Of a stretch of DNA of 64,000 nucleotides, positions 1 through 64,000 are shown piece by piece. The position numbers and the translations under genes are program-made. The notes under the pieces are model-generated. The model searched no databases. It was not told where the DNA came from and saw nothing but the letters and a program-made list of their open reading frames with translations. The stretch comes from Natribaculum luteum (lineage in GTDB: Archaea > Halobacteriota > Halobacteria > Halobacteriales > Natrialbaceae), in NCBI RefSeq assembly GCF_023008545.1, contig NZ_CP095397.1:2841199-2905198 (forward strand), in the 5' to 3' direction. How positions within the stretch are numbered: position 1 is the first letter of the stretch; every line of letters starts with the position of its first letter.

Positions 1-2
1 AC

Positions 3-464
3 CCGCGCTGTCCGGCGGTGATACCGTCGCCCGAGTACGACCTCCCACGGGAGGAGTGGCGCGCGCTGCTCGACCTCCGGTTTGCGGTCGCCGACGCAGC
101 CGACGCGGACGAAGACCTTCGGACGGGCGATCGATCGCTCCGGGAGGACCACGGCGTTCCCGCGCCCCTGTCCGATCCCGACGCCGAGGCGGTCCTCGAG
201 CGAGCGCTCGCTGACGTCGCAGACGGCACGGTCGAGCGCGGTGCTCGCCAGCTTTCCGAGGAGTTCACGACGATTTGCAAGGAGAAAAACCCCCGGAGGG
301 AGACGTCGACGGCCGACCGATTACCTGCCATCAGCACGTCGACTGACTCCCCTCGATCGGAACGTGCAACCTCGAGTCAGCGTCGTTCGCGCTCGAGCGG
401 CTGTCGTCCCGTGCGAAGAGTGTCGTCCCCGAAACGGTCGCCGAGTCGTGAAGGCTTTTGGTGA
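3..464 (+). CDS. C-terminal part of an unidentified protein, possibly frameshifted
   Basis: The frame is already open at the left edge, so the true start lies outside the window. The first 90 or so residues are acidic and haloarchaeal in character (LPREEWRALLDLRFAVADAA, then an Asp/Ala-rich helix). After about position 285 the product turns into Arg/Ser-rich sequence typical of off-frame reading. A homopolymer run (five A then five C, about 286-295) sits exactly there. In the neighbouring frame a more natural tail ends at a TGA at 344-346. I therefore suspect that the real gene ends near 346, or that there is a frameshift or sequencing error. I do not recognise the family. Confidence 0.4.
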   Translation, partial: PRCPAVIPSPEYDLPREEWRALLDLRFAVADAADADEDLRTGDRSLREDHGVPAPLSDPDAEAVLERALADVADGTVERGARQLSEEFTTICKEKNPRRETSTADRLPAISTSTDSPRSERATSSQRRSRSSGCRPVRRVSSPKRSPSREGFW

Positions 465-484
465 TGCCGGTACCACGTGACCGC

Positions 485-1678
485 ATGGCAGACAGCGACG
501 ACGCGCCACGAGTAGGAGAGCTGACACCACCGGAACGAACGCTGATGGGTCCTGGCCCGAGCGACGTCAATCCGCGCGTGCTGCGCGCGATGAGCACGCC
601 GCTGGTGGGACACCTCGATCCCTCGTTCGTCGAGATCATGGACGAGGTCCAGGAACTCCTGCGGTACACCTTCCGGACGGACAACGAGTGGACGATTCCC
701 GTCTCCGGCACCGGCTCTGCGTCGATGGAGACGGCCATCGGGAATCTGGTCGAACCGGGCGATACGATGCTCGTCCCGACGAACGGCTACTTCGGCGGTC
801 GCATGGCCTCGATGGCCCGCCGCGCCGGCGGCGAGGTCGTCGAAGTCGACGCACCCTGGGGCGAACCGCTCGATCCCGCCGACGTCGAGGCCGCACTCGC
901 CGAACACGAACCCGACGTCTTCGGCTTCGTCCACGCGGAGACGAGCACGGGCGTCCGCCAGCCCGACGTGCCGGCGCTCACCGAAGCGGCCCACGACCAC
1001 GGCGCGCTCGTGATCGCCGACACCGTCACCTCGCTGGGCGGCGTCGAACTCCGCGTCGACGAGTGGGACATCGACGTGGCCTACTCGGGCCCACAGAAGT
1101 GTCTCTCCTGTCCGCCGGGTGCGAGCCCGCTGACGCTCTCGGACGAGGCGATGGAGAAGGTGCTCTCCCGTGAGGAGGATCCCCGGTCGTGGTACCTCGA
1201 CCTCTCCCTGCTCGAGGGCTACTGGGGTGACGAGCGGGCCTACCACCACACCGCCCCGATCACGAACGTCTACGCGATCCGCGAGGCGCTGCGGCTGGTC
1301 GCCGAGGAGGGAATCGAGGAGCGCTGGGACCGCCACGAACGCATGGCCGGTGCGCTGAAGGCGGGCGTCGAGGCAATGGGGCTCGAGATGAACGCCCCCG
1401 ACGAGTACTGGCTGCCGAGCCTGAACGCCGTCCGCGTCCCCGAGGGCGTCGACGACGGCGAGGTCTGTGCCGAGCTGCTCGAGCGCTACGACCTGGAGAT
1501 CGCCGGCGGACTCGGCGACCTCTCTGGCGAGATCTTCAGAATCGGCTGTATGGGCCACTCCGCACGGCCGGAGAACGTGCTGTTCGTCGTGACCGCGCTG
1601 GGTGACGTCCTCGAGTCGATGGGCGCGGACGTCGACGCCGAGGCGGGCGTCGCAGCGGCGCGACGCCACCTACGCTGA
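485..1678 (+). CDS. class V aminotransferase (serine-pyruvate / alanine-glyoxylate type)
   Basis: A 397-residue PLP-dependent aminotransferase of fold type I, class V. Visible features are the N-terminal MGPGPSDVNPRVL segment, the phosphate-binding SGTGSASMETA stretch near residues 74-84, the Asp of ALVIADTVTSLGG near 179, and the Schiff-base lysine in AYSGPQKCLSCPPG, K205 by my count. The family transfers an amino group between alanine or serine and glyoxylate or pyruvate; the substrate here is not determined. I chose ATG 485 because upstream TTG/ATG codons add only a short unconserved lead, and because an AT-rich stretch (gaaggcttttggtg) lies about 30 nt before it. The 3' end overlaps the convergent gene at 1670-1975 by 9 nt. 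Confidence 0.88.
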   Translation: MADSDDAPRVGELTPPERTLMGPGPSDVNPRVLRAMSTPLVGHLDPSFVEIMDEVQELLRYTFRTDNEWTIPVSGTGSASMETAIGNLVEPGDTMLVPTNGYFGGRMASMARRAGGEVVEVDAPWGEPLDPADVEAALAEHEPDVFGFVHAETSTGVRQPDVPALTEAAHDHGALVIADTVTSLGGVELRVDEWDIDVAYSGPQKCLSCPPGASPLTLSDEAMEKVLSREEDPRSWYLDLSLLEGYWGDERAYHHTAPITNVYAIREALRLVAEEGIEERWDRHERMAGALKAGVEAMGLEMNAPDEYWLPSLNAVRVPEGVDDGEVCAELLERYDLEIAGGLGDLSGEIFRIGCMGHSARPENVLFVVTALGDVLESMGADVDAEAGVAAARRHLR

Positions 1679-1975
1679 TACTCTCGGTCCTGGTGGAGCG
1701 CGTTCGACCTGATACTCTTCTCCGTCGACGACGATGACGGCCCACTCGTAGTCGGGATCGGTCTCGCGAAGTCGCCGCTCGAGGCCGTCTGCGTCTTCCG
1801 GTTGTGCGACGAAACAGCGGAATTCACCGGATCCAGACGGAATCTCTCGCGTATCGCTTACCGTATTCACGTAGACGACTTTCCACGCGCGTTCTGCTCT
1901 GAATTCGGGGCCGTTGCCCTCGACGGTGTAGCCGAGTTCTGCGAAAATCGACCTGGCCTGCTCGACGAGTCGCAT
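1670..1975 (-). CDS. small conserved haloarchaeal protein (possibly DUF7116)
   Basis: A protein of about 101 residues starting MRLVEQARSIFAELGYTV, with an alternating alpha/beta pattern and a long acidic loop; it ends PPGPRVSA. An upstream in-frame ATG at 1990 would add five residues. I prefer 1975 because the conserved-looking sequence starts there. It converges on the aminotransferase and overlaps its last 9 nt. I recall similar haloarchaeal proteins filed as DUF7116, but that number is from memory. Function unknown; no membrane segment or metal motif is visible. Confidence 0.7.
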   Translation of the reverse strand: MRLVEQARSIFAELGYTVEGNGPEFRAERAWKVVYVNTVSDTREIPSGSGEFRCFVAQPEDADGLERRLRETDPDYEWAVIVVDGEEYQVERAPPGPRVSA

Positions 1976-2146
1976 GTTAACAGGACCCATTCAGTGGGAT
2001 GATACACGGGGCGACGACATAAGTCTTGTTGCGTGGCAAGATAATGCCGATAATCCTGGACGAAAGTCTGGGAGTTCGACGAACCAGTTGAAGTTATTGC
2101 GGGGAGATCGGTCGAACGATCCGCAAAAACGGTACTCGGGAGGGAA

Positions 2147-2386
2147 TCACTCGTGGGCTGCGTCCCACTCGGTCGGTTTTCGAAAGTTTCCACACTGATT
2201 ACACTGGACACGTCCCATCGCGTCCATCGCAACGTCGAAGCTCGCGCAGTTCGTACAGAACCAGCCGTATCGCTCCGTCCCCTCGGGTGATCGGTAGGCG
2301 ACGAGAAACGGCCCCTTGGATCCTCGATCACCTTCCGTCCGCGAGACGTAGAGCGTTTCGCCGTCGTCGGTCGACCTCGCTTCCAT
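2147..2386 (-). CDS. zinc-ribbon protein, DUF5816-like
   Basis: A 79-residue protein with a single four-cysteine zinc ribbon: CTNC near residues 44-47 and CNQC near 62-65. The N-terminal half is beta-rich (ETLYVSRTEGDRGSKGPFLV). The C-terminal end KPTEWDAAHE is highly typical of a haloarchaeal family that I recall as DUF5816. It probably binds one zinc ion and acts in protein or nucleic acid contacts; no enzymatic signature is seen. It stands alone, with about 170 nt to the next gene on its downstream side. Confidence 0.75.
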   Translation of the reverse strand: MEARSTDDGETLYVSRTEGDRGSKGPFLVAYRSPEGTERYGWFCTNCASFDVAMDAMGRVQCNQCGNFRKPTEWDAAHE

Positions 2387-2572
2387 GCACGCGGCTACGT
2401 CTGCACCCGATAAATGACTGTCTTTCCGTAAAGAAGCGAGTCTTGGCTCCGACGTCCCGGTGTCCAGCGGTGGCTATCCACGTTCGAGAGTGATCGGCAC
2501 AGCGTCTGTCGATTCGCAGATCAGACGCGATAACTGAAAGGTTTACCCGGTCCGGTCACGTTCGCTTTCGTG

Positions 2573-2983
2573 ATGACGCTGGTCGTGGTTCCGGTCCGGT
2601 ATCCGCTGTCGGCTCGCTCGAAACGCACCTTGCGGAAGGCGATCGAGGTGGCCCGCGAGCGCGACGCCGCGCTGACGATCCTGCACGTGAACCTCTACCA
2701 GAACGGCCGGAAAGTGACGCGGATGGACCTGAAAGAGGAGGTCGAACGAGCGGTCGGCCGACTCGAGAACGCGCGATACGTGGTCCGGACGGGATTTCTC
2801 GTCGAGGAGAGCATCCTCGAGGAGGTCGCAGCGGAGGAAGCCGACGTCGTCGTCGTCGGCCACAAGCAGGCGAGCCGGTGGCGGCGTCTCTTCCAGCGGT
2901 TGACGGACAATCCGGACATCGAGGCGTACCTCCGGAACCACCTCGATTGCGAGATTATCACCGTCGAGGGGACGACGGCCTAG
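2573..2983 (+). CDS. UspA-type universal stress protein, single domain
   Basis: A 136-residue single Usp domain. The N-terminal beta strand MTLVVVPVRYPLS carries the usual conserved start, and a second strand ADVVVVGHKQ appears near residue 90. The canonical ATP-binding signature G-x2-G-x9-G-S/T is not clear; the loop after VVGHKQ reads ASRWRRLFQRL. It may therefore belong to the non-ATP-binding Usp class. Start: the preceding GTG at 2570 is also possible, but ATG 2573 gives the typical N-terminus. It converges on the MscS gene, 64 nt away. Confidence 0.75.
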   Translation: MTLVVVPVRYPLSARSKRTLRKAIEVARERDAALTILHVNLYQNGRKVTRMDLKEEVERAVGRLENARYVVRTGFLVEESILEEVAAEEADVVVVGHKQASRWRRLFQRLTDNPDIEAYLRNHLDCEIITVEGTTA

Positions 2984-3047
2984 TGTCCGTCTCGAGTCGA
3001 CAGCCGAGGATCGTATCCGACCGACCTCGGTCGACGGCGGGGGGACG

Positions 3048-4049
3048 CTACCGGTCTCGCTCGTCGGAATCGAACGACCGGCGCGAGGGATCGCCGTCGG
3101 CCTCGAGCGGCGAACCGACCGCGACGCGTGCCTGCCCGCTCGTGCCGTCGAACACGTGGTGTCTGTGGGGGTAGGCGAACTCGACGTTCGCGTCGGCGAA
3201 TCGGTCTCGGATGCGCTCCTGGACGGCCGACTTGACGACGAGCAGCTTGTACGGGTGTTTCACCCACAGGCGAAGCGTGAGCAAGACGCCGCTGTCTGCG
3301 TACTCCTCGATGAGACACGTCGGTGCGGCCGAGTAGCGTGCGCTGCCGACCCGGATGTCCGGCCCGCCGGAGATCACGGTGTCGACGTCACGCGCTGCGC
3401 GCTCGGCGAGACGACGTGCCTCGTCGACGTCACTCTCGTAGGTGACCTCGAACTGGACCGAGATGCGCGTTCGCTCGTCTTCTGCAGAGTAGTTGATGAC
3501 GTCTCGCGTGTGGATCTCGGAGTTCGGGATGACGATGAACGTGTTGTCGAGCGTGAAGATCTTCGTGTACCGGATCGTGATGTCTTCGACGAACCCGCGG
3601 TAGCCCTGGTCGACCACCTCGATCATATCCCCGATCTCGTAGGAGCGATCGGCGAGGACGAAGACACCGTTTATCAGGCTCCCGATCAGCGGCGCGAGGA
3701 CGACCGCAACCACGGCGGAGATGACCCCGACCGAGAGCAAGATTTCGGAACTGCCAACGCCGAGGATGCTCGCCGCGGCCGCCGCGGCGAGCAGCAGGAC
3801 GCTCATACGAACGGCACGCAAGATCGCCCGCGTTACGCTCGGTCGTTCGACGTGGCGGGCCACGGTCCGACCCACGAATCTGACGACGAACTTCGAGGCG
3901 TACCAGCCGACGACGAAGACGATCAGCGCGAGCAGCGGCTCAATGGCCCACTCGGGGAAAAACGGCAGGTGCCTGTCGACCACGTCCGTGGTCTCGTTGA
4001 CCGCCTCGTCCGTGGTCTCGTTGACCTGCTGTAAGAGGACCCCGCGCAT
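3048..4049 (-). CDS. MscS-family mechanosensitive ion channel
   Basis: A 333-residue small-conductance mechanosensitive channel. Three hydrophobic segments lie near residues 35-55, 80-97 and 103-132. The third is the glycine/alanine-rich pore helix ([23 protein letters not shown]). A beta domain follows ([31 protein letters not shown]) and then the mixed cytoplasmic domain. Channels of this family open under membrane tension and release solutes on hypo-osmotic shock. The N-terminus carries a short duplicated peptide ([16 protein letters not shown]). An ORF can be drawn from 4139, but its lead is unconserved, so I use ATG 4049. It is divergent from the TrmB gene across 132 nt. Confidence 0.88.
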
Positions 4050-4137
4050 GAACGCACACTCATGACCGCGTTGGTTAAGGGTTCTGACGCCGCCCGATCG
4101 CTGTCTGACAACCCGATTTCGAAATACAGTGCTACTC

Positions 4138-4154
4138 AATACATAATAAATGTT
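4138..4154 (+). promoter_or_regulatory. AT-rich promoter element upstream of the TrmB gene
   Basis: The stretch aatacataataaatgtt stands out from GC-rich surroundings and lies 28-44 nt before ATG 4182, where a haloarchaeal TATA box is expected. It contains ACAT-n5-ATGT, a short inverted repeat that could also be an operator. The position suggests a nearly leaderless trmB transcript. Confidence 0.5.
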
Positions 4155-4181
4155 TTACCGCTAGAGTGCGTGGATACGAGT

Positions 4182-5243
4182 ATGTCCCAGGACGAACTCC
4201 GCTCGACCGTCGAGCGCGTCGGGGATCGGTTCAACCTCGGCGAGTACGAGATCGACGCCTACCTCACCGTCTTAGAGCACGGCCAGCTCACAGCGAGCGA
4301 GATCGCCGATCGGACCGACATCCCACAGCCCCGCGTCTACGACACCGTTCGCAGCCTGAGCGACCGCGGACTCGTCGAACTCCGCGAGTCGCGGCCGATG
4401 AAGATCGTCGCGATCGATCCTGGCGAGGCCTTCGACGACGTCCAGACCTCCCTCGAGGCGATGATCGACGAACTCGAGGCGCGCTACACCGCGCCCGCGC
4501 GGGACACCGAGGCGGTCTCGCTCGTCAAGTCGCGATCGACGATCCTGCGGTACCTCGAGGAAGTGATCGACGCCGCGGAGTACGAACTCGCGCTTTCGCT
4601 GACGCCCGATCTGCTGTCCCGGTTCGAGTCGGAACTCTCTCGAGCCACGGGCGACGGGGTGAGCGTCGACCTGATCGTCACGCCTGCGGCCGAGGCACCG
4701 GATCCCGACCACTTCGACTATCGCGACGTGGCGACGACCGCCCGCGCCCGCCGTGGTATCACGACGCCCGTCGTCGCCGTCGCCGACGGCGAGTACTCGA
4801 TCTACGCGACCCAGGACGCGCTCCGGGACGATCAGGACCGGTACGGCGTCATCTTCAACCGATCCGCGCTCGGATTCCTCGTGTCGGGCTTCTTTGGAAC
4901 CGTCCTCTGGACGACCGCCGACGAGACGCTGGCTGAAGACGGCGACGGCCGACCGTACCCGCGCCAGTACGCGTCGATCCGTCGATGCGTAAAAGACCTC
5001 CTCGACGCAGGCGGGGAGTTCTACGCGACGATCGAAGGACGCGACGTCGAGACCGGCAGTCCACGGGTCGTCCGAGGACAGGTCGTCGACATCTCTTTCG
5101 AGATGACCGAGGAAGTCGCCTCCCTCACGCTCGAGACCGCCGAGGGCGAAGTCACCGTCGGTGGCCGCGTCGCTGCACTCGAGGACGTCGAGGCGCACAT
5201 TATTCGCATCGGCCGGAACGAACCGCCGACGATAGAGGAATAA
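4182..5243 (+). CDS. TrmB-family sugar-responsive transcription regulator
   Basis: A 353-residue regulator. An N-terminal winged helix (about residues 10-80) includes [20 protein letters not shown] and is followed by a short coiled region ([19 protein letters not shown]). A phospholipase D-like middle domain comes next. A C-terminal beta domain of about 90 residues ([17 protein letters not shown]...) corresponds to the TrmB effector-binding region. TrmB proteins bind sugars and control ABC transporter and central carbon genes; halobacterial TrmB is a global glucose-responsive regulator. The sugar ABC operon starts 965 nt downstream on the same strand, making it the natural target. Start chosen at ATG 4182 behind an AT box; the earlier ORF start at 4062 lacks conserved sequence. 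Confidence 0.88.
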
Positions 5244-5630
5244 CCGTCTGCTGTCTGTCGTTCTGCTCGTCGAGCTAACAGTTGCGTTCTCCGAACGACG
5301 GTCTCTGCCGATACGGGCTGTTGGCTGTCCGTACCGTGACGATCGGAGCAATCCCGGCACCGTCGAGACGACAGAGCGCAGCCGGTGATCGGATAGCTAT
5401 AGCAGTAGTCGGTAATACGGATTCATTATTCAGAAAAGAGTCCGAAATACCCGTTCACCCTCTGTAAGTTAATCGCACTCCAGTTTGTGTGTGTCGGGGT
5501 GCGGCGTTACTGAGTCAACTCGTCGGTCAGTAATGGATACGTTATGTTGTTGTCGGCAATAGAATATTAGTGACTGAAATATTCAACCCAAGATGATATA
5601 GGTGCCAGCGGACAAGTATCTCTCGTCTCT
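5244..5630. other. 387-nt AT-richer spacer, no supported gene
   Basis: The spacer after trmB is clearly AT-richer than the genes around it (for example ttcattattcagaaaagagtcc and gaatattagtgactgaaatattc). A 61-codon frame at 5282-5467 shows no protein-like pattern. The right end, with the AT stretch near 5566-5600, probably holds the promoter of the small gene at 5631. I see no RNA gene or repeat in it. Confidence 0.5.
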
Positions 5631-5843
5631 ATGGAAGATACGGTAGACGTTCCCCGAACCCAGTTGCAGGCAATCCTGTACGGCGGGCCACTGATATATG
5701 GTGTTGTGACGGCCTACGTTGGACTGTCCTTCCTTGAGGGAATCGTGCAGACGGCTGCACTGATGATGGCGGTCTTCGGAAGTCTCGCTGCCTACGTCAT
5801 ACTGAAGAGAGTCTACGAAGCTCAGTACGGAGTCAAACTCTGA
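5631..5843 (+). CDS. small two-helix membrane protein, unknown
   Basis: A 70-residue protein with a short polar start (MEDTVDVPRTQLQ), two predicted membrane helices near residues 15-33 and 37-58, and a charged end (KRVYEAQYGVKL). The codon use is less GC-biased than that of neighbours, in keeping with the AT-richer spacer. An AT-rich stretch (agatgatatagg) precedes the ATG by about 40 nt. It lies between trmB and the sugar ABC operon, but nothing ties it functionally to either. I do not recognise the family. Confidence 0.6.
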   Translation: MEDTVDVPRTQLQAILYGGPLIYGVVTAYVGLSFLEGIVQTAALMMAVFGSLAAYVILKRVYEAQYGVKL

Positions 5844-5943
5844 GTAGCCCTTCTCTTGTACTTAGCGAAGTTTCCGAGCTAATTTTTGACTGCATTCTAA
5901 ATAATAAATTATATTACCAACTACTGATAGTAGCCGCTGAACG

Positions 5944-6135
5944 TCATTGCACACCTGCTTGCGACTCGGCGGCCAGTACTGGCCGCGCCACTGCGAGCAG
6001 CGTGTGACCCAGTTGAATTGTCACGATAGCGCCAATCACTTGACCCGTCGCGACGAGCGACGTCAACGGGTCGTCGAATTGATTCGTCGGCGGATTCCTG
6101 CCGTCGTAATCGACGATTATACCAGTATATACTCG
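5944..6135 (-). pseudogene. possible remnant of a small membrane protein gene
   Basis: The minus-strand frame ending at the TGA at 5944-5946 reads as a protein-like segment of about 60 residues: GIIVDYDGRNPPTNQFDDP, then a hydrophobic helix (VIGAIVTIQLGHTLLAVA), then RPVLAAESQAGVQ and stop. No ATG, and no plausible GTG or TTG, exists between the upstream in-frame stop and the conserved-looking part. It is thus either the 3' remainder of a decayed gene or chance. The adjacent minus-strand frame that does have a start codon looks random. It also lies across the promoter region of the ABC operon. Confidence 0.35.
6124..6133 (+). promoter_or_regulatory. perfect palindrome upstream of the sugar ABC operon
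   Basis: AGTATATACT is a perfect 10-nt palindrome 75-84 nt before the ATG of the binding-protein gene. It is a candidate operator for TrmB or another regulator, or part of an upstream TATA region. I did not find the published halobacterial TrmB consensus (TACT, 7-8 nt, GAGTA) intact here. Confidence 0.35.
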
Positions 6136-6207
6136 TGACCGTCACCATTTATTACATTCGTGCAAGCTAACAATTAATGTGCCAAGAAGCAGTTTTGCTT
6201 ATGAAGG

Positions 6208-7677
6208 ATGGGCCAAGATAGCACAGGTCGTGAAGATCAGCAGGGACTGTCCCGTCGTCGGTTCCTCGGAGCGGCGACGACCTCGGCAGCGGCCGCCGGG
6301 GTAACGGTCGCCGGATGCCTCAGTCGAGGCCGTGAGCCGGGGTCTGTAGTGATGACCGCTGCCTCGGACGTCGCGGGGATCATGCACAGCGAGGGCAACG
6401 ACCCCTCGATTCAGCAGGCCCTGTGGGACGCCGGCCTCGACGAGAACATCCGCGTCGAAATACAGACCGTCGTCAGCGATTCCGCATCGCGGATGCAGAC
6501 CGCCCAGTCGGCGCTCGAGGCAGGTCGCGCCCCACCGGACATCCACATGATGGACAGCGGCTGGACGGTTCCGTTCATCCTTCGGAACCAGACGGTCAAC
6601 CTGAGCGAGCGGCTCCCGGGCGAGACGCTGCAGTACGTCAACGACAACTACCTCGAGGCGAGCCTCGAGACAGCACGGCATCCCCAGTCCGGAGAGCTCT
6701 ACGCGCTACCCATGTTCCCGGACCTGGGGTTCACGCTGTACCGGAAAGACCTGATCGAGGACGCCGGACACGATACCAGCAACTGGGGAACGGATCCACC
6801 GTCCTGGGAGGAGTTCGCGACTGCGGTCCGCGACGCGAGGGATCAAGCCGACCTCAACTACGGGTATACGACGCAGGCGGCTGCCTACGAAGGACTGTCT
6901 TGCTGTACGTTCAACGAGGTGATGACCTCGTGGGGCGGAGCGTACTACGGCGGGGCGAACAACCTGTTTACCGCCGGAGAGCGACCGATCACCGTCAACG
7001 AGCAGCCGGTTATCGACGCGATTCGGATGATGCGCTCGTTCATCGAAGGACAGGAGGGCAACACACTCGATAAGTACGCGCAGATCTGTCCGTCGCCGAT
7101 CGTCCAGTGGACGGAACAAGAGTCGCTCAGCCCGTTCTCGAACGGCGAAGCCGTCTCGAACCGCAACTGGTCGTACGCCATCGCGGAGACGGGGACGGAG
7201 GACGCCTTCGGCGAGAACCTCGGAGTCATGACGAGACCGTACGCGGTCTCCCAGGAGGAGGCCGAGTACCAGGGGACCGGTGGTACCACCGCGGCGCTTG
7301 GCGGCTGGAACCTGGCCGTGAGCCCGTATTCGGACCGCCAGGAGGAGGCGCTACAGGTCCTCGAGGCGTTCGCCAACAGGAACGTGATGCTCACGGTCTT
7401 CGAACTCGGGGGATTCCTCCCGCCGAACCTCGATTTAGTCGCGGAGGCCGATCCAAGCGACGTCGGTCCCGTCGCTCGCTACGGCGACGTTGTCCAGTCG
7501 GCCAGCGAGAACGCGATCGCGCGACCGGCGACGGACCTCTGGCCCGAACAGTCGGCGCTGATATATCAGGAAGTGAATGCGGCGTACCGCGGCACGAAAA
7601 CGCCCGAGTCGGCGATGAGCGACCTCGCGAACGAACTCGAACAGAGCGAATCGGAGGTGCAAACGAATGGTAACTGA
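6208..7677 (+). CDS. sugar ABC transporter substrate-binding lipoprotein
   Basis: A 489-residue family 1 extracellular solute-binding protein. It has a Tat signal (SRRRFLGAATTSAAAAG) followed by a lipobox with Cys37 (VAGC), so it should be exported folded and anchored by lipid outside the cell. The mature part has the usual two-lobe pattern, with AGRAPPDIHMMDSGWTVPFI near the start and a C-terminal Gln/Asn-rich end. It is the first gene of an operon. The downstream permease gene overlaps its end by 11 nt. The family binds oligosaccharides or polyols; the substrate is not readable from sequence. Confidence 0.92.
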   Translation: MGQDSTGREDQQGLSRRRFLGAATTSAAAAGVTVAGCLSRGREPGSVVMTAASDVAGIMHSEGNDPSIQQALWDAGLDENIRVEIQTVVSDSASRMQTAQSALEAGRAPPDIHMMDSGWTVPFILRNQTVNLSERLPGETLQYVNDNYLEASLETARHPQSGELYALPMFPDLGFTLYRKDLIEDAGHDTSNWGTDPPSWEEFATAVRDARDQADLNYGYTTQAAAYEGLSCCTFNEVMTSWGGAYYGGANNLFTAGERPITVNEQPVIDAIRMMRSFIEGQEGNTLDKYAQICPSPIVQWTEQESLSPFSNGEAVSNRNWSYAIAETGTEDAFGENLGVMTRPYAVSQEEAEYQGTGGTTAALGGWNLAVSPYSDRQEEALQVLEAFANRNVMLTVFELGGFLPPNLDLVAEADPSDVGPVARYGDVVQSASENAIARPATDLWPEQSALIYQEVNAAYRGTKTPESAMSDLANELEQSESEVQTNGN

Positions 7678-8743
7678 CACCGATAGAGCGGGGACAGACG
7701 ACAGAACGGTGGCCGACGGCGGGACGGTGACCGGCGGCGAACGGGGAACGAGTCACGAACGAGAGCGGACGGGCAACGCCGTCGTCAACTGGATGGAGAA
7801 TCTGAGCGAAGCGGCATACGCGTATCTGCTGTTGCTGCCAGCGTTCGCGTTGCTGACGCTGATCGCGTTCTATCCGATGGTTCGGACGTTCGTCATGTCG
7901 CTGCGCGCAAATCAAACGCGGGGACTGGAGCAGCTGGGTGGCTTCGTCGGCGTCGAGAACTACGTCGACATTCTCACCGGGAATGCGCGACTTGCCCGAC
8001 AGTTCCTCGACGTCGGGCTGACGTCGTCGTTTCCCTTTATCGAACTTGGCACCCCGTTCTTCCAGCAGGCGCTGTTCGTCACGCTCGCGTTCGCGGTGAT
8101 CAGCGTCATCTTCGAGACGGTGATCGGGTTCGGGCAGGCCTACGTGCTCGATCAGGACTTCAGAGGGCGGCGCTGGGTTCGCGTGGCGATCATCCTCCCG
8201 TGGGCGGTGCCGATCGTCATCCAGGGGATGATCTTCTTCCTGCTGTTCCAGCCGACGGTCGGGTTCGGCTCCGACCTCATGCAGAGTCTCGGTATCTTCA
8301 GTGGGACGCCGCTGGCCAACAGCCAGGACGCCTTCATCATCATCCTCGTGGCCGACATCTGGAAGTCCTCGGCGTTTATGGCCCTGCTGATCCTTGCGGG
8401 GCTCCAGAGCGTCGACCGGAGTCTGTACGACGTCGCTCGCGTCGCCGGAGCCTCGCCGTGGCAGCGATTCAAACTGATCACGCTCCCGCTCGTAATGCCG
8501 GCCCTGTTGGTCGCAATGTTGTTCCGAACCATGGACGCGATGCGGGTGTACGGCCTGATCGAGTCGACCGCAGGCTGTACGACCGTGCCGTCGCTGAGCT
8601 GTCTCGTCGTCGAGGCGATGTTCGGCGGCACGCGCATCTACGCGACGGCCGCCGCCGTGGCCTTCGCGACGGCGCTGGTCATCGGCCTGATCATCGGCGT
8701 GTACGTACTGCTCTTTCGCGACACCGAAGGAGGGATGTACTGA
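7667..8743 (+). CDS. sugar ABC transporter permease (MalF type)
   Basis: A 358-residue inner permease with a polar Asp/Thr-rich N-terminal tail of about 45 residues and about six membrane helices from residue 50 on. The EAA loop that docks on the ATPase is visible as DVARVAGASPWQRFKLITLP. The gene begins inside the last codons of the binding-protein gene and ends at TGA 8741-8743, overlapping the next ATG by one base (TGATG). Translational coupling of the two permeases is therefore likely. Confidence 0.92.
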   Translation: MVTDTDRAGTDDRTVADGGTVTGGERGTSHERERTGNAVVNWMENLSEAAYAYLLLLPAFALLTLIAFYPMVRTFVMSLRANQTRGLEQLGGFVGVENYVDILTGNARLARQFLDVGLTSSFPFIELGTPFFQQALFVTLAFAVISVIFETVIGFGQAYVLDQDFRGRRWVRVAIILPWAVPIVIQGMIFFLLFQPTVGFGSDLMQSLGIFSGTPLANSQDAFIIILVADIWKSSAFMALLILAGLQSVDRSLYDVARVAGASPWQRFKLITLPLVMPALLVAMLFRTMDAMRVYGLIESTAGCTTVPSLSCLVVEAMFGGTRIYATAAAVAFATALVIGLIIGVYVLLFRDTEGGMY

Positions 8744-9801
8744 TGACTGATCCGAACGACTCCACTGACCCAACGAACTCCACCGAGTCGAGCGACACCA
8801 GCCGTACCGGCAGTGGCAGGGATGACCTATCACGAGATCCGGCGCTTCGCCGACCCGACGGCGGCACGGTCCTCACGGACGAGCGCGACGCCGAACTCGA
8901 CCGCGGGCCGTTCCAGCGGTGGGTCGCCAACTCCATCTCCAACCCGGAGCGGGTCTACCGGGCGATGTTCTACGTCGCGGCGATTTTCTTCCTGTTCACG
9001 ACGCTATTCCCGTTCTACTGGCTGCTAATGGTCGCACTGACGCCCGAAGGTCAGCTTCAGGACATCGTCTTTACGCCGAACGGCTTCAACCCCAGCGCGT
9101 TCGTCGAGGTCTTCCAGGTGATCCCGTTCCACGTGTACATGTTCAACAGCTTCGTGATCGCGCTGGGATCGACGATCCTCGTGTTGATAATCGCCAGCCT
9201 CGCCGGCTACGCGTTCGGCCGCCTCGAGTTCCCCGGCCGGACGCCGCTGATGCTGCTGGTGTTGGTCATCTCGTTTTTCCCACCGGCGGCGTTCTTCATC
9301 CCGCTGAACGACCTCTTCAACACGTCGTTCGCGATCCTCAGGCCGGTCACCGGCGACGGCACCCTCTACAACACGCCCTTCGCGCTGGTGACGCCGCTGT
9401 CGGCGATCTTCATGCCACTGGCGATCTTCATTCTCACGACGTTCTACTCGCAGATTCCGGACGGCCTCGAGGACGCCGCACGCGTCGAGGGAACGACCCG
9501 GCTGGGCGCGCTGTTCCGGGTCATTATTCCGCTGTCGGCACCCGGCGTCGCGACTGCTGGCGTGTTGACGTTCATCGCCGTCTACAACGAGTTCTTCTTC
9601 TCGTTCCTGATGACCGACGGCCAACCCGAAAACTGGGCGCCGATCCTCGACGGCATCCTCGCCTATCAGGGGCAGTATCAGGTGTTGTACAACCTCATGG
9701 CCGCCGCGAGTATCCTCGGGGTGATCCCCGTCGCGATTCTCGTGGTGATCGCCCAGGAAAAGATCGTCAGCGGACTCACCGCAGGAGCACTCAAAGAGTA
9801 A
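8743..9801 (+). CDS. sugar ABC transporter permease (MalG type)
   Basis: A 352-residue second permease. The start is ATG 8743, which overlaps the stop of the previous permease. A long upstream in-frame extension from 8200 is not real because it runs through the previous gene. The N-terminus has a 70-residue low-complexity acidic tail (Thr/Ser/Asp). It is followed by TM1 (YVAAIFFLFTTLFPFYWLL) and further helices, with the EAA loop DAARVEGTTRLGALFRVIIP. It pairs with the MalF-type permease to form the channel. Confidence 0.92.
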   Translation: MTDPNDSTDPTNSTESSDTSRTGSGRDDLSRDPALRRPDGGTVLTDERDAELDRGPFQRWVANSISNPERVYRAMFYVAAIFFLFTTLFPFYWLLMVALTPEGQLQDIVFTPNGFNPSAFVEVFQVIPFHVYMFNSFVIALGSTILVLIIASLAGYAFGRLEFPGRTPLMLLVLVISFFPPAAFFIPLNDLFNTSFAILRPVTGDGTLYNTPFALVTPLSAIFMPLAIFILTTFYSQIPDGLEDAARVEGTTRLGALFRVIIPLSAPGVATAGVLTFIAVYNEFFFSFLMTDGQPENWAPILDGILAYQGQYQVLYNLMAAASILGVIPVAILVVIAQEKIVSGLTAGALKE

Positions 9802-9805
9802 AACA

Positions 9806-10987
9806 ATGGCACGAGTACGACTCGAACACATCACGAAACGCTACGACGACGTCACCGCAGTCGACGACGTGAGCATGGAGATCGAAGACGGCGAGTTCAT
9901 CACCTTCGTCGGCCCTTCCGGCTGTGGAAAGTCGACGACGATGGAGGCAGTCGCCGGACTCACCAGGCCGACCGAGGGGAAGGTGTACATCGGCGACGAC
10001 GACGTCACGGACCTCGCACCCAAAGATCGCGGCGTGGCGATGGTCTTCCAGAACATCGCGCTGTTCCCGCACATGGACGTCTACGAGAACATCTCCTTCG
10101 GGCTCCGACTCCGGAAGTACGACGACGAGGAGGTCCGCCGGCGCGTCGAGCAGGCCGCCGACGTCGTCCAGCTCGAGGGGATGCTCGATCGAATGCCCGA
10201 CGAGATGTCAGGTGGCCAGCGCCAGCGCGTCGCCATCGCCCGCGCGATCGTCCGTGACCCGGACGTCTTCCTGATGGACGAACCACTCGCGAACCTGGAC
10301 GCGAAGCTCCGCGTGCACATGCGCACGGAGCTCCAGCGCCTCCACAAGGAACTCGAGACGACGATCATCTACGTCACCCACGACCAGGCCGAGGCGATGA
10401 CGATGTCAAACCGGATCGCCGTCCTCAACGAGGGAAAACTGCAGCAGATCGATCCGCCGCTGACCTGCTACAACGAGCCGGCAAACCGGTTCGTCGCCGG
10501 CTTCATCGGCTCGCCCTCGATGAACTTCGTCGAGGGCGAACTCGTCGACGACGGCGTTCGGACAAAGAACTTCGCCGTCGAGTTCGATCCGGCGCAGGTA
10601 CCGGGTGCGACCGTCGGAGACGAGATCACGCTTGGAGTGCGACCGGAGGACGTCCACATCGCCGACTACGCGGACTCGCTGGCCCGGCCGACCAGATCGA
10701 TCGACGCGACGACCGACGTCCTGGAGCCGATGGGCGACGAAATCTTCGTCTACATCCTGCTCGACGAGACGACGGACGGCACCATGGAGAGCAAAGAGAC
10801 GATGGAAAACCAGCTCCTGATGAGCGTCAGCCCCGACACGGACATCGAAGCGGACGAACGCGTCGACGTCGTCCTCGACGGCTCCAAGATCCACCTGTTC
10901 GATTCGACGACCGGCGAAGCGCTCGTCCACGGCATCGGCGATCTCGCGGAACGAGAACCGGGAACGACCGTCACCGAAGCGGAGTAG
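9806..10987 (+). CDS. sugar ABC transporter ATPase (MalK/UgpC type)
   Basis: A 393-residue ATPase: Walker A GPSGCGKST at residues 36-44, signature SGGQRQRVAIARA starting near 135, Walker B VFLMDEP near 154-160, and switch histidine H192 (YVTHDQAEAM). The C-terminal 150 residues form the TOBE/regulatory domain typical of MalK and UgpC. It follows the second permease by 4 nt and completes a full importer. In place of the common GTP..C there is an insert with MESKETMENQ near residue 330. Confidence 0.93.
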   Translation: MARVRLEHITKRYDDVTAVDDVSMEIEDGEFITFVGPSGCGKSTTMEAVAGLTRPTEGKVYIGDDDVTDLAPKDRGVAMVFQNIALFPHMDVYENISFGLRLRKYDDEEVRRRVEQAADVVQLEGMLDRMPDEMSGGQRQRVAIARAIVRDPDVFLMDEPLANLDAKLRVHMRTELQRLHKELETTIIYVTHDQAEAMTMSNRIAVLNEGKLQQIDPPLTCYNEPANRFVAGFIGSPSMNFVEGELVDDGVRTKNFAVEFDPAQVPGATVGDEITLGVRPEDVHIADYADSLARPTRSIDATTDVLEPMGDEIFVYILLDETTDGTMESKETMENQLLMSVSPDTDIEADERVDVVLDGSKIHLFDSTTGEALVHGIGDLAEREPGTTVTEAE

Positions 10988-11271
10988 GACAGCAGACCGC
11001 ACTCGAGTGGATCGCCCCGGTCGTCCCCGTCTCGACGAACGAAACCGTTCCAGGTGTCAGATAGTATCGTCGCGAGTGAACGAACCTCAAAGAGGGCAGA
11101 GAACGTACGGGAGAACGTGAAAAGAAACAGTGGCAGCCGTCCCGACCGGCCAGCACCTCCCCTCGACTCCGGGGGACACACCGTCGGCGGAGCGCAGCGG
11201 CGAACTCGGCCGCCGACCGGCTGCCATCGGTATCACCCGCTGACAGACCCTCACGCTCGAATCAGCCACAG

Positions 11272-12333
11272 ATGACGACAGATCGCACCGACGTTCGAAC
11301 GGGCATCGTCGGTCTCGGAAACATCGGCCAGTACCACGCCGAGCGACTCGTCGACCTCGGCGTGCCGCTGGTCGGCGGGATGGACGTCTCCGCCGAGGCG
11401 CGCAGACGCTTCGCCACGCGCTACGGCGTCGACGTCTACGAGGATCACGACGACCTCTTCGACGCCGTCGACGCCGTCGTCGTGACGACGCCCAACAAAT
11501 TCCACGAGGAGTACGCCGTCGACGCCCTCGAGCGCGGCCTGCACGTCCTCCTCGAGAAACCGCTCGCCCATAATCTGGAGAGTGCACAGCGAATCGCACA
11601 CGCAGCGGCCGACGCCAACGCGACCTGTATGGTCGGCTTCAACAACCGGTTCTCGAACGCCGTCCAGATCGTCAAAAACCAGATCGACCGCGGCGAACTC
11701 GGCCGAGTCACGCACCTCGAGGCGAACTACGTGCGCCGCCGTGGCGTCCCCGGGCGAGGTTCGTGGTTCACCCGGCGAGCGATCGCCGGCGGGGGCGCGC
11801 TCATCGACCTCGGCGTCCACGCGATCGACCTCGCGCTGTACCTGCTTGGCTACCCCGACATCCAGGAGGTCTCGGGGGTCACCCGATCCGAGTTCGGCCC
11901 GCGAGAGGACTACGCCTACCTCGAGATGTGGGGTGAGGACGCGGGGCCCGACGGGTTCGACGTGGACGACTCCTCGAGCGCGTTCGTCCGCTGTGCGGGC
12001 GACCGGACGATCTCGCTCGAGACCGCGTGGGCGACCAACCGACCGGCCAACCACGAGTTCGTCGTCCGCGGCACCGACGCAGCCGCCCGGTTCGACCTCC
12101 TCGAGAACGACCTCACGATCTACTCGGCGAGTACGGTTGGCCCCGATCACCTCGAGGACACGACGATCCAGACGCGCCAGAACGACACGCACACCGACGA
12201 ACAGCGGGCCTTTTTCGATGCCATCGTGACTGGCCGGGACGTCGGCGAGAGCGTCGAACACGCACTCGCGGTCCAGCGCATCATCGACGCGATCTACCGC
12301 TCGAGCGAGGAGGGCGTTTCCGTCCAGTGTTGA
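11272..12333 (+). CDS. Gfo/Idh/MocA-family sugar oxidoreductase
   Basis: A 353-residue NAD(P)-dependent dehydrogenase: Rossmann motif GIVGLGNIGQYHAERL near residues 10-25, the EKPLAHNLESAQ loop with the catalytic-type EKP lysine near residue 98, and the C-terminal alpha/beta domain with GGGALIDLGVHAIDLAL. The family oxidises or epimerises sugars and their derivatives, often at C2 or C3. It lies 284 nt behind the importer genes in the same direction. The C-terminal YVRRRGVPGRGSWFT stretch is shared almost exactly with the oxidoreductase at 59466-60584, so the two are close paralogs. I infer that it acts on the imported sugar. Confidence 0.9.
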   Translation: MTTDRTDVRTGIVGLGNIGQYHAERLVDLGVPLVGGMDVSAEARRRFATRYGVDVYEDHDDLFDAVDAVVVTTPNKFHEEYAVDALERGLHVLLEKPLAHNLESAQRIAHAAADANATCMVGFNNRFSNAVQIVKNQIDRGELGRVTHLEANYVRRRGVPGRGSWFTRRAIAGGGALIDLGVHAIDLALYLLGYPDIQEVSGVTRSEFGPREDYAYLEMWGEDAGPDGFDVDDSSSAFVRCAGDRTISLETAWATNRPANHEFVVRGTDAAARFDLLENDLTIYSASTVGPDHLEDTTIQTRQNDTHTDEQRAFFDAIVTGRDVGESVEHALAVQRIIDAIYRSSEEGVSVQC

Positions 12334-12411
12334 GCGGACAGACCGGCCGTGGCCGGCATCTCTGCGGCGTAGCGTAACCTGTCGGGCGGTCGAACGCTCA
12401 CCCACCTCGAA

Positions 12412-12420
12412 GATTTATTC
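12412..12420 (+). promoter_or_regulatory. TATA-like box of the TIM-barrel isomerase gene
   Basis: The AT stretch gatttattc lies 24-32 nt before ATG 12444, in an otherwise GC-rich 110-nt gap. The position suggests a leaderless transcript of its own, in addition to any read-through from the upstream oxidoreductase gene. Confidence 0.5.
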
Positions 12421-12443
12421 AATTCCGGGTAGTACGCGGTCGT

Positions 12444-13412
12444 ATGCACATCGGTTTGCACACCCCGCCGCTGTACGACCGATCGTTCGAAGAGGCACTC
12501 GAGTACCTCTCCGAAACCGCCGTCTCGGCCGTCGAACCGGGCGTCGGCGGCTATCCGGGCGACGACCACCTCGAGCGCGAGCGGTACCTCGACGACGAGG
12601 ACGCCCAGGCCGAACTCCACGACCTGCTCGAGGAGTACGGGATGGAGATCAGCGCCCTCGCGACCCACAACAATCCGCTCCATCCCGACGAGGAGCAGGC
12701 GGCGACGGCCGACACCGAGCTTCGCGAGGCGATCCGGCTCGCGTCCCAGCTCGAGGTCGACACCGTCACGTGCTTCTCCGGACTGCCCGCAGGCGGACCG
12801 AACGACGAGGTACCGAACTGGATCACGGCACCGTGGCCGAGCGAACACGCCGAGGCCCACGAGTACCAGTGGGACGTCGCCCTCGAGTACTGGGACGACC
12901 TCGCCACACACGCCGACGACCACGGCGTCGACGTTGCCATCGAGATGCACCCGAACATGCTGGTTTACGAGCCCCACGGGATGGCACGCCTGCGCGAGGA
13001 GACCAACGACCGGATCGGCGCGAACTTCGACCCCTCGCACCTCTACTGGCAGGGCATCTCGATCACCGACGCGATCCGCTACCTCGGCGAGCGCGACGCG
13101 ATCCACCACTTCCACGCCAAAGATACTCGCGTCTACGAGGCCCAGGCCCGCGAGAAGGGCGTCCTCGACACGACGGCCTACGACGACGAACCGAACCGTT
13201 CGTGGCTCTTCCGGTCTGTGGGCTACGGCCACGGCGAAGAACACTGGAAAGACGTCGTCTCGACCCTGCGGATGGTCGGCTACGACGGCGCGTTGAGCAT
13301 CGAACACGAGGACTCGCTGACGAGTTCGCGCGAGGGTCTCGAGAAAGCGATCGGACTGCTCGAGCGGGCGATCTTCGAAGAACAGCCGGGCGAGGCGTAC
13401 TGGGCCGAGTAG
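12444..13412 (+). CDS. sugar phosphate isomerase/epimerase-like TIM-barrel protein
   Basis: A 322-residue xylose isomerase-like (AP endonuclease family 2) TIM barrel. It starts MHIGLHTPPLYDRSFEE. Metal-ligand-type residues appear in VAIEMHPNMLVY, GANFDPSHLYWQ, HFHAKDT and the terminal LSIEHEDSL. Members of this fold isomerise sugars or, in more recently described cases, open 3-keto-glycosides by elimination. It follows the Gfo/Idh gene with a 110-nt gap and its own AT box. The pair oxidoreductase plus TIM barrel, beside a sugar importer, suggests stepwise attack on an imported glycoside; this is inference. Confidence 0.88.
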   Translation: MHIGLHTPPLYDRSFEEALEYLSETAVSAVEPGVGGYPGDDHLERERYLDDEDAQAELHDLLEEYGMEISALATHNNPLHPDEEQAATADTELREAIRLASQLEVDTVTCFSGLPAGGPNDEVPNWITAPWPSEHAEAHEYQWDVALEYWDDLATHADDHGVDVAIEMHPNMLVYEPHGMARLREETNDRIGANFDPSHLYWQGISITDAIRYLGERDAIHHFHAKDTRVYEAQAREKGVLDTTAYDDEPNRSWLFRSVGYGHGEEHWKDVVSTLRMVGYDGALSIEHEDSLTSSREGLEKAIGLLERAIFEEQPGEAYWAE

Positions 13413-13431
13413 GCCCGAGGCCCGACGGGAC

Positions 13432-14184
13432 TTACTCGATCGGAATTCGGGTGACCTCCCGCGTCGGGCTCCTGATCGGAACGTCCACCTCCGGCATCGC
13501 GTCAGCGGCTTCGAGCTCCTCGAGGACGCGGCGGATGCCGTTGTGGTGGCCCGCCCCGATGACCACGACCACGTCGTGACCCGCTCGACGGAGCGCCCGG
13601 AGTCGCGTCGCCATCGCCCGATCGCGCCTGTCGATCAGCACCTCGGCGACCTCGGGGAGCAGCCACCGCAACTGATCGATCGCCGGCTGGACGTCGTCGC
13701 CGCTCTCGATCTCGCGAAACGGCAGCGTCAGCAGTTCGAACTGGTCGAGCCGCTGTTTCGGCCCCATGAACTGCGCCCGGATCATCGTCCGAGGGATCGT
13801 CTCGAGTCCCACGCGAGACGAGAGGGCGTCGAACGTCTCCGCGATCGGGTCGTCGACGAGCGCGACGTCGATTCCGAGTTCGGCAGCCGTCTCGATGGCG
13901 GTCTCCATCTCGGTCTTCCCGGGGTCGAAGCCGTACAGCCGAACGACGGTCTGCTGGATCGCCCGGAGCGTGCCGTACGTGACCGCCATCTCCGGCGGAA
14001 GCTCGTGCAGCAGGTCGGCGGGCGTCGCTCGCACGCGAGACTCGAGTCGCTCGAAGCGCCGTTCGTCGAGTTCGACCGCGACGAGGTCCGGCCGTTCCCT
14101 GCGGATCGTCTCGCGCGTGCGACGGCGGTGAGTCGGCGAGTAGTGGACGCTCGGCACGAACGTGAGGGTTCCGTCGCTGGACAT
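13432..14184 (-). CDS. TraB/PrgY-family protein
   Basis: A 250-residue protein with the family hallmarks: an N-terminal FVPSVHYSPTHRRR with conserved histidine, VAVELDERRFERL near residue 36, and near the C-terminus VVVVIGAGHHNGI. In Enterococcus the relatives TraB and PrgY limit pheromone activity, and the domain resembles metalloproteases of the Tiki/GumN clan. Archaeal members are usually longer and carry C-terminal membrane helices. This one lacks such helices and is probably soluble. It is convergent with the isomerase (19 nt) and lies 49 nt after the photolyase gene on the same strand. Confidence 0.8.
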   Translation of the reverse strand: MSSDGTLTFVPSVHYSPTHRRRTRETIRRERPDLVAVELDERRFERLESRVRATPADLLHELPPEMAVTYGTLRAIQQTVVRLYGFDPGKTEMETAIETAAELGIDVALVDDPIAETFDALSSRVGLETIPRTMIRAQFMGPKQRLDQFELLTLPFREIESGDDVQPAIDQLRWLLPEVAEVLIDRRDRAMATRLRALRRAGHDVVVVIGAGHHNGIRRVLEELEAADAMPEVDVPIRSPTREVTRIPIE

Positions 14185-14233
14185 CGTGTGGTGTGTTCGC
14201 GTCCCACGAACTTGAATCTCTCAGAACCCCCCG

Positions 14234-15631
14234 TCACTCGCCACGCGCCCGTTCGAACGTCTCGATCGCCCGTTCGCGGCGCTCGGCGTGATCGACGATG
14301 GGCACGGGGTAGTCGGGTGCGGCCGCCGTCCGCCGGTCGTCGTCGAGGTCGTGCCAGGAGTGGATCGTCTCGGCCGGGACGCCCTCGAGTTCGGGGACGT
14401 ACGACCGAACGTACTCGCCGTCGGGGTCGTAGCGTTCGCCCTGCGTCATCGGGTTGAACACGCGGAAGTACGGCTGGGCGTCGGTGCCCGTCGAGGCGGC
14501 CCACTGCCAGCCGCCGACGTCGTTCGCCGTGTCGTGGTCGACGAGTTTCCGTCGGTACCAGTCGTAGCCCTCTCGCCAGTCGATCAGGAGGTCTTTCGTC
14601 AGAAACGAGGCGACGATCATCCGCACGCGATTGTGGACGTACCCCTCCGCGAGCAGCTGGCGCATCCCCGCGTCGACGATCGGGTAGCCCGTCTCGCCGC
14701 GTTTCCAGGCCGCGAGTTCGTCGGGAGCGTCGCGCCACTCGATCGCCCGCTGGTATCCCGAGAAGTTCTCGGTGACCGTCTCGGGGTTGAACGCGAGGAC
14801 GTGGGCGTAGAACTCCCGCCAGGCGAGCTGGCGCTGGAACGCTACGACGGAATCGCGGTCGGCCTCGGTCGTCGCCGCGGCTCTCGCGGCCTCGGTCGCG
14901 GCGTACACCTCGCGGACGCCGATCGTCCCCCACTTGAGGTGGACCGAGAGTCGCGACGTCGCGGCGGCGGCCGGATAGTCCCGCTCGTCGGCGTACCGGT
15001 ACACGTCCTCGTCGCAGAACGCCTCGAGCCGCGCGCGAGCCGCCTCGGGCGTCACCGTCGGGAGCGCCGCCGCCGGCTCGTCGAACTCGAGGTCGGCGAG
15101 CGAGGGGAGGTCCGCGCCCGCGACGTCGGCCAGATCGGCCGCTGGCGGCGACTCGAGCGGGTCGGCTTTCTCCCGGTCGCGCCATTTCTTCCAGAAGTAC
15201 GAGAACACCGAGTAGTGGTCGCCCTGGGTGGGCGTGATCGAGCCGGGTTCGTGGTGGAGTGCATCCTGAACCGACGTCGCGTCGACGCCCTCGTCCTCGA
15301 GCGCGGCAGTGACCGCCCGATCCCGGTCGCGTGCAAGCCCACTGTAGTCTGCGTTCCACGTGACGCCGTCGACGCCGTACTCGTCGGCGAGTTCCGGGAG
15401 GACCGCACTCGGCTCCCCGCGAGCGACGACGAGGTCGCTATCGCGCTCGCGGTACCACGCCCGAAGCGCCGACAGTGCCTCGAGCATCGACGCGACCCGC
15501 GGCGGCGAGGCGTGCTCGAGGACGGTCGGATCGAGGACGAAGACGGGAACGACCGGGCCGCGATCGGTCGCCGTCGACAACCCACGGTTGTCGCTCGCAC
15601 GAAGATCCCGTCGGTGCCAGTGGAGGTACAT
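14234..15631 (-). CDS. phr2: deoxyribodipyrimidine photolyase (class I type)
   Basis: A 465-residue photolyase. The N-terminal antenna-binding Rossmann domain begins HWHRRDLRASDNRGL. The C-terminal FAD domain shows YFRVFNPMTQGERYDPDG and the preceding NDVGGWQWAASTGTDAQP. This enzyme uses blue light to split cyclobutane pyrimidine dimers in DNA, a strong need for sunlit salt ponds. The Trp-rich electron path is suggested by WQWAAS and DWREGYDWY. The start ATG at 15631 gives the standard N-terminus (MYLHWHRRD). The downstream TraB gene is 49 nt away and may be cotranscribed. Confidence 0.92.
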   Translation of the reverse strand: MYLHWHRRDLRASDNRGLSTATDRGPVVPVFVLDPTVLEHASPPRVASMLEALSALRAWYRERDSDLVVARGEPSAVLPELADEYGVDGVTWNADYSGLARDRDRAVTAALEDEGVDATSVQDALHHEPGSITPTQGDHYSVFSYFWKKWRDREKADPLESPPAADLADVAGADLPSLADLEFDEPAAALPTVTPEAARARLEAFCDEDVYRYADERDYPAAAATSRLSVHLKWGTIGVREVYAATEAARAAATTEADRDSVVAFQRQLAWREFYAHVLAFNPETVTENFSGYQRAIEWRDAPDELAAWKRGETGYPIVDAGMRQLLAEGYVHNRVRMIVASFLTKDLLIDWREGYDWYRRKLVDHDTANDVGGWQWAASTGTDAQPYFRVFNPMTQGERYDPDGEYVRSYVPELEGVPAETIHSWHDLDDDRRTAAAPDYPVPIVDHAERRERAIETFERARGE

Positions 15632-16112
15632 ACTCGAGAGAGGGTCCCCGGGAACGAAAGCGTAGGGATGGCGGCCAGCGGCGGATTCGTCTCATCGCCG
15701 CGCAACGCGCGAGCGGCAGGATCGTCGCAGCGACGCGAATCCCCGCCTCGAGGGACTCGACTGTGCGAGCGAGAACGTGCGCTTGCCAGACTACCGTAAG
15801 GGAGTTATTACCAACCACGCAGTGTCGGACTTTATTGCCGTACGACACCGCGCGTGTCCGAACCGTCGAGCGCGCGAACCTGTCGTCGTTTGCGTCTCGC
15901 GAGAACGTCCGAAACCGGCTGGTCTCGAGCGTACAGGGTTCCTAACGACCAGCTAGCACGGTCATAACAATGGCCGTCTTCGGGATTCGATCCAGTGTGG
16001 AATGCGTTCACGAAACCCGATAAATCGGACTGTAGTCGATCCGTGTGCGATCCCTTCCGGTCGACAGCAGCTCCTTACGTCGGGTTACGGACGTGATACA
16101 CGAGAGATACCC
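15632..16112. other. 481-nt divergent spacer between photolyase and cetZ
   Basis: No protein-like frame was found on either strand. AT-richer patches are gggagttattaccaacc near 15802 and gactttattgccgta near 15827, likely promoter parts for the photolyase on the minus strand. On the cetZ side, cataacaatgg (15963) and cccgataaatcgg (16016) are candidate promoter elements about 95-150 nt before ATG 16113, so cetZ probably has a 5' leader. Confidence 0.45.
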
Positions 16113-17276
16113 ATGAAACTCGCACTCATCGGCTTCGGACAGGCGGGCGGGAAGGTCGTCGACGAGTTCGTCGCGTACGACGCAGCGATCGACGGTGGCT
16201 TCGTCGAGGACGCAATCGCTATCAACTCGGCAAAAGTGGACCTCCAGGGACTCGAGCACGTTCCCCCGGAAAAGCAGGTACTGATCGGCGGGGCACGCGT
16301 GAAAGGCCACGGCGTCGGTGCGGACAACGAACTCGGCGCGGAGATCGCCGAGGCGGACATCGACGAGATCCAGGGGGCGATCGACGACGTCCCCGTCTAC
16401 GACCTCGACGCGTTTCTCATCGTCACCGGAATGGGCGGCGGCACCGGCTCTGGTGGTGCGCCCGTCCTCGCGAAACACCTGAAACGGGTCTACTCGGAAC
16501 CGGTCTACGGGCTCGGGATCCTCCCCGGGACGGACGAAGGTGGCATCTACACGCTGAACGCCGCCAGGTCGTTCCAGACGTTCGTCCGCGAGGTGGACAA
16601 CCTGCTGGTCTTCGACAACGACGACTGGCGACGCACCGGCGAGTCGGTCGGAAGCGGCTACGACCGCATCAACCGAGAGATCGTCGAACGGTTCGGCAAA
16701 CTGTTCGCCGCCGGCGAAGTCGGATCTGGCACACACGTCGCCGAGAGCGTCGTCGACTCCTCGGAGATCATCAACACGCTCTCGGGCGGCGGCGTCTCCA
16801 CGATCGGTTACGCGACCGAGGCGGTCCAGACCAGCGACGGCGGACTGCTCTCACGGCTTGGCCGATCGGACGCCGGAACCGAGGTCGAGGAGACGACCCG
16901 GATGACGAGTCTCGTCCGCAAGGCGACGCTCGGCAGGCTCACGCTCCCGTGTGCGGTCTCGAGCGCCGACCGTGCACTCGTGGTCGCCGCCGGCCCGCCC
17001 GAACGGCTCAACCGCAAGGGAATCGAACGCGGTCGCACCTGGCTCGAGGAGGAGACCGGCAGCATGGAGGTCCGGGGCGGCGACTATCCCATTCCCGGCA
17101 GCGACGAGGTCAGTTCGATCGTCCTCCTCTCGGGCGTCACCGACGTCGACCGGATCGAACGACTCCAGCAGGTCGCCATCGAAGCCAAGGAGACGACGAC
17201 GGAGATCGACGCGCGAAGCGAGGACGAGACCGCCGCACTGGTGGACACGGGTGGAGAACTGGACGCGCTGTTCTGA
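16113..17276 (+). CDS. cetZ: CetZ, archaeal tubulin-superfamily GTPase
   Basis: A 387-residue tubulin/FtsZ-superfamily protein of the CetZ group: MKLALIGFGQAGGKVVDEF at the start (the CetZ-type GFGQAGG loop), and the GTP-binding signature GGGTGSG at residues 108-114. NARSF replaces the FtsZ NVD-type residues. CetZ proteins control cell shape and motility in haloarchaea, whereas FtsZ1/2 divide the cell. The upstream frame from 16002 is not conserved, so the start is ATG 16113. It converges without any gap on the double UspA gene (the two stop codons abut at 17276/17277). Which CetZ subgroup it belongs to cannot be told from this reading. Confidence 0.93.
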   Translation: MKLALIGFGQAGGKVVDEFVAYDAAIDGGFVEDAIAINSAKVDLQGLEHVPPEKQVLIGGARVKGHGVGADNELGAEIAEADIDEIQGAIDDVPVYDLDAFLIVTGMGGGTGSGGAPVLAKHLKRVYSEPVYGLGILPGTDEGGIYTLNAARSFQTFVREVDNLLVFDNDDWRRTGESVGSGYDRINREIVERFGKLFAAGEVGSGTHVAESVVDSSEIINTLSGGGVSTIGYATEAVQTSDGGLLSRLGRSDAGTEVEETTRMTSLVRKATLGRLTLPCAVSSADRALVVAAGPPERLNRKGIERGRTWLEEETGSMEVRGGDYPIPGSDEVSSIVLLSGVTDVDRIERLQQVAIEAKETTTEIDARSEDETAALVDTGGELDALF

Positions 17277-18149
17277 TCACTCGTCGGTTCGCTGGCTCAC
17301 AGTCAATACGGGACACGGCGCGGTGCGGACGACTCGTTCTGCGACGCTCCCCATGACGTACCGATCCACGCCACACCGGCCGTGGGTTCCCGTGACGACG
17401 AGGTCGACGTCGTGGTCGTCGGCGTAGGCGGTGAGTTCTTTCGAGACGCTCCCGACCTCTACTGCCGTCTCAACAGTCGAGACGCCGGCCTCTCGAGCGC
17501 TCGTCGCCGCCGTCTCGACGGTCTCCTCGGCGGCCACCTCGAGCGCCTCGAGTAACTGGCCGGCAGCGACGTCGTAACTGGTCGCGCTCGCGTCGACGAC
17601 GGAGACGACGTGGACCGTCGCGTCGTGTGTCGCTGCCAGTTCGACGCCGTGGGTGGCAGCCACTCGTGCGCACTCGCTGCCGTCGGTCGCGATGAGCACG
17701 TCCTCGTAGGGGTAGGGGATCGATGCCCCGGTGTCGTTGACCGTCAGCACGGGAACGTCGGCCATCCGGACGACCCGTTCGGCGACGCTGCCGAGGAAGA
17801 ACCGCTGGAAGCCGCGACGACCGTGGGTCCCCATGACGAGCAGGTCGACGTCGTGTGCGCCGGCGTACTCGAGGATCGTCTCGTGTGGCGTGCCGCGTTC
17901 GACGGCGTCGACGACGGTGACGTCTCGCCGTTCCGCGCGGTCGACGGCGTCGGCGACGAACCGCGAGCCCCGCTGTTCGAATACCTCGAGTACCTCGGAG
18001 TCGCTCGCGACGGCCTCGTCGCGAGTCACGTCGGCGACGTACAGTGCGTGGATCGTCGCCTCACGGTCTGCGGCGTGGTCGATCGCGTGCTCGAGTGCGG
18101 CGGTCGCCCCGTCGCTCCCGTCGGTCGGAACCAGGATTCGTTCGGTCAT
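17277..18149 (-). CDS. tandem-domain UspA universal stress protein
   Basis: A 290-residue protein made of two Usp domains (about residues 1-145 and 146-290). Each has the ATP-binding loop: MGTHGRRGFQRFFLGSVAE in the first and GTHGRCGVDRYVMGSVAE in the second. Both repeat the strand ILVPTDGSD / VLIATDGSE at their starts. Tandem Usp proteins bind ATP and are linked to stress or energy sensing. ATG 18149 gives the correct first strand; the longer frame from 18245 adds an unconserved lead. Confidence 0.9.
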   Translation of the reverse strand: MTERILVPTDGSDGATAALEHAIDHAADREATIHALYVADVTRDEAVASDSEVLEVFEQRGSRFVADAVDRAERRDVTVVDAVERGTPHETILEYAGAHDVDLLVMGTHGRRGFQRFFLGSVAERVVRMADVPVLTVNDTGASIPYPYEDVLIATDGSECARVAATHGVELAATHDATVHVVSVVDASATSYDVAAGQLLEALEVAAEETVETAATSAREAGVSTVETAVEVGSVSKELTAYADDHDVDLVVTGTHGRCGVDRYVMGSVAERVVRTAPCPVLTVSQRTDE

Positions 18150-18269
18150 GTCCGTCGGTTGACGGCGGGGGGACTTAGCTGCCCGTCCTTCGGAGAGCGC
18201 CGACTCGAGGCACCGATGGTACAGGAAAAGAATCGAACAATTCACATCTCTGGTATAAGATGACGAGGT

Positions 18270-18440
18270 ATGACGGATCGTACCGATCGGCTACTCTCCA
18301 TCCTCATCGTACTAGTGGCGCTACTGCTCGTAGCGCAGACGACCGTCGTGCCGCGAAATCAACTACTGGGGAAAATCGGAATCACTGTGGGGTCCATCAC
18401 CATTGGGTACGCGCTCATCCAGATCTTGGACACCCTCTGA
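18270..18440 (+). CDS. 56-residue membrane protein, unknown
   Basis: A short frame starting MTDRTDRLLSI and continuing with two hydrophobic stretches (LLSILIVLVALLLVAQTTVV and GKIGITVGSITIGYALIQIL), ending ILDTL and TGA. Its codons look real, and it fills a gap where the longer overlapping frame (18260-18949) is random in character. It is tail-to-tail with the TrmO-like gene (13 nt). I know no function; two-helix proteins of this sort often partner channels, and a K+ channel gene lies about 550 nt downstream. Confidence 0.62.
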   Translation: MTDRTDRLLSILIVLVALLLVAQTTVVPRNQLLGKIGITVGSITIGYALIQILDTL

Positions 18441-18453
18441 TCCGGGATATCGA

Positions 18454-18879
18454 TCACTCGAGTCCGATCTTGAGGTCGAGTACCGGCGTCCCGTCGAGCG
18501 CGTCGACGCCGCGAACGACCACCCGCGGCGGGTCGACGCGCTCGATGCGACACGGGCTGATCCCGATCGGATTCGGCCGCATCGGCGACCGGGTCGCGAA
18601 CACGCCCCGGGTGCCGTCGCGAACCCGCAGCGTCTCCCTGTCCGCCCGGTCGGCGAACCAGACTACGGCGACGCGATCGCCCGCCGTCAATCCCTCGAGT
18701 CCGGGTGCATACTGGTCGTCCAGGACGATCTCGCCTCTCGCGTCAGATTCGATCCCCTGCCGGGGGGCGTCCTCGAGCGTCTCGAACGGCGTTCGTACGA
18801 CCCCGATCGGTCGACACTCGATCGTCGTTTCCACGTCCGAAATCGCTCGTGCGTCGTCGCCTCGGTTCGATCGGTCCAT
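18454..18879 (-). CDS. TsaA/TrmO-like tRNA methyltransferase
   Basis: A 141-residue TsaA-like beta-barrel protein. Motifs are ECRPIGVVRTPF near the start, VVWFADRADRETL in the middle and the SAM-site-like sequence RGVFATRSPMRPNPIG near residues 90-105. TrmO uses SAM to N6-methylate t6A37 in tRNA. The core matches the minimal domain, with no C-terminal extension as in E. coli TrmO. ATG 18879 is preferred; an in-frame ATG at 18918 would add 13 unconserved residues. It is divergent from the K+ channel gene. Confidence 0.85.
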   Translation of the reverse strand: MDRSNRGDDARAISDVETTIECRPIGVVRTPFETLEDAPRQGIESDARGEIVLDDQYAPGLEGLTAGDRVAVVWFADRADRETLRVRDGTRGVFATRSPMRPNPIGISPCRIERVDPPRVVVRGVDALDGTPVLDLKIGLE

Positions 18880-18986
18880 TCCCGTCTCGAGGTGGACGGG
18901 ACGCGGACATAGAGCCACCGGCGACCTGATGGCTAGTAGATACGACTGACCAACACGTTTCTACGGGTGAACGAGTGAGGTATCGT

Positions 18987-20624
18987 ATGGCGTTGTGGCA
19001 GTCCCGTCGAACCTGGTACTACATCGGGCTGGTCGCTACGGCGACCGTCGTCCTCACGTTGACGTACAACTACGGGATGTCGGCGTGGGAAGGCCGCCCA
19101 CAGCCGCTGTATCGTTCCCTGGAGATCGTCTTCCAGAGCTTTACGACCACCGGCTACGGGGAGGACTCGCCGTGGCAGTCCCCCCAGATGAACCTGCTCG
19201 TGATCGGGATACAACTCACCGGGATCGGCCTGATCCTCACGGCGGTGGACGTGTTCGCCGTTCCCTGGCTGCAGACCGCGCTCGCCCCGTCACCGCCGGA
19301 GCGGGTGTCGGGACTCGAGGATCACGTCGTCGTCTGTGAGTACACGTCGCGCGTGGAGGTGTTCGTCGCAGAACTCGAGTCACGAGACCGGGAGTACGTC
19401 ATCGTCGAACCGGACCTGGACGTCGCGACCGAGTTACACGAGGAAGACTACCGGGTCGTCCACGGCGATCCCGAATCCGTGCAGGTACTCGAGCGTGCAG
19501 GCATCGGGACGGCGACGGCGGTCGTGGCGGACGCAGCCGACGACACGAACGCGAGCATCGTGCTGTCCGCGCGGGAGGCGAATCCCGACGTTCGGGTGGT
19601 GACGCTGATCGAAGACCGGGAACTGGCCGAGTATCACTGGATCGCGGGCGCGGACGAGGTGCTGTCGCCCCGCCAGCTCGTCGGCGAGAGCCTCGCAGCC
19701 CAGGTGCCGACGGCGGTGACGCCCGTGGTCGATGAAGGCGTCGAGATCGTCGACGACGTGGAACTCGTCGAACTCTCCGTCGAGCCGGGGAGCGAACTCT
19801 GCGAACGAGCCGTCGGCGAAGCGAGGCTCCGCGACCGCTTCGGCGTGGACGTCATCGGCGCGTGGTTCGACGGAGAGTTCCAGAGTCCGATCGATCCGGA
19901 CGCCACGATCGACGCACGAACGCGGCTGCTGGTCGCCGGCGAGCCAGGGCAGATCGAGGCGCTACGCGAAGAAGCGTCGTCGACGATCCAGCAGCTGGCA
20001 CCACAGCGAGTCCTGATCGCCGGGTACGGCGACTCCGGGACGGCAGCGGCGAACGCGTTCGCCGATCAGGGGACGGAAGTGACCGTCCTCGACCTCGAGG
20101 AGAAAGACGGCGTCGACGTCGTCGGCGACGCTCGCGATCCGGACGTGCTGTCCGAGGCGGGCCTCGAGAACGCGTCGGCGATCATCGTCACGACGGGCGA
20201 CGACACGACCGCGATCTTCACGACGCTGATCGCGTGGGACCAGAATCCCGACCTCGAGATCATCGTCCGGGCGACCGAACCGGAGAACGTCCAGAAGCTC
20301 TACCGGGCGGGGGCGGATTACGTCCAGTCGCTGGCGACGGTCAGCGGCCGGATGATGGCGTCGACGGTGCTAGAAGACGAGGAGGTGCTGGCGTTCGGCC
20401 AGCAGATCGAGGTGACGAGGCTACCCGTGGACGGCCTGGCGGGCCGAACGCTCGTCGAGGCGGACGTGCGGGCAAAGACCGGCTGTACCGTCCTCGCCGT
20501 CGAGAGAGGTGGGGAGACGATCACCGAGTTCGACCCCGACTCGTTCCGACTCGAGTCCGACGACCACGTCGTCCTGGCCGGCACCGACGAGAGCGTCGCC
20601 GAGTTCGAGCGCCAGTACGCCTGA
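18987..20624 (+). CDS. potassium channel with two RCK (TrkA) domains
   Basis: A 545-residue protein. The N-terminal part has one helix (YYIGLVATATVVLTLTY), a pore loop with the K+ selectivity filter TTTGYGED (residues 53-60), and a second helix (LLVIGIQLTGIGLILTAV). There follow two TrkA-N/TrkA-C modules. The first Rossmann motif is weak (HVVVCEYTSRVEVF); the second is intact (VLIAGYGDSGTAAANAF). This is the two-TM channel layout of MthK with both RCK units in one chain. K+ is the main osmolyte of haloarchaea. The ORF begins at GTG 18975, but ATG 18987 (MALWQSRR) is the likely start. Confidence 0.88.
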   Translation: MALWQSRRTWYYIGLVATATVVLTLTYNYGMSAWEGRPQPLYRSLEIVFQSFTTTGYGEDSPWQSPQMNLLVIGIQLTGIGLILTAVDVFAVPWLQTALAPSPPERVSGLEDHVVVCEYTSRVEVFVAELESRDREYVIVEPDLDVATELHEEDYRVVHGDPESVQVLERAGIGTATAVVADAADDTNASIVLSAREANPDVRVVTLIEDRELAEYHWIAGADEVLSPRQLVGESLAAQVPTAVTPVVDEGVEIVDDVELVELSVEPGSELCERAVGEARLRDRFGVDVIGAWFDGEFQSPIDPDATIDARTRLLVAGEPGQIEALREEASSTIQQLAPQRVLIAGYGDSGTAAANAFADQGTEVTVLDLEEKDGVDVVGDARDPDVLSEAGLENASAIIVTTGDDTTAIFTTLIAWDQNPDLEIIVRATEPENVQKLYRAGADYVQSLATVSGRMMASTVLEDEEVLAFGQQIEVTRLPVDGLAGRTLVEADVRAKTGCTVLAVERGGETITEFDPDSFRLESDDHVVLAGTDESVAEFERQYA

Positions 20625-20774
20625 CCGTCGTCGGGACGCCGCGCCACACAATTTTAAGAGCGTTGACTGTGTATTCCCGCCTGCGAACGATTCGCACGAC
20701 GCGGTGACGGACGACCGAGCAGGTTCGCGTCGCCGACGCCGTGTGCGCTCTCGCCAGTTCCAGCTACCGAATTC

Positions 20775-21779
20775 ATGACAGATCGTACACTCCACTTGCC
20801 CGTCGCAGCACAGCCGAGCGTCGACTCGCTCGTGAACCTCGCCGTCCTCGGCGAAGAGTACGGCTACGAACGCGCGTGGCTCCCCGAGACGTGGGGCCGC
20901 GACGCCGTCACCGTCCTGACCAGCATGGCCCACGAGACCGAGGAGATCGGTCTCGGGCCGAGCATCCTGAACATCTACTCCCGGTCGCCCGCGCTGCTGG
21001 CCCAGACCGCGACGACGTTACAGGAGGTCGCCGACGGCCGCATGCGCTTTGGCATCGGCCCCAGCGGCCCCGCCGTCATCGAGGGCTGGCACGGGGCCGA
21101 CTTCGAGCGGCCGCTCCGGCGCACCCGCGAGTACCTCGAGATCATGCGCACGGTCATGGCGGGCGAGACGCTCAACTACGACGGCGACGTCTTCTCGCTG
21201 GCCGGCTTCCGTCTGCGCTGTGACCCCCCCGAGGAGCCCGTCCCGATCGACGCCGCTGGCATGGGCCCCAAGTCGGTCGAACTCGCCGGGCGCTTCGCCG
21301 ACGGCTGGCACGCCATCGTCTTCACGCCCGACGGACTGCGAGAGCGCCTCGAGGACCTCGAGCGGGGGATCGAACTCGGCGACCGCGACCCCGAGGACGT
21401 CCGCACCACGCTGTCGATCACGGCGTGTGCACTCGAGGACGGCGAACGCGCCCGACGACTCGCCCGCCAGCACCTCGCGTTCTACGTCGGCGCGATGGGC
21501 ACCTACTACCGGGAATCGCTCTCGAGACAGGGTTACGAACAGGAGGCAAACGAGATCGCGGCGGCGTGGGCGAGCGGCGACCAGGAGCGGGCGTGTTCGC
21601 TCATCTCGGACGACTTACTCGACGATCTCGGTGCCGTCGGCACGCCCGAGCACGCCCGCGAACAGCTGCGGAAGTTCGAGGAGATCGACGGCCTCGACGC
21701 CGTCGCCGTCAGCTTCCCCCGCGGTGCGACGACAGACGAACTCGAGTCGACGATCGAGGCGCTGGCACCCGACGTCTGA
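20775..21779 (+). CDS. F420-dependent LLM-class oxidoreductase
   Basis: A 334-residue luciferase-like TIM-barrel enzyme: LGEEYGYERAWLPETWGRDA near residues 24-43, the cofactor-region GIGPSGPAVIEGWHG near 93, and VPIDAAGMGPKSVELAG near 158. Archaeal members, which make F420, mostly use F420 rather than FMN, and many act as F420-dependent dehydrogenases or reductases. I recall a halophile-specific group (TIGR04024) that this matches. The exact substrate is unknown. The downstream MBL gene is 57 nt away in the same direction. Confidence 0.85.
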   Translation: MTDRTLHLPVAAQPSVDSLVNLAVLGEEYGYERAWLPETWGRDAVTVLTSMAHETEEIGLGPSILNIYSRSPALLAQTATTLQEVADGRMRFGIGPSGPAVIEGWHGADFERPLRRTREYLEIMRTVMAGETLNYDGDVFSLAGFRLRCDPPEEPVPIDAAGMGPKSVELAGRFADGWHAIVFTPDGLRERLEDLERGIELGDRDPEDVRTTLSITACALEDGERARRLARQHLAFYVGAMGTYYRESLSRQGYEQEANEIAAAWASGDQERACSLISDDLLDDLGAVGTPEHAREQLRKFEEIDGLDAVAVSFPRGATTDELESTIEALAPDV

Positions 21780-21836
21780 TAGCAAGATCGACCGAGACCG
21801 CCGGAGTGACGACCCTCGAGTGCCACGCTCGAGGTG

Positions 21837-22751
21837 ATGACCGCCGAACGCGTCGCCGTCGGGCAGGGCACGCCCGAGGGAACCAACAGCGCGTACGTAC
21901 TTCCGGATCGAGGCGTCGTGATCGATCCGGGTCCGCCGACCGAATCCGCCTGGACCGACCTCCGCGAGGGACTCGAGCGCGTCGGACTCGCCCTCGAGTC
22001 GATCGATCACGTCCTCGTCACCCACTGGCACGCAGACCACGCCGGACTCGCGCCGCGGCTGGCCGAGACAGCAGACGCCACGCTCGCGATGGGCGACGAC
22101 GACGCGGCGCTGATCGCCGACTACGCGGCCGAACGGGACCGACGGCTCCGCCGCGACGTGGCGACGATGCGACGCTGGGGGGTCCCCGACGACGCGGTCG
22201 ACGTCGTGATCGCCGGCGACGAGCCGTCGCCGATGCCCGACGAGTTCCCGGTCGAACCGCTCGCCGACGGTGACGTCGTCGCGGGCCTCGAGGTCCTCGA
22301 GACGCCCGGGCACACGCTCGGCCACATCGCCTTCGTCGCCGCCGACGCGATCGCCGTCGGCGACGCCGTCCTCTCGACGTACACGCCGAACGTCGGCGGC
22401 AGCGACACCCGGACGACCGATCCACTCGCCGACTTCGACCGGACGCTCGAGTGTCTCGAGTCACGCCCGGAGACGCTCCTGCCGGGCCACGGGACGACCG
22501 TCGACCCCGACAGGATCGAGACGATCCGCTCACACCACCGGGAGCGAACCGACCGAGTGCTCGCGGCACTCGAGTCCAGGACGGCGGCGACGCCGTGGGA
22601 CGTTGCCCGCGACCTGTTCGGCGACCTCGAGGGAATCCACGTCAAGTTCGGGGCCGGCGAGGCGGCGGCACACCTCGAGCGGCTCGAGCGAGCGGGGAGA
22701 ATCGAGCGTGTCCGCGACGATCCGGTCACGTACGAACGCGAACGTCCGTGA
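21837..22751 (+). CDS. metallo-beta-lactamase fold hydrolase
   Basis: A 304-residue MBL-fold protein with the metal motif VTHWHADHAG (HxHxDH at residues 63-68). Other metal ligands lie in TPGHTLGHIAF (His), AIAVGDAVL (Asp) and LLPGHGTTV (His). The last 60 residues form a winged-helix-like extension (AHLERLERAGRIERVRDD), as in LACTB2/GloB-type hydrolases that act on nucleic acids or thioesters. GTG 21834 precedes the ATG directly, but the ATG is more likely. It probably shares a transcript with the F420 oxidoreductase. Confidence 0.85.
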   Translation: MTAERVAVGQGTPEGTNSAYVLPDRGVVIDPGPPTESAWTDLREGLERVGLALESIDHVLVTHWHADHAGLAPRLAETADATLAMGDDDAALIADYAAERDRRLRRDVATMRRWGVPDDAVDVVIAGDEPSPMPDEFPVEPLADGDVVAGLEVLETPGHTLGHIAFVAADAIAVGDAVLSTYTPNVGGSDTRTTDPLADFDRTLECLESRPETLLPGHGTTVDPDRIETIRSHHRERTDRVLAALESRTAATPWDVARDLFGDLEGIHVKFGAGEAAAHLERLERAGRIERVRDDPVTYERERP

Positions 22752-22801
22752 CCGACCCCGACTCGACGGCCGCTCGGACGAGACGGGTTAGGTGAGACGG
22801 G

Positions 22802-22996
22802 TTAGGTCTCCGGCGCGATCTCCTCGACCCGGCCCCGAGCGCCGGACTCGAGTTTCACGAGGATTCCCTCTGGGTGCGTGCGCTCGTCGGACAGGATCGC
22901 ACCGATCTTGCCGACGATCCTGTCACCGTTCTCCTGTTCGACTTCGACGGCCATCCCGGTCACGAGTTCGTTTCTCGTCGGCAGGTCGGCAGACAT
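22802..22996 (-). CDS. YwbE-family protein (DUF2196)
   Basis: A 64-residue protein starting MSADLPTRNELVTGM. The family core is recognised from VTGMAVEVEQENGDRIVGKI and the following GILVKLESGARGRV. The fold is a small beta-barrel. Members occur in archaea and bacteria (B. subtilis YwbE) without a settled role. A frame extends upstream to 23023, but ATG 22996 fits the family N-terminus. It lies 51 nt from the convergent MBL gene. Confidence 0.8.
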   Translation of the reverse strand: MSADLPTRNELVTGMAVEVEQENGDRIVGKIGAILSDERTHPEGILVKLESGARGRVEEIAPET

Positions 22997-23129
22997 ACGG
23001 GCCGAACGACATCGACGGACCACTTATAGCTCGAGCGTCCAGCACCCTCGTACGGACTACTGTCAGTCATTTCCGGTGCAACCGCGACCGCCCTGCGGTT
23101 GCACCGGTAAATCGTTACAGCAGACCGTA

Positions 23130-23828
23130 TCACTCGAGCGGCAGCGCCGCCGCGTCGATCCCGTCTCGCCGGCCGTCGAGAACGGCAAAGCGCTCGTCGC
23201 GGCGGCACTCGAGCCAGTAGAGCAGGCGCTCTGCCCACTCGAGTTTCTGCGCTTTCATCGCGTCGACCGACGGGTCGTCGAAGTCCCAGCCGACGAACGC
23301 GAGACGGGCGGCCCCGAGGTGGTCGGCGAGGAAGGCGGCGCGGTCGCCGTCGGTGAAGCCGCCGAAGTTCCGGACCGGCCCACGGGGCTCGGCCTGCGTC
23401 GTCGGCAGGACGAACTCGTCGACGCAGTCGGGGACGACCGCACGGACTGCCGGGACGTTGTCTCCGTGTGCGTGGACGGCGACCGGCGTCCCCGTCTCCG
23501 TGAGCCGGTGAACCGTCCCCGGGTTCTTGTCCAGGTCCGTCACCATGCAGTCGACGCTCACGTCGTGGCGCTCGAGGACGTCGACCGCCGTCGAGGCGGC
23601 GACGACGACGTCGGCCTCGCGAGCGCGCTCGAGGGCGGCCCCGGACTCGAGTGAGGGTCCCGCGCCGGCGACGGCGACAGTCGCTCCCCGGATCGACGAG
23701 AGCGTCTCGAGGTCGAACGCTGTCGTCTGCGAGGCGAGGACGTCCCGCGCGCGTTCGTCCGCCGTGCGATCGAACCCGAACGACTCGAGGATCGTCTCGT
23801 ATACCGGTTCCCACTCGTCGAACTGCAT
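23130..23828 (-). CDS. mptE: 6-hydroxymethyl-7,8-dihydropterin pyrophosphokinase, MptE type
   Basis: A 232-residue member of the DUF115/MptE family. Recognisable parts are VAVAGAGPSLESG near residues 50-62, the CMVTDLDKNPGT stretch near 94-105, and NFGGFTDGDRAAFLADHLGA further on. Archaeal MptE transfers pyrophosphate to 6-hydroxymethyl-dihydropterin, feeding tetrahydromethanopterin or folate synthesis. Here it lies downstream of a dihydropteroate synthase gene in the same direction, which fits the next step in the path. The ORF ends about 107 nt before the DUF2196 gene. Confidence 0.87.
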   Translation of the reverse strand: MQFDEWEPVYETILESFGFDRTADERARDVLASQTTAFDLETLSSIRGATVAVAGAGPSLESGAALERAREADVVVAASTAVDVLERHDVSVDCMVTDLDKNPGTVHRLTETGTPVAVHAHGDNVPAVRAVVPDCVDEFVLPTTQAEPRGPVRNFGGFTDGDRAAFLADHLGAARLAFVGWDFDDPSVDAMKAQKLEWAERLLYWLECRRDERFAVLDGRRDGIDAAALPLE

Positions 23829-23875
23829 TCAGCTCCCTCCGTCGAGCGTCATGGTCGTCACTGTCGAGTTCGACG

Positions 23876-23974
23876 TCACAATAATTCCGTGTTGTGGGCC
23901 GGGGGACGCCTCCAAAGTACCCCTACCCGGGAGGCCGCCCGGCTTCCACACCCCTGTTTCGAATCCTCCGGCAT
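23876..23974 (-). other. 32-codon ORF or structured RNA between folP and mptE
   Basis: In the 156-nt gap between folP and mptE, an ATG 10 nt after the folP stop opens a frame of 32 residues reading MPEDSKQGCGSRAASRVGVL then WRRPPAHNTELL and TGA. The codon usage is odd for this genome (TTA, TTG, AGG, GTA). The same stretch is rich in short complementary G/C runs: GCCGG at its start against CCGGC about 70 nt on, and GGCGGCCTCCCGGG in the middle. A folded RNA, perhaps a regulatory element for mptE, is therefore equally likely. It looks too ordered to be plain spacer. Confidence 0.35.
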
Positions 23975-23984
23975 AAGCTTTCTC

Positions 23985-25178
23985 TTACCGGGTGCGTCGT
24001 TCGAGTTCGTCCTCGATCACCGACAGCCGGCCGTCTTCGTCCCGAATTCCGGCTGCCACGCGCTCGATTGCCGCCGTCGATCCGACCAGCAGCGACCGAC
24101 CGCTCGCGAGATCGATCCACACCGCGCCGCTCTCGCCTGCGACGCGCTCGAGGACGCCTCGCTCGTCTGCGGTCAGGCCGTCGATCTCGAAGGCGTGGTG
24201 GACCCAGTCGGCCGCCAGTTCGGGATCGACGTCCCGCTCGGCGAGGTGTGCGTGCAGCTCCCTCGTCGACCCAACGTCCAGCCGCGAGACCGTGACGTCG
24301 TCTCGAGTCGTCGTGGACTGCTCGGAAAACGCCGCTCCGATCAGGGCCGCGTCCCGCGTCTCGGCGACGTCGTGAGTGCGAATCACGTGTGCGCCACGCT
24401 CGACGGCCATCGACGTGGCCGCCAGGCTGACCGGCAGGCGCTCGTCGGTCTCGCGGTCGGCGATCTCGCCGAGGAAGTTCTTCCGGTTGATCGAGACCAG
24501 CATCGGCTTGCCGAGCGCGCGAAACTCCCGCAGGCGACGGAACGTCTCGCGGTCGTCCGCGAGCGTCTGTGCCTCGCTCCAGCCGCCGAAGGCGGGATCG
24601 ACGATCGTCTTCTCCGTGAGGCCGTTCTGTTTCAGCGCCTCGTAAACCATGTCGACGTAGTCGGCCTCGCGTACCCACTCCTCGCTCTTGCATTCGGCCC
24701 AGTCGGTCTCCTCGATCGCGCCCGGTCGTTCGAGGTCCGGCGGGCTGGCCATCTTGACGACGGCTGCGTCGTGCTCGTCACAAACGGTCGGCATCTCAGG
24801 GTCGGCGAAGCCACAGACGTCGTTGACCATATCGAATCCCTGCGAGAGCGCCTCGTCTGCGACGGCGGCGTAGCGCGTCTCGATCGAGAAGACCGCGTCG
24901 CCGGAGACGCTCTCGAGCGTCTCGATGGCGACGTGGAGGCGCTCGAGTTCCTGCTGGGCGGTGAGAACCTCGAAGCGTTTGTTCGCCGACTCGAGTCCCA
25001 CGTCGACGACGTCGGCTCCCTGGTCGATCAACTGTTCGTCGACGTAGCGGGCGGCCTCGCCGGGATCGTCGTAGACGCTCGGGTCGTACGGCGACTCCTC
25101 GCTGACGTTCAACACGCCCATGATCCGGGGCGGGTACTGGTCGCCGATCCCGAGCCCGGCCGCGTCGACGCTGTCCAT
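23985..25178 (-). CDS. folP: dihydropteroate synthase-family protein
   Basis: A 397-residue pterin-binding TIM barrel: MGVLNVSEESPYDPSVY near residue 20, DVVDVGLESANKRFE near residue 57, MVNDVCGFADPEM, IVDPAFGGWSEA and VERGAHVIRTHDVAETRDA. The last two are standard pterin-site strands. The usual GGESTRPG loop is replaced by GLESANKRF, and a C-terminal extension of about 120 residues follows the barrel. It sits upstream of mptE, so it probably joins the pterin pyrophosphate to an aminobenzoate-type partner. Haloarchaea also often carry a FolC-FolP fusion elsewhere, so this one may be a specialised paralog. Confidence 0.78.
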   Translation of the reverse strand: MDSVDAAGLGIGDQYPPRIMGVLNVSEESPYDPSVYDDPGEAARYVDEQLIDQGADVVDVGLESANKRFEVLTAQQELERLHVAIETLESVSGDAVFSIETRYAAVADEALSQGFDMVNDVCGFADPEMPTVCDEHDAAVVKMASPPDLERPGAIEETDWAECKSEEWVREADYVDMVYEALKQNGLTEKTIVDPAFGGWSEAQTLADDRETFRRLREFRALGKPMLVSINRKNFLGEIADRETDERLPVSLAATSMAVERGAHVIRTHDVAETRDAALIGAAFSEQSTTTRDDVTVSRLDVGSTRELHAHLAERDVDPELAADWVHHAFEIDGLTADERGVLERVAGESGAVWIDLASGRSLLVGSTAAIERVAAGIRDEDGRLSVIEDELERRTR

Positions 25179-25303
25179 ACGCCCGAGTGGGGAGGCGAGA
25201 TAAAAAGACGACGCGGTTCCGGCGAACTGGGCACTGGCGGCGGCCAGCGGACGACCAGACCGTGAACAGGCTCTTTTTGTCCGCTCGGTCGAAACACACG
25301 GAC

Positions 25304-25855
25304 ATGGCCAAAGTCAGCATCGGCATGCTCGGCTGGCGTTTCGACGAGGACGACATCCTCGACGAGAACGGCGAGTTCCTCCCGCTCGACGAGATGCCGG
25401 AGGACGCCCGCGAGCGGATGATCCGGCTGGACACGATCTACAACGCGCCCTGTAACGCCTGCTGGTTGATCCACGGTGACGAGAACCTAGACGAGTGTAA
25501 CACTGCCCGGTACGTCTACGGCGAGCCCCTCTCGGAGGTCATCCTCTGTGAGGAACACGAACCCGACTTCGTCTACTGGTTCCGCGAGGACGGCGGCTCG
25601 GCGTACCGCGGCACCGAGGAGTTCGAAGACCAGTTCTACGAGTGGTTCCTCGAGGGCAATCGCGCACCCGAGGGATACGAGGGCATGGAGTACGTCTCGA
25701 CCGACCCAGACGATCTCCCGGAGCCGCCGGAACCCGACCCGGACGAACACGGCGACCTGATGGGTGGCGACGTCTCCGATCGCGTCGGTCTCACGGACGA
25801 GGAGATCGCAGAGAGCGGCGTCGACTTCGGTTCGGAGTACCCCAGCGACGAATGA
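25304..25855 (+). CDS. acidic conserved haloarchaeal protein with Cys cluster
   Basis: A 183-residue very acidic protein. A possible zinc site is formed by NAPCNACWLIHGDENLDEC followed by ILCEEHEP. The C-terminal third is Asp/Glu/Pro-rich and looks disordered. I do not recognise a named family. The start ATG 25304 (MAKVSIGMLGWRF) gives the ordered N-terminus; the frame open from 25187 overlaps the folP promoter side. The stop overlaps the ATG of the next gene by 4 nt (ATGA), so the two are translationally coupled and possibly related in function to RNA modification. Confidence 0.72.
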   Translation: MAKVSIGMLGWRFDEDDILDENGEFLPLDEMPEDARERMIRLDTIYNAPCNACWLIHGDENLDECNTARYVYGEPLSEVILCEEHEPDFVYWFREDGGSAYRGTEEFEDQFYEWFLEGNRAPEGYEGMEYVSTDPDDLPEPPEPDPDEHGDLMGGDVSDRVGLTDEEIAESGVDFGSEYPSDE

Positions 25856-26619
25856 GTGACGGCCGACCGGAAGACGGTGCGTCCACCCGTCGCGATCCGC
25901 CCGCCGTCGCCATCGTCGACGCACAGACGCCCGGGAACGTCGGCACCATCGCCCGGGCGATGAAGAACTTCGGGTTCGACGACCTCCTGCTCGTCGACCC
26001 GCCGGAACTCGACCCCGACGGCGAGGCCTACGGCTTCGCGGGTCACGCCCGCGAGGACGTCCTCCCGAACGCCCAGCAGGTCACGTTCGACCACCTCGTC
26101 GAGAACTACCACACGATCGGCTGTACCGCCGTGACGGGCGAGGACGACCGCAGCCACGTCCGCTTCCCGTTCTCGACGCCCGCCGATCTCGCCGACCGCC
26201 TCCCAACGGTCGACGCTCCTACCGCGCTCGTCTTCGGCCGCGAGCGCGTCGGCCTCACCAACGAGGAACTCGCCCGGATCGACGAGATCTGCTCGATCCC
26301 GGCCAGCGCCGAGTATCCCGTCCTCAACCTCGGCCAGGCCGCGACGATCGTCCTCTACGAACTCCGTGATCTCGCGCTCGCCGAAACCCAGTTGCCGGAC
26401 GTCGAGCGCGTTCGCGCCCCCGAACCGATGGTCGAGCGCCTGTACGACGAGTGGGCCGCCCTGCTCGCGGAGATCAACCACCCCGTGGAGAAACGCGAGA
26501 AGACGATGCGGATGATCCGCCGCGTGTACGGTCGCGCGGACCCGACCGAGCGAGAGATCAACACGTTCCTCGGACTATTACGCCGGGCGACTGAACGGCC
26601 GGACCTCGAGGAGCGGTGA
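25852..26619 (+). CDS. trmJ: SPOUT-class RNA 2'-O-methyltransferase (TrmJ type)
   Basis: A 255-residue TrmH/SpoU-family methyltransferase: VDAQTPGNVGTIARAMKNFG (motif 1, residues near 21-40), ALVFGRERVGLTNEEL (motif 2) and YPVLNLGQAATIVLYEL (motif 3), which form the SAM-binding knot. The long C-terminal helix region resembles the TrmJ group, which methylates position 32 of tRNA. The true start is ATG 25852, overlapping the previous gene by 4 nt; an apparent upstream extension lies inside that gene. A 35-nt inverted repeat follows the stop directly and could end transcription. Confidence 0.87.
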   Translation: MSDGRPEDGASTRRDPPAVAIVDAQTPGNVGTIARAMKNFGFDDLLLVDPPELDPDGEAYGFAGHAREDVLPNAQQVTFDHLVENYHTIGCTAVTGEDDRSHVRFPFSTPADLADRLPTVDAPTALVFGRERVGLTNEELARIDEICSIPASAEYPVLNLGQAATIVLYELRDLALAETQLPDVERVRAPEPMVERLYDEWAALLAEINHPVEKREKTMRMIRRVYGRADPTEREINTFLGLLRRATERPDLEER

Positions 26620-26623
26620 TCTC

Positions 26624-26703
26624 ATACTGCCGGACGTAAGTCGTGAAAGATTCTCGCCGTCCCGGGGTGGCGAGAATCTTCACACAGTTACGTCCGATAG
26701 TAT
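26624..26703. repeat. long imperfect inverted repeat between trmJ and the Yip1 gene
   Basis: Left arm 26624-26658 and right arm 26669-26703 are complementary over about 35 nt with a few mismatches and a 10-nt loop. Arms begin ATACTGCCGGACGTAA and ATACTATCGGACGTAA respectively and end in GATTCTCGCC. The two genes around it converge, so it can act as a two-way terminator, but it is far longer than a usual terminator and looks like a small MITE-like element. Related sequence appears near 29383. Confidence 0.75.
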
Positions 26704-27368
26704 CAGATCGGCCCGAGCGAGAGCACGACCGGGACGGCCACGACGACAATCGCCTGTCGGAACGTCACGCCTCGAGCGACGGCAACTGCGTGTGCCCACA
26801 GGTAGCCCGACCAGAGCGTACAGAGGATCGAGAAGCCGTTCGCCACCACGAACGCCAGGCCGGGATCCGGCGGCAGCGCGTAGATCCGGGCGGGGAGCGT
26901 GACCCCGACGCTCCAGAGTTCCGTCGGCGTCGCTGGGAACGCGACCAGCAGGAGCGCCAGTACGACGACGTTGCCGAACAGCAGAGGGACGAACCCCCAG
27001 GCGACCAGCGCCGCAGTCCGGCCGAACCCGCGCTCGCTCGCGACCGGCCATGACAGCACGTGAAAAATCGCCGTATACACGAGCCAGAAGAACGCAGGAC
27101 CGACGATCAGGGTCGCGAGTATGATCCCAAAGAGGCCCGGAAGGGATACTTCCCAACCCGCCGTCGCGTACCGGATCGGCGGAAACGCGCCGAGGACCTC
27201 CTCGTCGGGAATCATCGGCGACCGCAACAGCGACTGAACCGGCGGGAACACCCCGAGACACAGCACGCCGATCGCTGCGGGCACGCTGGCCGACCGCGAC
27301 AGCGAGGGTGACGCGGTCTCGAAAAACCTGGCGGGATCGGCGAGGAGACGCTGCAAGCGACCGTCCAT
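26703..27368 (-). CDS. Yip1-domain membrane protein
   Basis: A 221-residue integral membrane protein with about five hydrophobic segments (for example GIILATLIVGPAFFWLVYTA, FVPLLFGNVVVLALLLVAF and AIVVVAVPVVLSLG). The N-terminal LQRLLADPARFFE is the usual lead of archaeal YIP1-domain proteins. The role of these proteins in archaea is unknown. The gene ends exactly in the inverted repeat and is divergent from the ABC exporter operon. Confidence 0.75.
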   Translation of the reverse strand: MDGRLQRLLADPARFFETASPSLSRSASVPAAIGVLCLGVFPPVQSLLRSPMIPDEEVLGAFPPIRYATAGWEVSLPGLFGIILATLIVGPAFFWLVYTAIFHVLSWPVASERGFGRTAALVAWGFVPLLFGNVVVLALLLVAFPATPTELWSVGVTLPARIYALPPDPGLAFVVANGFSILCTLWSGYLWAHAVAVARGVTFRQAIVVVAVPVVLSLGPI

Positions 27369-27463
27369 ACCAGTCGTGTCGTCGGCCCGACTATTCAGCG
27401 TTTTCGGCCGACGGCGGCCCCGGTTTCCCCACAGTTTCTGGGCCAGAAACCGTGCATCCGATT

Positions 27464-27475
27464 CTATTTAAATAG
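27464..27475 (+). promoter_or_regulatory. TATA-like palindrome of the ABC exporter operon
   Basis: CTATTTAAATAG is a perfect 12-nt palindrome ending 20 nt before ATG 27496. It holds a strong TATA box (TTTAAATA) at the spacing expected for a leaderless start. Its symmetry may also let it serve the divergent Yip1 gene (start 27368), though that is about 100 nt away. Confidence 0.6.
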
Positions 27476-27495
27476 GTCACGTCGGTCCACGTGGA

Positions 27496-28488
27496 ATGAC
27501 GGCGATCGAAACGCACGACCTGACGAAACGCTACGGCGACGTCGTCGCGCTCGACGGCATCGATCTATCGATACGCGAGGGAGAAGTGTTCGGCTTTCTC
27601 GGGCCGAACGGGGCCGGCAAGACGACGACCATCGACCTGCTGCTAGACTTCATCAGACCGACCGCCGGCTCCGCGACCGTTCTGGGATACGACGCGCAGG
27701 TGGAGGCGGACGCGGTCCGCGAGCGAGTCGGCGTCCTTCCGGACGGCTTCGACCTCTGGGAACGGTCGTCCGGCTACCGCCATCTGGAGTTCGCGATCGA
27801 ATCGAAAGGCGGCGACGAGGACCCCGACGGCCTGCTCGAGCGGGTCGGCCTCGAGCAGGAGGACGCACGACGCCACGTCGGCGACTACTCGAAGGGGATG
27901 AAACAGCGGCTCGCGATGGCGATGACCCTGGTCGGCGATCCCGACCTGCTGATCCTCGACGAACCCTCCACTGGGCTCGATCCCCACGGCATCCGAACGA
28001 TGCAGGAGCTGGTACGAGAGCGGGCCGCCGACGGGACGACCGTCTTTTTCTCCTCGCACATCCTCAGCCAGGTGTCGGCGGTCTGTGACCGCGTCGGCAT
28101 CCTCGACGAGGGCGAGCTCGTGACGGTCGACACCATCGAGGGACTTCGGGAGACCGCAGGCGCGGGCTCGCGACTCGTCGTCCGCGTCGCCGACGAACCG
28201 ACGGTCGACCTCGAGGGGATCGAAGGCGTAACCGACGTCGCCTTCGGGGACGGGTCGGTGACGGCGACCTACGTCGAGCCAGCGGCGAAGGCGACCGTCG
28301 TCCACCGACTCGTCGAGAACGGCGTCGACGTGCTCGACTTCGAGATTCGTGAACCGACGCTCGAGGATCTCTTCGAGGCGTACACGAACGGCGATCTGAA
28401 GGCGACCGACGGCCAGGCCACGAAAGCGAGTCCGTCGGCGACGACCGCGGGGTCGGCCGACGTTGCGAGCGTGGAGGTGGATCGATGA
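27496..28488 (+). CDS. ABC-2 type exporter ATPase
   Basis: A 330-residue ATPase: Walker A GPNGAGKT (36-43), signature-like YSKGMKQRLAMAM, and Walker B LLILDEPSTGLDP. The C-terminal 100 residues carry a small alpha/beta accessory domain (LVVRVADEPTVDLEGI) and a Thr/Ser/Ala-rich tail. This CcmA/NosF-like group energises export or multi-drug/copper-enzyme assembly systems. It is followed with a 4-nt overlap (ATGA at 28485) by its permease gene. A typical NosD/NosZ set is absent nearby, so a nitrous-oxide role is not supported. Confidence 0.9.
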   Translation: MTAIETHDLTKRYGDVVALDGIDLSIREGEVFGFLGPNGAGKTTTIDLLLDFIRPTAGSATVLGYDAQVEADAVRERVGVLPDGFDLWERSSGYRHLEFAIESKGGDEDPDGLLERVGLEQEDARRHVGDYSKGMKQRLAMAMTLVGDPDLLILDEPSTGLDPHGIRTMQELVRERAADGTTVFFSSHILSQVSAVCDRVGILDEGELVTVDTIEGLRETAGAGSRLVVRVADEPTVDLEGIEGVTDVAFGDGSVTATYVEPAAKATVVHRLVENGVDVLDFEIREPTLEDLFEAYTNGDLKATDGQATKASPSATTAGSADVASVEVDR

Positions 28489-29381
28489 GTTACCGACTCG
28501 TCGCGCGCAAGGACTTCGAGGACGTCGTCCGCTCGAAGATGCTCTGGTCGATCCTTGGCGTGTTCGTGTTGCTGATGGCGATCATCTCCTTTGGCATCGG
28601 CACGAACGACCTCGGCGACGCGACGTGGGTCGAGATCCTCGGACTGTTCAACTCGCTCGGCGCCCAACTGCTGATCCCGGTCACGGCCCTGATCTTCGGC
28701 TACATGGCCATCGCCGGGGAGCGCCAGTCCGGGAGTCTCCGGATCCTGTTCGGCCTCTCGCACGACCGCCGCGACGTCGTCTTCGGCAAGTTCTGTAGCC
28801 GCGTCGCCATCATGGTGGTCGCCGCGGTCTTGCTCTGTCTCGTGACCCTCGGGGTGGCGCTCGCGTTGTTCGGCGTTCCCGACGTCGGGACCTTTCTCGC
28901 GTTTGCCGGATTGACGGTGCTGCTCGCGGCTTCCTTTACCGGGATCGCGGTCGGCATCTCGTCGCTGACCGGGAACCGCGCGAAGGCCATGGGCGGAGCG
29001 ATCGGCAGCTACGTCGTGTTCGTGCTGCTGTGGCATCCGTTCGTCGCCGCCGTCCACTACCTGAGCGCCGGCGAACTCGTGGGCTACGATGCGCCGAGTT
29101 GGTACTTCCTGCTGTTACGGCTGAACCCGCTCGTGGCGTACCGGGACGCGCTGGGGCTGCTGACCGACCAGTACCTCTGGCCGATAATCGGCTGGTCGAC
29201 CATCGTCGAGGACGTCTCCATGGAGCAGGCGTCGGGAGACGCCCTGTTGCTCACCAATCGACTGAGCGGCGACCTCCCGTTTTACCTGACCGAGTGGGGA
29301 AGCGTCGTCGTCCTGCTTGCGTGGCTGGTCGTTCCCGTCGCCGTCGGCTACTGGCACTTCTCGCGTGCCGACCTCAACTGA
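28485..29381 (+). CDS. ABC-2 type permease
   Basis: A 298-residue permease starting MSYRLVARKDFEDVVRSKML, a typical NosY-like amphipathic start, with six membrane segments (for example MLWSILGVFVLLMAIISFGI, VAIMVVAAVLLCLVTLGV and WGSVVVLLAWLVVPVAVGYW). It overlaps the ATPase gene by 4 nt, which supports a coupled two-component exporter. No substrate can be inferred. Directly after the stop lies a half-copy of the ATACT-CCGGAC element. Confidence 0.9.
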   Translation: MSYRLVARKDFEDVVRSKMLWSILGVFVLLMAIISFGIGTNDLGDATWVEILGLFNSLGAQLLIPVTALIFGYMAIAGERQSGSLRILFGLSHDRRDVVFGKFCSRVAIMVVAAVLLCLVTLGVALALFGVPDVGTFLAFAGLTVLLAASFTGIAVGISSLTGNRAKAMGGAIGSYVVFVLLWHPFVAAVHYLSAGELVGYDAPSWYFLLLRLNPLVAYRDALGLLTDQYLWPIIGWSTIVEDVSMEQASGDALLLTNRLSGDLPFYLTEWGSVVVLLAWLVVPVAVGYWHFSRADLN

Positions 29382-29382
29382 T

Positions 29383-29408
29383 ATACTACCGGACAACAGT
29401 CAGTGAAT
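29383..29408 (+). repeat. single arm related to the 26624-26703 inverted repeat
   Basis: The sequence from 29383 (ATACTACCGGACAACAGTC, then AGTGAAT) matches the arm at 26624 (ATACTGCCGGACGTAAGTC, then GTGAAAG) at about 20 of 26 positions. It sits 2 nt after the permease stop. No second arm is seen close by. It may be a decayed copy of the same small element or a shared termination signal. Confidence 0.45.
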
Positions 29409-29534
29409 ATCGATTGCACTCGAACGGCCGGCGCCGCCGGCGACGAGCCACCAGGCGCGATCGAGTACGTGCTGACCGGTGTTCGATCGTACGAACGTCG
29501 CCGACTGTTCACGCTCGAGGTCGTCCCCAGGCGA

Positions 29535-31451
29535 TCAGGCGCGCTTCTGGATCTCCTCGCGCAGCAGTCGGCTCACGAGATCGCCGTCGGCCTTCCCGCG
29601 AAGCGCGCCCATGCACTCGCCCATGAGTCCGGAGAACGCCTGCATTCCTTCCTCTTCGACCTGTTTTTCGTTGCGTTCGACGACCTCGAGGATGGCCTCG
29701 CGAACCTCGTCTTCGGAGACGCCACCCAGGTCCTCGCGCTCGACCGCCTCTTCGGCGGTGAGCGAGGGCTCGTCGGCGAGCGCGGAGAGCAGGTCGCCGA
29801 CGGCCTCTTTCGGAACCTCACCGTCGTCGACGAGTCGCAGGCTCTCCTCGAGGTGGTCGTCGGTGAGGTTCGCGACCGGGACGTCGTCGCGACGGAGTTC
29901 GGTGAGCGTGGACTCGAGGGTGGTCGCCGCGAGCGTCGGGTCGACGCCGTCAGACGAATCCGACGAGCCTCCGCTCGCGTCGCTCGCGGAGACGCCGCCG
30001 TCGACGACCGACTCGAAAAGCGGCATGTACTCGCCGTAGGCGACCTGCTCGGCGAGGCCGGCGTCGAGGTCGTACTCCGCCTGGTAGCGGTCGACCTTCT
30101 CGGTCAGCAGTTCGGGTTCGGGTACCGTGCTCGGGTCGGGTTCGACCGGCGGGACGTCCGTCTCGGGGTACATCCGCGCCGCACCCGGCAGCGGGCGCAG
30201 GTAGCGGGTCGTCCCGTCGTCGTTCGCGCCGCGGGTCTCCTCGGGGACGCCCTCGAGTGCGCTTTCGGCCCGCTCGGCGACGGCCTCGATGGCGCTTTCG
30301 GCGACCTCGGTTGCGGCGGCGACGATCGCGACGGCGTCTTTGGAGCCCGCGCCGACGGCCTCACGGAGGGCGGCGACTTCCGCCTCGGTGACGCCGTAGG
30401 CCGGAAGTTCGTCGGTGTGGAAGATACCGCCCGCACCGTGGCGTTTGGCGTGATCGGAAAACTCCGTACCGAGCCGGCGGTCGGGGGCGATCTCGCGGCC
30501 GACGAGGCCGTCGAAGCCGTACAGCGGGACGGCCGTGACCGAGCCGCCCGAGTCGAGTGCGCCGCGGATCACGCCGCTGTCGGTGTCCTCGAAGACCTCG
30601 GTCACGTCTACGGTGTCGCCGACGCTCGCGTCGCGAGCCTCGAGTTCGTCGGCGATCTCGACGAGTTCGGCCTGCCTGCCGACCTCGGTGCGAACGATGT
30701 CGTCGATGTCGTCCAGGCTCTGGACGCCTTTGATCTCGACGCGGGCTCCCTCGGCGATCGAGACGTTGACGTCCTGGCGGATGGTGCCGAGCCCGCGTTT
30801 TACACGCCCCGTCGAGCGCAGCAACATCCCGATCCGTTCTGCGGCCTCGAGCGCCTGCTCGGGCGTCGAGATGTCGGGGCTCGTGCCGATCTCGACGAGC
30901 GGAATGCCGAGTCGGTCCAGACTGTAGACGACGCCGTCGTCGGTCTCCTCGACCCGCTGGGCGCTCTCCTCCTCGAGCATGAGGTCCTCGATTCCCACGG
31001 CCCCCTCGCTCGTCTCGATCTCGCCGTCGACGGCGATCAGCGTCGACCGCTGGAAGCCCGACGTGTTCGAGCCGTCGACGACGATCTTGCGCATCACGTG
31101 GGCCTGGTCGATCGGCTGCATGTCCATCAGCTGGGCGATCTCGAGGGCCGTCTCGAGCGCCTCGTCGTCGAGACGGTGCGGCGGCTCGTCGTCTTCCTCG
31201 ACGAGGCAGGTCGTGTCGTACGCGAGGTACTCGAACTCGCGGTCGACCCTGCTCTCTTCTAGGGCGGCCTCGTCGATCTCGCCCAGTTCGCTCCGGGTGG
31301 GGTGGAGGTAACGAGTGAACCGACGCGTCGACTCCTCGGGGTCGCGCAACTCGGTCGGACAGTTACAGAACAGCTTCGCCGCCGTGTCGAGTTGCTGGTG
31401 GATCTCCAGCCCGGCGACGAGTCCGAGCTCGTCGTAGTCGTACTCGGTCAT
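29535..31451 (-). CDS. gatE: glutamyl-tRNA(Gln) amidotransferase subunit E
   Basis: A 638-residue GatE, the archaea-specific tRNA-binding and kinase subunit that, with GatD, turns Glu-tRNA(Gln) into Gln-tRNA(Gln). Family marks are VAGLEIHQQLDTAAKLFCNC at the N-terminus, LMDMQPIDQAHVMRKIVVDG, GLGTIRQDVNVSIAEG and the GAD-like insert (GGIFHTDELPAYGVTEAEV). The C-terminal YqeY-like tail ends LVSRLLREEIQKRA. Near residue 520 a Ser/Gly/Asp-rich run (ASDASGGSSDSSDG) looks like a flexible linker before the tail domain. An antisense open frame runs the whole length but is an artefact of GC-rich coding. Confidence 0.95.
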   Translation of the reverse strand: MTEYDYDELGLVAGLEIHQQLDTAAKLFCNCPTELRDPEESTRRFTRYLHPTRSELGEIDEAALEESRVDREFEYLAYDTTCLVEEDDEPPHRLDDEALETALEIAQLMDMQPIDQAHVMRKIVVDGSNTSGFQRSTLIAVDGEIETSEGAVGIEDLMLEEESAQRVEETDDGVVYSLDRLGIPLVEIGTSPDISTPEQALEAAERIGMLLRSTGRVKRGLGTIRQDVNVSIAEGARVEIKGVQSLDDIDDIVRTEVGRQAELVEIADELEARDASVGDTVDVTEVFEDTDSGVIRGALDSGGSVTAVPLYGFDGLVGREIAPDRRLGTEFSDHAKRHGAGGIFHTDELPAYGVTEAEVAALREAVGAGSKDAVAIVAAATEVAESAIEAVAERAESALEGVPEETRGANDDGTTRYLRPLPGAARMYPETDVPPVEPDPSTVPEPELLTEKVDRYQAEYDLDAGLAEQVAYGEYMPLFESVVDGGVSASDASGGSSDSSDGVDPTLAATTLESTLTELRRDDVPVANLTDDHLEESLRLVDDGEVPKEAVGDLLSALADEPSLTAEEAVEREDLGGVSEDEVREAILEVVERNEKQVEEEGMQAFSGLMGECMGALRGKADGDLVSRLLREEIQKRA

Positions 31452-31567
31452 TGGCGAGCACTCGGAGGCCGAGGGGTAAAAAACCGTCCAGTCTCGAGCG
31501 CTCCCGGCGACTCGAGTTGGTCGCGTGGCATCCGGCGTCGACTCGAGCGGTACCGGTGCGGGCGACG

Positions 31568-32197
31568 CTAGTAGTCGCCCCCGTGGTCGTCAGAGTCGTG
31601 GTCGTCGGAGTTGTGGTCGTCGGAGTTGTGGTCGTCGGAGTCGTGGTTGTCCGAATCGTGATCGCCGTTGGAGTCGTCTCCGTCGTCGGAATCGTCTCCG
31701 TCGTCGGAGTCGTCCCCGTCGTCGGAGTCGTCCCCGTCAGCCGAGAGATCGAATCCCCCGTTCGTCTCGACGTCGCCGCGCATCGAGTCGGGGTGGAACG
31801 AACAGTAGTACTCGGCCATCTCGTCGCTCGCGTCGACGGTCGTCGACACGGCCTCTCCCGCGTCCTCGCTCGAGTCGGACGCGGCCAGTTCCTCGCCGTC
31901 TTCGGTCTCGACGACCAGTTCGTGCTCGAGTCCGTCGAGGTTGATCCAGACGATTTCGTACTGCTGGCCGTCTTCGAGTTCCATCGTCGGATTCTCCTCG
32001 CCCTCGATCTCCTCGGGTGCGACGCCGAGCCAGTACTCCTGTTTGCCGCCGAGGACGATCGGCAGGCGGTCGTCTTCGTCTTCCCCGTCGTCCGTTTCGG
32101 TTTCGTTGTCGTCGTCCTGTGCTGCCGTGGTTCCCGCCAGTCCAGTCACTGCCGCTGTCGCACCCAGCAGTCGAAGGACGGTTCGTCGATCAGCCAT
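31568..32197 (-). CDS. secreted cupredoxin (halocyanin-like) with Asp/His repeat tail
   Basis: A 209-residue exported protein. The Tat-like signal is MADRRTVLRLLG plus a hydrophobic run to AAQ (residues 1-27). An acidic linker follows, then a cupredoxin domain whose copper ligands appear as H92 (LEHELVV) and C132, H135, M139 (YYCSFHPDSMRG). From residue 155 to the end the protein is a run of short repeats: DDSDDG units first, then HDSDDH/HNSDDH units. The tail may bind metal ions or calcium-like cations. Start chosen at ATG 32197, since the frame to 32254 precedes the signal peptide. Copper carrier for electron transfer is the likely role. Confidence 0.85.
   Translation of the reverse strand: MADRRTVLRLLGATAAVTGLAGTTAAQDDDNETETDDGEDEDDRLPIVLGGKQEYWLGVAPEEIEGEENPTMELEDGQQYEIVWINLDGLEHELVVETEDGEELAASDSSEDAGEAVSTTVDASDEMAEYYCSFHPDSMRGDVETNGGFDLSADGDDSDDGDDSDDGDDSDDGDDSNGDHDSDNHDSDDHNSDDHNSDDHDSDDHGGDY
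31577..31735. repeat. short tandem coding repeat (Asp/Ser/His tail)
   Basis: In the 3' part of the cupredoxin gene, near-identical 15-18-nt units (gtcgtcggagttgtg, gtcgtcggagtcgtc) repeat about ten times. The units split into two blocks: DDSDDG-coding and DDHNS/DDHDS-coding. Such runs vary in length by slippage and may differ among strains. Confidence 0.8.
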
Positions 32198-32405
32198 GTG
32201 TCTCACGGTCGGTCTGTGGAAAGTAGGGGGCAAAAACGAGTGACACCGTTCCACGTCGATAGAAGGGTATTACCACTGAACAGAGTACGGACCGACGTGG
32301 GAAGTGCAGCGTTTCGGAATCGGTGGCGTCGACGGTCTGGCCGGGCACGACCGATCGATCGGCGCGTCGAGGAAGCGACCCGTCCTCGAGCATGGGACGG
32401 AAACG

Positions 32406-33956
32406 TCACGTTGGGCCGGACGTGGATTCGCCCGTCGACGAGCCGTCGACCTCGTCGTCGAACCACCCGTCGAGCGTTCGCCGCCGTCTGCGAACTCGCA
32501 GTCGTTCCTGGAGGCGGTCCGCCAGCAGTTGCTGCAACTCGAGCGCGCGGTCCGCGTCGACGTCGATCGCCGTCGCCGGCCGGCCGAAAAACGAGGCCGA
32601 ACTCGCGGTGTCGGCGGTGACGCTCGCCAGTCGCCGTCGACGCTGGAAGATCGTCTGGTGGTAGACGGCGGTCTGGACCCGGTAGTAGGGGACGACCTTC
32701 GTCGTCCGCCGCCAGAACCCCGTTCGCGTGAGGAAGTACCGCTCGCCGGCGCGGTAGCCTCGGCTGCGCCACTTGAGGTGGGCGGCCGGCGGAACGAGAA
32801 CCAGCAACGCGGCGACGGCGTGCCAGTCCTCGACGACCGCCGTGTAGGTCGCGAGGACGTAGCCCACGGCCATGATCGCACAGAGGGCCGCGACGTACCG
32901 CACCGCGTACCGTTCGCGCGCTCGAGACGGCGGCCGCTCGAGGTCGGTCGAGCCGAACGGTTCGATCGAGCGGGCGAGCGCGTCGACGCGACTGCGCTCG
33001 GCGAGCGGGATCGCCGACTCGGCACCGCGAGAGCCCGACTGTCCCGGCGCGTAACCGGCCGTCTCGACGGCCAGCGAGCCGTAGCCGAACCAGCGGGCCG
33101 GCACCGACTCCTTGATCGTCAGCGTCTGGACCTTCTCGAGCGGGATCGTCCCGCTGTAGCGCTGGAGCAGGCCGCGCTCGTAGTGGAGTTCGTCGCCGAC
33201 GCGCGTGAGCCGGAACCCGTAGTAGCGGTTGAACGTCAACGCGGCGCTCAGGACCCACGCCGCGAGCAAGAACAGCAAGAGTGCCCAGCCGATCGCGATC
33301 AGCCCCGACCCCGGGAGGTCGCTCTCGAGGCCGTCGGCCGGGACGAACGTCGCGGGGTCGAACCCGCTGGCAAACGAGAGGGCGATGCCGCCGAGGATGC
33401 TCGCCCCGGGGTCGATCGTGAACACGCTCAAGATTGCGAGTTCGTCCGGTCGGATCGCAAACAGGAGGTCTTCGGTTTCGCCGGCGTCCTCGCGTTCGCG
33501 CTCTGTTTCTGGCCGCTCCTCGCTCGCCCCCTCACGGAGCCGTCGTCGCAGCCGTCGCGCCTCGGCTTCGTCGACGTACCGCAGGGTGACTTCCGTCTGT
33601 CCGCCGCCCGCGGTCTCGACGTGGACGGCGGCGATGCCAAGCGCCCGCTGGACGACGTTCTGTCTGACGTCGACGTTCTGGACCCGGCGGAGGGGAACCT
33701 CGCGGGCGCGCCTCGAGAGGACGCCGGAGGCGACGTCGAACGTGTTCGCGGTGAGTTCGTACTCGAATCGCTGGTAGTAGGCCAGTTCGTAGACGACGCC
33801 GACGACGATTCCGAACAGTACCATCGAGCCGATCACGAGGACGTTCCCGGGGCCGCCGGGCGAGGCGACGACGCCGAGGAAGAAAAAGAGCGTCCCCGTA
33901 CTCAGGCTTCGCGAGAGCGAGCGAACCGGAACGGAGGCCGGGTGGAGTTTCGTCAT
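32406..33956 (-). CDS. PH-domain membrane protein, YdbT-like (copy 1)
   Basis: A 516-residue protein with three bacterial-PH (bPH2) type beta domains separated by membrane helices. Repeated signatures are [38 protein letters not shown] and [19 protein letters not shown]; the helix pairs lie before them. B. subtilis YdbS and YdbT, the same architecture, give resistance to certain amoebicidal or lantibiotic-like agents; the archaeal role is unknown. Its ATG overlaps the last bases of the YdbS-like gene (33953-33956), so the two are translated together. A near twin lies at 37475-39070. Confidence 0.85.
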
Positions 33957-34441
33957 ACCGCGTCCTCACCGCCGCTCTCGATGGCGAGTCGTCGCAACTG
34001 TTCGCGCAGGTCCTCCGCCCGAGCCGGCGTCAATCCGGGGATCGCCACGTCGGCGCTGCGCGATCCGGCCGTGTAGACGACCACCGTCGCCAGACCGACC
34101 GCTCGCTCGAGCGGCGAGCGCCGCGAGTCGACGTGCTGGACGCGCACGAACGGAACGACGGTCTTGATGCGGGTAAAGACGCCCCGTTCGATGTAGAGGG
34201 TGTCGTCCCGAATTTCGAACCGCCAGACGCGGTAGCGCAGCCACGCGACGACGGTTCGACCGACCGCCAGAACGATCGCCAGTACGACGGTGCCCCAGAG
34301 AAGCAGCGAGTGGAAGTCGGCGAGGAGGGTCGTCGTCTGCAAGTAGAGCGCAGCACCGACGACAACCCCGCCAAAGACCGCGGTCCGGACGAGTGCCGCG
34401 ACGACCCAGAGAACGCGGATCCGCGGATCGAGCCGTTCCAT
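33953..34441 (-). CDS. PH-domain membrane protein, YdbS-like (copy 1)
   Basis: A 162-residue protein with two membrane helices ([20 protein letters not shown] and [20 protein letters not shown]) followed by one bPH2 domain ([20 protein letters not shown] then [20 protein letters not shown]). Start ATG 34441 ([12 protein letters not shown]); the 38-residue upstream lead is unconserved. It overlaps the YdbT-like gene by 4 nt. The same gene order, overlap and sequence recur at 39067-39528, which marks a duplicated operon. Confidence 0.85.
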
Positions 34442-34622
34442 GTCTCTCGAGACGACAGGATCGCGAATAAAAGATCGGAAAGGGGAACTACCCCGTCGGC
34501 CTGCGCTCGAGTTCACCCGCCGCCAGTCGCTGGCCGACCTCGAGACGGCCGACACTCGAGGGCGGCGAGACAGCCGCTCCAGACGAACGCGAACGCGACG
34601 AAATCGCAGACGGCCACAGAAG

Positions 34623-34856
34623 TCAGTGCTGTGCTGCCCGTACGTCAGCGACGTTGATCAAATCCTCCTGGAGCCCCTCGCCGTCGCAGTCCTCGTTGGG
34701 ACACTCGTAGTGCCACCCGTCTTGCGTGGCCTCTCGTTCTCGGAATCGGTCTCCACAGATCTGACAGAAGAGCTGTCCTTCCGCACAGGTGTCTCGGTGC
34801 AACTCGAGTGCGAGCTCCGTCTGGAACGACTGGTTGCAGTTGCGACAGGTGTGCAT
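34623..34856 (-). CDS. double zinc-finger protein
   Basis: A 77-residue protein with two zinc sites: CRNCNQSF with the following HRDTC (C2HC/C2H2-like, residues 4-24) and CQICGDRF with HYECPNEDC (residues 31-57). The last 15 residues form a helix ([12 protein letters not shown]). Haloarchaea carry several such one- or two-finger microproteins, some needed for biofilm or swarming in Haloferax; whether this is one of those I cannot say. It has its own spacer on both sides. Confidence 0.8.
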
Positions 34857-35119
34857 ATTTCGTCTGACGCGAGCATCCCTAAAAACTGCTTGGGTTCTTT
34901 TATTCCGTCGGAAATGACGTAATACGGCTCCACTCCGCCGATTTAGGGATCGTCGGTCGACAAAAAAGAACTATCGACATTGCTTGTTACTCGAGTTCGA
35001 GTACTCCATCATCTGCCACGTTCGGACGGGGCCACTCACCACGAGATAGACTCGCACGATCGAAAGCAGGCGACGTGATCGAGTGCCGACTCGAGTCGGG
35101 GTCGCTGGAAACGGTGCCG

Positions 35120-35854
35120 TCACTCCAGGCGCCGTTCCCACTCGGCAGCGGACATCGATTCGCCGGTGACGCCGCCTGGCCCCTGTGCGAGCAAGGACGT
35201 GGCAGCGTCGTTCATCACGTCGGGGTCGAGAATCTCCGCCCGTTCCGCGTCGGGCAGGTGGTTCCAGAAGCGGGTCTCGACGCGTCCGCCGGGATCGGCC
35301 GCGTTGACGGTGATGCCGTACTCCTCGAGTTCGGCGGCCTGCGTCCGGGTCATCCCTTCCAGAGCCCACTTCGAGGCGACGTACGGCCCCCACCGTGCTG
35401 CGCCCCGACGACCCAGTCCCGACGAGACGTTGACGACGTTGCCGCGCCCGCCGTCGATCATCTCGAGGACAGCGTACTTCGAGAACAGGAAGACGCCGGT
35501 CACGTTCACGTCCAGAATCTGCCGGAAGTCCGTGACGTCGACCTCGTGCAGGGCGCGGCGTTCGTCGTACATGGTCAACAGCCCGATGCCGGCGTTGTTC
35601 ACGAGGCCGGTCACCGTTCCGTACTCGTCGACCGTCGCGTCGACGACGGCACGCACCGCGCGCTCGTCGGTGACGTCAGCGGGTGCGACGAGCGTCTCGC
35701 CGTCCGCGTCGGCAGCGACCGCCTCGAGATCGGCCTCGCTGCGGGCGGTCAGCACGACGTTTGCCCCCTCTCGAGCGAACCGTTTCGCCATCGACGCGCC
35801 GAGTCCCCGGCTCGCGCCGGTGACGATGACCGTCTCTTCGTCGAGCGTCGTCAT
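35120..35854 (-). CDS. short-chain dehydrogenase/reductase
   Basis: A 244-residue classical SDR: cofactor motif TGASRGLG (12-19), NNAG (86-89), and catalytic S145 (VVNVSSGLG), Y158 and K162 (YVASK). D61 in the ADVT sequence contacts the adenine ring. Arg40-like residues after the second strand (LTARSEADL) suggest NADP(H) preference. Start ATG 35854; the upstream ORF lead MAPAAVSPH is unconserved. Substrate unknown. The gene lies between two unrelated genes on the same strand with no tight operon. Confidence 0.88.
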   Translation of the reverse strand: MTTLDEETVIVTGASRGLGASMAKRFAREGANVVLTARSEADLEAVAADADGETLVAPADVTDERAVRAVVDATVDEYGTVTGLVNNAGIGLLTMYDERRALHEVDVTDFRQILDVNVTGVFLFSKYAVLEMIDGGRGNVVNVSSGLGRRGAARWGPYVASKWALEGMTRTQAAELEEYGITVNAADPGGRVETRFWNHLPDAERAEILDPDVMNDAATSLLAQGPGGVTGESMSAAEWERRLE

Positions 35855-36038
35855 GTGCGGGGATACCGCTGCGGGAGCCAAAAGGTCACTGTTCCGGCGG
35901 GTCGACCACGCCGTCTCGAGGTCGCTGGCGACGGCGTACGGCTCGGTCAGTGGGGCAGTTCGCGAGGGGGTCGCGTCAAAAGGTAGGCGATTTTTGGGAG
36001 CTGACGGATCAACCTAGCTGGAACTCGCGTGGCGGACT

Positions 36039-37454
36039 TCAGTCGTCCTGGCCGAGAATGCCGCGCTCGGTCATCTTTGCGGGGTCGAGCACCTCGTCGG
36101 CTTCCTCCTCGTCCAGGTAGCCCTTCTCTAAGACGACCTCGCGGACGGTCTTGTCCTCCTTGAGGGCGGTCTTTGCGACGTCGCTGGCCTTGTCGTAGCC
36201 GATGTGGACGTTCAGCGAGGTGGCCATCGCCATCGACTCCTCGACGCGCTCGGCGCAGTACTCCTCGTTCGCCTCGAGTTTCGCGACGAACCGGTCGGCG
36301 AAGACCTCACTCGAGTTGGCGATCAGTTCGGCCGACTCGAGGAAGTTGTGCGCGAGGACGGGCTTGTAGAGGTTGAGATCGATCTGGCCCTCGGCAGCGC
36401 CGGCGGAGACGGCCGCGTCGTTGCCCACGACTTGCTTGTGGACCTGGTTGACGGCCTCGGCGACGACGGGGTTGATCTTGCCGGGCATGATCGAGGAGCC
36501 GGGCTGGTTCTCGGGCTGTTCTATCTCGCCCAGGCCGTTGCGCGGGCCGGAGGCGAGCAGTCGAAGATCGTTGGCGATCTTGTTCAGCGACCCGGCGACG
36601 ACCCGCAGCGCGCCGTGGGCCTCGCTCATCGCGTCGTGGGCGGCCTGAGCCTCGAAGTGGTTGTCGGCTTCGCGGAACTGGACGCCGGTCTCTTTGGTGA
36701 TGTACTCCGCGGCGCGGCCGGGGAACTCGGGGTGGGTGTTCAGACCGGTCCCAGTCGCCGTCCCGCCCAGCGCGAGTTCCGCGAGGTGTTCGCGGACCTT
36801 GTCGACGCGGGCCAGCCCCTTCTCGACCTGGGTGCGGTAGCCGCCGAACTCCTGGCCGAGCGTGACTGGCGTCGCGTCCTGAAGGTGCGTGCGGCCAGTC
36901 TTGACGACGTCGGCGAACTCGTCTTCTTTCTCCTCGAGCGCCTTGCGCAGCGTCTCGAGTGCGGGGATGACGTCTTTCTCGACGGCCTCGAGGGCGGCGA
37001 CGTGCATCGCCGTCGGGATCACGTCGTTGGACGACTGGCCGTAGTTGACGTGGTCGTTGGGGTGGACGACGCGGTCGCCGATCTCCGCGCCCATGATCTC
37101 GGCGGCGCGGTTGGCGATGACCTCGTTGGCGTTCATGTTCGACGACGTGCCAGAGCCGGTCTGGAAGACGTCGACGGGGAACTGGTCGTCGTGTTCGCCC
37201 GCGATGACCTCGTCTGCGGCCTCGATGATCGCCTCGGCGACCTCCTCGTCGACCAGTCCGAGGTCGCGGTTGGCCTGTGCCGCCCCCTTCTTGACGACGC
37301 CGAGTGCGCGCACGAACCGGCGGCCAAACGTGATCCCCGAGATGGGGAAGTTCTGCACCGCACGCTGGGTCTGTGCGCCCCAGTAGGCGTCCGCAGGCAC
37401 CTGCATCTCGCCTAGACTGTCCTCCTCGATTCGGTATTCGTCTCCGTCTGCCAT
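36039..37454 (-). CDS. fumC: class II fumarate hydratase
   Basis: A 471-residue fumarase/aspartase-superfamily enzyme. Signatures: SGTSSNMNANEVIANRA (101-117), HPNDHVNYGQSSNDVIP (131-147), TGRTHLQDATPVTLGQE (187-202) and the superfamily loop PGSSIMPGKINPV (318-330) with the catalytic serine. It hydrates fumarate to malate in the citric acid cycle. Start ATG 37454; a much longer frame to 38090 runs antisense to the next gene. Lengths agree with the family. Confidence 0.94.
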   Translation of the reverse strand: MADGDEYRIEEDSLGEMQVPADAYWGAQTQRAVQNFPISGITFGRRFVRALGVVKKGAAQANRDLGLVDEEVAEAIIEAADEVIAGEHDDQFPVDVFQTGSGTSSNMNANEVIANRAAEIMGAEIGDRVVHPNDHVNYGQSSNDVIPTAMHVAALEAVEKDVIPALETLRKALEEKEDEFADVVKTGRTHLQDATPVTLGQEFGGYRTQVEKGLARVDKVREHLAELALGGTATGTGLNTHPEFPGRAAEYITKETGVQFREADNHFEAQAAHDAMSEAHGALRVVAGSLNKIANDLRLLASGPRNGLGEIEQPENQPGSSIMPGKINPVVAEAVNQVHKQVVGNDAAVSAGAAEGQIDLNLYKPVLAHNFLESAELIANSSEVFADRFVAKLEANEEYCAERVEESMAMATSLNVHIGYDKASDVAKTALKEDKTVREVVLEKGYLDEEEADEVLDPAKMTERGILGQDD

Positions 37455-37474
37455 ACGCGAGGGGTCACGCCCGG

Positions 37475-39070
37475 TCAGGTAAAAGCCACCGAAACCCCGC
37501 CGTCGTCCGAACTCGTGCGATCGCGCAACGCCGACTGCAGCCGCTCGCGTGATGCGTCGTGGATCTCGCGGGCGACCTCGAGGTCGACGTCGTAGATCGT
37601 CGGATCCGACCGGGCGAACGTCCGCGAACTCGCGGTGTCGACGACCAGCGATGCGAGGCCGAGCCGTCGCTGGAAGATCGATCGTCGGGTCGAGATCGTC
37701 TGGATCCGGTAGTATGGTACCACGGTCGTCCGCCGTCGCCAGAAGCCAGCCCGGATCGCGACGTGCTCGTCGGCGACGGCGTAGCCGAGGTTCACCCACC
37801 GGAGGTGTGCAGCGGGCGGGACGGCGAGGAAGACGACGGCGGCGAGGTACCACCGCTCGATCGGCGTCACGAGCGAGACGACGAACGCAGCAGCGACGAC
37901 GACGCCGGCGACGATCGCGTATCGTCCGAGGTACCGCCGCCGGGCGACCGCCGTCGGCCGCTCGAACGTCGGTTTCTCGAGACCGGAAAACCGTTCGGCA
38001 AACCGGTAGATCCGTCTCGCTCGAGCGAGCGGCACGGCCGACTGGCTGCCGCTGCCGCTGTCGGGCCCGTATCCCGCCGTCTCGACCCACAGTCCCGCGT
38101 AGCCGATCGCGCGCTGGAGTGGGTTGTCGGTGATCGTCACCGTCTGGACTTTCTCGAGCGGGATCGAGCCGCTGTAGTTCTGCAGCAGGCCGCGCTCGTA
38201 GACGAGGTCCTCACCCGCGCGGCCGAGTCGGAACCCGTAGTAGGCGAAGAACGTGTAGACGGCACCCAGCAGGTAGGTGGCGACTACCCCCTGGGCGAAC
38301 GACACCGCACTCAGGATCGCGTAACTTCGGATCGAGCCCGACTCGAGCGTCGCCGGTCCGCCGAACGGCTGTGCGGTCGCGACGAGCGCGTCGAGGATCG
38401 GTCCGCTCGCGAAGAAAGCGAGAAAGAGAACGCCCGCCGCGGCGGCGGGACGGACCGACGCGAGCGAGTACAGGAGCAGTTCTCGCGGTGCCAGCTCGAA
38501 CAGCAGCGTCGGACGGTGTGCGGTCGGTTCGGCGTCGCCAGTCGTCTGCTCGGCTGCCGTCTCGTCCACGACCGCTCCCGCGGGCTGGTCGTCACCGGCC
38601 GCCGTGCTCGAGGCTCGCCGGCTGGCCGCCGATTCGGCGGTCCGCTGGCGGATCGACCGCTGGAGACGCTTCGCCTCGGATTCGCCGACGAAGTCCAGCA
38701 CCGCTTCGGTATCGCCACCGCCGGCCGTCTCGACGTTGACGACGGCGATCCCGAGCAGTCGGTAGACGACGCCCTGCTCGACGTCGACGTTCTGGATCCG
38801 ACGGTAGGGAATCTCTCGAGTCCGTCGCGAGAGGACGCCCGAGGCCACGTCGAACGTATCCGCGGTGAGTTCGTACGCAAACCGGTAGTAGTACGCGACG
38901 CCGTAGGCGGAACCGAGGACGAACCCGACCGGTGCGAGAACGAGCGCCCAGCCGACGTCGACGAACTCGAAGACGCTCGCGAGGGTGCTGACGAAAAACG
39001 GAACCGAGAGCCCGATACCCCCACGCTGGAGGGCGTTCGTCACGGCGCTCAGTGGGTGAAGACGGTTCAT
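37475..39070 (-). CDS. PH-domain membrane protein, YdbT-like (copy 2)
   Basis: A 531-residue paralog of the 32406-33956 gene, with three bPH2 domains. Corresponding signatures are YRRIQNVDVEQGVVYRLLG, LEKVQTVTITDNPLQRAIG and YYRIQTISTRRSIFQRRLG. A 50-residue Ala/Thr-rich insert (AGDDQPAGAVVDETAAEQ) after the first domain is absent from copy 1. The start is ATG 39070, overlapping the YdbS-like gene by 4 nt; the apparent longer frame to 39547 is an artefact. It follows fumC's start by 20 nt on the same strand. Confidence 0.85.
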   Translation of the reverse strand: MNRLHPLSAVTNALQRGGIGLSVPFFVSTLASVFEFVDVGWALVLAPVGFVLGSAYGVAYYYRFAYELTADTFDVASGVLSRRTREIPYRRIQNVDVEQGVVYRLLGIAVVNVETAGGGDTEAVLDFVGESEAKRLQRSIRQRTAESAASRRASSTAAGDDQPAGAVVDETAAEQTTGDAEPTAHRPTLLFELAPRELLLYSLASVRPAAAAGVLFLAFFASGPILDALVATAQPFGGPATLESGSIRSYAILSAVSFAQGVVATYLLGAVYTFFAYYGFRLGRAGEDLVYERGLLQNYSGSIPLEKVQTVTITDNPLQRAIGYAGLWVETAGYGPDSGSGSQSAVPLARARRIYRFAERFSGLEKPTFERPTAVARRRYLGRYAIVAGVVVAAAFVVSLVTPIERWYLAAVVFLAVPPAAHLRWVNLGYAVADEHVAIRAGFWRRRTTVVPYYRIQTISTRRSIFQRRLGLASLVVDTASSRTFARSDPTIYDVDLEVAREIHDASRERLQSALRDRTSSDDGGVSVAFT

Positions 39071-39528
39071 ACGGCGTCCTCGGTCTCGCTTTCGACTGCG
39101 AGTTCGCGGAGCGTATCCTGCAGCGCACGCGCACGGTTCGGCGTCAGCCCCGGTACGCGGACGTCGGCGTTTCGCGAGCCCGCCGTGTAGACGACGACGC
39201 TCGAGAGCCCGAGCGCCCGCTCTATGGGTCCAAATCGCGTGTCGACGTGCTGGACGCGGACGAACGGGACCGACGTCTCGACGAACGTGATCACGCCCCG
39301 CTCGAGGTAGAGGGCGTCGTCCTGGAGTTCGAATCGCCACTGCCGGTAGCGGCGGACGGCGTAGGCGACGCCGAGAACCAGCCCGATCGCGACCGCCCCG
39401 ACGGGGACGGCCGTCGGCAGCGCGTACAACTGGCTGTCGATCGCCGCGAGCACCACGCCGAGCGCGACCGCGCCGAGGGCTGCTCGACCGATCCAGAGCA
39501 GTCGAATGCGGGGGTGGAGGGTCTCCAT
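39067..39528 (-). CDS. PH-domain membrane protein, YdbS-like (copy 2)
   Basis: A 153-residue paralog of the 33953-34441 gene. It has two helices (AALGAVALGVVLAAIDSQLY and GAVAIGLVLGVAYAV), a PH domain (YLERGVITFVETSVPFVRVQ) and the same end (TPNRARALQDTLRELAVESE). The final residues ESETEDAV mirror ESGGEDAV of copy 1. Both copies overlap their YdbT partner by ATGA. The duplication therefore involved the whole two-gene unit. Confidence 0.85.
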   Translation of the reverse strand: METLHPRIRLLWIGRAALGAVALGVVLAAIDSQLYALPTAVPVGAVAIGLVLGVAYAVRRYRQWRFELQDDALYLERGVITFVETSVPFVRVQHVDTRFGPIERALGLSSVVVYTAGSRNADVRVPGLTPNRARALQDTLRELAVESETEDAV

Positions 39529-39646
39529 ACGGGACTCGTATCAGCAATTATGGATAAAGACCCTGCTTCCGATCGTCGTCCCGCATCGAACCGGGACGCG
39601 ACGGCGACGACCAAAGCACTATGCCGACCGCCCGACAGGAACCGGC

Positions 39647-40102
39647 ATGGAGATCGTCGAGAACACGCTCGAGGACGACCTCGAGACGGTCCTCGAGCGG
39701 CCGCTGTTTTGCTTTCTCGGGACGGCGTCGAGCGAGGGTCGCCCTCGAGTCTCGCCGCTGTGGTACCTCTGGGAAGACGAGGCCGTCTGGATCATCGCCG
39801 ACGGCGTCGGCAAGTCCTACACCGATCGCGTCCGGCGACGTCCCGAGACGGCGCTCGCGGTCGTCGACTTCGGTCCGCGTGCGGGCCGCGTCCACCACGT
39901 CGGCATGCGGGGCAGAGCGGCGATCGAACCGTTCGACGAAGGCCGGGCGCACAGGCTCCTCGAGCGCTACCTCGGCCCGGAGCGAGAGCGGTGGGACCCG
40001 CGGTTCGCAGACCTCGATCCCGACCGGTGGCGGTTCGTCCGCTTCGAGCCGGACACCGTCGTGGCCCGCGACCAGTCGTTCGCGCCGAGTCTTGACGGGT
40101 AG
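39647..40102 (+). CDS. pyridoxamine 5'-phosphate oxidase-like flavin protein
   Basis: A 151-residue split-beta-barrel protein. FLGTASSEGRPRVSPLWYLW (near residues 24-43) is the usual flavin-binding strand pair, and AVVDFGPRAGRVHHVGMRG lies further on. Members bind FMN, F420 or haem and include F420-dependent reductases and general stress proteins. Start ATG 39647 (MEIVENTLED). It is tail-to-tail with the BolA gene across 3 nt. The exact cofactor is not evident. Confidence 0.82.
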   Translation: MEIVENTLEDDLETVLERPLFCFLGTASSEGRPRVSPLWYLWEDEAVWIIADGVGKSYTDRVRRRPETALAVVDFGPRAGRVHHVGMRGRAAIEPFDEGRAHRLLERYLGPERERWDPRFADLDPDRWRFVRFEPDTVVARDQSFAPSLDG

Positions 40103-40105
40103 GCG

Positions 40106-40357
40106 CTACGACCGTTCGTCGTACTCCTCGGGCGTGTACGTCGACAGCTCGAGCGCGTGGATGTCGGTCGTCATGTGCTCGTCGAGGGCGTCGTAGACGA
40201 GCTGGTGTTGCTGGACCAGCGGGAGGCCCTCGAACGCCGGGGAGACGACGGTCGCAGAGAGGTGGTCGTCGTCGTGTTTGCCGCGTGCACGCGAGACGGT
40301 GGCGTCTGCGTCCTCGAGTCCCGCTTCGATGAGTCGTTCGACGTCGTCGGGGTTCAT
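40106..40357 (-). CDS. bolA: BolA-family protein
   Basis: An 83-residue BolA domain: MNPDDVERLIEAGLEDADAT, then DDDHLSATVVSPAFEGLPLV with the conserved F-x-G-x-x-x-V and the following QQHQLVYDALDEHMTTDIHAL with the characteristic H-A-L end. BolA proteins bind [2Fe-2S] clusters with monothiol glutaredoxins and help cluster handling; they also bind DNA in bacteria. The start is ATG 40357, giving a typical size; the frame to 40534 crosses the divergent gene's start. Confidence 0.87.
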   Translation of the reverse strand: MNPDDVERLIEAGLEDADATVSRARGKHDDDHLSATVVSPAFEGLPLVQQHQLVYDALDEHMTTDIHALELSTYTPEEYDERS

Positions 40358-40448
40358 GTTCCGGGAGTCGTCCGCTCGCGGCAAAAACGCCGCGGTCCCG
40401 GCGACACCGACCAGCGTTTTTATCTCGTCTCGGGCCGCTCTCGCAGGC

Positions 40449-40961
40449 ATGTCACTCGCAGCCGAGACGCGCCGTGCCGCCGCAGGACACCCGTTTCTGG
40501 TCGCCGCGCTGCGCGCTGGCGTCGTCAACTTCACCGCTGCCGCCCGGTTTCTGGACGTCGACGGGGAGACAGACGCCGTCGCGACCGCACTGCGACGATA
40601 CGCCGACGACCTGCCAGCTTACGAGACGACAGCGTGCGACGCCCGCGTGAGGATGCAAAGCGGAATCGGTCCCGTCGACGACCTCGAGGACGCGCTGCTC
40701 GTCGTCGGTGGCGCAGCGCTGGGCGCTGGCGTCGGAGGCGACGAGACCGCGATCGTCGCGACCGGAAACGTGGGCGCGACGGCGCTCTCGCACGCACTCG
40801 AGACGCTCGCACTCGAGGAGATTTCCGTACTGGCGGCGGGCGTCGGCGAGGGGATGCTGGCGGTCGTCGTCGACCGCCTCGACGGAGCCGACGCGGTTCG
40901 GGCAGTAGAGCGGGCGCTCGAGGACGTGCCCGATTCGACGGCGGCAAAGAGCGTCGAATGA
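40449..40961 (+). CDS. conserved haloarchaeal protein (possibly DUF7523)
   Basis: A 170-residue protein. The N-terminal 60 residues read like a small helical DNA-binding-type domain (HPFLVAALRAGVVNFTAAAR, then FLDV and ATALRRYADDL). The C-terminal 100 residues resemble a regulatory ACT-like alpha/beta unit (ETAIVATGNVGATALSHALE, ISVLAAGVGEGMLAVVVDRL). I recall a haloarchaeal group DUF7523 of this kind, from memory only. It lies 57 nt upstream of cysS in the same direction, and its start ATG is 92 nt from the divergent bolA start. Confidence 0.7.
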   Translation: MSLAAETRRAAAGHPFLVAALRAGVVNFTAAARFLDVDGETDAVATALRRYADDLPAYETTACDARVRMQSGIGPVDDLEDALLVVGGAALGAGVGGDETAIVATGNVGATALSHALETLALEEISVLAAGVGEGMLAVVVDRLDGADAVRAVERALEDVPDSTAAKSVE

Positions 40962-41017
40962 AAACCGGGCACACGGCATCCAACGCTTTAACTTCCGGCC
41001 GTGGGTAGAGGCGGGCA

Positions 41018-42502
41018 ATGACCCTGCACGTGACGAACACGTTGACGGGCGAAAAAGAGCCGTTCGAGCCACAGGACCCCGAGAACGTCTTGCTCTACTA
41101 CTGTGGCCTGACGGTCTCCGATCCGCCCCACCTCGGCCACGCCAGGTCGTGGGTCCACGTGGACGTGATGCACCGCTGGCTCGAGTACCTCGGCTACGAG
41201 GTTCGGCACGTCGAGAACTTCACGGACGTCAACGAGAAGATCGTCGCCCGCGTTGGCGAGGACGACCTGGGCGAGAACGAGGCCGACGTCGCCCGGACGT
41301 ACATCGAGCGGACGCTGGCCGACATGCGTTCGCTGAACCTGCTTCGAGCGGAGGTCTACCCGCGCGTCTCCGAGCACATTCCGGAGATCGTCGAGATGAT
41401 CGAGACCTTAGTCGAGAAGGGCTACGCCTACGAGTCCAACGGATCGGTCTACTTCGACGTGACCACCTTCGAGGAGTACGGCACGCTCTCGAACCAGGAT
41501 CTCGAGGAGATCGAGTCCCAGGGCGATCCCGACGAGCGCGCGGAGAAACGCCACCCCGCGGACTTCGCGCTCTGGAAGGCCGACGGCGTCGACCCCGACG
41601 CGGTCCGCGAACACCGCCACGACGGCGTCTGTGGCCACCCGCCGGAAGGGCAGACCTGGGACTCCCCGTGGGGCGAAGGCCGGCCAGGCTGGCACATCGA
41701 GTGCTCGGCGATGAGCACGACCCACCTGGGCGAGACGCTCGACCTCCACGTCGGCGGTCGCGATCTCGTCTTCCCCCACCACGAAAACGAGATCGCCCAG
41801 AGCGAGGCGGCGACCGGCGAGCGGTTCGCCAACTACTGGCTCCACTGCGAGCTGTTCCAGATGGACGACGAGAAGATGTCCTCGAGTCTGGGCAACTTCG
41901 TCACCGTCGACGACGCCGTCGAGCAGTGGGGGACGAACGTCCTGCGAACGTTCCTCACGGCAGGGTCGTACAACAGCCAGCAACTGTACAGCGACGAGAC
42001 GATCGCCGAGGCCGAAGAGCGCTGGGAGCGACTCGAGCGCGCCCACGAACGCGCGACGGCGGCACTCGACTCGCCGGACGCCCGGACGAAATGCGAAGAC
42101 GACGATCTCCGCGAGACCGTCGCCGACGCTCGCGAGGCGTTCGTCGACGCGATGAACGACGACTTCAACACCCGCGAGGCCCAGTCCGCGCTGCTCGAGG
42201 TGGCGACGGCGATCAACCGCCACGAGGAGGATGCGAGCGAGTACGACTATCGCGGCCTCCGGCGGGCGGTCGAGACGCTCGAGGAGTTCGGCGACGTGCT
42301 CGGCCTGACGTTCGACGGCGAGACGACCGGCGACGTCTCGCTGGCCGGCGACGTGGTCGAACTCGTCCTCGACGTGCGCGAGGAAGAACGGGACGCCGGC
42401 AACTACGAACGTGCCGACGAGTTGCGCGACGAACTCGAGGCCCTCGGCGTCGAGGTGCAGGATACCGACGAGGGACCGACCTACCGACTGCCGGGCCGGT
42501 GA
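41018..42502 (+). CDS. cysS: cysteinyl-tRNA synthetase
   Basis: A 494-residue class I synthetase. Markers: zinc and active-site segment YYCGLTVSDPPHLGHARS (Cys29; HIGH-like HLGH at 38-41), GWHIECSAMSTTHLG (about 224-237), HHENE (254-258) and KMSSSLGN (286-293). It charges tRNA(Cys) with cysteine. The C-terminal DALR-type helical domain is present. The AT stretch cgctttaact about 30 nt before the ATG fits a leaderless start. An 18-nt inverted repeat right after the stop may terminate it. Confidence 0.95.
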   Translation: MTLHVTNTLTGEKEPFEPQDPENVLLYYCGLTVSDPPHLGHARSWVHVDVMHRWLEYLGYEVRHVENFTDVNEKIVARVGEDDLGENEADVARTYIERTLADMRSLNLLRAEVYPRVSEHIPEIVEMIETLVEKGYAYESNGSVYFDVTTFEEYGTLSNQDLEEIESQGDPDERAEKRHPADFALWKADGVDPDAVREHRHDGVCGHPPEGQTWDSPWGEGRPGWHIECSAMSTTHLGETLDLHVGGRDLVFPHHENEIAQSEAATGERFANYWLHCELFQMDDEKMSSSLGNFVTVDDAVEQWGTNVLRTFLTAGSYNSQQLYSDETIAEAEERWERLERAHERATAALDSPDARTKCEDDDLRETVADAREAFVDAMNDDFNTREAQSALLEVATAINRHEEDASEYDYRGLRRAVETLEEFGDVLGLTFDGETTGDVSLAGDVVELVLDVREEERDAGNYERADELRDELEALGVEVQDTDEGPTYRLPGR

Positions 42503-42506
42503 GATA

Positions 42507-42549
42507 TTGATACGGAATCCGAAGTGATGTGCTTCGGGATCCGTATCAA
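42507..42549. terminator. inverted repeat after cysS
   Basis: TTGATACGGAATCCGAAG (42507-42524) is complementary to CTTCGGGATCCGTATCAA (42532-42549) at 16 of 18 positions across a 7-nt loop. It forms a strong hairpin 4 nt after the cysS stop. A terminator role is probable. The start of the arm resembles the sequence after btuD (tgatacagaagccgaa, 48728-48743), so a recurring element is possible. Confidence 0.65.
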
Positions 42550-42684
42550 AGGCTCGAGTGGTCTCGAACCACGACCACTCTCGAGCAGCAGGACCCGTTT
42601 CTCCGTGCCGATCGACGAGGCGCTGACGAACCGCGTGGAGCCAAAGCCACGAAGCTTATAGGGTCGAACGAATTCGGCACGTGT

Positions 42685-43371
42685 ATGAATCGACGACGGT
42701 TCGTCGCGACGCTCGGGGCAGGCAGTGTCGTCGCCTCTGCTGGCTGTCTCGGAAGTCTAATCGACGACCTGACGACGTTCGCGTCGACGCCCGCGACGGT
42801 CACCGAGGACGCACTCGCAGCGGCCGACTACGAACATAAGGGGACCGAGGAGATGGTCGAAACGCGCGAGTTCGCCAGCGAGTCAGTCGAGGTAACGAAC
42901 TACATCAGTCAGTACCACCGGACGGTCGAGTTCCCGGGAATCGGCTCTATCGAGGCGGCCGTGTTCGCGACGATCACCTCTCCACAGGTCGGCGTCGCGG
43001 GAAAGGACTTCAACCCACTGGACAAGTGGGACGACGACGAGATCGTCGAACTCATCCAGGAACAGTACGAGCAGTTGCAGATCGACAGCAGCGTCGACAG
43101 CCGCGACGTCGCGACGCTCGACCAGTCGGAGTCCGTCACGACTTACGAGGGCCAGGCCGCCCTCGCCAGCGACGTCGCACCCGACTCGAGTGACCTCTCG
43201 CTGCTCGACGGGACCGTCTCCGACCTGACCGAGATAGACGTCCTCGTCGACGTCGCCACGTTCAAACACGACGGCGATCACGTCGTCATCGTCGGCGTCT
43301 ACCCTGACCACGTTCCGGAGGAGTCAGAGCGCGTCACGACGCTGATCAAAGGCCTCGAGCACGAAGCGTAG
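42685..43371 (+). CDS. DUF6517-like lipoprotein
   Basis: A 228-residue lipoprotein with a twin-arginine signal (MNRRRFVATLGAGSVVA) and lipobox SAGC (Cys21), expected outside the cell on a lipid anchor. The mature protein is acidic with a conserved-looking core (YISQYHRTVEFPGIGSIEAA and DHVVIVGVYPDHVPEE). I recall this family as DUF6517, restricted to haloarchaea and without known function. Start ATG 42685; an ORF from 42529 crosses the hairpin region. Confidence 0.78.
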   Translation: MNRRRFVATLGAGSVVASAGCLGSLIDDLTTFASTPATVTEDALAAADYEHKGTEEMVETREFASESVEVTNYISQYHRTVEFPGIGSIEAAVFATITSPQVGVAGKDFNPLDKWDDDEIVELIQEQYEQLQIDSSVDSRDVATLDQSESVTTYEGQAALASDVAPDSSDLSLLDGTVSDLTEIDVLVDVATFKHDGDHVVIVGVYPDHVPEESERVTTLIKGLEHEA

Positions 43372-43438
43372 TGACTGTAGTGCTGGCACGAACCGAGAGC
43401 CGTGCGCCGGTTCTCGACGACGATCGAAAAGAGACGAG

Positions 43439-44494
43439 TTACGAGAGTCCGAGCGCGGTCGCGATCGACAGCCCGCTCGCGAGCGCGCCGACCAGGTAGC
43501 CGCCGATCGCACCACCGTTGAGCAGCGGGAGGCCGGCGTGGGCACGCCCCTGCAGGACCATGTACATCAGTACGAGCAGGCCGGCGATCGTGCCGACGAT
43601 CGCTCCCAGCGCCGGTACGTTGAGCGCGATTCCCGGCACGCCGATCGTCGGCGCGTCGACGAAGTACGCCGCGCTCGCGACCATGATCGTCGGGATCACG
43701 GCGTCGCCGAGGCCGATGAACAGCGCGTCGCGCTCGAGGTCGCCCTCGTCTTCGTCACCGGTCGATTCGTCGCGCGCTTCGTTGGCGTCTCCGTACGTTC
43801 CGTCGCCCTCCCCGTCGGTCGCCGGATCCGATTCGGCGTCGTCTCGTCGCTCACCCGACCCGTCTTCGATGACGCCGTCGGTGCTCTCGGTCGAGAGGTA
43901 CGAGTACGAGAGCGTCGTCGGGACGACGAAGACGACCGGGATCTTGAGGTCCATCACACCCTGGGCGAGACTCAGCATGTGTTTCGTCTTGTAGACGCTG
44001 ATGGCGTCGTAGACGGCGAGGACGGAGAGCAAGACGAGCGCCGGCAGCAGGCCGAAGCTGATCCCGAAGAGACCGGCCGCACCGGCACCCATCAACACCC
44101 CTGCGAGGTCGATGACGTACCACTCCGGGTAGACGAGGAGGCCGACGCCGACGGACAGCGCGGCGAGAGCCGCGACGACGTTCAGGCCACCGTACGTGAC
44201 CGTCGGTGGGACGACCTCGCCGAAGACGAACCACGCGAGCATCACGCTGACCCCGATGATCAGCCCGCGGATGAGGATCTGGCCGCCGAACTTGAAGGCG
44301 GCGAGCATGAACGCCGTCGCGACGAGGATGATCCCGAAGTAGACCAGACTGTTCGTCGGATCCTCGGGATCCTCGACGGCCTGGTACTCCGCCTCGTGGA
44401 ACGGCTCGACCAGCGCGAGCGCGCCGAGCTGGACGGCGAGAAACAGGAGGACCGTCACGCAGACGGCGACGACGATCCGGGTCCGATCGTTCAT
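43439..44494 (-). CDS. presenilin-like intramembrane aspartyl protease
   Basis: A 351-residue membrane protein of the presenilin/signal peptide peptidase (A22) clan. The catalytic aspartates are visible as VYD163 in LAVYDAISVYKT and GLGD264 in FIGLGDAVIPTI. The later LPLLNGG near residue 328 replaces the PAL motif. An acidic loop of about 50 residues (DGSGERRDDAESDP...) lies between the two catalytic helices, where the presenilin loop is. Such proteases cut other proteins within the membrane, often signal peptides. It lies 80 nt behind gar1 in the same direction and may be cotranscribed with srp19-gar1. Confidence 0.85.
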   Translation of the reverse strand: MNDRTRIVVAVCVTVLLFLAVQLGALALVEPFHEAEYQAVEDPEDPTNSLVYFGIILVATAFMLAAFKFGGQILIRGLIIGVSVMLAWFVFGEVVPPTVTYGGLNVVAALAALSVGVGLLVYPEWYVIDLAGVLMGAGAAGLFGISFGLLPALVLLSVLAVYDAISVYKTKHMLSLAQGVMDLKIPVVFVVPTTLSYSYLSTESTDGVIEDGSGERRDDAESDPATDGEGDGTYGDANEARDESTGDEDEGDLERDALFIGLGDAVIPTIMVASAAYFVDAPTIGVPGIALNVPALGAIVGTIAGLLVLMYMVLQGRAHAGLPLLNGGAIGGYLVGALASGLSIATALGLS

Positions 44495-44574
44495 GCCACG
44501 GAGTTGACCGTCCGACCGTATTGGTGTTGCGCTCTCCGATTTGTCGCCACTGGATCGTCGCCCGCCGTCGCCCG

Positions 44575-44802
44575 TTATCTCGCGTAGAGCGTCGAGCTAA
44601 CCAGCCCTGGAAGATGTACGTCGTCGTCGGGCGTGACCGCGAGGTACGGCCTGTCGACCGGTCCGAAGACGTCGACGACGCGGCCGACCTCCTCGAGCGA
44701 GTCGTCGAGAACGATCGTCCCGACGTCGGCGTGGTCGTCGTCGTCCGACCGGACGACGGCGAGTCCCTGCGCGGTCCGGACGACCTGGCCGACCCGGTAC
44801 AT
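44575..44802 (-). CDS. gar1: H/ACA snoRNP protein Gar1
   Basis: A 75-residue Gar1-type beta-barrel. The core reads TIVLDDSLEEVGRVVDVFGP followed by VDRPYLAVTP, which is the family signature. Gar1 joins Cbf5, Nop10 and L7Ae to guide pseudouridine formation in rRNA. Its ATG overlaps the stop codon of srp19 by one base (TGATG), so translation is probably coupled. A longer frame upstream lies antisense or inside srp19 and is not real. Confidence 0.88.
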   Translation of the reverse strand: MYRVGQVVRTAQGLAVVRSDDDDHADVGTIVLDDSLEEVGRVVDVFGPVDRPYLAVTPDDDVHLPGLVSSTLYAR

Positions 44803-45083
44803 CACTCTCGCATCGCGACGACGTACGCCGCGACGGCCTGGACGAGGTCGTTTTTCGTCGAGTCCTCCGCCCCGCGGACGACGACCCGGCCGCGTTCGCG
44901 CCACGGTTCGCGCGAGTAGGACTTCTCCCGCTCGATCGTGGCGTCGTAGCCGATCTGCTGGACGGCTTTCGCGATCTCGTCGACCGTCGGCTCCTCGACT
45001 GCCAGGTCCTGTGGCACGCGCCGCCCCTCGGCCCGCGAGAGGGTCGCATCGAGATAGGCGGGCCAGATGACGTTCTCGACCAT
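44802..45083 (-). CDS. srp19: signal recognition particle subunit SRP19
   Basis: A 93-residue SRP19: [20 protein letters not shown] then [20 protein letters not shown], then [15 protein letters not shown]. It binds the 7S RNA and helps load SRP54 for co-translational protein targeting. Together with gar1 and the presenilin-like gene it forms a likely operon on the minus strand. The SRP19-Gar1 pairing is common in haloarchaea. The start ATG 45083 matches the family start; the longer frame to 45281 is not conserved. Confidence 0.9.
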
Positions 45084-45138
45084 GCGCCAACCTGTGCGGT
45101 CAGGCGAGTAAACGCTTTTCAAAACGAGACGGTCCGGG

Positions 45139-46278
45139 TTACCGACGCCGGGCCAGCAGTCCCAGGGTCGCGAGCACCGCGGCGGCGGCGACCGGGACGC
45201 CGAAGCCGGGGAGCGCATCGTTCTCGTCGCTTTCTGTCCCCTCCTCGTCGCTCCCGTTTTCGCTTTCGTTCTCCTCACCACCTTCGTCAGCTCCGTCGGT
45301 GGTCGAATCGGTATCCTCGTACTCGGAATCGAGTTCCGCGAGGTCGTCGCTGATCGACTCGTACGCCTCCGGGTGAGCCGTCTCGAGGAGCTGTTCGGCC
45401 GCGAAGACGACGTTCGGGCCGGGCTGACTGAAGTCGTTGTTGTCCACGGCGGCGAAGTTCTCCTCCTGGTAGGCCGTCGTCTCGTGGACGGCCTCCGATA
45501 CCTGCGGCTCGTCGAAGCTGTCGCCGTAGACGATCCACTCGGGATCTTCTTCGACGACGACTTCCTCGCTGATGATACCCCACCCGTCGATTTCGGCGGT
45601 CGCGGCGACGTTCTCGAGGCCAGCAGTCAGCATGATCTCGTGTTGGAAGGTGCCGGTTCCGGCCGTGTAGCCACCACCCATCGGGTAATACGCGAGCGAA
45701 CGATCGTCGTCGTCGACTGCGGACTCGAGCAGGTCGAGTCGCTGATCCATCCAGTCGACGGTCTCCTGGGCACCGGCACATTCGCCGGTCAGCTGGCCGG
45801 TGACGGCCACATTGTCGCGGATGTCGTCGATCGATTCGGCTTCGGGGAAGTAGTAGACCGTCAGACCGAGCTCGCGGAGTTGGTCGACGGTATCGGTGTC
45901 GATGATGTTCGCCGCGAGAACGACGTCGGGCTCGAGTTCGACGACGGCCTCTGTGTCGATTTCGAAGCCGTCAGCGGCCGTGACGTCGGTCCGCTCGCCG
46001 GTCTGGAGGTCTTCGGTCGGGGCGGTTAGCGGCATCCCGACGACGGCGTCGCCGGCACCGATTTCGAAGGCCGTCTGGGCGTCGCTCGCTCCCAGTGTGA
46101 CGATCCGTTCGGGTGGTTCCTCGAGCGTTATCTCCTCGCCGGTCGCGTCGGTCAGGGTCAGTGGGTACTCGCAGTCGCTTTCTGCTTGCGCGGCGGCCGC
46201 GTTATCGGCGGCAGCCAGCGGTGTGACGGCCCCGGTCGCAACCAGCGTAGCGAGCAAAACGATCAGTAACTTTCGCAT
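45139..46278 (-). CDS. btuF: BtuF-type cobalamin/metal-chelate binding protein with PGF-CTERM
   Basis: A 379-residue substrate-binding protein of the helical-backbone class III (Fe/B12) type. The Sec signal is [20 protein letters not shown] to about residue 24. The core shows [29 protein letters not shown] and [21 protein letters not shown] Glu/Ser/Asp-rich linker precedes [20 protein letters not shown] and ARRR, the PGF-CTERM signal cut by archaeosortase and replaced by lipid. It is divergent from btuCD with a shared palindromic AT box. Cobamide is the probable ligand. Confidence 0.88.
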
Positions 46279-46304
46279 CGAATACTCGGTCCGTGACACT
46301 CCAA

Positions 46305-46314
46305 CAAATATTTG
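46305..46314. promoter_or_regulatory. symmetric AT palindrome shared by btuF and btuC
   Basis: CAAATATTTG is a perfect palindrome in the 62-nt gap between the divergent start codons. Its centre is about 31 nt from the ATG of btuF (46278) and of btuC (46341). One TATA-like box at leaderless spacing could drive both genes. A cobalamin riboswitch is not possible in this gap. Confidence 0.6.
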
Positions 46315-46340
46315 ACTAAAGCAAGCGAGGTTGTCAATCG

Positions 46341-47438
46341 ATGGAGCGACCAGCTCGGATCGTCGCGTGGTCGGGGGCACTAATCGCCCTCCTCGTCGGC
46401 GTCGTCGTCGGCAGCGCAGCGATCGGTTCGGTGCGGATCGATCCGGTCACCGTCGCGATGGCGGCACTCAACGCCGTCGTCGTTCCGGCGGGCGTCTCGG
46501 TCGGTCCGACGACGATTCCCGTCTTTGGGTGGAACGTGTCGGTCCCGACGCTCGAGTACGCGTCGGTGTTCGCCTTCGACGTCCCCAAGACACACCAGAT
46601 CATCGTCGGTGACGTCCGGCTGCCCCGGATCGCCCTCGCGGCGACGGTCGGGTTCGCGCTCGCCGCCGCCGGGACCGTGATGCAGGGCTTTTTCCGCAAT
46701 CCGCTCGCCGACCCGTCGATCATCGGCGTCTCGACTGGGGCGGCAGCCGGAGCGGTCGCTGCGATCGCGTTTCCGGCGATCGCCCCCTTCGAGAGTCTTC
46801 ACCTGTCGGCGTTCGCGGGGGCGGTCGCGACCGCGTTTCTGGTCTACGCCATCGCCACTGAAGGCGGTCGAACGCCGGTCGCGACCCTCTTGCTGGCCGG
46901 CGTCGCGATCCAGGCGTTTCTCGGCGCGATGATCTCCTACATGCTCGTCCACAGCGGCGATAGCCTCCGGCAGGCGGTCGTCTGGATGATGGGGCATCTC
47001 AACAACAGCACGTGGAGCGACGTCGGCTTCGCTCTCCCCGTGACGATCCTCGGCGTCGCCGTCCTCGGCGCGTTCACCCGCGAGATGAACGTCCTCCTGC
47101 TCGGTGAGGAGGACGCCTACCACCTCGGCGTCGACGTCGAACGGACGAAACTACTCTTGCTCGTGATCGCGAGTCTCGTCACCGCCGCCGGCGTCGCCGT
47201 CGCGGGCGTCATCGGCTTCGTCGGCCTCGTCGTCCCTCACGTGATGCGCCTGATCGTCGGCCCAGATCACCGTATCTTGCTGCCTACGAGCGCCCTCGCG
47301 GGGGCGTCGTTTCTCGTCGCGACCGACACCCTCGCCCGGGCGGGTCCCGCCGAGGTTCCCGTCGGCATCGTCACCGCCGCGTTCGGCGCGCCCTTCTTCC
47401 TGTACTTGCTCAAACAGCGGGAGGTGCACGCGCTGTGA
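46341..47438 (+). CDS. btuC: BtuC-type ABC permease
   Basis: A 365-residue FecCD-type permease with about ten hydrophobic segments. Features: [20 protein letters not shown] with the following [20 protein letters not shown] (the family hallmark), [20 protein letters not shown] and the final loop [20 protein letters not shown]. This group transports cobalamin, haem or siderophores. The gene overlaps btuD by 4 nt (GTGA), and pairs with the divergent BtuF gene. Cobalamin (cobinamide) is favoured by the haloarchaeal btuCDF precedent. Confidence 0.9.
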
Positions 47439-48730
47439 TCGACGTCGACTCGCTCTCCGTGACGTACGGCGACGTGCCCGTCCTGGAGGACGCGACGTTT
47501 ACCGTCGAATCCGGCGAGTTCGTCGGCCTCGTCGGCCCGAACGGGGCCGGAAAGACTACGCTCTTGCGTGCGATCAGTGGCGTCCGCTCCCCGGATCGAG
47601 GAACCGTCCAGATCGACGGGGTCCCCATCCACGACCTCTCCTCGCGGGAGTCGAGCCGACTCGTCTCGGTCGTCCCGCAGGACACCCACCTCTCGTTTTC
47701 CTTCGACGTCCGGGACGTCGTCGAGATGGGACGAACGCCACACCGCTCGCGGTTCGCGCCGCCAACGCCGGACGATCGCGCCCTCGTCGACGACGCACTC
47801 GAGCGGACCCGCACCGCCCAGTTCGCCGACCGGCCGATCGACGAGATCAGCGGCGGCGAGCGCCAGCGCGTCCTGCTCGCGCGGGCGATCGCCCAGGACA
47901 CGCCCGTCGTCTTGCTCGACGAACCGACGGCGAGTCTCGACGTCAACCACCAGATCGAGACGCTCGAGCTCGTCTGCGACCTCGTCGCCGACGGCAAAAC
48001 GGCGGTGGCGGCGATCCACGACCTCGACCTCGCCGCACGGTTTTGCGACCGGCTGATCGTCCTCGCGGACGGCACCGTCCTCGAGCGCGGCACGGCCGAC
48101 GAGGTGCTGACCGCCGACGCCATCGCGCGGGCGTTCGACGCGACCGCAGCCGTGACGACGAACCCGGTGACGGGAACGCAGACCGTCACCGCACTCTCGA
48201 GCGACCACGACCCCGGCGACGGCGACGGCGACGACCTCGAGACGCCCGACCGCGTCCACGTCCTCGGCACGGGACCGACAGCGGCCGGCGTCGTCGCCCG
48301 ACTGGCGGCCGCCGGCGTCGACGTCTCCGTCGGCCCCGTCTCGAGCGGTGACGCCGCGGCGACGACGGCACGGCGACTCGCGGCCGACGTGCTCACCGTC
48401 GAACCGTTCGCGTCGCTGTCCCAGGAGACGCTCGCCACCCTCGAGGACCACCTCTCGGACGCCGAGGCGACGGTGCTCGCGGACCTCGAGGTCGGGACGG
48501 GGAACCAGCTCGTCCTCGAGTCGCTCGCCGACGCGTCGGGACTGGTCGTCGTCGAAACGCGCCCGTTCGACGAGCGGAATTACGCGGGGTCGCGCGCAAA
48601 ACAGCTGTACGACGACCTCCGGCGGCGGGGGCGCGAAGCGACGCCGGAGGAGATACTCGAGGCAGTCGCCCGGATAGACCCGACAGGGGACGAGCGACCT
48701 CGCCAGCCCCTCGAGTCGGACGACGACTGA
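47435..48730 (+). CDS. btuD: BtuD-type ABC ATPase with C-terminal extension
   Basis: A 431-residue ATPase: Walker A GPNGAGKT (34-41), [12 protein letters not shown], signature [17 protein letters not shown] and Walker [11 protein letters not shown]. It starts with GTG, overlapping the btuC stop by 4 nt. About 175 residues follow the normal ATPase (from near 255), with a Rossmann-like start [20 protein letters not shown] and a helical end [20 protein letters not shown]. Extensions of this sort occur in halobacterial BtuD; their role is unknown. Confidence 0.9.
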
Positions 48731-48773
48731 TACAGAAGCCGAAAAAGCGGTCGGCGAGCGCCCGGCCGATCGA

Positions 48774-50159
48774 TCAGCGAGACGTGTCGTACGTCGCGAT
48801 CACCGTTTCGGTGCCGTCGCGCTCGGCGATCACCTGCATCGTGTCGCCAGGCTCGTAGTCGCCGTCGGCCGCCGAGAGCGTGACCGTCGAGCCGGCTGTT
48901 GCCTCGAGGTCGTCGATCTCCGTGACGCCACCGGCACCGAACACCACGATCCGGACGTCGTCGGCGTTCGCGACCGACGTCACCGTCACGGAGACTTCCT
49001 CGGCCGTCGTCGCCTCGTCGATAGTGACGCCGACCTGTGGAGTCGCACTCGCGCTCTGGCCGAGGTCGAGGACGAACGCCCCGACCACTGCCGGGACCGG
49101 AAACGCGCCGACGAGTAACAGCGACGACGGGTCAACGGCGGCGTCGTCACCTGCGATCTCCTCCGGATCGAACGCCAGCGAGATCTGGACCTGTCGGCCG
49201 TCGCCGTTCACCGAGAGTTCCTCGAAGTCGTCCTCGTCGACGTCGGGGGCGTCCATCAGCATCGTGTCGATCAGCGACTCGACGGCGTCGGCGTCGGCGG
49301 CGTCCTCGCTCTCGTACCGGAGCACGACGTCGGCCGTGACCCGGTCGTCGTCCGTGACGTCGGTCGCGGAGCCGACGGCGGCGAGTTCGCCGATCATCTG
49401 GCCCTCGATCCGACCACTTCCCCCGTCGAGGCCGAGCGCCGTCGGATCGAGTTCGACGCCGGACATCGAGAGACCGTCGGGTTCGAGGGCGTCGACGATC
49501 GCCGCAGCGTCGTCGCTCGCGTCGTAGTAACTCGAGTCGGCCGAGGCGTGTTCGTCGATCAGCGTCGTGACCGCCGCGGCGGGGTCGGCGTCGGCCCCCT
49601 GGATCGCGCCGAAGAGGACGGCGTCGTCGCGCAGCGCCATCCCGCCGCGCATTCCGTCTTCCTCGAAGGCGTACACTTCGTAGCCCTCGTAGGTCTCTCG
49701 TTCGACGTCGTCTTCGGAGAAGTCCTCCTTGCTCTCGAGTTCGTCGACGAGGGCCTCGACGTCGAACGTGCCGGTGAGTGCGATACCACCGCCGAACGCA
49801 CCGGCGTCCATCTCCGCCGTCCCGAACGCGATGGCGGTGGCCCGGTCGTACTCCTCGAGGCCGTCGAGGTCCTCGAGTTGCTCGACCTCCTCGTCGAACT
49901 GGCCGTACTCGCCGTCGAGTTCCTCCTCGAAGAGGGTTTTCGCTCGCGCGACGTCGACGCTGGTGAACATCGTGACGTCGGGGTCGAAGAACTCCGCCGG
50001 GTCGTACAGCCAGGCGGTGTAGTCTTTCTCGACCTGGCCGTCGCCCTTCTCGTCAGTCTCGCCGGGTGTTCCGTCGTCCAGACAGCCAGCGAGTCCACCG
50101 AGTGCGGCGAGGCTCGCGCCGAGTGCACCTCGTCGGAGGAACTGTCGTCTCGATTCCAT
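48774..50159 (-). CDS. Tat lipoprotein with pilin-like C-terminal domain
   Basis: A 461-residue protein. The N-terminus has a twin-arginine signal (MESRRQFLRRGALG) and lipobox LAGC, then an acidic linker and two alpha/beta stretches rich in Asp/Ala. Near residue 343 the sequence turns hydrophobic: LLLVGAFPVPAVVGAFVLDL, then GQSASATPQVGVTIDE. This resembles the helix and early beta strands of haloarchaeal type IV pilins, and about 95 residues of Ig-like beta sequence follow to the end. If the reading is right, one chain is anchored by lipid outside and again by a helix near the C-terminus. ATG 50159 is preferred. Confidence 0.75.
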   Translation of the reverse strand: MESRRQFLRRGALGASLAALGGLAGCLDDGTPGETDEKGDGQVEKDYTAWLYDPAEFFDPDVTMFTSVDVARAKTLFEEELDGEYGQFDEEVEQLEDLDGLEEYDRATAIAFGTAEMDAGAFGGGIALTGTFDVEALVDELESKEDFSEDDVERETYEGYEVYAFEEDGMRGGMALRDDAVLFGAIQGADADPAAAVTTLIDEHASADSSYYDASDDAAAIVDALEPDGLSMSGVELDPTALGLDGGSGRIEGQMIGELAAVGSATDVTDDDRVTADVVLRYESEDAADADAVESLIDTMLMDAPDVDEDDFEELSVNGDGRQVQISLAFDPEEIAGDDAAVDPSSLLLVGAFPVPAVVGAFVLDLGQSASATPQVGVTIDEATTAEEVSVTVTSVANADDVRIVVFGAGGVTEIDDLEATAGSTVTLSAADGDYEPGDTMQVIAERDGTETVIATYDTSR

Positions 50160-50250
50160 ACCGTCGAGTCGAACAGTTAGTAAAAATGAATTCCGATTCG
50201 AAATCATGAGAGTCGGGTTCAGACGGACGGGCGACATCGACGACGCGCCC

Positions 50251-50310
50251 ACACCCTCCCCAGCCGGTTCGCTCGCTCGCTTCGCTCACTCGCTCACCCC
50301 TCGCACGACG
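50251..50310. repeat. pyrimidine-rich element with CGCTCGCTTCGCTCACTCG
   Basis: The 60 nt run acaccctccccagccggttc, then gctcgctcgcttcgctcact and cgctcacccc. From memory this phrase occurs in many haloarchaeal genomes between genes; it could not be checked here. It lies between the lipoprotein and HxlR genes, both on the minus strand, within the 220-nt gap. A repeat or termination role is possible. Confidence 0.4.
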
Positions 50311-50379
50311 TCGAGCCGCGGCTCACACGTCGTTCGCCGCGACTCGGCGCGCACCAGCGCGGTCAGCACGTCGGAGCCG

Positions 50380-50742
50380 CTAGTCGTCTCCGGCGAACTC
50401 GTCCGTCTCGAGCCACTCGTCGGCCCAGCAGGCAATCTCGTCGAAGACCGGGGCGAGCGACTCGCCTTTCTCGGTGAGGCTGTAGTAGGTCGCGACGGGG
50501 GCGTCTTCCTCGAGTCGGCGGTCGACGAAGCCCGTCTCGCCGAGGTCGTCGAGGACTCGCGAGAGGGTCCGGGCGTTCGCGCCGGTCGATCGCTTGAGTT
50601 CGTTGAATCGGCGTTCGCCGTCGCCGAGTTCGTGGAGGACGATCAGTCGCCACTGCGAGCCGATCTGTTCGATCGATTCGACGACCGGGCAGGCGTCGAT
50701 GGGGGTCTCGTCGGGGCGGCTTTCGGATGGTTCCAGTGACAT
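50380..50742 (-). CDS. HxlR-family winged-helix regulator
   Basis: A 120-residue HxlR/ArsR-like repressor. The conserved Cys near residue 18 (IDACPVVES) opens the family's first helix. The wHTH follows: WRLIVLHELGDGERRFNEL, ANARTLSRVLDDLGETGFVD. The last helices pair for dimerisation. HxlR proteins sense oxidised or electrophilic compounds through the Cys. The palindrome CGTTCGCGAACG and the box CTATACGC lie just upstream, so it may control itself. Confidence 0.87.
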   Translation of the reverse strand: MSLEPSESRPDETPIDACPVVESIEQIGSQWRLIVLHELGDGERRFNELKRSTGANARTLSRVLDDLGETGFVDRRLEEDAPVATYYSLTEKGESLAPVFDEIACWADEWLETDEFAGDD

Positions 50743-50764
50743 CGATGGTACCTGCTCCGCTCTA

Positions 50765-50776
50765 CGTTCGCGAACG
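50765..50776. promoter_or_regulatory. perfect palindrome before the HxlR gene
   Basis: CGTTCGCGAACG lies 23-34 nt before the hxlR start (50742, minus strand), next to the TATA-like CTATACGC (about 50777-50784 on the minus strand). The location between box and start is where a repressor would block transcription. Confidence 0.45.
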
Positions 50777-50875
50777 CGTATAGGTGGTTCGGTATCGCAC
50801 CTGGTAACACGGCGTTAGTACGGACTGCTGACACGGTCGGGGGGCGTGAGCCACGCGTCGATCGCCCCGGCCGGT

Positions 50876-51313
50876 CTAGGCGGGTGATTCGATCGAGCCG
50901 GCCGACTCGAGGAGGTTCTCGAGTCGCTCGAGTGCGCGAGTACAGACGAGCGCGTAGCCCGCGGCGACCGTCGGGAGTTCGAAGACGATGCGACAGCGCG
51001 TGTCGCTCAGCGCGTCGACCCGGTGGCCGGTCGCGGGGATTCTGGCGACGCGCCACGTCCAGCGTCTCCGATCGTCCGAACAACTCGAGATTTCGAACGG
51101 AAGCCACAGCCCGCCGACGGTTCGAACGCGTCCGGTCGTGCCGGGACGAATTCGTCGGTCGGTGGACGCGACACCCGTGATCGACGGGCCCCACACCGGC
51201 CACTCGTGGGTGTCGACGAGCAGTTCCCAGGCGTCGTCCGGCGGCGCGTCGACGACGTGTGAGACCTCGAGTTGCGACCCGTGAGACGCGGGTGCAGTCT
51301 GGATGCGCGTCAT
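50876..51313 (-). CDS. SRPBCC/polyketide cyclase-like protein
   Basis: A 145-residue START/Bet v1-fold protein: LEVSHVVDAPPDDAWELLVD near the start and the WPVWGPSI-type tryptophan stretch, then a long C-terminal helix (ALVCTRALERLENLLESAG). The fold binds hydrophobic ligands. Start ATG 51313 (MTRIQTAPASHG). It is divergent from the penicillin acylase-like gene across 172 nt. Confidence 0.8.
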   Translation of the reverse strand: MTRIQTAPASHGSQLEVSHVVDAPPDDAWELLVDTHEWPVWGPSITGVASTDRRIRPGTTGRVRTVGGLWLPFEISSCSDDRRRWTWRVARIPATGHRVDALSDTRCRIVFELPTVAAGYALVCTRALERLENLLESAGSIESPA

Positions 51314-51485
51314 CCCCGGAACGTCCGACGGGCATACACGTAATCCTGTGGTCGCCCGGTCCGGCGGGAGAGACCGCCACGCCGGTCCCCGCGACCGCAG
51401 TGGCACGATCCTGCCCGCGTCGAAGCCGTCACGCTCGTCGGCGGTGGCCGATACACATTACTGTTCGGTGGACTTCGTTCCTTCC

Positions 51486-53867
51486 ATGACAGACGACACC
51501 ACGAGGCGTGCCGTTCTCGCTGGCGCACTCGCGGCGGGCGTCGGCGGGCTCTCGTTGTCGTCGGCTCGCGACCTCCTCGAGTCGTTCGCACCGCTCTCGG
51601 GGACCGCCTGGGACGCTGCCGACCGGGAGCTCTCGGAGACCGTCGAGAGCCCCTACGGCGCGGCGACGATTCGGATCGACGGCGACGGCGTCCCGCACGT
51701 CGGGGCCGACGACGAGGCGGCAGCCTACTTCGCCGTCGGCTACGTGCAGGCGTTCGATCGGCTGTTCCAGCTCGACCTCCAGCGACGCGTCATGCGCGGG
51801 GAGCTATCAGCGGTCGTCGGCTCCGCGACCCTGCAAAGCGACGAGTTCCACGTCGCGATGGACTTTGCGAGCGCGGCCGAAGCGACGTGGGACGTCGCAA
51901 GCGAGACGTCGGTCGGTCCGCTCGTCGAGGCCTACGCCGACGGCGTCGACGCGGCGATCGAGCGGGAGCAACTGCCACTCGAGTTCGAACTGCTCGGGTA
52001 CGAGCCCGAGCCGTGGACGCCGGTCGACACGATGCTGATGGAAAAGCAGATCTCGTGGACCCTGACGGGGAACTTCGGCGAACTGCGACGGGCGCTCGTG
52101 GCCGACCGACTCGGCGACGACACCGTCGGAGAGCTGTATCCCGACCGGATGGACCACGACGTGCCGATCCTCAGAGACGCTGGTGCGGGCGACGGCCCGC
52201 CCGACCGCGACGGATCGAGGCGAACTGCCGTCGATCCCGCGTTGACCGGGTGGCTCTCGCAGTTCGAGTCCCCGCCCGGGATCGGCTCGAACAGCTGGGT
52301 CGTCGCCGGCGAGTACACCTCGAGCGGGACGCCGATCGTCGCGAACGATCCCCACCTCTCGCTGTCGACGCCGCCGGTGTGGTACGAACAGCACGTCGAG
52401 ACCGCCGAGACGGCGGTCCGCGGCGTCACGTTCCCCGGCGTGCCGTTCGTGATCATCGGTGCGAACGAACGGGGCGCGTGGGGCTTTACCAACGTGGGCG
52501 CGGACGTCCTCGACTGCTACACCTACGAGATCGACGCCGACGGCGAGCGCTACCGGTACCGCGGCGAGTGGCGCGAGTTCGAGACCGAGACGTGCGAAAT
52601 CGTCGTCGCGGGCGGCGAGAACCGGACGACGACGGTCAGAAAGTCCGTCCACGGGCCGGTGATCGAACGCGAGGGGCAGACGATAGGCGTCGCCTGGACC
52701 GGGCTGACGGCGACGCGGACCACCGAAGCGATTCACGAGTATGGCCGCAGCGACGGCCTCGAGGACGTCCTCGAGGCGACCCGGCAGTTCGACCTGCCGA
52801 CCCAGAACCTCGTCTACGCGGACGCCGACGGCCGGACGCTGTACTACGCGACCGGCAAGCTTCCGATCAGGACGGTCGACGGCGATCCCGTCTCGGGCGA
52901 CCGGCTCTTCGACGGCTCCGCGGGTGAGGGCGAGTGGGACGGCTTCACCCCCTACGGCGAGTCGTCGTGGGAGGGATTCGTCCCCTTCGAGGAGAAGCCA
53001 CACGCGATCGACCCCGACTACGTCGCGACGGCGAACCAGCGCGTGGTGGACGATCCCGACCACTACGTCGGCGTCGACTACGCGCCGCCGTACCGCGGCA
53101 CTCGCATCTACGACGTCCTCGACGAGCGCGCTCGGTCGGGCGAGCCTATGGACCCCGATTTTCACCGCGACCTCCAGCGAGACGTCCGGGACGAACGCGC
53201 AGTTCGACTGGTTCCGGAACTGCTCGAGGCCGTCGCGGCCGACCCGGAGACGAGCGAGGACCTCGCGGACGCGGTCGACGCGCTCGAGGCGTGGGACTAC
53301 CGGATGGACCGCGCGTCGAGGGGAGCGCTCGTCTTCGCCCGGTGGATGGCGCACTTTCGACGGGCGATCCTCGAGCCGACGTTCGAGGAGGCGGACCTCG
53401 ACGAATCGTACTACCCGAACGACTGGGTGCTGGCGACGCTGCCCGCGGACAGCCGATTTTTCGCCGACTGCTCGCGCGAGGAGACGATGGTCGCCGCCTT
53501 GCGGGAGGCGACGGCCGAAATCGACGACGAGGACTGGGAACGGTACGGCGACTGGAACACGACGGGCGCGATCGCACACCCATTGGGCGGCGAAGCGCCG
53601 TTTCTGGACTACGACGAGGTGCCAGCGGACGGCTCGAGTGCCACCGTCGACAACTATCGCGTCGCCGACGCCGTCGGCAGTAGCTGGCGGATGGTCGTCC
53701 AGCCGGGCGAGGACGCGTCGGCGATCCTCCCCGGCGGTAACTCGGGCGACTACTTCTCTCCGCACTACGACGACCAGTTTCGTCGCTGGGTCGACGGCGA
53801 GTACAGGTCGATGGATCGGACGCTCGAGGGCGACGTCGCCGTTCGGTTCGCGGAGGGATCCCGGTGA
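51486..53867 (+). CDS. penicillin acylase-family Ntn hydrolase
   Basis: A 793-residue enzyme. The N-terminus holds a Tat-like signal (TTRRAVLAGALAAGVGGLSL). The alpha part runs to about residue 260. The autocatalytic cleavage site and nucleophile are in GIGSNSWVVAG, with S268 as the new N-terminal residue of the beta chain. The family motif IVANDPHLSL follows, and an Asn (ANQRVVDDPDHYVGVDYAPP) near residue 520 fits the oxyanion-type region. Members split amide side chains from penicillins, N-acyl-homoserine lactones and lipid amides. ATG 51486 was chosen for the signal. Confidence 0.88.
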   Translation: MTDDTTRRAVLAGALAAGVGGLSLSSARDLLESFAPLSGTAWDAADRELSETVESPYGAATIRIDGDGVPHVGADDEAAAYFAVGYVQAFDRLFQLDLQRRVMRGELSAVVGSATLQSDEFHVAMDFASAAEATWDVASETSVGPLVEAYADGVDAAIEREQLPLEFELLGYEPEPWTPVDTMLMEKQISWTLTGNFGELRRALVADRLGDDTVGELYPDRMDHDVPILRDAGAGDGPPDRDGSRRTAVDPALTGWLSQFESPPGIGSNSWVVAGEYTSSGTPIVANDPHLSLSTPPVWYEQHVETAETAVRGVTFPGVPFVIIGANERGAWGFTNVGADVLDCYTYEIDADGERYRYRGEWREFETETCEIVVAGGENRTTTVRKSVHGPVIEREGQTIGVAWTGLTATRTTEAIHEYGRSDGLEDVLEATRQFDLPTQNLVYADADGRTLYYATGKLPIRTVDGDPVSGDRLFDGSAGEGEWDGFTPYGESSWEGFVPFEEKPHAIDPDYVATANQRVVDDPDHYVGVDYAPPYRGTRIYDVLDERARSGEPMDPDFHRDLQRDVRDERAVRLVPELLEAVAADPETSEDLADAVDALEAWDYRMDRASRGALVFARWMAHFRRAILEPTFEEADLDESYYPNDWVLATLPADSRFFADCSREETMVAALREATAEIDDEDWERYGDWNTTGAIAHPLGGEAPFLDYDEVPADGSSATVDNYRVADAVGSSWRMVVQPGEDASAILPGGNSGDYFSPHYDDQFRRWVDGEYRSMDRTLEGDVAVRFAEGSR

Positions 53868-54235
53868 CCGAACGCCACACCGACGCCGGCGTCGAGACGG
53901 AACGAGGTCCGGACGACGCACTCGAGCGCGTTCGAACGGTGCCTCGCGCGCACGCGGCCGCAGTCGTCACTGCGGTGGGTCTCGGGCTCGTCGCCACCTG
54001 GATCCACTGGCTCGGTCTGGTCGTCGGCGGCACACTCGTCGGCCTGCTCTCGCCAACGCTCCCACGAGCGATCGGCGGGGCACTCGCGTTCGGTCTGCTA
54101 GTGCTGGTCGCGTTCGCTCTCTCGCTCGGGAGTTCGACGGGGGCCGTCCTCGAGATGACGCCGGCCGTCTACGTGACCGTCGCCGCGGCGCTCGGGTTGC
54201 CGGTGGTCGGCGCGCTGAGCAGGGCGATCGTCTGA
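53864..54235 (+). CDS. small membrane protein coupled to the acylase
   Basis: A 123-residue protein starting with GTG inside the last codons of the acylase gene (GTGA overlap). A polar head of about 30 residues precedes three or four membrane segments (AAAVVTAVGLGLVATWIHWL, LGLVVGGTLVGLL, ALAFGLLVLVAFALSL, YVTVAAALGLPVVGAL). I do not recognise the family. Overlap with the acylase suggests a joint role, perhaps anchoring. Confidence 0.72.
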   Translation: MTERHTDAGVETERGPDDALERVRTVPRAHAAAVVTAVGLGLVATWIHWLGLVVGGTLVGLLSPTLPRAIGGALAFGLLVLVAFALSLGSSTGAVLEMTPAVYVTVAAALGLPVVGALSRAIV

Positions 54236-54242
54236 GTCGCGC

Positions 54243-54797
54243 TCACGGATCGTCGAACCGGAGCGTGCCGCCGAGGTATCGGTCGCCGCGGTCGGTGATC
54301 CGGTACTTGCCGCGGGCGACGCGCTCGACGAGGCCGTGTTCCTCGAGTCGTCCGAGCCGTCGATTCACCTCCTCCCGGCTCCGGTCGATGTTGAGCGCGA
54401 CGACGGCCGGGGTGACGACCAGCCCGGAGTCGTCGAGCAGTTCGAGGACGTCGTCGTCCATCGGCACCATCCACTCGGCGGGACGGCGAACGGCGGTCGG
54501 GTCGGTGAGGAGAAGCGTCGTCGAGTGCCGTTCGTGCACGTCGTTTCGAACCGGGCTGTACAGCCCGAGTACCACGAAGGCTGCAGCCAGGCCGTGGATC
54601 CAGTGGACGGCTCGAGGGGAGACGACGTCGACGACGGGGCCACCGATCACGAAGAGGGACAGTCCGGCGACGATCGAACCGAAGCGTCGGTTCTCCCGTA
54701 TTCGCGGTTCGGCCCGAAAGAGCAGGTAGACGAGACAGCCGGCCGCGAGTGCGCCGACCGCGAGATTGTATTCGGCAAACAGCGTGAGGCCGCTCAT
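54243..54797 (-). CDS. membrane-anchored winged-helix protein
   Basis: A 184-residue protein. The N-terminal 90 residues hold three hydrophobic segments (YNLAVGALAAGCLVYLLF, FGSIVAGLSLFVIGGPVVDV, IHGLAAAFVVLGLYSPV). The C-terminal 75 residues form a winged helix (VPMDDDVLELLDDSGLVVTP, EEVNRRLGRLEEHGLVERVA, GKYRITDRG). Such one-chain membrane regulators are common in haloarchaea and presumably sense a membrane signal. The start overlaps the next upstream gene by ATGA (54794-54797). Confidence 0.78.
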   Translation of the reverse strand: MSGLTLFAEYNLAVGALAAGCLVYLLFRAEPRIRENRRFGSIVAGLSLFVIGGPVVDVVSPRAVHWIHGLAAAFVVLGLYSPVRNDVHERHSTTLLLTDPTAVRRPAEWMVPMDDDVLELLDDSGLVVTPAVVALNIDRSREEVNRRLGRLEEHGLVERVARGKYRITDRGDRYLGGTLRFDDP

Positions 54798-55096
54798 CGG
54801 CCTGTGGCGTCTCGCCGGATCCGTCTGTGCGTCAGTACCAGCGATAACGCGAGGAGGGCGATCGCGGTGTAGACCGCGCTCTGGATCGCCTCGAGGGGAA
54901 CCGACGCCGGACGGCCCACGAGCGCAGCGACGTGATATCCGGTCGCGAGCGCCATCGAGAGCGGGAGCAACGCGACGAGCCGGCCGATCAGCGACTGACG
55001 GAGCGCTTCCCACGAGAGGAAGGCGACGACGACCGCCGAGGTCCCCGTGACGATCGCAAACGGGATGCTCGTCGAGTGCAGTAGCGTATCGACCAT
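54794..55096 (-). CDS. small membrane protein upstream of the membrane wHTH gene
   Basis: A 100-residue protein with three membrane segments (IPFAIVTGTSAVVVAFLSW, LVALLPLSMALATGYHVAAL, AVYTAIALLALSLVLTH) and a basic end RRIRRDATGR. It overlaps the start of the wHTH gene by 4 nt and is likely the first gene of a two-gene operon, perhaps its sensor partner. ATG 55096 follows an in-frame alternative at 55141 with an unconserved lead. Confidence 0.72.
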   Translation of the reverse strand: MVDTLLHSTSIPFAIVTGTSAVVVAFLSWEALRQSLIGRLVALLPLSMALATGYHVAALVGRPASVPLEAIQSAVYTAIALLALSLVLTHRRIRRDATGR

Positions 55097-55331
55097 ACGC
55101 CGGGTAGTCTCGCGAGCGTTGTAAGGCTGGTACCGGGACATTCCGGGCGTCTTTCGGCCGTTAATTCTCGATTGACCGCTCTCGTCGCCGTCGCGGTCGA
55201 TTTGGCCAGGCGCTCGCTTCGAACTCCCCGGCGATCGGATCGCGACCTGTCCTCGTGTAGGTCCTCACTAATTACGCGCCGCGGCTTCCCTCCGCATAAC
55301 AAAGAGCGGTCGATCCGTTCGTGCAGACGCA

Positions 55332-55685
55332 ATGGCTCTGATGGAGATCCCCCACGTAGACGAACGCGACGAGATCGAACGCTGTATCGACGACTGCTTC
55401 GAGGCGGCCCAGGCCTGCGAGTGGTGTGCCGACGAGTGTGCTGGCGAGGGCGAGGAGATGGCTCGATGCATCCGGCTCTGTCGAGACGTCGCCGACCTCG
55501 CGACGATGCACGCACGTTTCATGGCCCGCAACTCCAACTACAGCACCCAGCTCGCGGAGGCCTGTGCCGGCGCTTGCGAGGAGTGTGCCGAGGAGTGTGC
55601 ACGTCACGACCACGAGCACTGTCAGGTCTGTGCCGACGTGGTGCGAGACTGCGCCGAGTCCTGTCGGAACATGGCGTCGGCCTGA
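55332..55685 (+). CDS. four-helix-bundle copper-binding Cys-rich protein
   Basis: A 117-residue protein with 15 cysteines spaced along helical faces (C18, 22, 29, 32, 36, 46, 50, 78, 82, 85, 89, 97, 100, 107, 111) and the motifs ERCIDDC, CEWCADEC, CAGACEECAEEC and HEHCQVCADVVRDC. This is the DUF326/Csp-like pattern of bacterial copper storage proteins, in which a four-helix bundle holds many Cu(I) ions inside. It lacks an export signal, so it is cytosolic. The stretch cataacaaagag (about 33 nt before the ATG) is a probable promoter box. Confidence 0.85.
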   Translation: MALMEIPHVDERDEIERCIDDCFEAAQACEWCADECAGEGEEMARCIRLCRDVADLATMHARFMARNSNYSTQLAEACAGACEECAEECARHDHEHCQVCADVVRDCAESCRNMASA

Positions 55686-55774
55686 TCGGGTTCGGCGTCG
55701 GTCCGTGGACTCGAGTCGCGACGTCTTTCGGACGCACCGATCGCCGACTCACGTAGTCTTTTTTCGCCGTTGGC

Positions 55775-55990
55775 GTCGCACAACTCGCCGCCGACCACGG
55801 CGCGACGATGGCCCAGATCGCACTCGCCTGGCTGTTGCACAAAGAGTGGGTCGACGCCCCCATCGTCGGCACGACGAGCGTCGAACACCTGGAGGAGGCA
55901 GTCGAAGCACTCGAGATCTCGCTGTCGTCGTCGGACGTGGCGTACCTCGAGGAGCCCTACGAGCCGGTCCGCGTCTCGGGCCACGAGTGA
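55775..55990 (+). pseudogene. 5'-truncated aldo/keto reductase remnant
   Basis: From 55775 a frame reads VAQLAADHGATMAQIALAWL, then LHKEWVDAPIVGTTSVEHLE, then EAVEALEISLSSSDVAYLEE and PYEPVRVSGHE and stop. These are the last 70 or so residues of an aldo/keto reductase (substrate and NADP end). The frame has a TAG a few codons upstream, and the N-terminal 250 residues are absent from this window. The internal ATG at 55808 would give a 60-residue fragment. A decayed gene is the simplest reading. Confidence 0.75.
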
Positions 55991-56048
55991 CGTCCTCGCC
56001 CGCCGTGAACGGCGGGAGTCGATCGGTGCTCAACGATTGCCGACGTCG

Positions 56049-56723
56049 TTAGTACTCCGTCGAGCCGACGTCCCACCCCTCCCGCGTGTAGGCCATCTCC
56101 CAGAATCGGTACTCGAGGCGGGCACTCGTGAGAAACGCCTCCTCCATCGCCTCGTGCTCGCCGGGGTAGCGCTCCCCGCATCGATCGACGAACGTGCGCA
56201 TCCAGTCGACGGCCTCGCGGAACTCGTCGCTCGTGTACTTCTCGATGAACGGCGTGTACCGGTGTTCCCCGGTCGCGCGGTCGGCCATGTGCTCGGCGAC
56301 GTCGAGGTACCCCTGTCCACACGGGTAGATCGCCGCGGCGATCTCGGCGAGCGATCCCTCGGAGGCGGTCCGCACCAGGAAGTTCGTGTACGCGACGCAG
56401 GTCGGAGCTTTCTCCGTCGACTCGAGGTCGCTGCGGTCGATGCCGTAGTCGGCGGCGAACTCCCGGTGGAGGTCCATCTCGTAGTCGAGGATCGTGTGTG
56501 CGACGTCCATCAGATGCGTCATCGTCTCCTCGTCTCGCGCTTTCGTCCCGGCCATCGCGAAGGTGCGGGCGTAGTCGAGCAGGTACCGGTAGTCCTGTCG
56601 CACCCAGTGGAGAAACGCCTCCTCAGCCAGGGTGCCGTCCGCGAGTTCTCGCACGAACGGATGTCGCTTCTGTGCGTCCCAGAGGTCCGCTCCCGTCTCG
56701 AGGAGTCGATCGCTGAACGCCAT
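56049..56723 (-). CDS. tenA: TenA-family thiaminase II / aminopyrimidine aminohydrolase
   Basis: A 224-residue TenA. By comparison with B. subtilis TenA the catalytic residues are all here: D44 (HWVRQDYRYLL), C135 (AAIYPCGQGYL) and E204 (ARLEYRFWEM). The enzyme salvages thiamin degradation products by hydrolysing aminopyrimidines. A palindrome with a TATA box lies about 30 nt before the start; no TPP riboswitch can be recognised. The aldo/keto reductase remnant lies after its stop. Confidence 0.9.
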   Translation of the reverse strand: MAFSDRLLETGADLWDAQKRHPFVRELADGTLAEEAFLHWVRQDYRYLLDYARTFAMAGTKARDEETMTHLMDVAHTILDYEMDLHREFAADYGIDRSDLESTEKAPTCVAYTNFLVRTASEGSLAEIAAAIYPCGQGYLDVAEHMADRATGEHRYTPFIEKYTSDEFREAVDWMRTFVDRCGERYPGEHEAMEEAFLTSARLEYRFWEMAYTREGWDVGSTEY

Positions 56724-56748
56724 AGTCACCGGAAGTACCGATTCCCGA

Positions 56749-56758
56749 GTTATATAAC
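56749..56758. promoter_or_regulatory. TATA palindrome before tenA
   Basis: GTTATATAAC is a perfect palindrome, 26-35 nt upstream of the tenA ATG (56723, minus strand). It is the likely TATA box, with leaderless spacing. Confidence 0.6.
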
Positions 56759-56919
56759 TAACTACTACCACTCGAGAATAGGCTACGAGAACGACGCAGC
56801 GAGAAACGAACCCGGTCGGCGCCGAAGGGAATGGCTCCCGGAGCGACGACAGACGCGAAACTCGCGAGTTGCCGGCGGAACGTCAACGCCAGCCGAGAGC
56901 GGCCGGCGACCGCGAGAAA

Positions 56920-57459
56920 TCAGGACAGCCGCGCCGCGAGGTCGGCTTCGGTGATGATGCCGACCGTCTCGCCCGCCTCGGTGATCATAACGGCCTTGTA
57001 GTGATCGAGCAGGTTGCTGATCTCGTCAAGGGTGGCGTCTTTCGAGACCGTCGGAAAGCTCTCGCTCATGTGTTTCTCGATCGGTTCGTCGCGGGCCTCG
57101 GCGTCGAGGTGGACGAGGTCGCTCTGGCTGATCGAACCAACCGGGATGCCGTCCTGGATGACCGCGAGCTGGGAGTACGCCTCGGTCTTCATGCGTTTCG
57201 CCGCCTCGCTGACCGGATCCTCGGGCGCGACGCTGACGACCTCCTCGTGCATCAGGTCTTCGGCGCGGATGACGTCGCTCTCGGCCGCCTCGAGTGCGTT
57301 GACGATCCGTCGGAGTGTCGATAGCCGCGGGTCGACGTCGCCGCCCTCGATGCGGGCGATGAGCGGCTGGGAGACGTCGGCGCGGTCGGCGAGTTCGCTC
57401 TGGGTCAGTCCGAGGTCGGTCCGGCGCTGTCTGAGGTCTTCGGGCGTCGGAAGCTCCAT
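56920..57459 (-). CDS. XRE helix-turn-helix regulator with two CBS domains
   Basis: A 179-residue protein. A Cro/CI-type HTH at about residues 5-60 (LGLTQSELADRADVSQPLIA, RIEGGDVDPRLSTLRRIV) is followed by two CBS domains (about 66-120 and 125-179: VSEAAKRMKTEAYSQLAVIQ; LDEISNLLDHYKAVMITEAG). CBS pairs bind adenosyl compounds such as AMP or SAM, so the protein may read energy or methyl-donor state. Haloarchaea and other Euryarchaeota share this layout. The 6+3+6 inverted repeat just before its ATG is a natural self-regulation site. ATG 57459 is the start. Confidence 0.9.
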   Translation of the reverse strand: MELPTPEDLRQRRTDLGLTQSELADRADVSQPLIARIEGGDVDPRLSTLRRIVNALEAAESDVIRAEDLMHEEVVSVAPEDPVSEAAKRMKTEAYSQLAVIQDGIPVGSISQSDLVHLDAEARDEPIEKHMSESFPTVSKDATLDEISNLLDHYKAVMITEAGETVGIITEADLAARLS

Positions 57460-57467
57460 GCGGTACA

Positions 57468-57482
57468 ATAACCGCAGGTTAT
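57468..57482. promoter_or_regulatory. inverted repeat before the XRE-CBS gene
   Basis: ATAACC-GCA-GGTTAT is a perfect 6+3+6 inverted repeat ending 9 nt before the start codon (57459, minus strand). At leaderless spacing it would overlie the transcription start, as an autoregulatory operator does. Confidence 0.55.
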
Positions 57483-57527
57483 AGAAAGGTGTTTGGGTGG
57501 CCACAGACGCCGCGAGCGGTCGCCGCG

Positions 57528-57881
57528 TCAGTCCTCCTCGGGAATCTCGACGACTTCGACGACCGAGAGGGGGACGTCCCGGAGCGCGCCGCCGACTTCG
57601 CTCTTTGCGATGCGGGAGGCGTGTTCCTCGCTGTCGGCGTTGAAGACCTCCATCTCGAGTGCGAGCCCGACGAGGGCGGTCTCGGCCGCGATAAACGCCG
57701 AGTCGAACGGTTCTCCGCAGGCGGGACAGCCGGTCGCGCCGACCTCGACCTCGACGTACTCGAGTCCCTCGTTGTTGAGTCGTTTGCCGGCTTCGCTGAC
57801 CGCGACGCCGATCGCGTCGTCGATCTCTTCGACGTCACGGACCAGCCACGCGGCTTCCATCGCGACGAGATAGTTGCTCAT
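57528..57881 (-). CDS. UPF0212/DUF555 protein
   Basis: A 117-residue archaeal protein of the DUF555 (UPF0212) family: MSNYLVAMEAAWLVRDVEEI then DDAIGVAVSEAGKRLNNEGL, and a metal-type pair GATGCPACGEPFDSAF. It is found widely in Euryarchaeota; no function is established. The XRE-CBS gene follows 68 nt downstream on the same strand. Confidence 0.82.
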   Translation of the reverse strand: MSNYLVAMEAAWLVRDVEEIDDAIGVAVSEAGKRLNNEGLEYVEVEVGATGCPACGEPFDSAFIAAETALVGLALEMEVFNADSEEHASRIAKSEVGGALRDVPLSVVEVVEIPEED

Positions 57882-58205
57882 ATTCGTTGGTCGTTCCGGG
57901 GGGTTTCCTGCTTTGCGGTTCGTCTTTCAGGTTCGGTTCGACACGCCGACGGTCGACGACCGTCGCCTCGGGCACACGACAGTGCGCACGTGAGGGGGAT
58001 AATGAGCATAAGTTACGAGAATTGACCGGGTGGAGTCCCGCCTGGATAGCCGTATTTCGCCTCGAGTCCGACTGCAGTTGGAGCTACTACAACTACAGTT
58101 GAATCGCAAGACTGCGCCGACCCAATATTGGATGTACAATAATTATGGATTATCAGCTTCAACAAGACTTATATACGACCTCCGACTGCCCTCGACTGAA
58201 CGCTG
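57882..58205. other. 324-nt spacer with hairpin and promoter boxes
   Basis: No protein-like frame. A 10-nt imperfect hairpin lies at 58071-58099 (ACTGCAGTTG / CAACTACAGT). The segment from 58100 becomes AT-rich (caatattgg, acaataattatgg). The box cttatatac (58168-58176) precedes the small gene at 58206 by about 30 nt. Confidence 0.5.
58168..58176 (+). promoter_or_regulatory. TATA box of the 59-residue membrane protein gene
   Basis: cttatatac lies 30-38 nt before ATG 58206, the standard haloarchaeal spacing, within an AT-rich run. Confidence 0.55.
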
Positions 58206-58385
58206 ATGAAATCCCGTGTGTACCGCGCGACCCTGTTCGCACTGTACCAGTTCAGCATCGCGATCGGTATCGTCGCGATGCCCATCGCGCTCGCCGCCCG
58301 CCAGGCCGGGTTCACGCTCCCGATCAACCGCCTCCTCATGCGCATCGGGGAGGCCTACGAGAACGCCCAGTCTACCATGAAGTAA
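58206..58385 (+). CDS. 59-residue haloarchaeal membrane protein
   Basis: A 59-residue protein beginning MKSRVYRATLFALYQFSIAI and continuing with one hydrophobic helix (GIVAMPIALAARQAGFTLPI) and a charged end (NRLLMRIGEAYENAQSTMK). It has a good TATA box at the correct distance and GC-biased third codon positions. It looks like a genuine small conserved gene, but I cannot name it. It lies upstream of the proteasome gene in the same direction, with a separate promoter. Confidence 0.7.
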   Translation: MKSRVYRATLFALYQFSIAIGIVAMPIALAARQAGFTLPINRLLMRIGEAYENAQSTMK

Positions 58386-58510
58386 GCCCACTACCGCCAC
58401 GCCTGTTTTCTCGATCCGCTCGTTTCCGAACGCTCGACGCCACCGCTCGTAGCGCGAGACGCATCCACGACGTGCTGTGGGTAGCGGAAACCTCGGTGGT
58501 GAACGCCGAT

Positions 58511-58520
58511 GTTTTATACC
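58511..58520 (+). promoter_or_regulatory. TATA-like box of the proteasome beta gene
   Basis: gttttatacc is 24-33 nt upstream of ATG 58544, the usual spacing for a leaderless haloarchaeal transcript. Confidence 0.6.
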
Positions 58521-58543
58521 GTGCCGGCCGTTAGTGACGCTCA

Positions 58544-59275
58544 ATGCGAACGCCTATGCACGACTCCGACTTCTCCCGCACGGCCGATCAGCTGGCGGAC
58601 AGTGCCAACCCCTACGAGCCGGAAATCGGTTCGCTCCCCCAGAACGACCTGTCGCGGGCGGACCTCGAGAACGTCAACAAGACGGGAACCACGACGATCG
58701 GCATCACGACCGCCGATGGCGTCGTCATCGCGACGGACATGCGCGCGAGCCTCGGCGGCCGCTTCGTCTCGAACAAGAACGTCCAGAAGGTCGAGCAGAT
58801 CCACCCGACCGCCGCGCTCACGCTGGTCGGCAGCGTCGGCGGCGCGCAGTCGTTCATCTCGAGTCTCCGCGCCGAGGTCAACCTCTACGAGGCCCGTCGT
58901 GGCGAGAAGATGAGCATGGAGGCGCTCTCGACGCTCGCGGGCAACTTCGCACGCGGCGGCCCGTTCTTCGCCATCCACCCCATCCTGGGCGGCGTCGACG
59001 AAGAGGGCAGCCACGTCTTCAGCATCGACCCCGCCGGCGGCGTCATGGAGGACGACTACACCGTCACCGGCAGCGGGATGCAACTCGCCTACGGCCTGCT
59101 CGAGCAGGAGTACGAGGACGATCTCTCGAACGAGGAGGCGATGACGATCGCGGCTCGCGGCATCAAGTCCGCCGCCGAACGTGACACGGGCTCCGGCAAC
59201 GGCGTCTTCCTCTGTGAAATCACCGACGAGGGCGTCGACATCCACGGCCACAACGAGTTCGAGGAAGTCATCTAG
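58544..59275 (+). CDS. psmB: proteasome beta subunit
   Basis: A 243-residue 20S proteasome beta subunit. A 48-residue propeptide ends in NKTG, followed by the catalytic Thr49 (TTTIGITTADGVVIATDMRA). Other markers are GGRFVSNKNVQKVEQI, where Lys helps catalysis, and GGPFFAIHPILGGVDEEG. Self-cleavage at Gly48-Thr49 exposes the active threonine after assembly with alpha rings. Good TATA box at 58511-58520. The acidic C-terminus HNEFEEVI lacks the HbYX motif, which belongs to the ATPase. Confidence 0.95.
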   Translation: MRTPMHDSDFSRTADQLADSANPYEPEIGSLPQNDLSRADLENVNKTGTTTIGITTADGVVIATDMRASLGGRFVSNKNVQKVEQIHPTAALTLVGSVGGAQSFISSLRAEVNLYEARRGEKMSMEALSTLAGNFARGGPFFAIHPILGGVDEEGSHVFSIDPAGGVMEDDYTVTGSGMQLAYGLLEQEYEDDLSNEEAMTIAARGIKSAAERDTGSGNGVFLCEITDEGVDIHGHNEFEEVI

Positions 59276-59465
59276 ACGCGTTCCATCCGCCGTCTCGGTC
59301 CGCTCGAGGGACAGAAAGTCACTACCACGACGTTTTCACGGTCAGAGCCGTCGATCCCGTCGACGATTTCGGACAGTCGGCTAGCTTGCAGTTTTCAGCG
59401 TCCGCGCCGTCGCATCGATTCCGGAGAGCGATGACTCGAGAGAGAACAGACAGAAGCGAGGTCGA

Positions 59466-60584
59466 CTACTTGACTTTCGGCGTCGGCGCGCTCTCGCGTT
59501 CGCGCTCGAGGTCGTCGAGTCGCTGGGTTCGCCCCGTCTCGCTCGAGCGGTAGATCGCGTCGATGACCCGCTGGACGGTCAGCGCCTCCTCGATAGTGTT
59601 CGTCGACGGGGCCTCGCCAGCGGCGATAGCCTCGAGGAAGACCGCGTCCTGTTCTTCGTGTCCAGTGACCGAAGGGTCGCCGGTCAGTTCGACGTCGGCG
59701 TAGTGGTCTGCCCCCGCAGTTCCAGCCTCGAGAATCGAGAGATCGGTGCTCCCGATGTCGAACTGCGCGCCGGCCTCGGTCCCACGGACGGCGAACTCCG
59801 ACGTCGGTTCGCGGTTGCTGGCCCACGCGGCCTCGAGGGTAATCGTCTTGCCGTCGGTAGAGCGGATGAACGCCGTGACGGAGTCGTCGACCTCGTAGGT
59901 CTCCGCCTCGGCGTCCCAGTTCGCACCGAAGTCGTCGGGGTCGGCGTACTCCTCGCGTTCGCCGAACGTGGTTCGTGTGACGCCAGTGACTTCCTCGATC
60001 TCTGGGAAGTCGAGCACGTAGAGGGCGAGGTCGAGCGCGTGGACGCCGATGTCGATCAGCGCGCCGCCGCCGGCGAGGTCGGGATTCGTGAACCACGACC
60101 CGGGGCCAGGGACGCCGCGTCGGCGGACGTAGTTCGCCTCGACGTGGGTCACCTCGCCGAAGCGCCCGCGGCGTTTCTGCTCTGCGAGCATGGCCGCCGA
60201 GGCGGCGTGGCGATTGTGAAAGCCGACCATACAGAAGCCGTCGGCGTCGGCCGCCGCGTCGGCGATCCGCTCTGCGCTCTCTAAGGTATGTGCGAGCGGT
60301 TTCTCGACGAGGACGTCGCGGCCCGCCTCGAGTGCGGCCACGGTGATCGGTTCGTGGAACCGGTTCGGCGTCGTGACGACGACGGCGTCGACCGCGTCGT
60401 CGGCGACGAGCGCCTCGTGGTCCTCGTAGGTCGCCGCGCCGAACTCGTCTGCGAAGCGACGGCGCTGCTCCGGGACGATGTCCGCGCCAGCGACGATGTC
60501 GGCACCGAGGTCGCGCAGCGCCGCGGCGTGGTGTTGTCCCATTCCCCCCAGCCCGACGACGCCGATACCGATCCCCGAACTCAT
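59466..60584 (-). CDS. Gfo/Idh/MocA-family sugar oxidoreductase (second copy)
   Basis: A 372-residue oxidoreductase: VVGLGGMGQHHAAALRDLGA (N-terminal Rossmann, residues 9-28), the EKPLAHTLESAERI loop near 96, GGGALIDIGVHALDLALYVL in the C-terminal domain and YVRRRGVPGPGSWFT, nearly as in the 11272-12333 enzyme. It is divergent from a ThuA-like gene (321 nt apart), the pairing known from trehalose degradation in rhizobia, where ThuB is a Gfo/Idh oxidoreductase. C-terminal residues after 350 are polar and possibly disordered (LERERESAPTPKVK). Confidence 0.9.
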   Translation of the reverse strand: MSSGIGIGVVGLGGMGQHHAAALRDLGADIVAGADIVPEQRRRFADEFGAATYEDHEALVADDAVDAVVVTTPNRFHEPITVAALEAGRDVLVEKPLAHTLESAERIADAAADADGFCMVGFHNRHAASAAMLAEQKRRGRFGEVTHVEANYVRRRGVPGPGSWFTNPDLAGGGALIDIGVHALDLALYVLDFPEIEEVTGVTRTTFGEREEYADPDDFGANWDAEAETYEVDDSVTAFIRSTDGKTITLEAAWASNREPTSEFAVRGTEAGAQFDIGSTDLSILEAGTAGADHYADVELTGDPSVTGHEEQDAVFLEAIAAGEAPSTNTIEEALTVQRVIDAIYRSSETGRTQRLDDLERERESAPTPKVK

Positions 60585-60904
60585 GCGGAAACCTCCGATT
60601 TCCGTCGGCGTCGGTCGGTGTACTGGCAGTCAATACGTCGTTTCACGGTCGTTCGAGTGCGATACCGGGGACCCATTACCTGAGAAGGAGGGAGCGATCA
60701 AGATAAGGATTGTGACCCATTAATCCATTCTCGTGTGTAGAGGTCACTCGTTTTGATAGTATTACACTGATACCGCCGACCGGGCGATAGGTGACGGCTA
60801 CCCTCGACGACAGTCTCGAGGATGTCGGTCTGACGTCCCGTAACAAGATATTGTAGCACCAGTCGATCGGCTACGTTTTCCCTCGAGGCGAGGGATCTGC
60901 TACT
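60585..60904. other. 320-nt divergent spacer of the Gfo/Idh and ThuA-like genes
   Basis: No protein-like frame. AT-richer blocks gatcaagataaggattgtg (about 60695) and gttttgatagtattacactg (about 60749) likely hold the two promoters. A short inverted pair GGATT / AATCC spans 60707-60726. No operator known to me is intact. Confidence 0.45.
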
Positions 60905-61612
60905 ATGGTCGCAGTGACGATCTGGAACGAGTACCGACACGAACGCGAGGACGACGACGTCGCCGCCGTCTACCCGGACGGCATCCACGCGACACTCGCC
61001 GACGCACTCGAGCCGAACCACGACGTGGAGACGGCAACGCTCGACGAACCGGAGCACGGTCTCACTGCCGACACCCTCGAGTCGACCGACGTTCTGCTGT
61101 GGTGGGGCCACGAGGCCCACGACGAGGTCGACGGCGCGGTCGTCGACCGCGTCCACGAGCGGGTACTCGAGGGGATGGGACTGATCGTCCTCCACTCGGG
61201 GCACTACTCGAAAATCTTCAAGCGGCTCATGGGGACGAGCTGTAGCCTGCAGTGGCGCGAGGACGAGGGGACGGAACGACTGTGGGTCGTCGACCCCGGC
61301 CACCCGATCGCAGACGGCGTCGGCGAGTACGTCGAACTCCCCGAGACGGAGATGTACGGCGAGCCGTTCGACGTCCCCGAGCCCGACCGGCTGGTGTTTA
61401 CGAGCTGGTTCGAGGGCGGCGAGGTGTTCCGCAGCGGCTGTTGTTACCGCCGCGGGAGCGGCCGGATCTTCTACTTCCGGCCGGGCCACGAGACGTACCC
61501 GATCTACGAGCACGAGGAGATTCGCCGCATACTCGACAACGCCGTCGAGTGGGCCGCGCCGACCGAGGGGGCACCCAGGACGTTCGGCCACCGGGATCGG
61601 GACAGGGACTGA
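60905..61612 (+). CDS. thuA: ThuA-like trehalose utilisation protein
   Basis: A 235-residue ThuA-domain protein (class I glutamine amidotransferase-like fold): [50 protein letters not shown] and [20 protein letters not shown]. The fold lacks a Cys nucleophile; His residues in GHEAHDE and LHSGHYS stand out. In Sinorhizobium and Agrobacterium ThuA works with ThuB in trehalose or related disaccharide breakdown through 3-keto intermediates. The divergent Gfo/Idh gene is the natural ThuB counterpart. Confidence 0.85.
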
Positions 61613-61648
61613 TCCGACCGATCCGGCGACCGTGGCGGGAGACCCTCG

Positions 61649-62935
61649 TCACTCGCTGTGCTGGGTGTCGACGAGTTCGACGGTGAGTTCGAGGTCGTGA
61701 CCGGTCGCCGTCTCGAGTCGCTCCCTGACGTCGTCGGCGAAGTCGGGCGGTTCCTCCTCGCCGGGCGGTCGTTCGACGAGGACCGTCACCGCCGGCTGCC
61801 CGCCGGTGTAGACGTCGACGAGTTCGTACTCGACGGACACCTCCTGGAATCGCAGGTCGTCGTAGACCGGGTCGTCGTTCATCGCCTCGAGTTCGACCTG
61901 CACGTCGTGTTCGACCGCTTCGGTCTGGTAGAGGGCGTACGTAACACCGCCGAGGACGACCGAGAGCACGACGATCGCGACGAGGATGGCTGCCACTCGA
62001 GACTGGAGCCGTCCGTAGGCGCGATCGACTCGCTCCGTTCGCTGGGGTCGATAGCCGGAGAGCCACAGCAAGATCAACGCGGTGAGGTTGATAGAGAGCA
62101 GGTTGACGAGGACGAGGGTGCCCGCAGTGACGACGACCGCGGGGTGCCACCAGGCGATTCCGAGGCCGACCGTCGCGGCGGGCGGGACGAGCGCGACGGC
62201 GATGGCGACGCCGACGAGCACCGAGCCGACGTTTCGCGTGAGGCTGATCACGCCGGCCGCGCCGGAGCCGAGCGCGAGTACCAGCGCGAGGAGACTCGGT
62301 GTGATCCGCTCGTAAATCTGCGGGACCGTCGTCGGGTCGAACCCCGGCGGGAGGAGGATCGTTCCGCGCAACGTCGCGCCGACGACTGCGGCCGTCGCCA
62401 CGGCGACGAGCAGTCCGGCGATCTGGAAGACGACCCCACGAGACGTGAGTTCGTCGTCGTCGACGACGAGGCCGACGCTCGCCGAGAGCGCGGGTCCCAT
62501 AAGCGGTGCGACGACCATCGCACCGATGATCGTCGCCGCCGAGTCGAGCAACAGGCCGGCGGTCGCGATCACCGTACTCAACACGAGCAAAGAGAAGTAC
62601 GTCAGAGCGGTCGGCGCGAGTTCGTTCGCGCGTGACTGGAGTTCCTCTCGCGAGATCCTGTCGTCGACGAATCGACGAGTCAGGTCGCCGGCTCGTCGGG
62701 AGACGACCGCTTCCGCGGCCACGACGACTGCGTACGAGTCTTCGCTGATCCCAGCGTCCTGGAACTGCGAGAGCAGGGGTTCGACGCCGGCCGGCGGAAT
62801 TGGAATCGAGACGATCACTTCGAACTCGCCGGTACCGACTTCCTCCGTGACGGCGTAGTCGAGGTCCTCCGCTTCGAGGACCTCGAGGACGCGCCCGCGG
62901 TCGCCACGCGGGACGAACAACTGGACGAGGCGCAT
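61649..62935 (-). CDS. DUF389 / TIGR00341 membrane protein
   Basis: A 428-residue protein. The N-terminal 85 residues form a soluble ferredoxin-like unit (MRLVQLFVPRGDRGRVLEVL, then EVIVSIPIPPAGVEPLL). The DUF389 membrane core follows with five or six helices (GLLLDSAATIIGAMVVAPLM, GIAWWHPAVVVTAGTLVLVN, LLSINLTALILLWLSGYRP), then a soluble tail (VYTGGQPAVTVLVERPPGEE). The family has been reported in many bacteria and archaea without a settled function. It is convergent with the ThuA-like gene, 36 nt away. Confidence 0.85.
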   Translation of the reverse strand: MRLVQLFVPRGDRGRVLEVLEAEDLDYAVTEEVGTGEFEVIVSIPIPPAGVEPLLSQFQDAGISEDSYAVVVAAEAVVSRRAGDLTRRFVDDRISREELQSRANELAPTALTYFSLLVLSTVIATAGLLLDSAATIIGAMVVAPLMGPALSASVGLVVDDDELTSRGVVFQIAGLLVAVATAAVVGATLRGTILLPPGFDPTTVPQIYERITPSLLALVLALGSGAAGVISLTRNVGSVLVGVAIAVALVPPAATVGLGIAWWHPAVVVTAGTLVLVNLLSINLTALILLWLSGYRPQRTERVDRAYGRLQSRVAAILVAIVVLSVVLGGVTYALYQTEAVEHDVQVELEAMNDDPVYDDLRFQEVSVEYELVDVYTGGQPAVTVLVERPPGEEEPPDFADDVRERLETATGHDLELTVELVDTQHSE

Positions 62936-63035
62936 AGAATAGTTACGGCGCTGACAGGGAAATGACGCCTGTACGACGACGACGATTGTCTGCCGTTCAG
63001 AACGTACACAGCGAACTAGATTCGGGAACGAACGA

Positions 63036-63887
63036 TCAGAACGTCTGTCGGCCCTCGTCGGTGATCACGCTCTCGAGCAGGGACACTGGCGTCGCGTCGT
63101 AGGCGGGATTTTCGACGTCGAACCCCTCTGCCGGCTCGGGCAGCACCTCGCTGCCCGGTCGAAACTCGTTCTCGAAGACGAACCCCTCGGTGATGAGCTT
63201 GGCAGCGGAGCCGAAGACGGTGACGGGGACGTCGAGTTCGGCCGCCGTGGTCGCGATCGGGAAGGTGCCGACCCGGTTGTACAGCGTCTCCTCGACGATA
63301 CAGTCCATGCCGACGACGACCCGGTCGCAGTCGGCGAGGTAGTGGCCGCTGGCGCTGTCGGTGATCAGCGTGACGTCGACGCCGTCCATCTCGGCGAGCG
63401 TCCGTGCAGTCTTGCGCCCGATGTACCGCGGTCTGGCCTCCGTGACGTAAACCTCGAAGGTCTTCCCCGCGTCGGTCGCGAGCGACAGCGCCTCCAGGAC
63501 CGTCGAGGAGTAGTCGTGGGTGAGCAACGTCGCGCCGTCTTCGAGGTGCTCGACCGCGTTCTCGGCCGCCCGGCGCTTTCCGGACTCGACGCGGGCGACG
63601 ACCTCGTCGATCCGCTCTGCGGTCAACTCCTTGGCCTCATCGACACTCTCGCAGTCGGCCGCCGACACCGTCTCGACCACGTCGCGAACGGCATTCTGGA
63701 GCGAGGCGTGGGAGGGGTTGGCCCGCCTGAGCACCGTCCCGTTGCGCTCGAGCGCCCGGACGTACTCCTCGACCGTCGCGAACTCCCGGTCCAGCAGGTC
63801 CTCGAGGGCGCGGGTCGCCTTCACGGCGACCACCGAGGAGCTGTGTGTCTGCATCTCCTGGATCTCCTCGACAGTCTCGTCGATCAT
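63036..63887 (-). CDS. eIF-2B alpha/beta/delta-like or ribose-1,5-bisphosphate isomerase-like protein
   Basis: A 283-residue member of the eIF-2B/MtnA/R15P isomerase superfamily: a helical N-terminal domain (to about residue 110), then the Rossmann-like domain with TLLTHDYSSTVLEALS (120-135), VYVTEARPRYIGRKTARTLA (147-166) and VVVGMDCIVEETLYNRVGTF (191-210). The Asp of GMDC (D195) matches a catalytic residue of isomerases. The catalytic Cys of MtnA/R15P isomerase is replaced by Asp125 in THDYSS, so it may not be an isomerase. ATG 63887. Confidence 0.8.
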   Translation of the reverse strand: MIDETVEEIQEMQTHSSSVVAVKATRALEDLLDREFATVEEYVRALERNGTVLRRANPSHASLQNAVRDVVETVSAADCESVDEAKELTAERIDEVVARVESGKRRAAENAVEHLEDGATLLTHDYSSTVLEALSLATDAGKTFEVYVTEARPRYIGRKTARTLAEMDGVDVTLITDSASGHYLADCDRVVVGMDCIVEETLYNRVGTFPIATTAAELDVPVTVFGSAAKLITEGFVFENEFRPGSEVLPEPAEGFDVENPAYDATPVSLLESVITDEGRQTF

Positions 63888-64000
63888 ACTCGAGTGAACT
63901 CTCGTGTGGGCAAAAGGTGTTCCGGGTGGACCCGCCGCGTCTCCACAGCTGCCTCGCGTAGGCAACGTCCTTAGGACCCGCCAGCACCTACGGTCGCCTA
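63888..64000. other. right end of window, no gene assigned
   Basis: The last 113 nt contain no frame I trust. The AT-poor stretch includes gcaaaaggtg (about 63909-63918), a weak candidate promoter box for the minus-strand gene starting at 63887. Confidence 0.4.

Follow-up and report, generated by a model that had tools for sequence, protein, structure and literature searches.

A putative small hairpin RNA gene with an invariant loop between folP and mptE in haloarchaea

Most of the studied haloarchaeal sRNAs are not conserved even between species. Among the 27 intergenic sRNAs deleted in H. volcanii, 22 were confined to one species (PMC3956466). The hairpin RNA described here, which lies between folP and mptE, resembles those sRNAs in being intergenic, short, non-coding (its reading frames are not conserved) and preceded by its own promoter motif. 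It differs from the 22 in its order-wide occurrence, covarying stem and invariant loop. Another point of comparison is HM42_V, a 58-nt intergenic sRNA on the minus strand of Haloferax mediterranei (CP001868.2, 1769366-1769424), between HFX_2905 and HFX_2904 (folP) (PMC5852579). Homology to a candidate sRNA of H. volcanii led to its discovery, and RNA-Seq reads from H. mediterranei back it (PMC5852579); each of the two species therefore has a counterpart. HM42_V adjoins folP, lies on the minus strand and is similar in size to the ~56–58 nt predicted for our hairpin RNA; 58 nt counted from the predicted start in Haloferax reaches just past the stem. Matched by neighboring gene, strand and size, and not by sequence, HM42_V is probably a member of the same family. 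Its expression had been listed, but its entry gave no structure, family, loop, function or order-wide conservation, and the structure, invariant loop, conservation, promoter type and paralogues were not described in the open-licence papers searched. An exact literature search with the 12-nt apical sequence found no paper.

The decoy sRNAs of the CsrA/RsmA system, RsmZ and CsrB, carry repeated invariant G-rich loops on variable stems. They offer an analogy in the way of working: invariant loops, variable stems and stand-alone RNAs, possibly with an mRNA leader in the present case. Unlike them, the haloarchaeal RNA has one hairpin per molecule and a different motif, and most genomes have a single recognized copy. 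The THF riboswitch and other folate-gene riboswitches in Rfam are likewise found beside folate or pterin genes. However, our RNA is a single hairpin with stand-alone copies, and covariance comparison with Rfam matched it to no riboswitch class or other family, even at E up to 5; no Rfam family was matched elsewhere in the window either.

The folP-mptE gap in Natribaculum luteum

The window, that is, the whole 64,000-nt stretch of Natribaculum luteum DNA that was analyzed, contains a 156-nt gap between folP and mptE, both strands of which were examined. The identities of the two genes were confirmed with Pfam and NCBIfam. The features are listed below in the direction of transcription; R1 is the first covariance model of the hairpin.

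23985..25178, minus strand: folP, dihydropteroate synthase, upstream neighbor (TIGR01496 above cut-off; PF00809)
23970..23987, minus strand: predicted promoter TAAGAGAAAGCTTATGCC, near-invariant among relatives, at fixed spacing from the hairpin, similar to promoters of stand-alone copies
23973-23981, minus strand: BRE/TATA AAAGCTTAT within the promoter
23876..23974, minus strand: incidental 32-codon ORF, not a gene (ATG lost in 42/104 loci, frame broken)
23894..23949, minus strand: predicted small hairpin RNA, 56 nt (R1 match 77.8 bits; fold -33.2 kcal/mol; covariation in 24 divergent relatives; 192/243 genomes)
23917..23928, minus strand: invariant apical motif GGGUAGGGGUAC, unchanged in the stand-alone copies and in almost every mptE-linked copy
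23879..23887, minus strand: A/T-rich GAATTATTG immediately past the hairpin, conserved in the own family, a candidate for the 3′ end of the RNA, for the TATA box of an mptE promoter, or for both; most stand-alone copies have a true U-tract close to this position
23853..23863, minus strand: CAGTGACGACC, matching the downstream motif YAGYGACRRC
23130..23828, minus strand: mptE-like 6-hydroxymethylpterin diphosphokinase, downstream neighbor (PF01973 MptE-like, 69.4 bits)

The preliminary description had treated 23876-23974 as one unexplained unit. What it observed is real: a 32-codon ATG frame runs on the minus strand from 23974 to 23876, opening 10 nt past the folP stop codon, and folding of the segment confirmed long complementary G/C runs. 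However, these coordinates mix three things, namely the predicted promoter (23970-23987), a spacer that would not be transcribed and the hairpin RNA (23894-23949), and the frame is incidental. The folP stop codon (23985-23987, minus strand) forms the first three bases of the promoter, and the hairpin follows ~28 nt later.

The same arrangement was seen in the aligned relatives. First comes a conserved block resembling a promoter, TAAGAGAAARCTTATRCC, in which the TAA often doubles as the stop codon of folP; a variable spacer follows, and then a hairpin with the apical sequence CGGGTAGGGGTAC. Save for stem length, the distance from promoter to loop was constant in 104 loci, which places the predicted transcription start at the base of the stem, at ~23949 (minus strand) in the window. 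As automatic finding of the stem base over-extends helices, we relied on clean cases together with this constant distance. A BRE/TATA-like motif at constant distance in 104 loci, with a similar one at stand-alone copies, is what is expected of an intergenic sRNA with its own promoter.

Downstream of the hairpin, A+T content in 40 loci peaked at -30 relative to the mptE start. This base composition suggests that a separate promoter probably drives mptE in many loci. The motif YAGYGACRRC scored at least 8/10 in 74 of the 104 mptE-linked loci, compared with ~17% in shuffles; it was also found in 17 of 28 stand-alone loci, where the enrichment was weaker. It lies at a fairly constant distance past the hairpin, and in many families directly before the mptE start. 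We considered AGYGACRRC as a general companion of T-runs, but in a small sample it was not enriched after other T-runs.

Conservation and covariation of the hairpin

In the window copy, the stem comprises GUGG/CCAC, a 2-nt bulge (AA), GCCGGG/CCCGGC and then GCCUCC/GGAGGC (23930-23935 with 23908-23913). It is capped by a GGGG tetraloop (23920-23923) closed by GUA/UAC. Folded alone, the window sequence was only mildly above chance (z -1.3 to -2.5): the fold of the whole gap was unremarkable (z ~-1.4) and that of the 56-mer modest (-33.2 kcal/mol, z -2.5). Distant relatives reached z values down to -5.6. Constrained folds of 92 distinct relatives converged on a single long hairpin. Its base comprises UGG/CCA, a 2-nt bulge (usually AA, AC or AG) and GCCGG(AA)/(UU)CCGGC, above which come a mismatch, a variable upper stem and GUA/UAC closing the GGGG tetraloop.

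Covariation was measured in 24 divergent sequences. Paired bases filled 92.0% of the cells, compared with 86.5% in shuffled alignments; both sides had changed in eight of the 21 pairs (shuffled mean 3.3), and the covariation score was 0.199 (0.106 shuffled). None of 500 shuffles reached the observed pairing, double-change and covariation values, and slid registers paired at most 44.4% of the cells. In some loci the stem was swapped while the loop was retained, as with GUCGG/CCGAC in L139 and GCUGACCCC/GGGGUCGGC in L147. The locus very likely encodes a structured RNA with its own promoter. Two loci of genus g61 (L172 and L169) appear to hold decaying copies, in which the stem is retained and the loop now reads GGATAGGGGCGTAT or GGGTAGGGGCAG.

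By BLAST against the genomes of 61 relatives, identity over the first 108 nt of the gap was 80–97% for most of the own family; in other families of the order it was 75–78% over ~70–95 nt. With R1, hairpins turned up in 192 of the 243 genomes of the order (Halobacteriales), representing 58 of 73 genera. Almost every carrier had a single copy, between folP and mptE, and a better model, R2, recovered several hairpins that R1 had missed. Carriers include Haloferax (15 of the 15 genomes searched), Halorubrum, Haloarcula, Natrinema, Natrialba, Halorussus and Haloquadratum. Among 393 genomes from across the phylum, 72 matches were obtained, all inside the order; none was found outside it. Conservation of peptide or base pairing among relatives had been set as the test of the original observation, and the answer was divided: base pairing is strongly kept, but the peptide is not. 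Promoter, hairpin, covariation and order-wide conservation all support the structured or regulatory RNA that had been one of its options.

An mptE start followed on the same strand in 103 of the 104 loci by automated start call; the remaining locus (L015) had a 244-aa ORF there. The distance from the loop to the mptE start ranged from 46 to 277 nt (median 76), and in Halorussus relatives and others it was only 46–48 nt. In genomes without the hairpin, mptE often directly abuts folP (f6/g34 and some g53) or lies elsewhere. Loci in which folP abuts mptE, with promoter and hairpin absent, are L136, L138, L141-L143, L146, L148 and L149 (g34) and L137 and L144 (g53). The g53 genomes without a folP-mptE hairpin still carry 2–4 stand-alone copies.

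Copies of the apex at other loci

Additional copies of the loop were present at unrelated loci in at least five haloarchaeal families. Extra copies numbered 2–4 per genome in Halorussus and g53 and 1–3 in g52, and were single in Natrialbaceae, Haloferacaceae and f4 genera. Each is a compact unit: a similar promoter, ~30 nt, a hairpin that begins where transcription is predicted to start (for example ACCUCGGGUAGGGGUACACGAGGU) and usually a U-tract. The promoters read CACAAAGCATATA, CACAAGACATAT, GACAAGACATTTACC or CAGAAAGCTTTTACC, the last of which, in L193, L196 and L200, is almost that of the mptE-linked copies. Such units imply that the apex can exist as free RNA. In the stand-alone copies, the 8-nt interval 20–27 nt from the motif start contained 49% T; mptE-linked copies had ~30% T further downstream, and the window copy lacks a strong U-tract. 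No downstream or neighboring gene shared by the stand-alone copies was found.

Units with GGGUAGGGGUAC were recorded at L182-L185, L188-L191, L193-L200, L202, L204-L207, L210, L211, L213, L216 and L218, and further at L179-L181, L380, L384, L388, L389, L391-L393 and L396-L398. The motif lies ~800 bases into the 1.6-kb stand-alone loci and ~1500 bases into L179-L181. In genus g52 (L202, L205, L206 and L207), a copy is found ~100 nt upstream of a ThiF/MoeB-like gene, where it might likewise sit in a leader.

In the own genome, CGGGTAGGGGTAC occurred just once, counting both strands. A perfect GTAGGGGTAC was present at seven other sites of that genome, which for the most part seem to be coding and do not form the hairpin. 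One site, L225 (G000:C1:1449249-1449258, minus strand), lies behind an AT-rich stretch. We considered this site as a second copy; a GCCUGUC/GACGGGC stem is possible there, yet a different fold was preferred, and it was rejected. No exact ACCTCGGGTAGGGGTAC was found in viral contigs.

Competing readings and proposed mechanism

The reading that we favor, with moderate confidence, is that the locus is a small non-coding RNA gene. It would be the ortholog, retained across Halobacteriales, within a so far undescribed family of haloarchaeal sRNAs that carry the apex GGGUAGGGGUAC on variable stems. That the RNA is independent of its neighbors is likely in itself.

The hairpin might instead act in cis on mptE, as an attenuator in its 5′ UTR that resembles a riboswitch or is controlled by a protein and adjusts mptE expression to pterin or folate status. 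That it precedes mptE on the same strand in 103 of the 104 loci, and is absent where mptE abuts folP, also fits such a leader. In addition, the 46–48 nt between loop and mptE in Halorussus relatives leave no space for another promoter, so that there the hairpin seems unavoidably part of the mptE 5′ UTR. However, the intervening sequence is not conserved and varies in length throughout the loci, the A+T peak at -30 resembles a promoter in many of them, stand-alone copies of the loop have no common downstream gene, a short RNA has been reported in Haloferax (HM42_V, PMC5852579), and a single hairpin would be simple for a ligand aptamer. The stand-alone copies, the unconserved gaps, the A+T peak and HM42_V together favor an independent RNA, and we consider a leader of mptE unlikely as the whole explanation. 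The stand-alone copies at other loci also argue against an RNA that serves solely as a pterin leader; a role specific to pterin synthesis would be a candidate function.

Could the hairpin be merely a transcription terminator, or the 3′ hairpin of the folP mRNA? It is strong and lies downstream of folP, and the stand-alone copies end in U-tracts. Against this, a terminator would not be expected to have a promoter-like motif that is nearly invariant and set at fixed spacing, nor an unchanging 12-nt loop; several loci have no preceding gene on the same strand, and the window copy has no clear U-tract. That the hairpin is only a terminator seems very unlikely.

A modification-guide RNA (H/ACA or C/D box) or another known housekeeping RNA is highly improbable. 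In the own family, a short hairpin is indeed followed by ACA (CCCACAAC), but other families have CCAUAC or CUCAAG at this place, and the ACA box is absent in Haloferax and Halorussus relatives. Complementarity of the loop region to the own 16S and 23S rRNA was at the chance level of shuffled rRNA, by which rRNA was rejected as a target of the loop, and the Rfam search gave no match. ARAGORN found no tRNA match in the window. A likeness to a tRNA T-loop and acceptor on the plus strand (TTCGAATCC...CCGGCA) was rejected; that sequence is promoter and spacer, which vary.

The micro-ORF, leader peptide or microprotein of pterin synthesis put forward in the preliminary description for the 32-codon frame can practically be dismissed by the reading-frame test, as can a 40-codon GTG-start frame ending at the mptE start. 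Open frames do exist in the gap, and the peptide stays similar inside the own family owing to nucleotide conservation. However, the ATG of the 32-codon frame falls in the TATA region of the promoter and is ATA in 42 of the 104 relatives, and the remaining frames, with early stops and frameshifts, are 4 to at least 60 codons long. At the GTG position, a start codon is present in only two of the 104 loci, and hairpin length shifts by non-multiples of three between relatives. No start codon and frame conserved over the 104 loci was thus found.

Under the favored sRNA reading, the BRE/TATA promoter at the folP stop codon would start transcription at the base of the 56-nt hairpin, giving a transcript of ~58 nt whose 3′ end lies shortly past the stem. 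Because variation and covariation affect the stems but spare the loop and its closing pairs, the apex GUA-GGGG-UAC may be the working surface, with the stems as its scaffold. The single occurrence of CGGGTAGGGGTAC in the own genome and the chance level of rRNA pairing suggest that protein binding explains the fixed 10–12 nt better than pairing with rRNA or with a perfectly complementary target. The apex would then most likely be bound by a protein, and the RNA might act in trans or as a decoy titrating one factor. No target or binding protein was found, and we propose a loop-binding factor tentatively, at somewhat under even chances. In Halorussus and others with mptE 46–48 nt past the loop, the hairpin would also be present in the mptE 5′ leader, where it could tune expression.

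A broader possibility, which we regard as speculative, is a new class of archaeal regulatory RNA, in which the invariant GUA-GGGG-UAC apex is read by one dedicated RNA-binding factor. The folP-mptE sRNA and lineage-specific stand-alone copies, expressed from similar promoters, would serve this factor, and the pairing of promoter and loop would mark out a regulon linking pterin synthesis to other functions. An sRNA that covaries, occurs throughout the order and combines a fixed 12-nt loop with a definable promoter type and paralogues would give unusual access to a conserved RNA regulator in archaea. It can be tested in the model Haloferax, where every genome searched carries the hairpin. Annotation would gain a covariance model from it, and the RNA might serve as bait for an RNA-binding protein.
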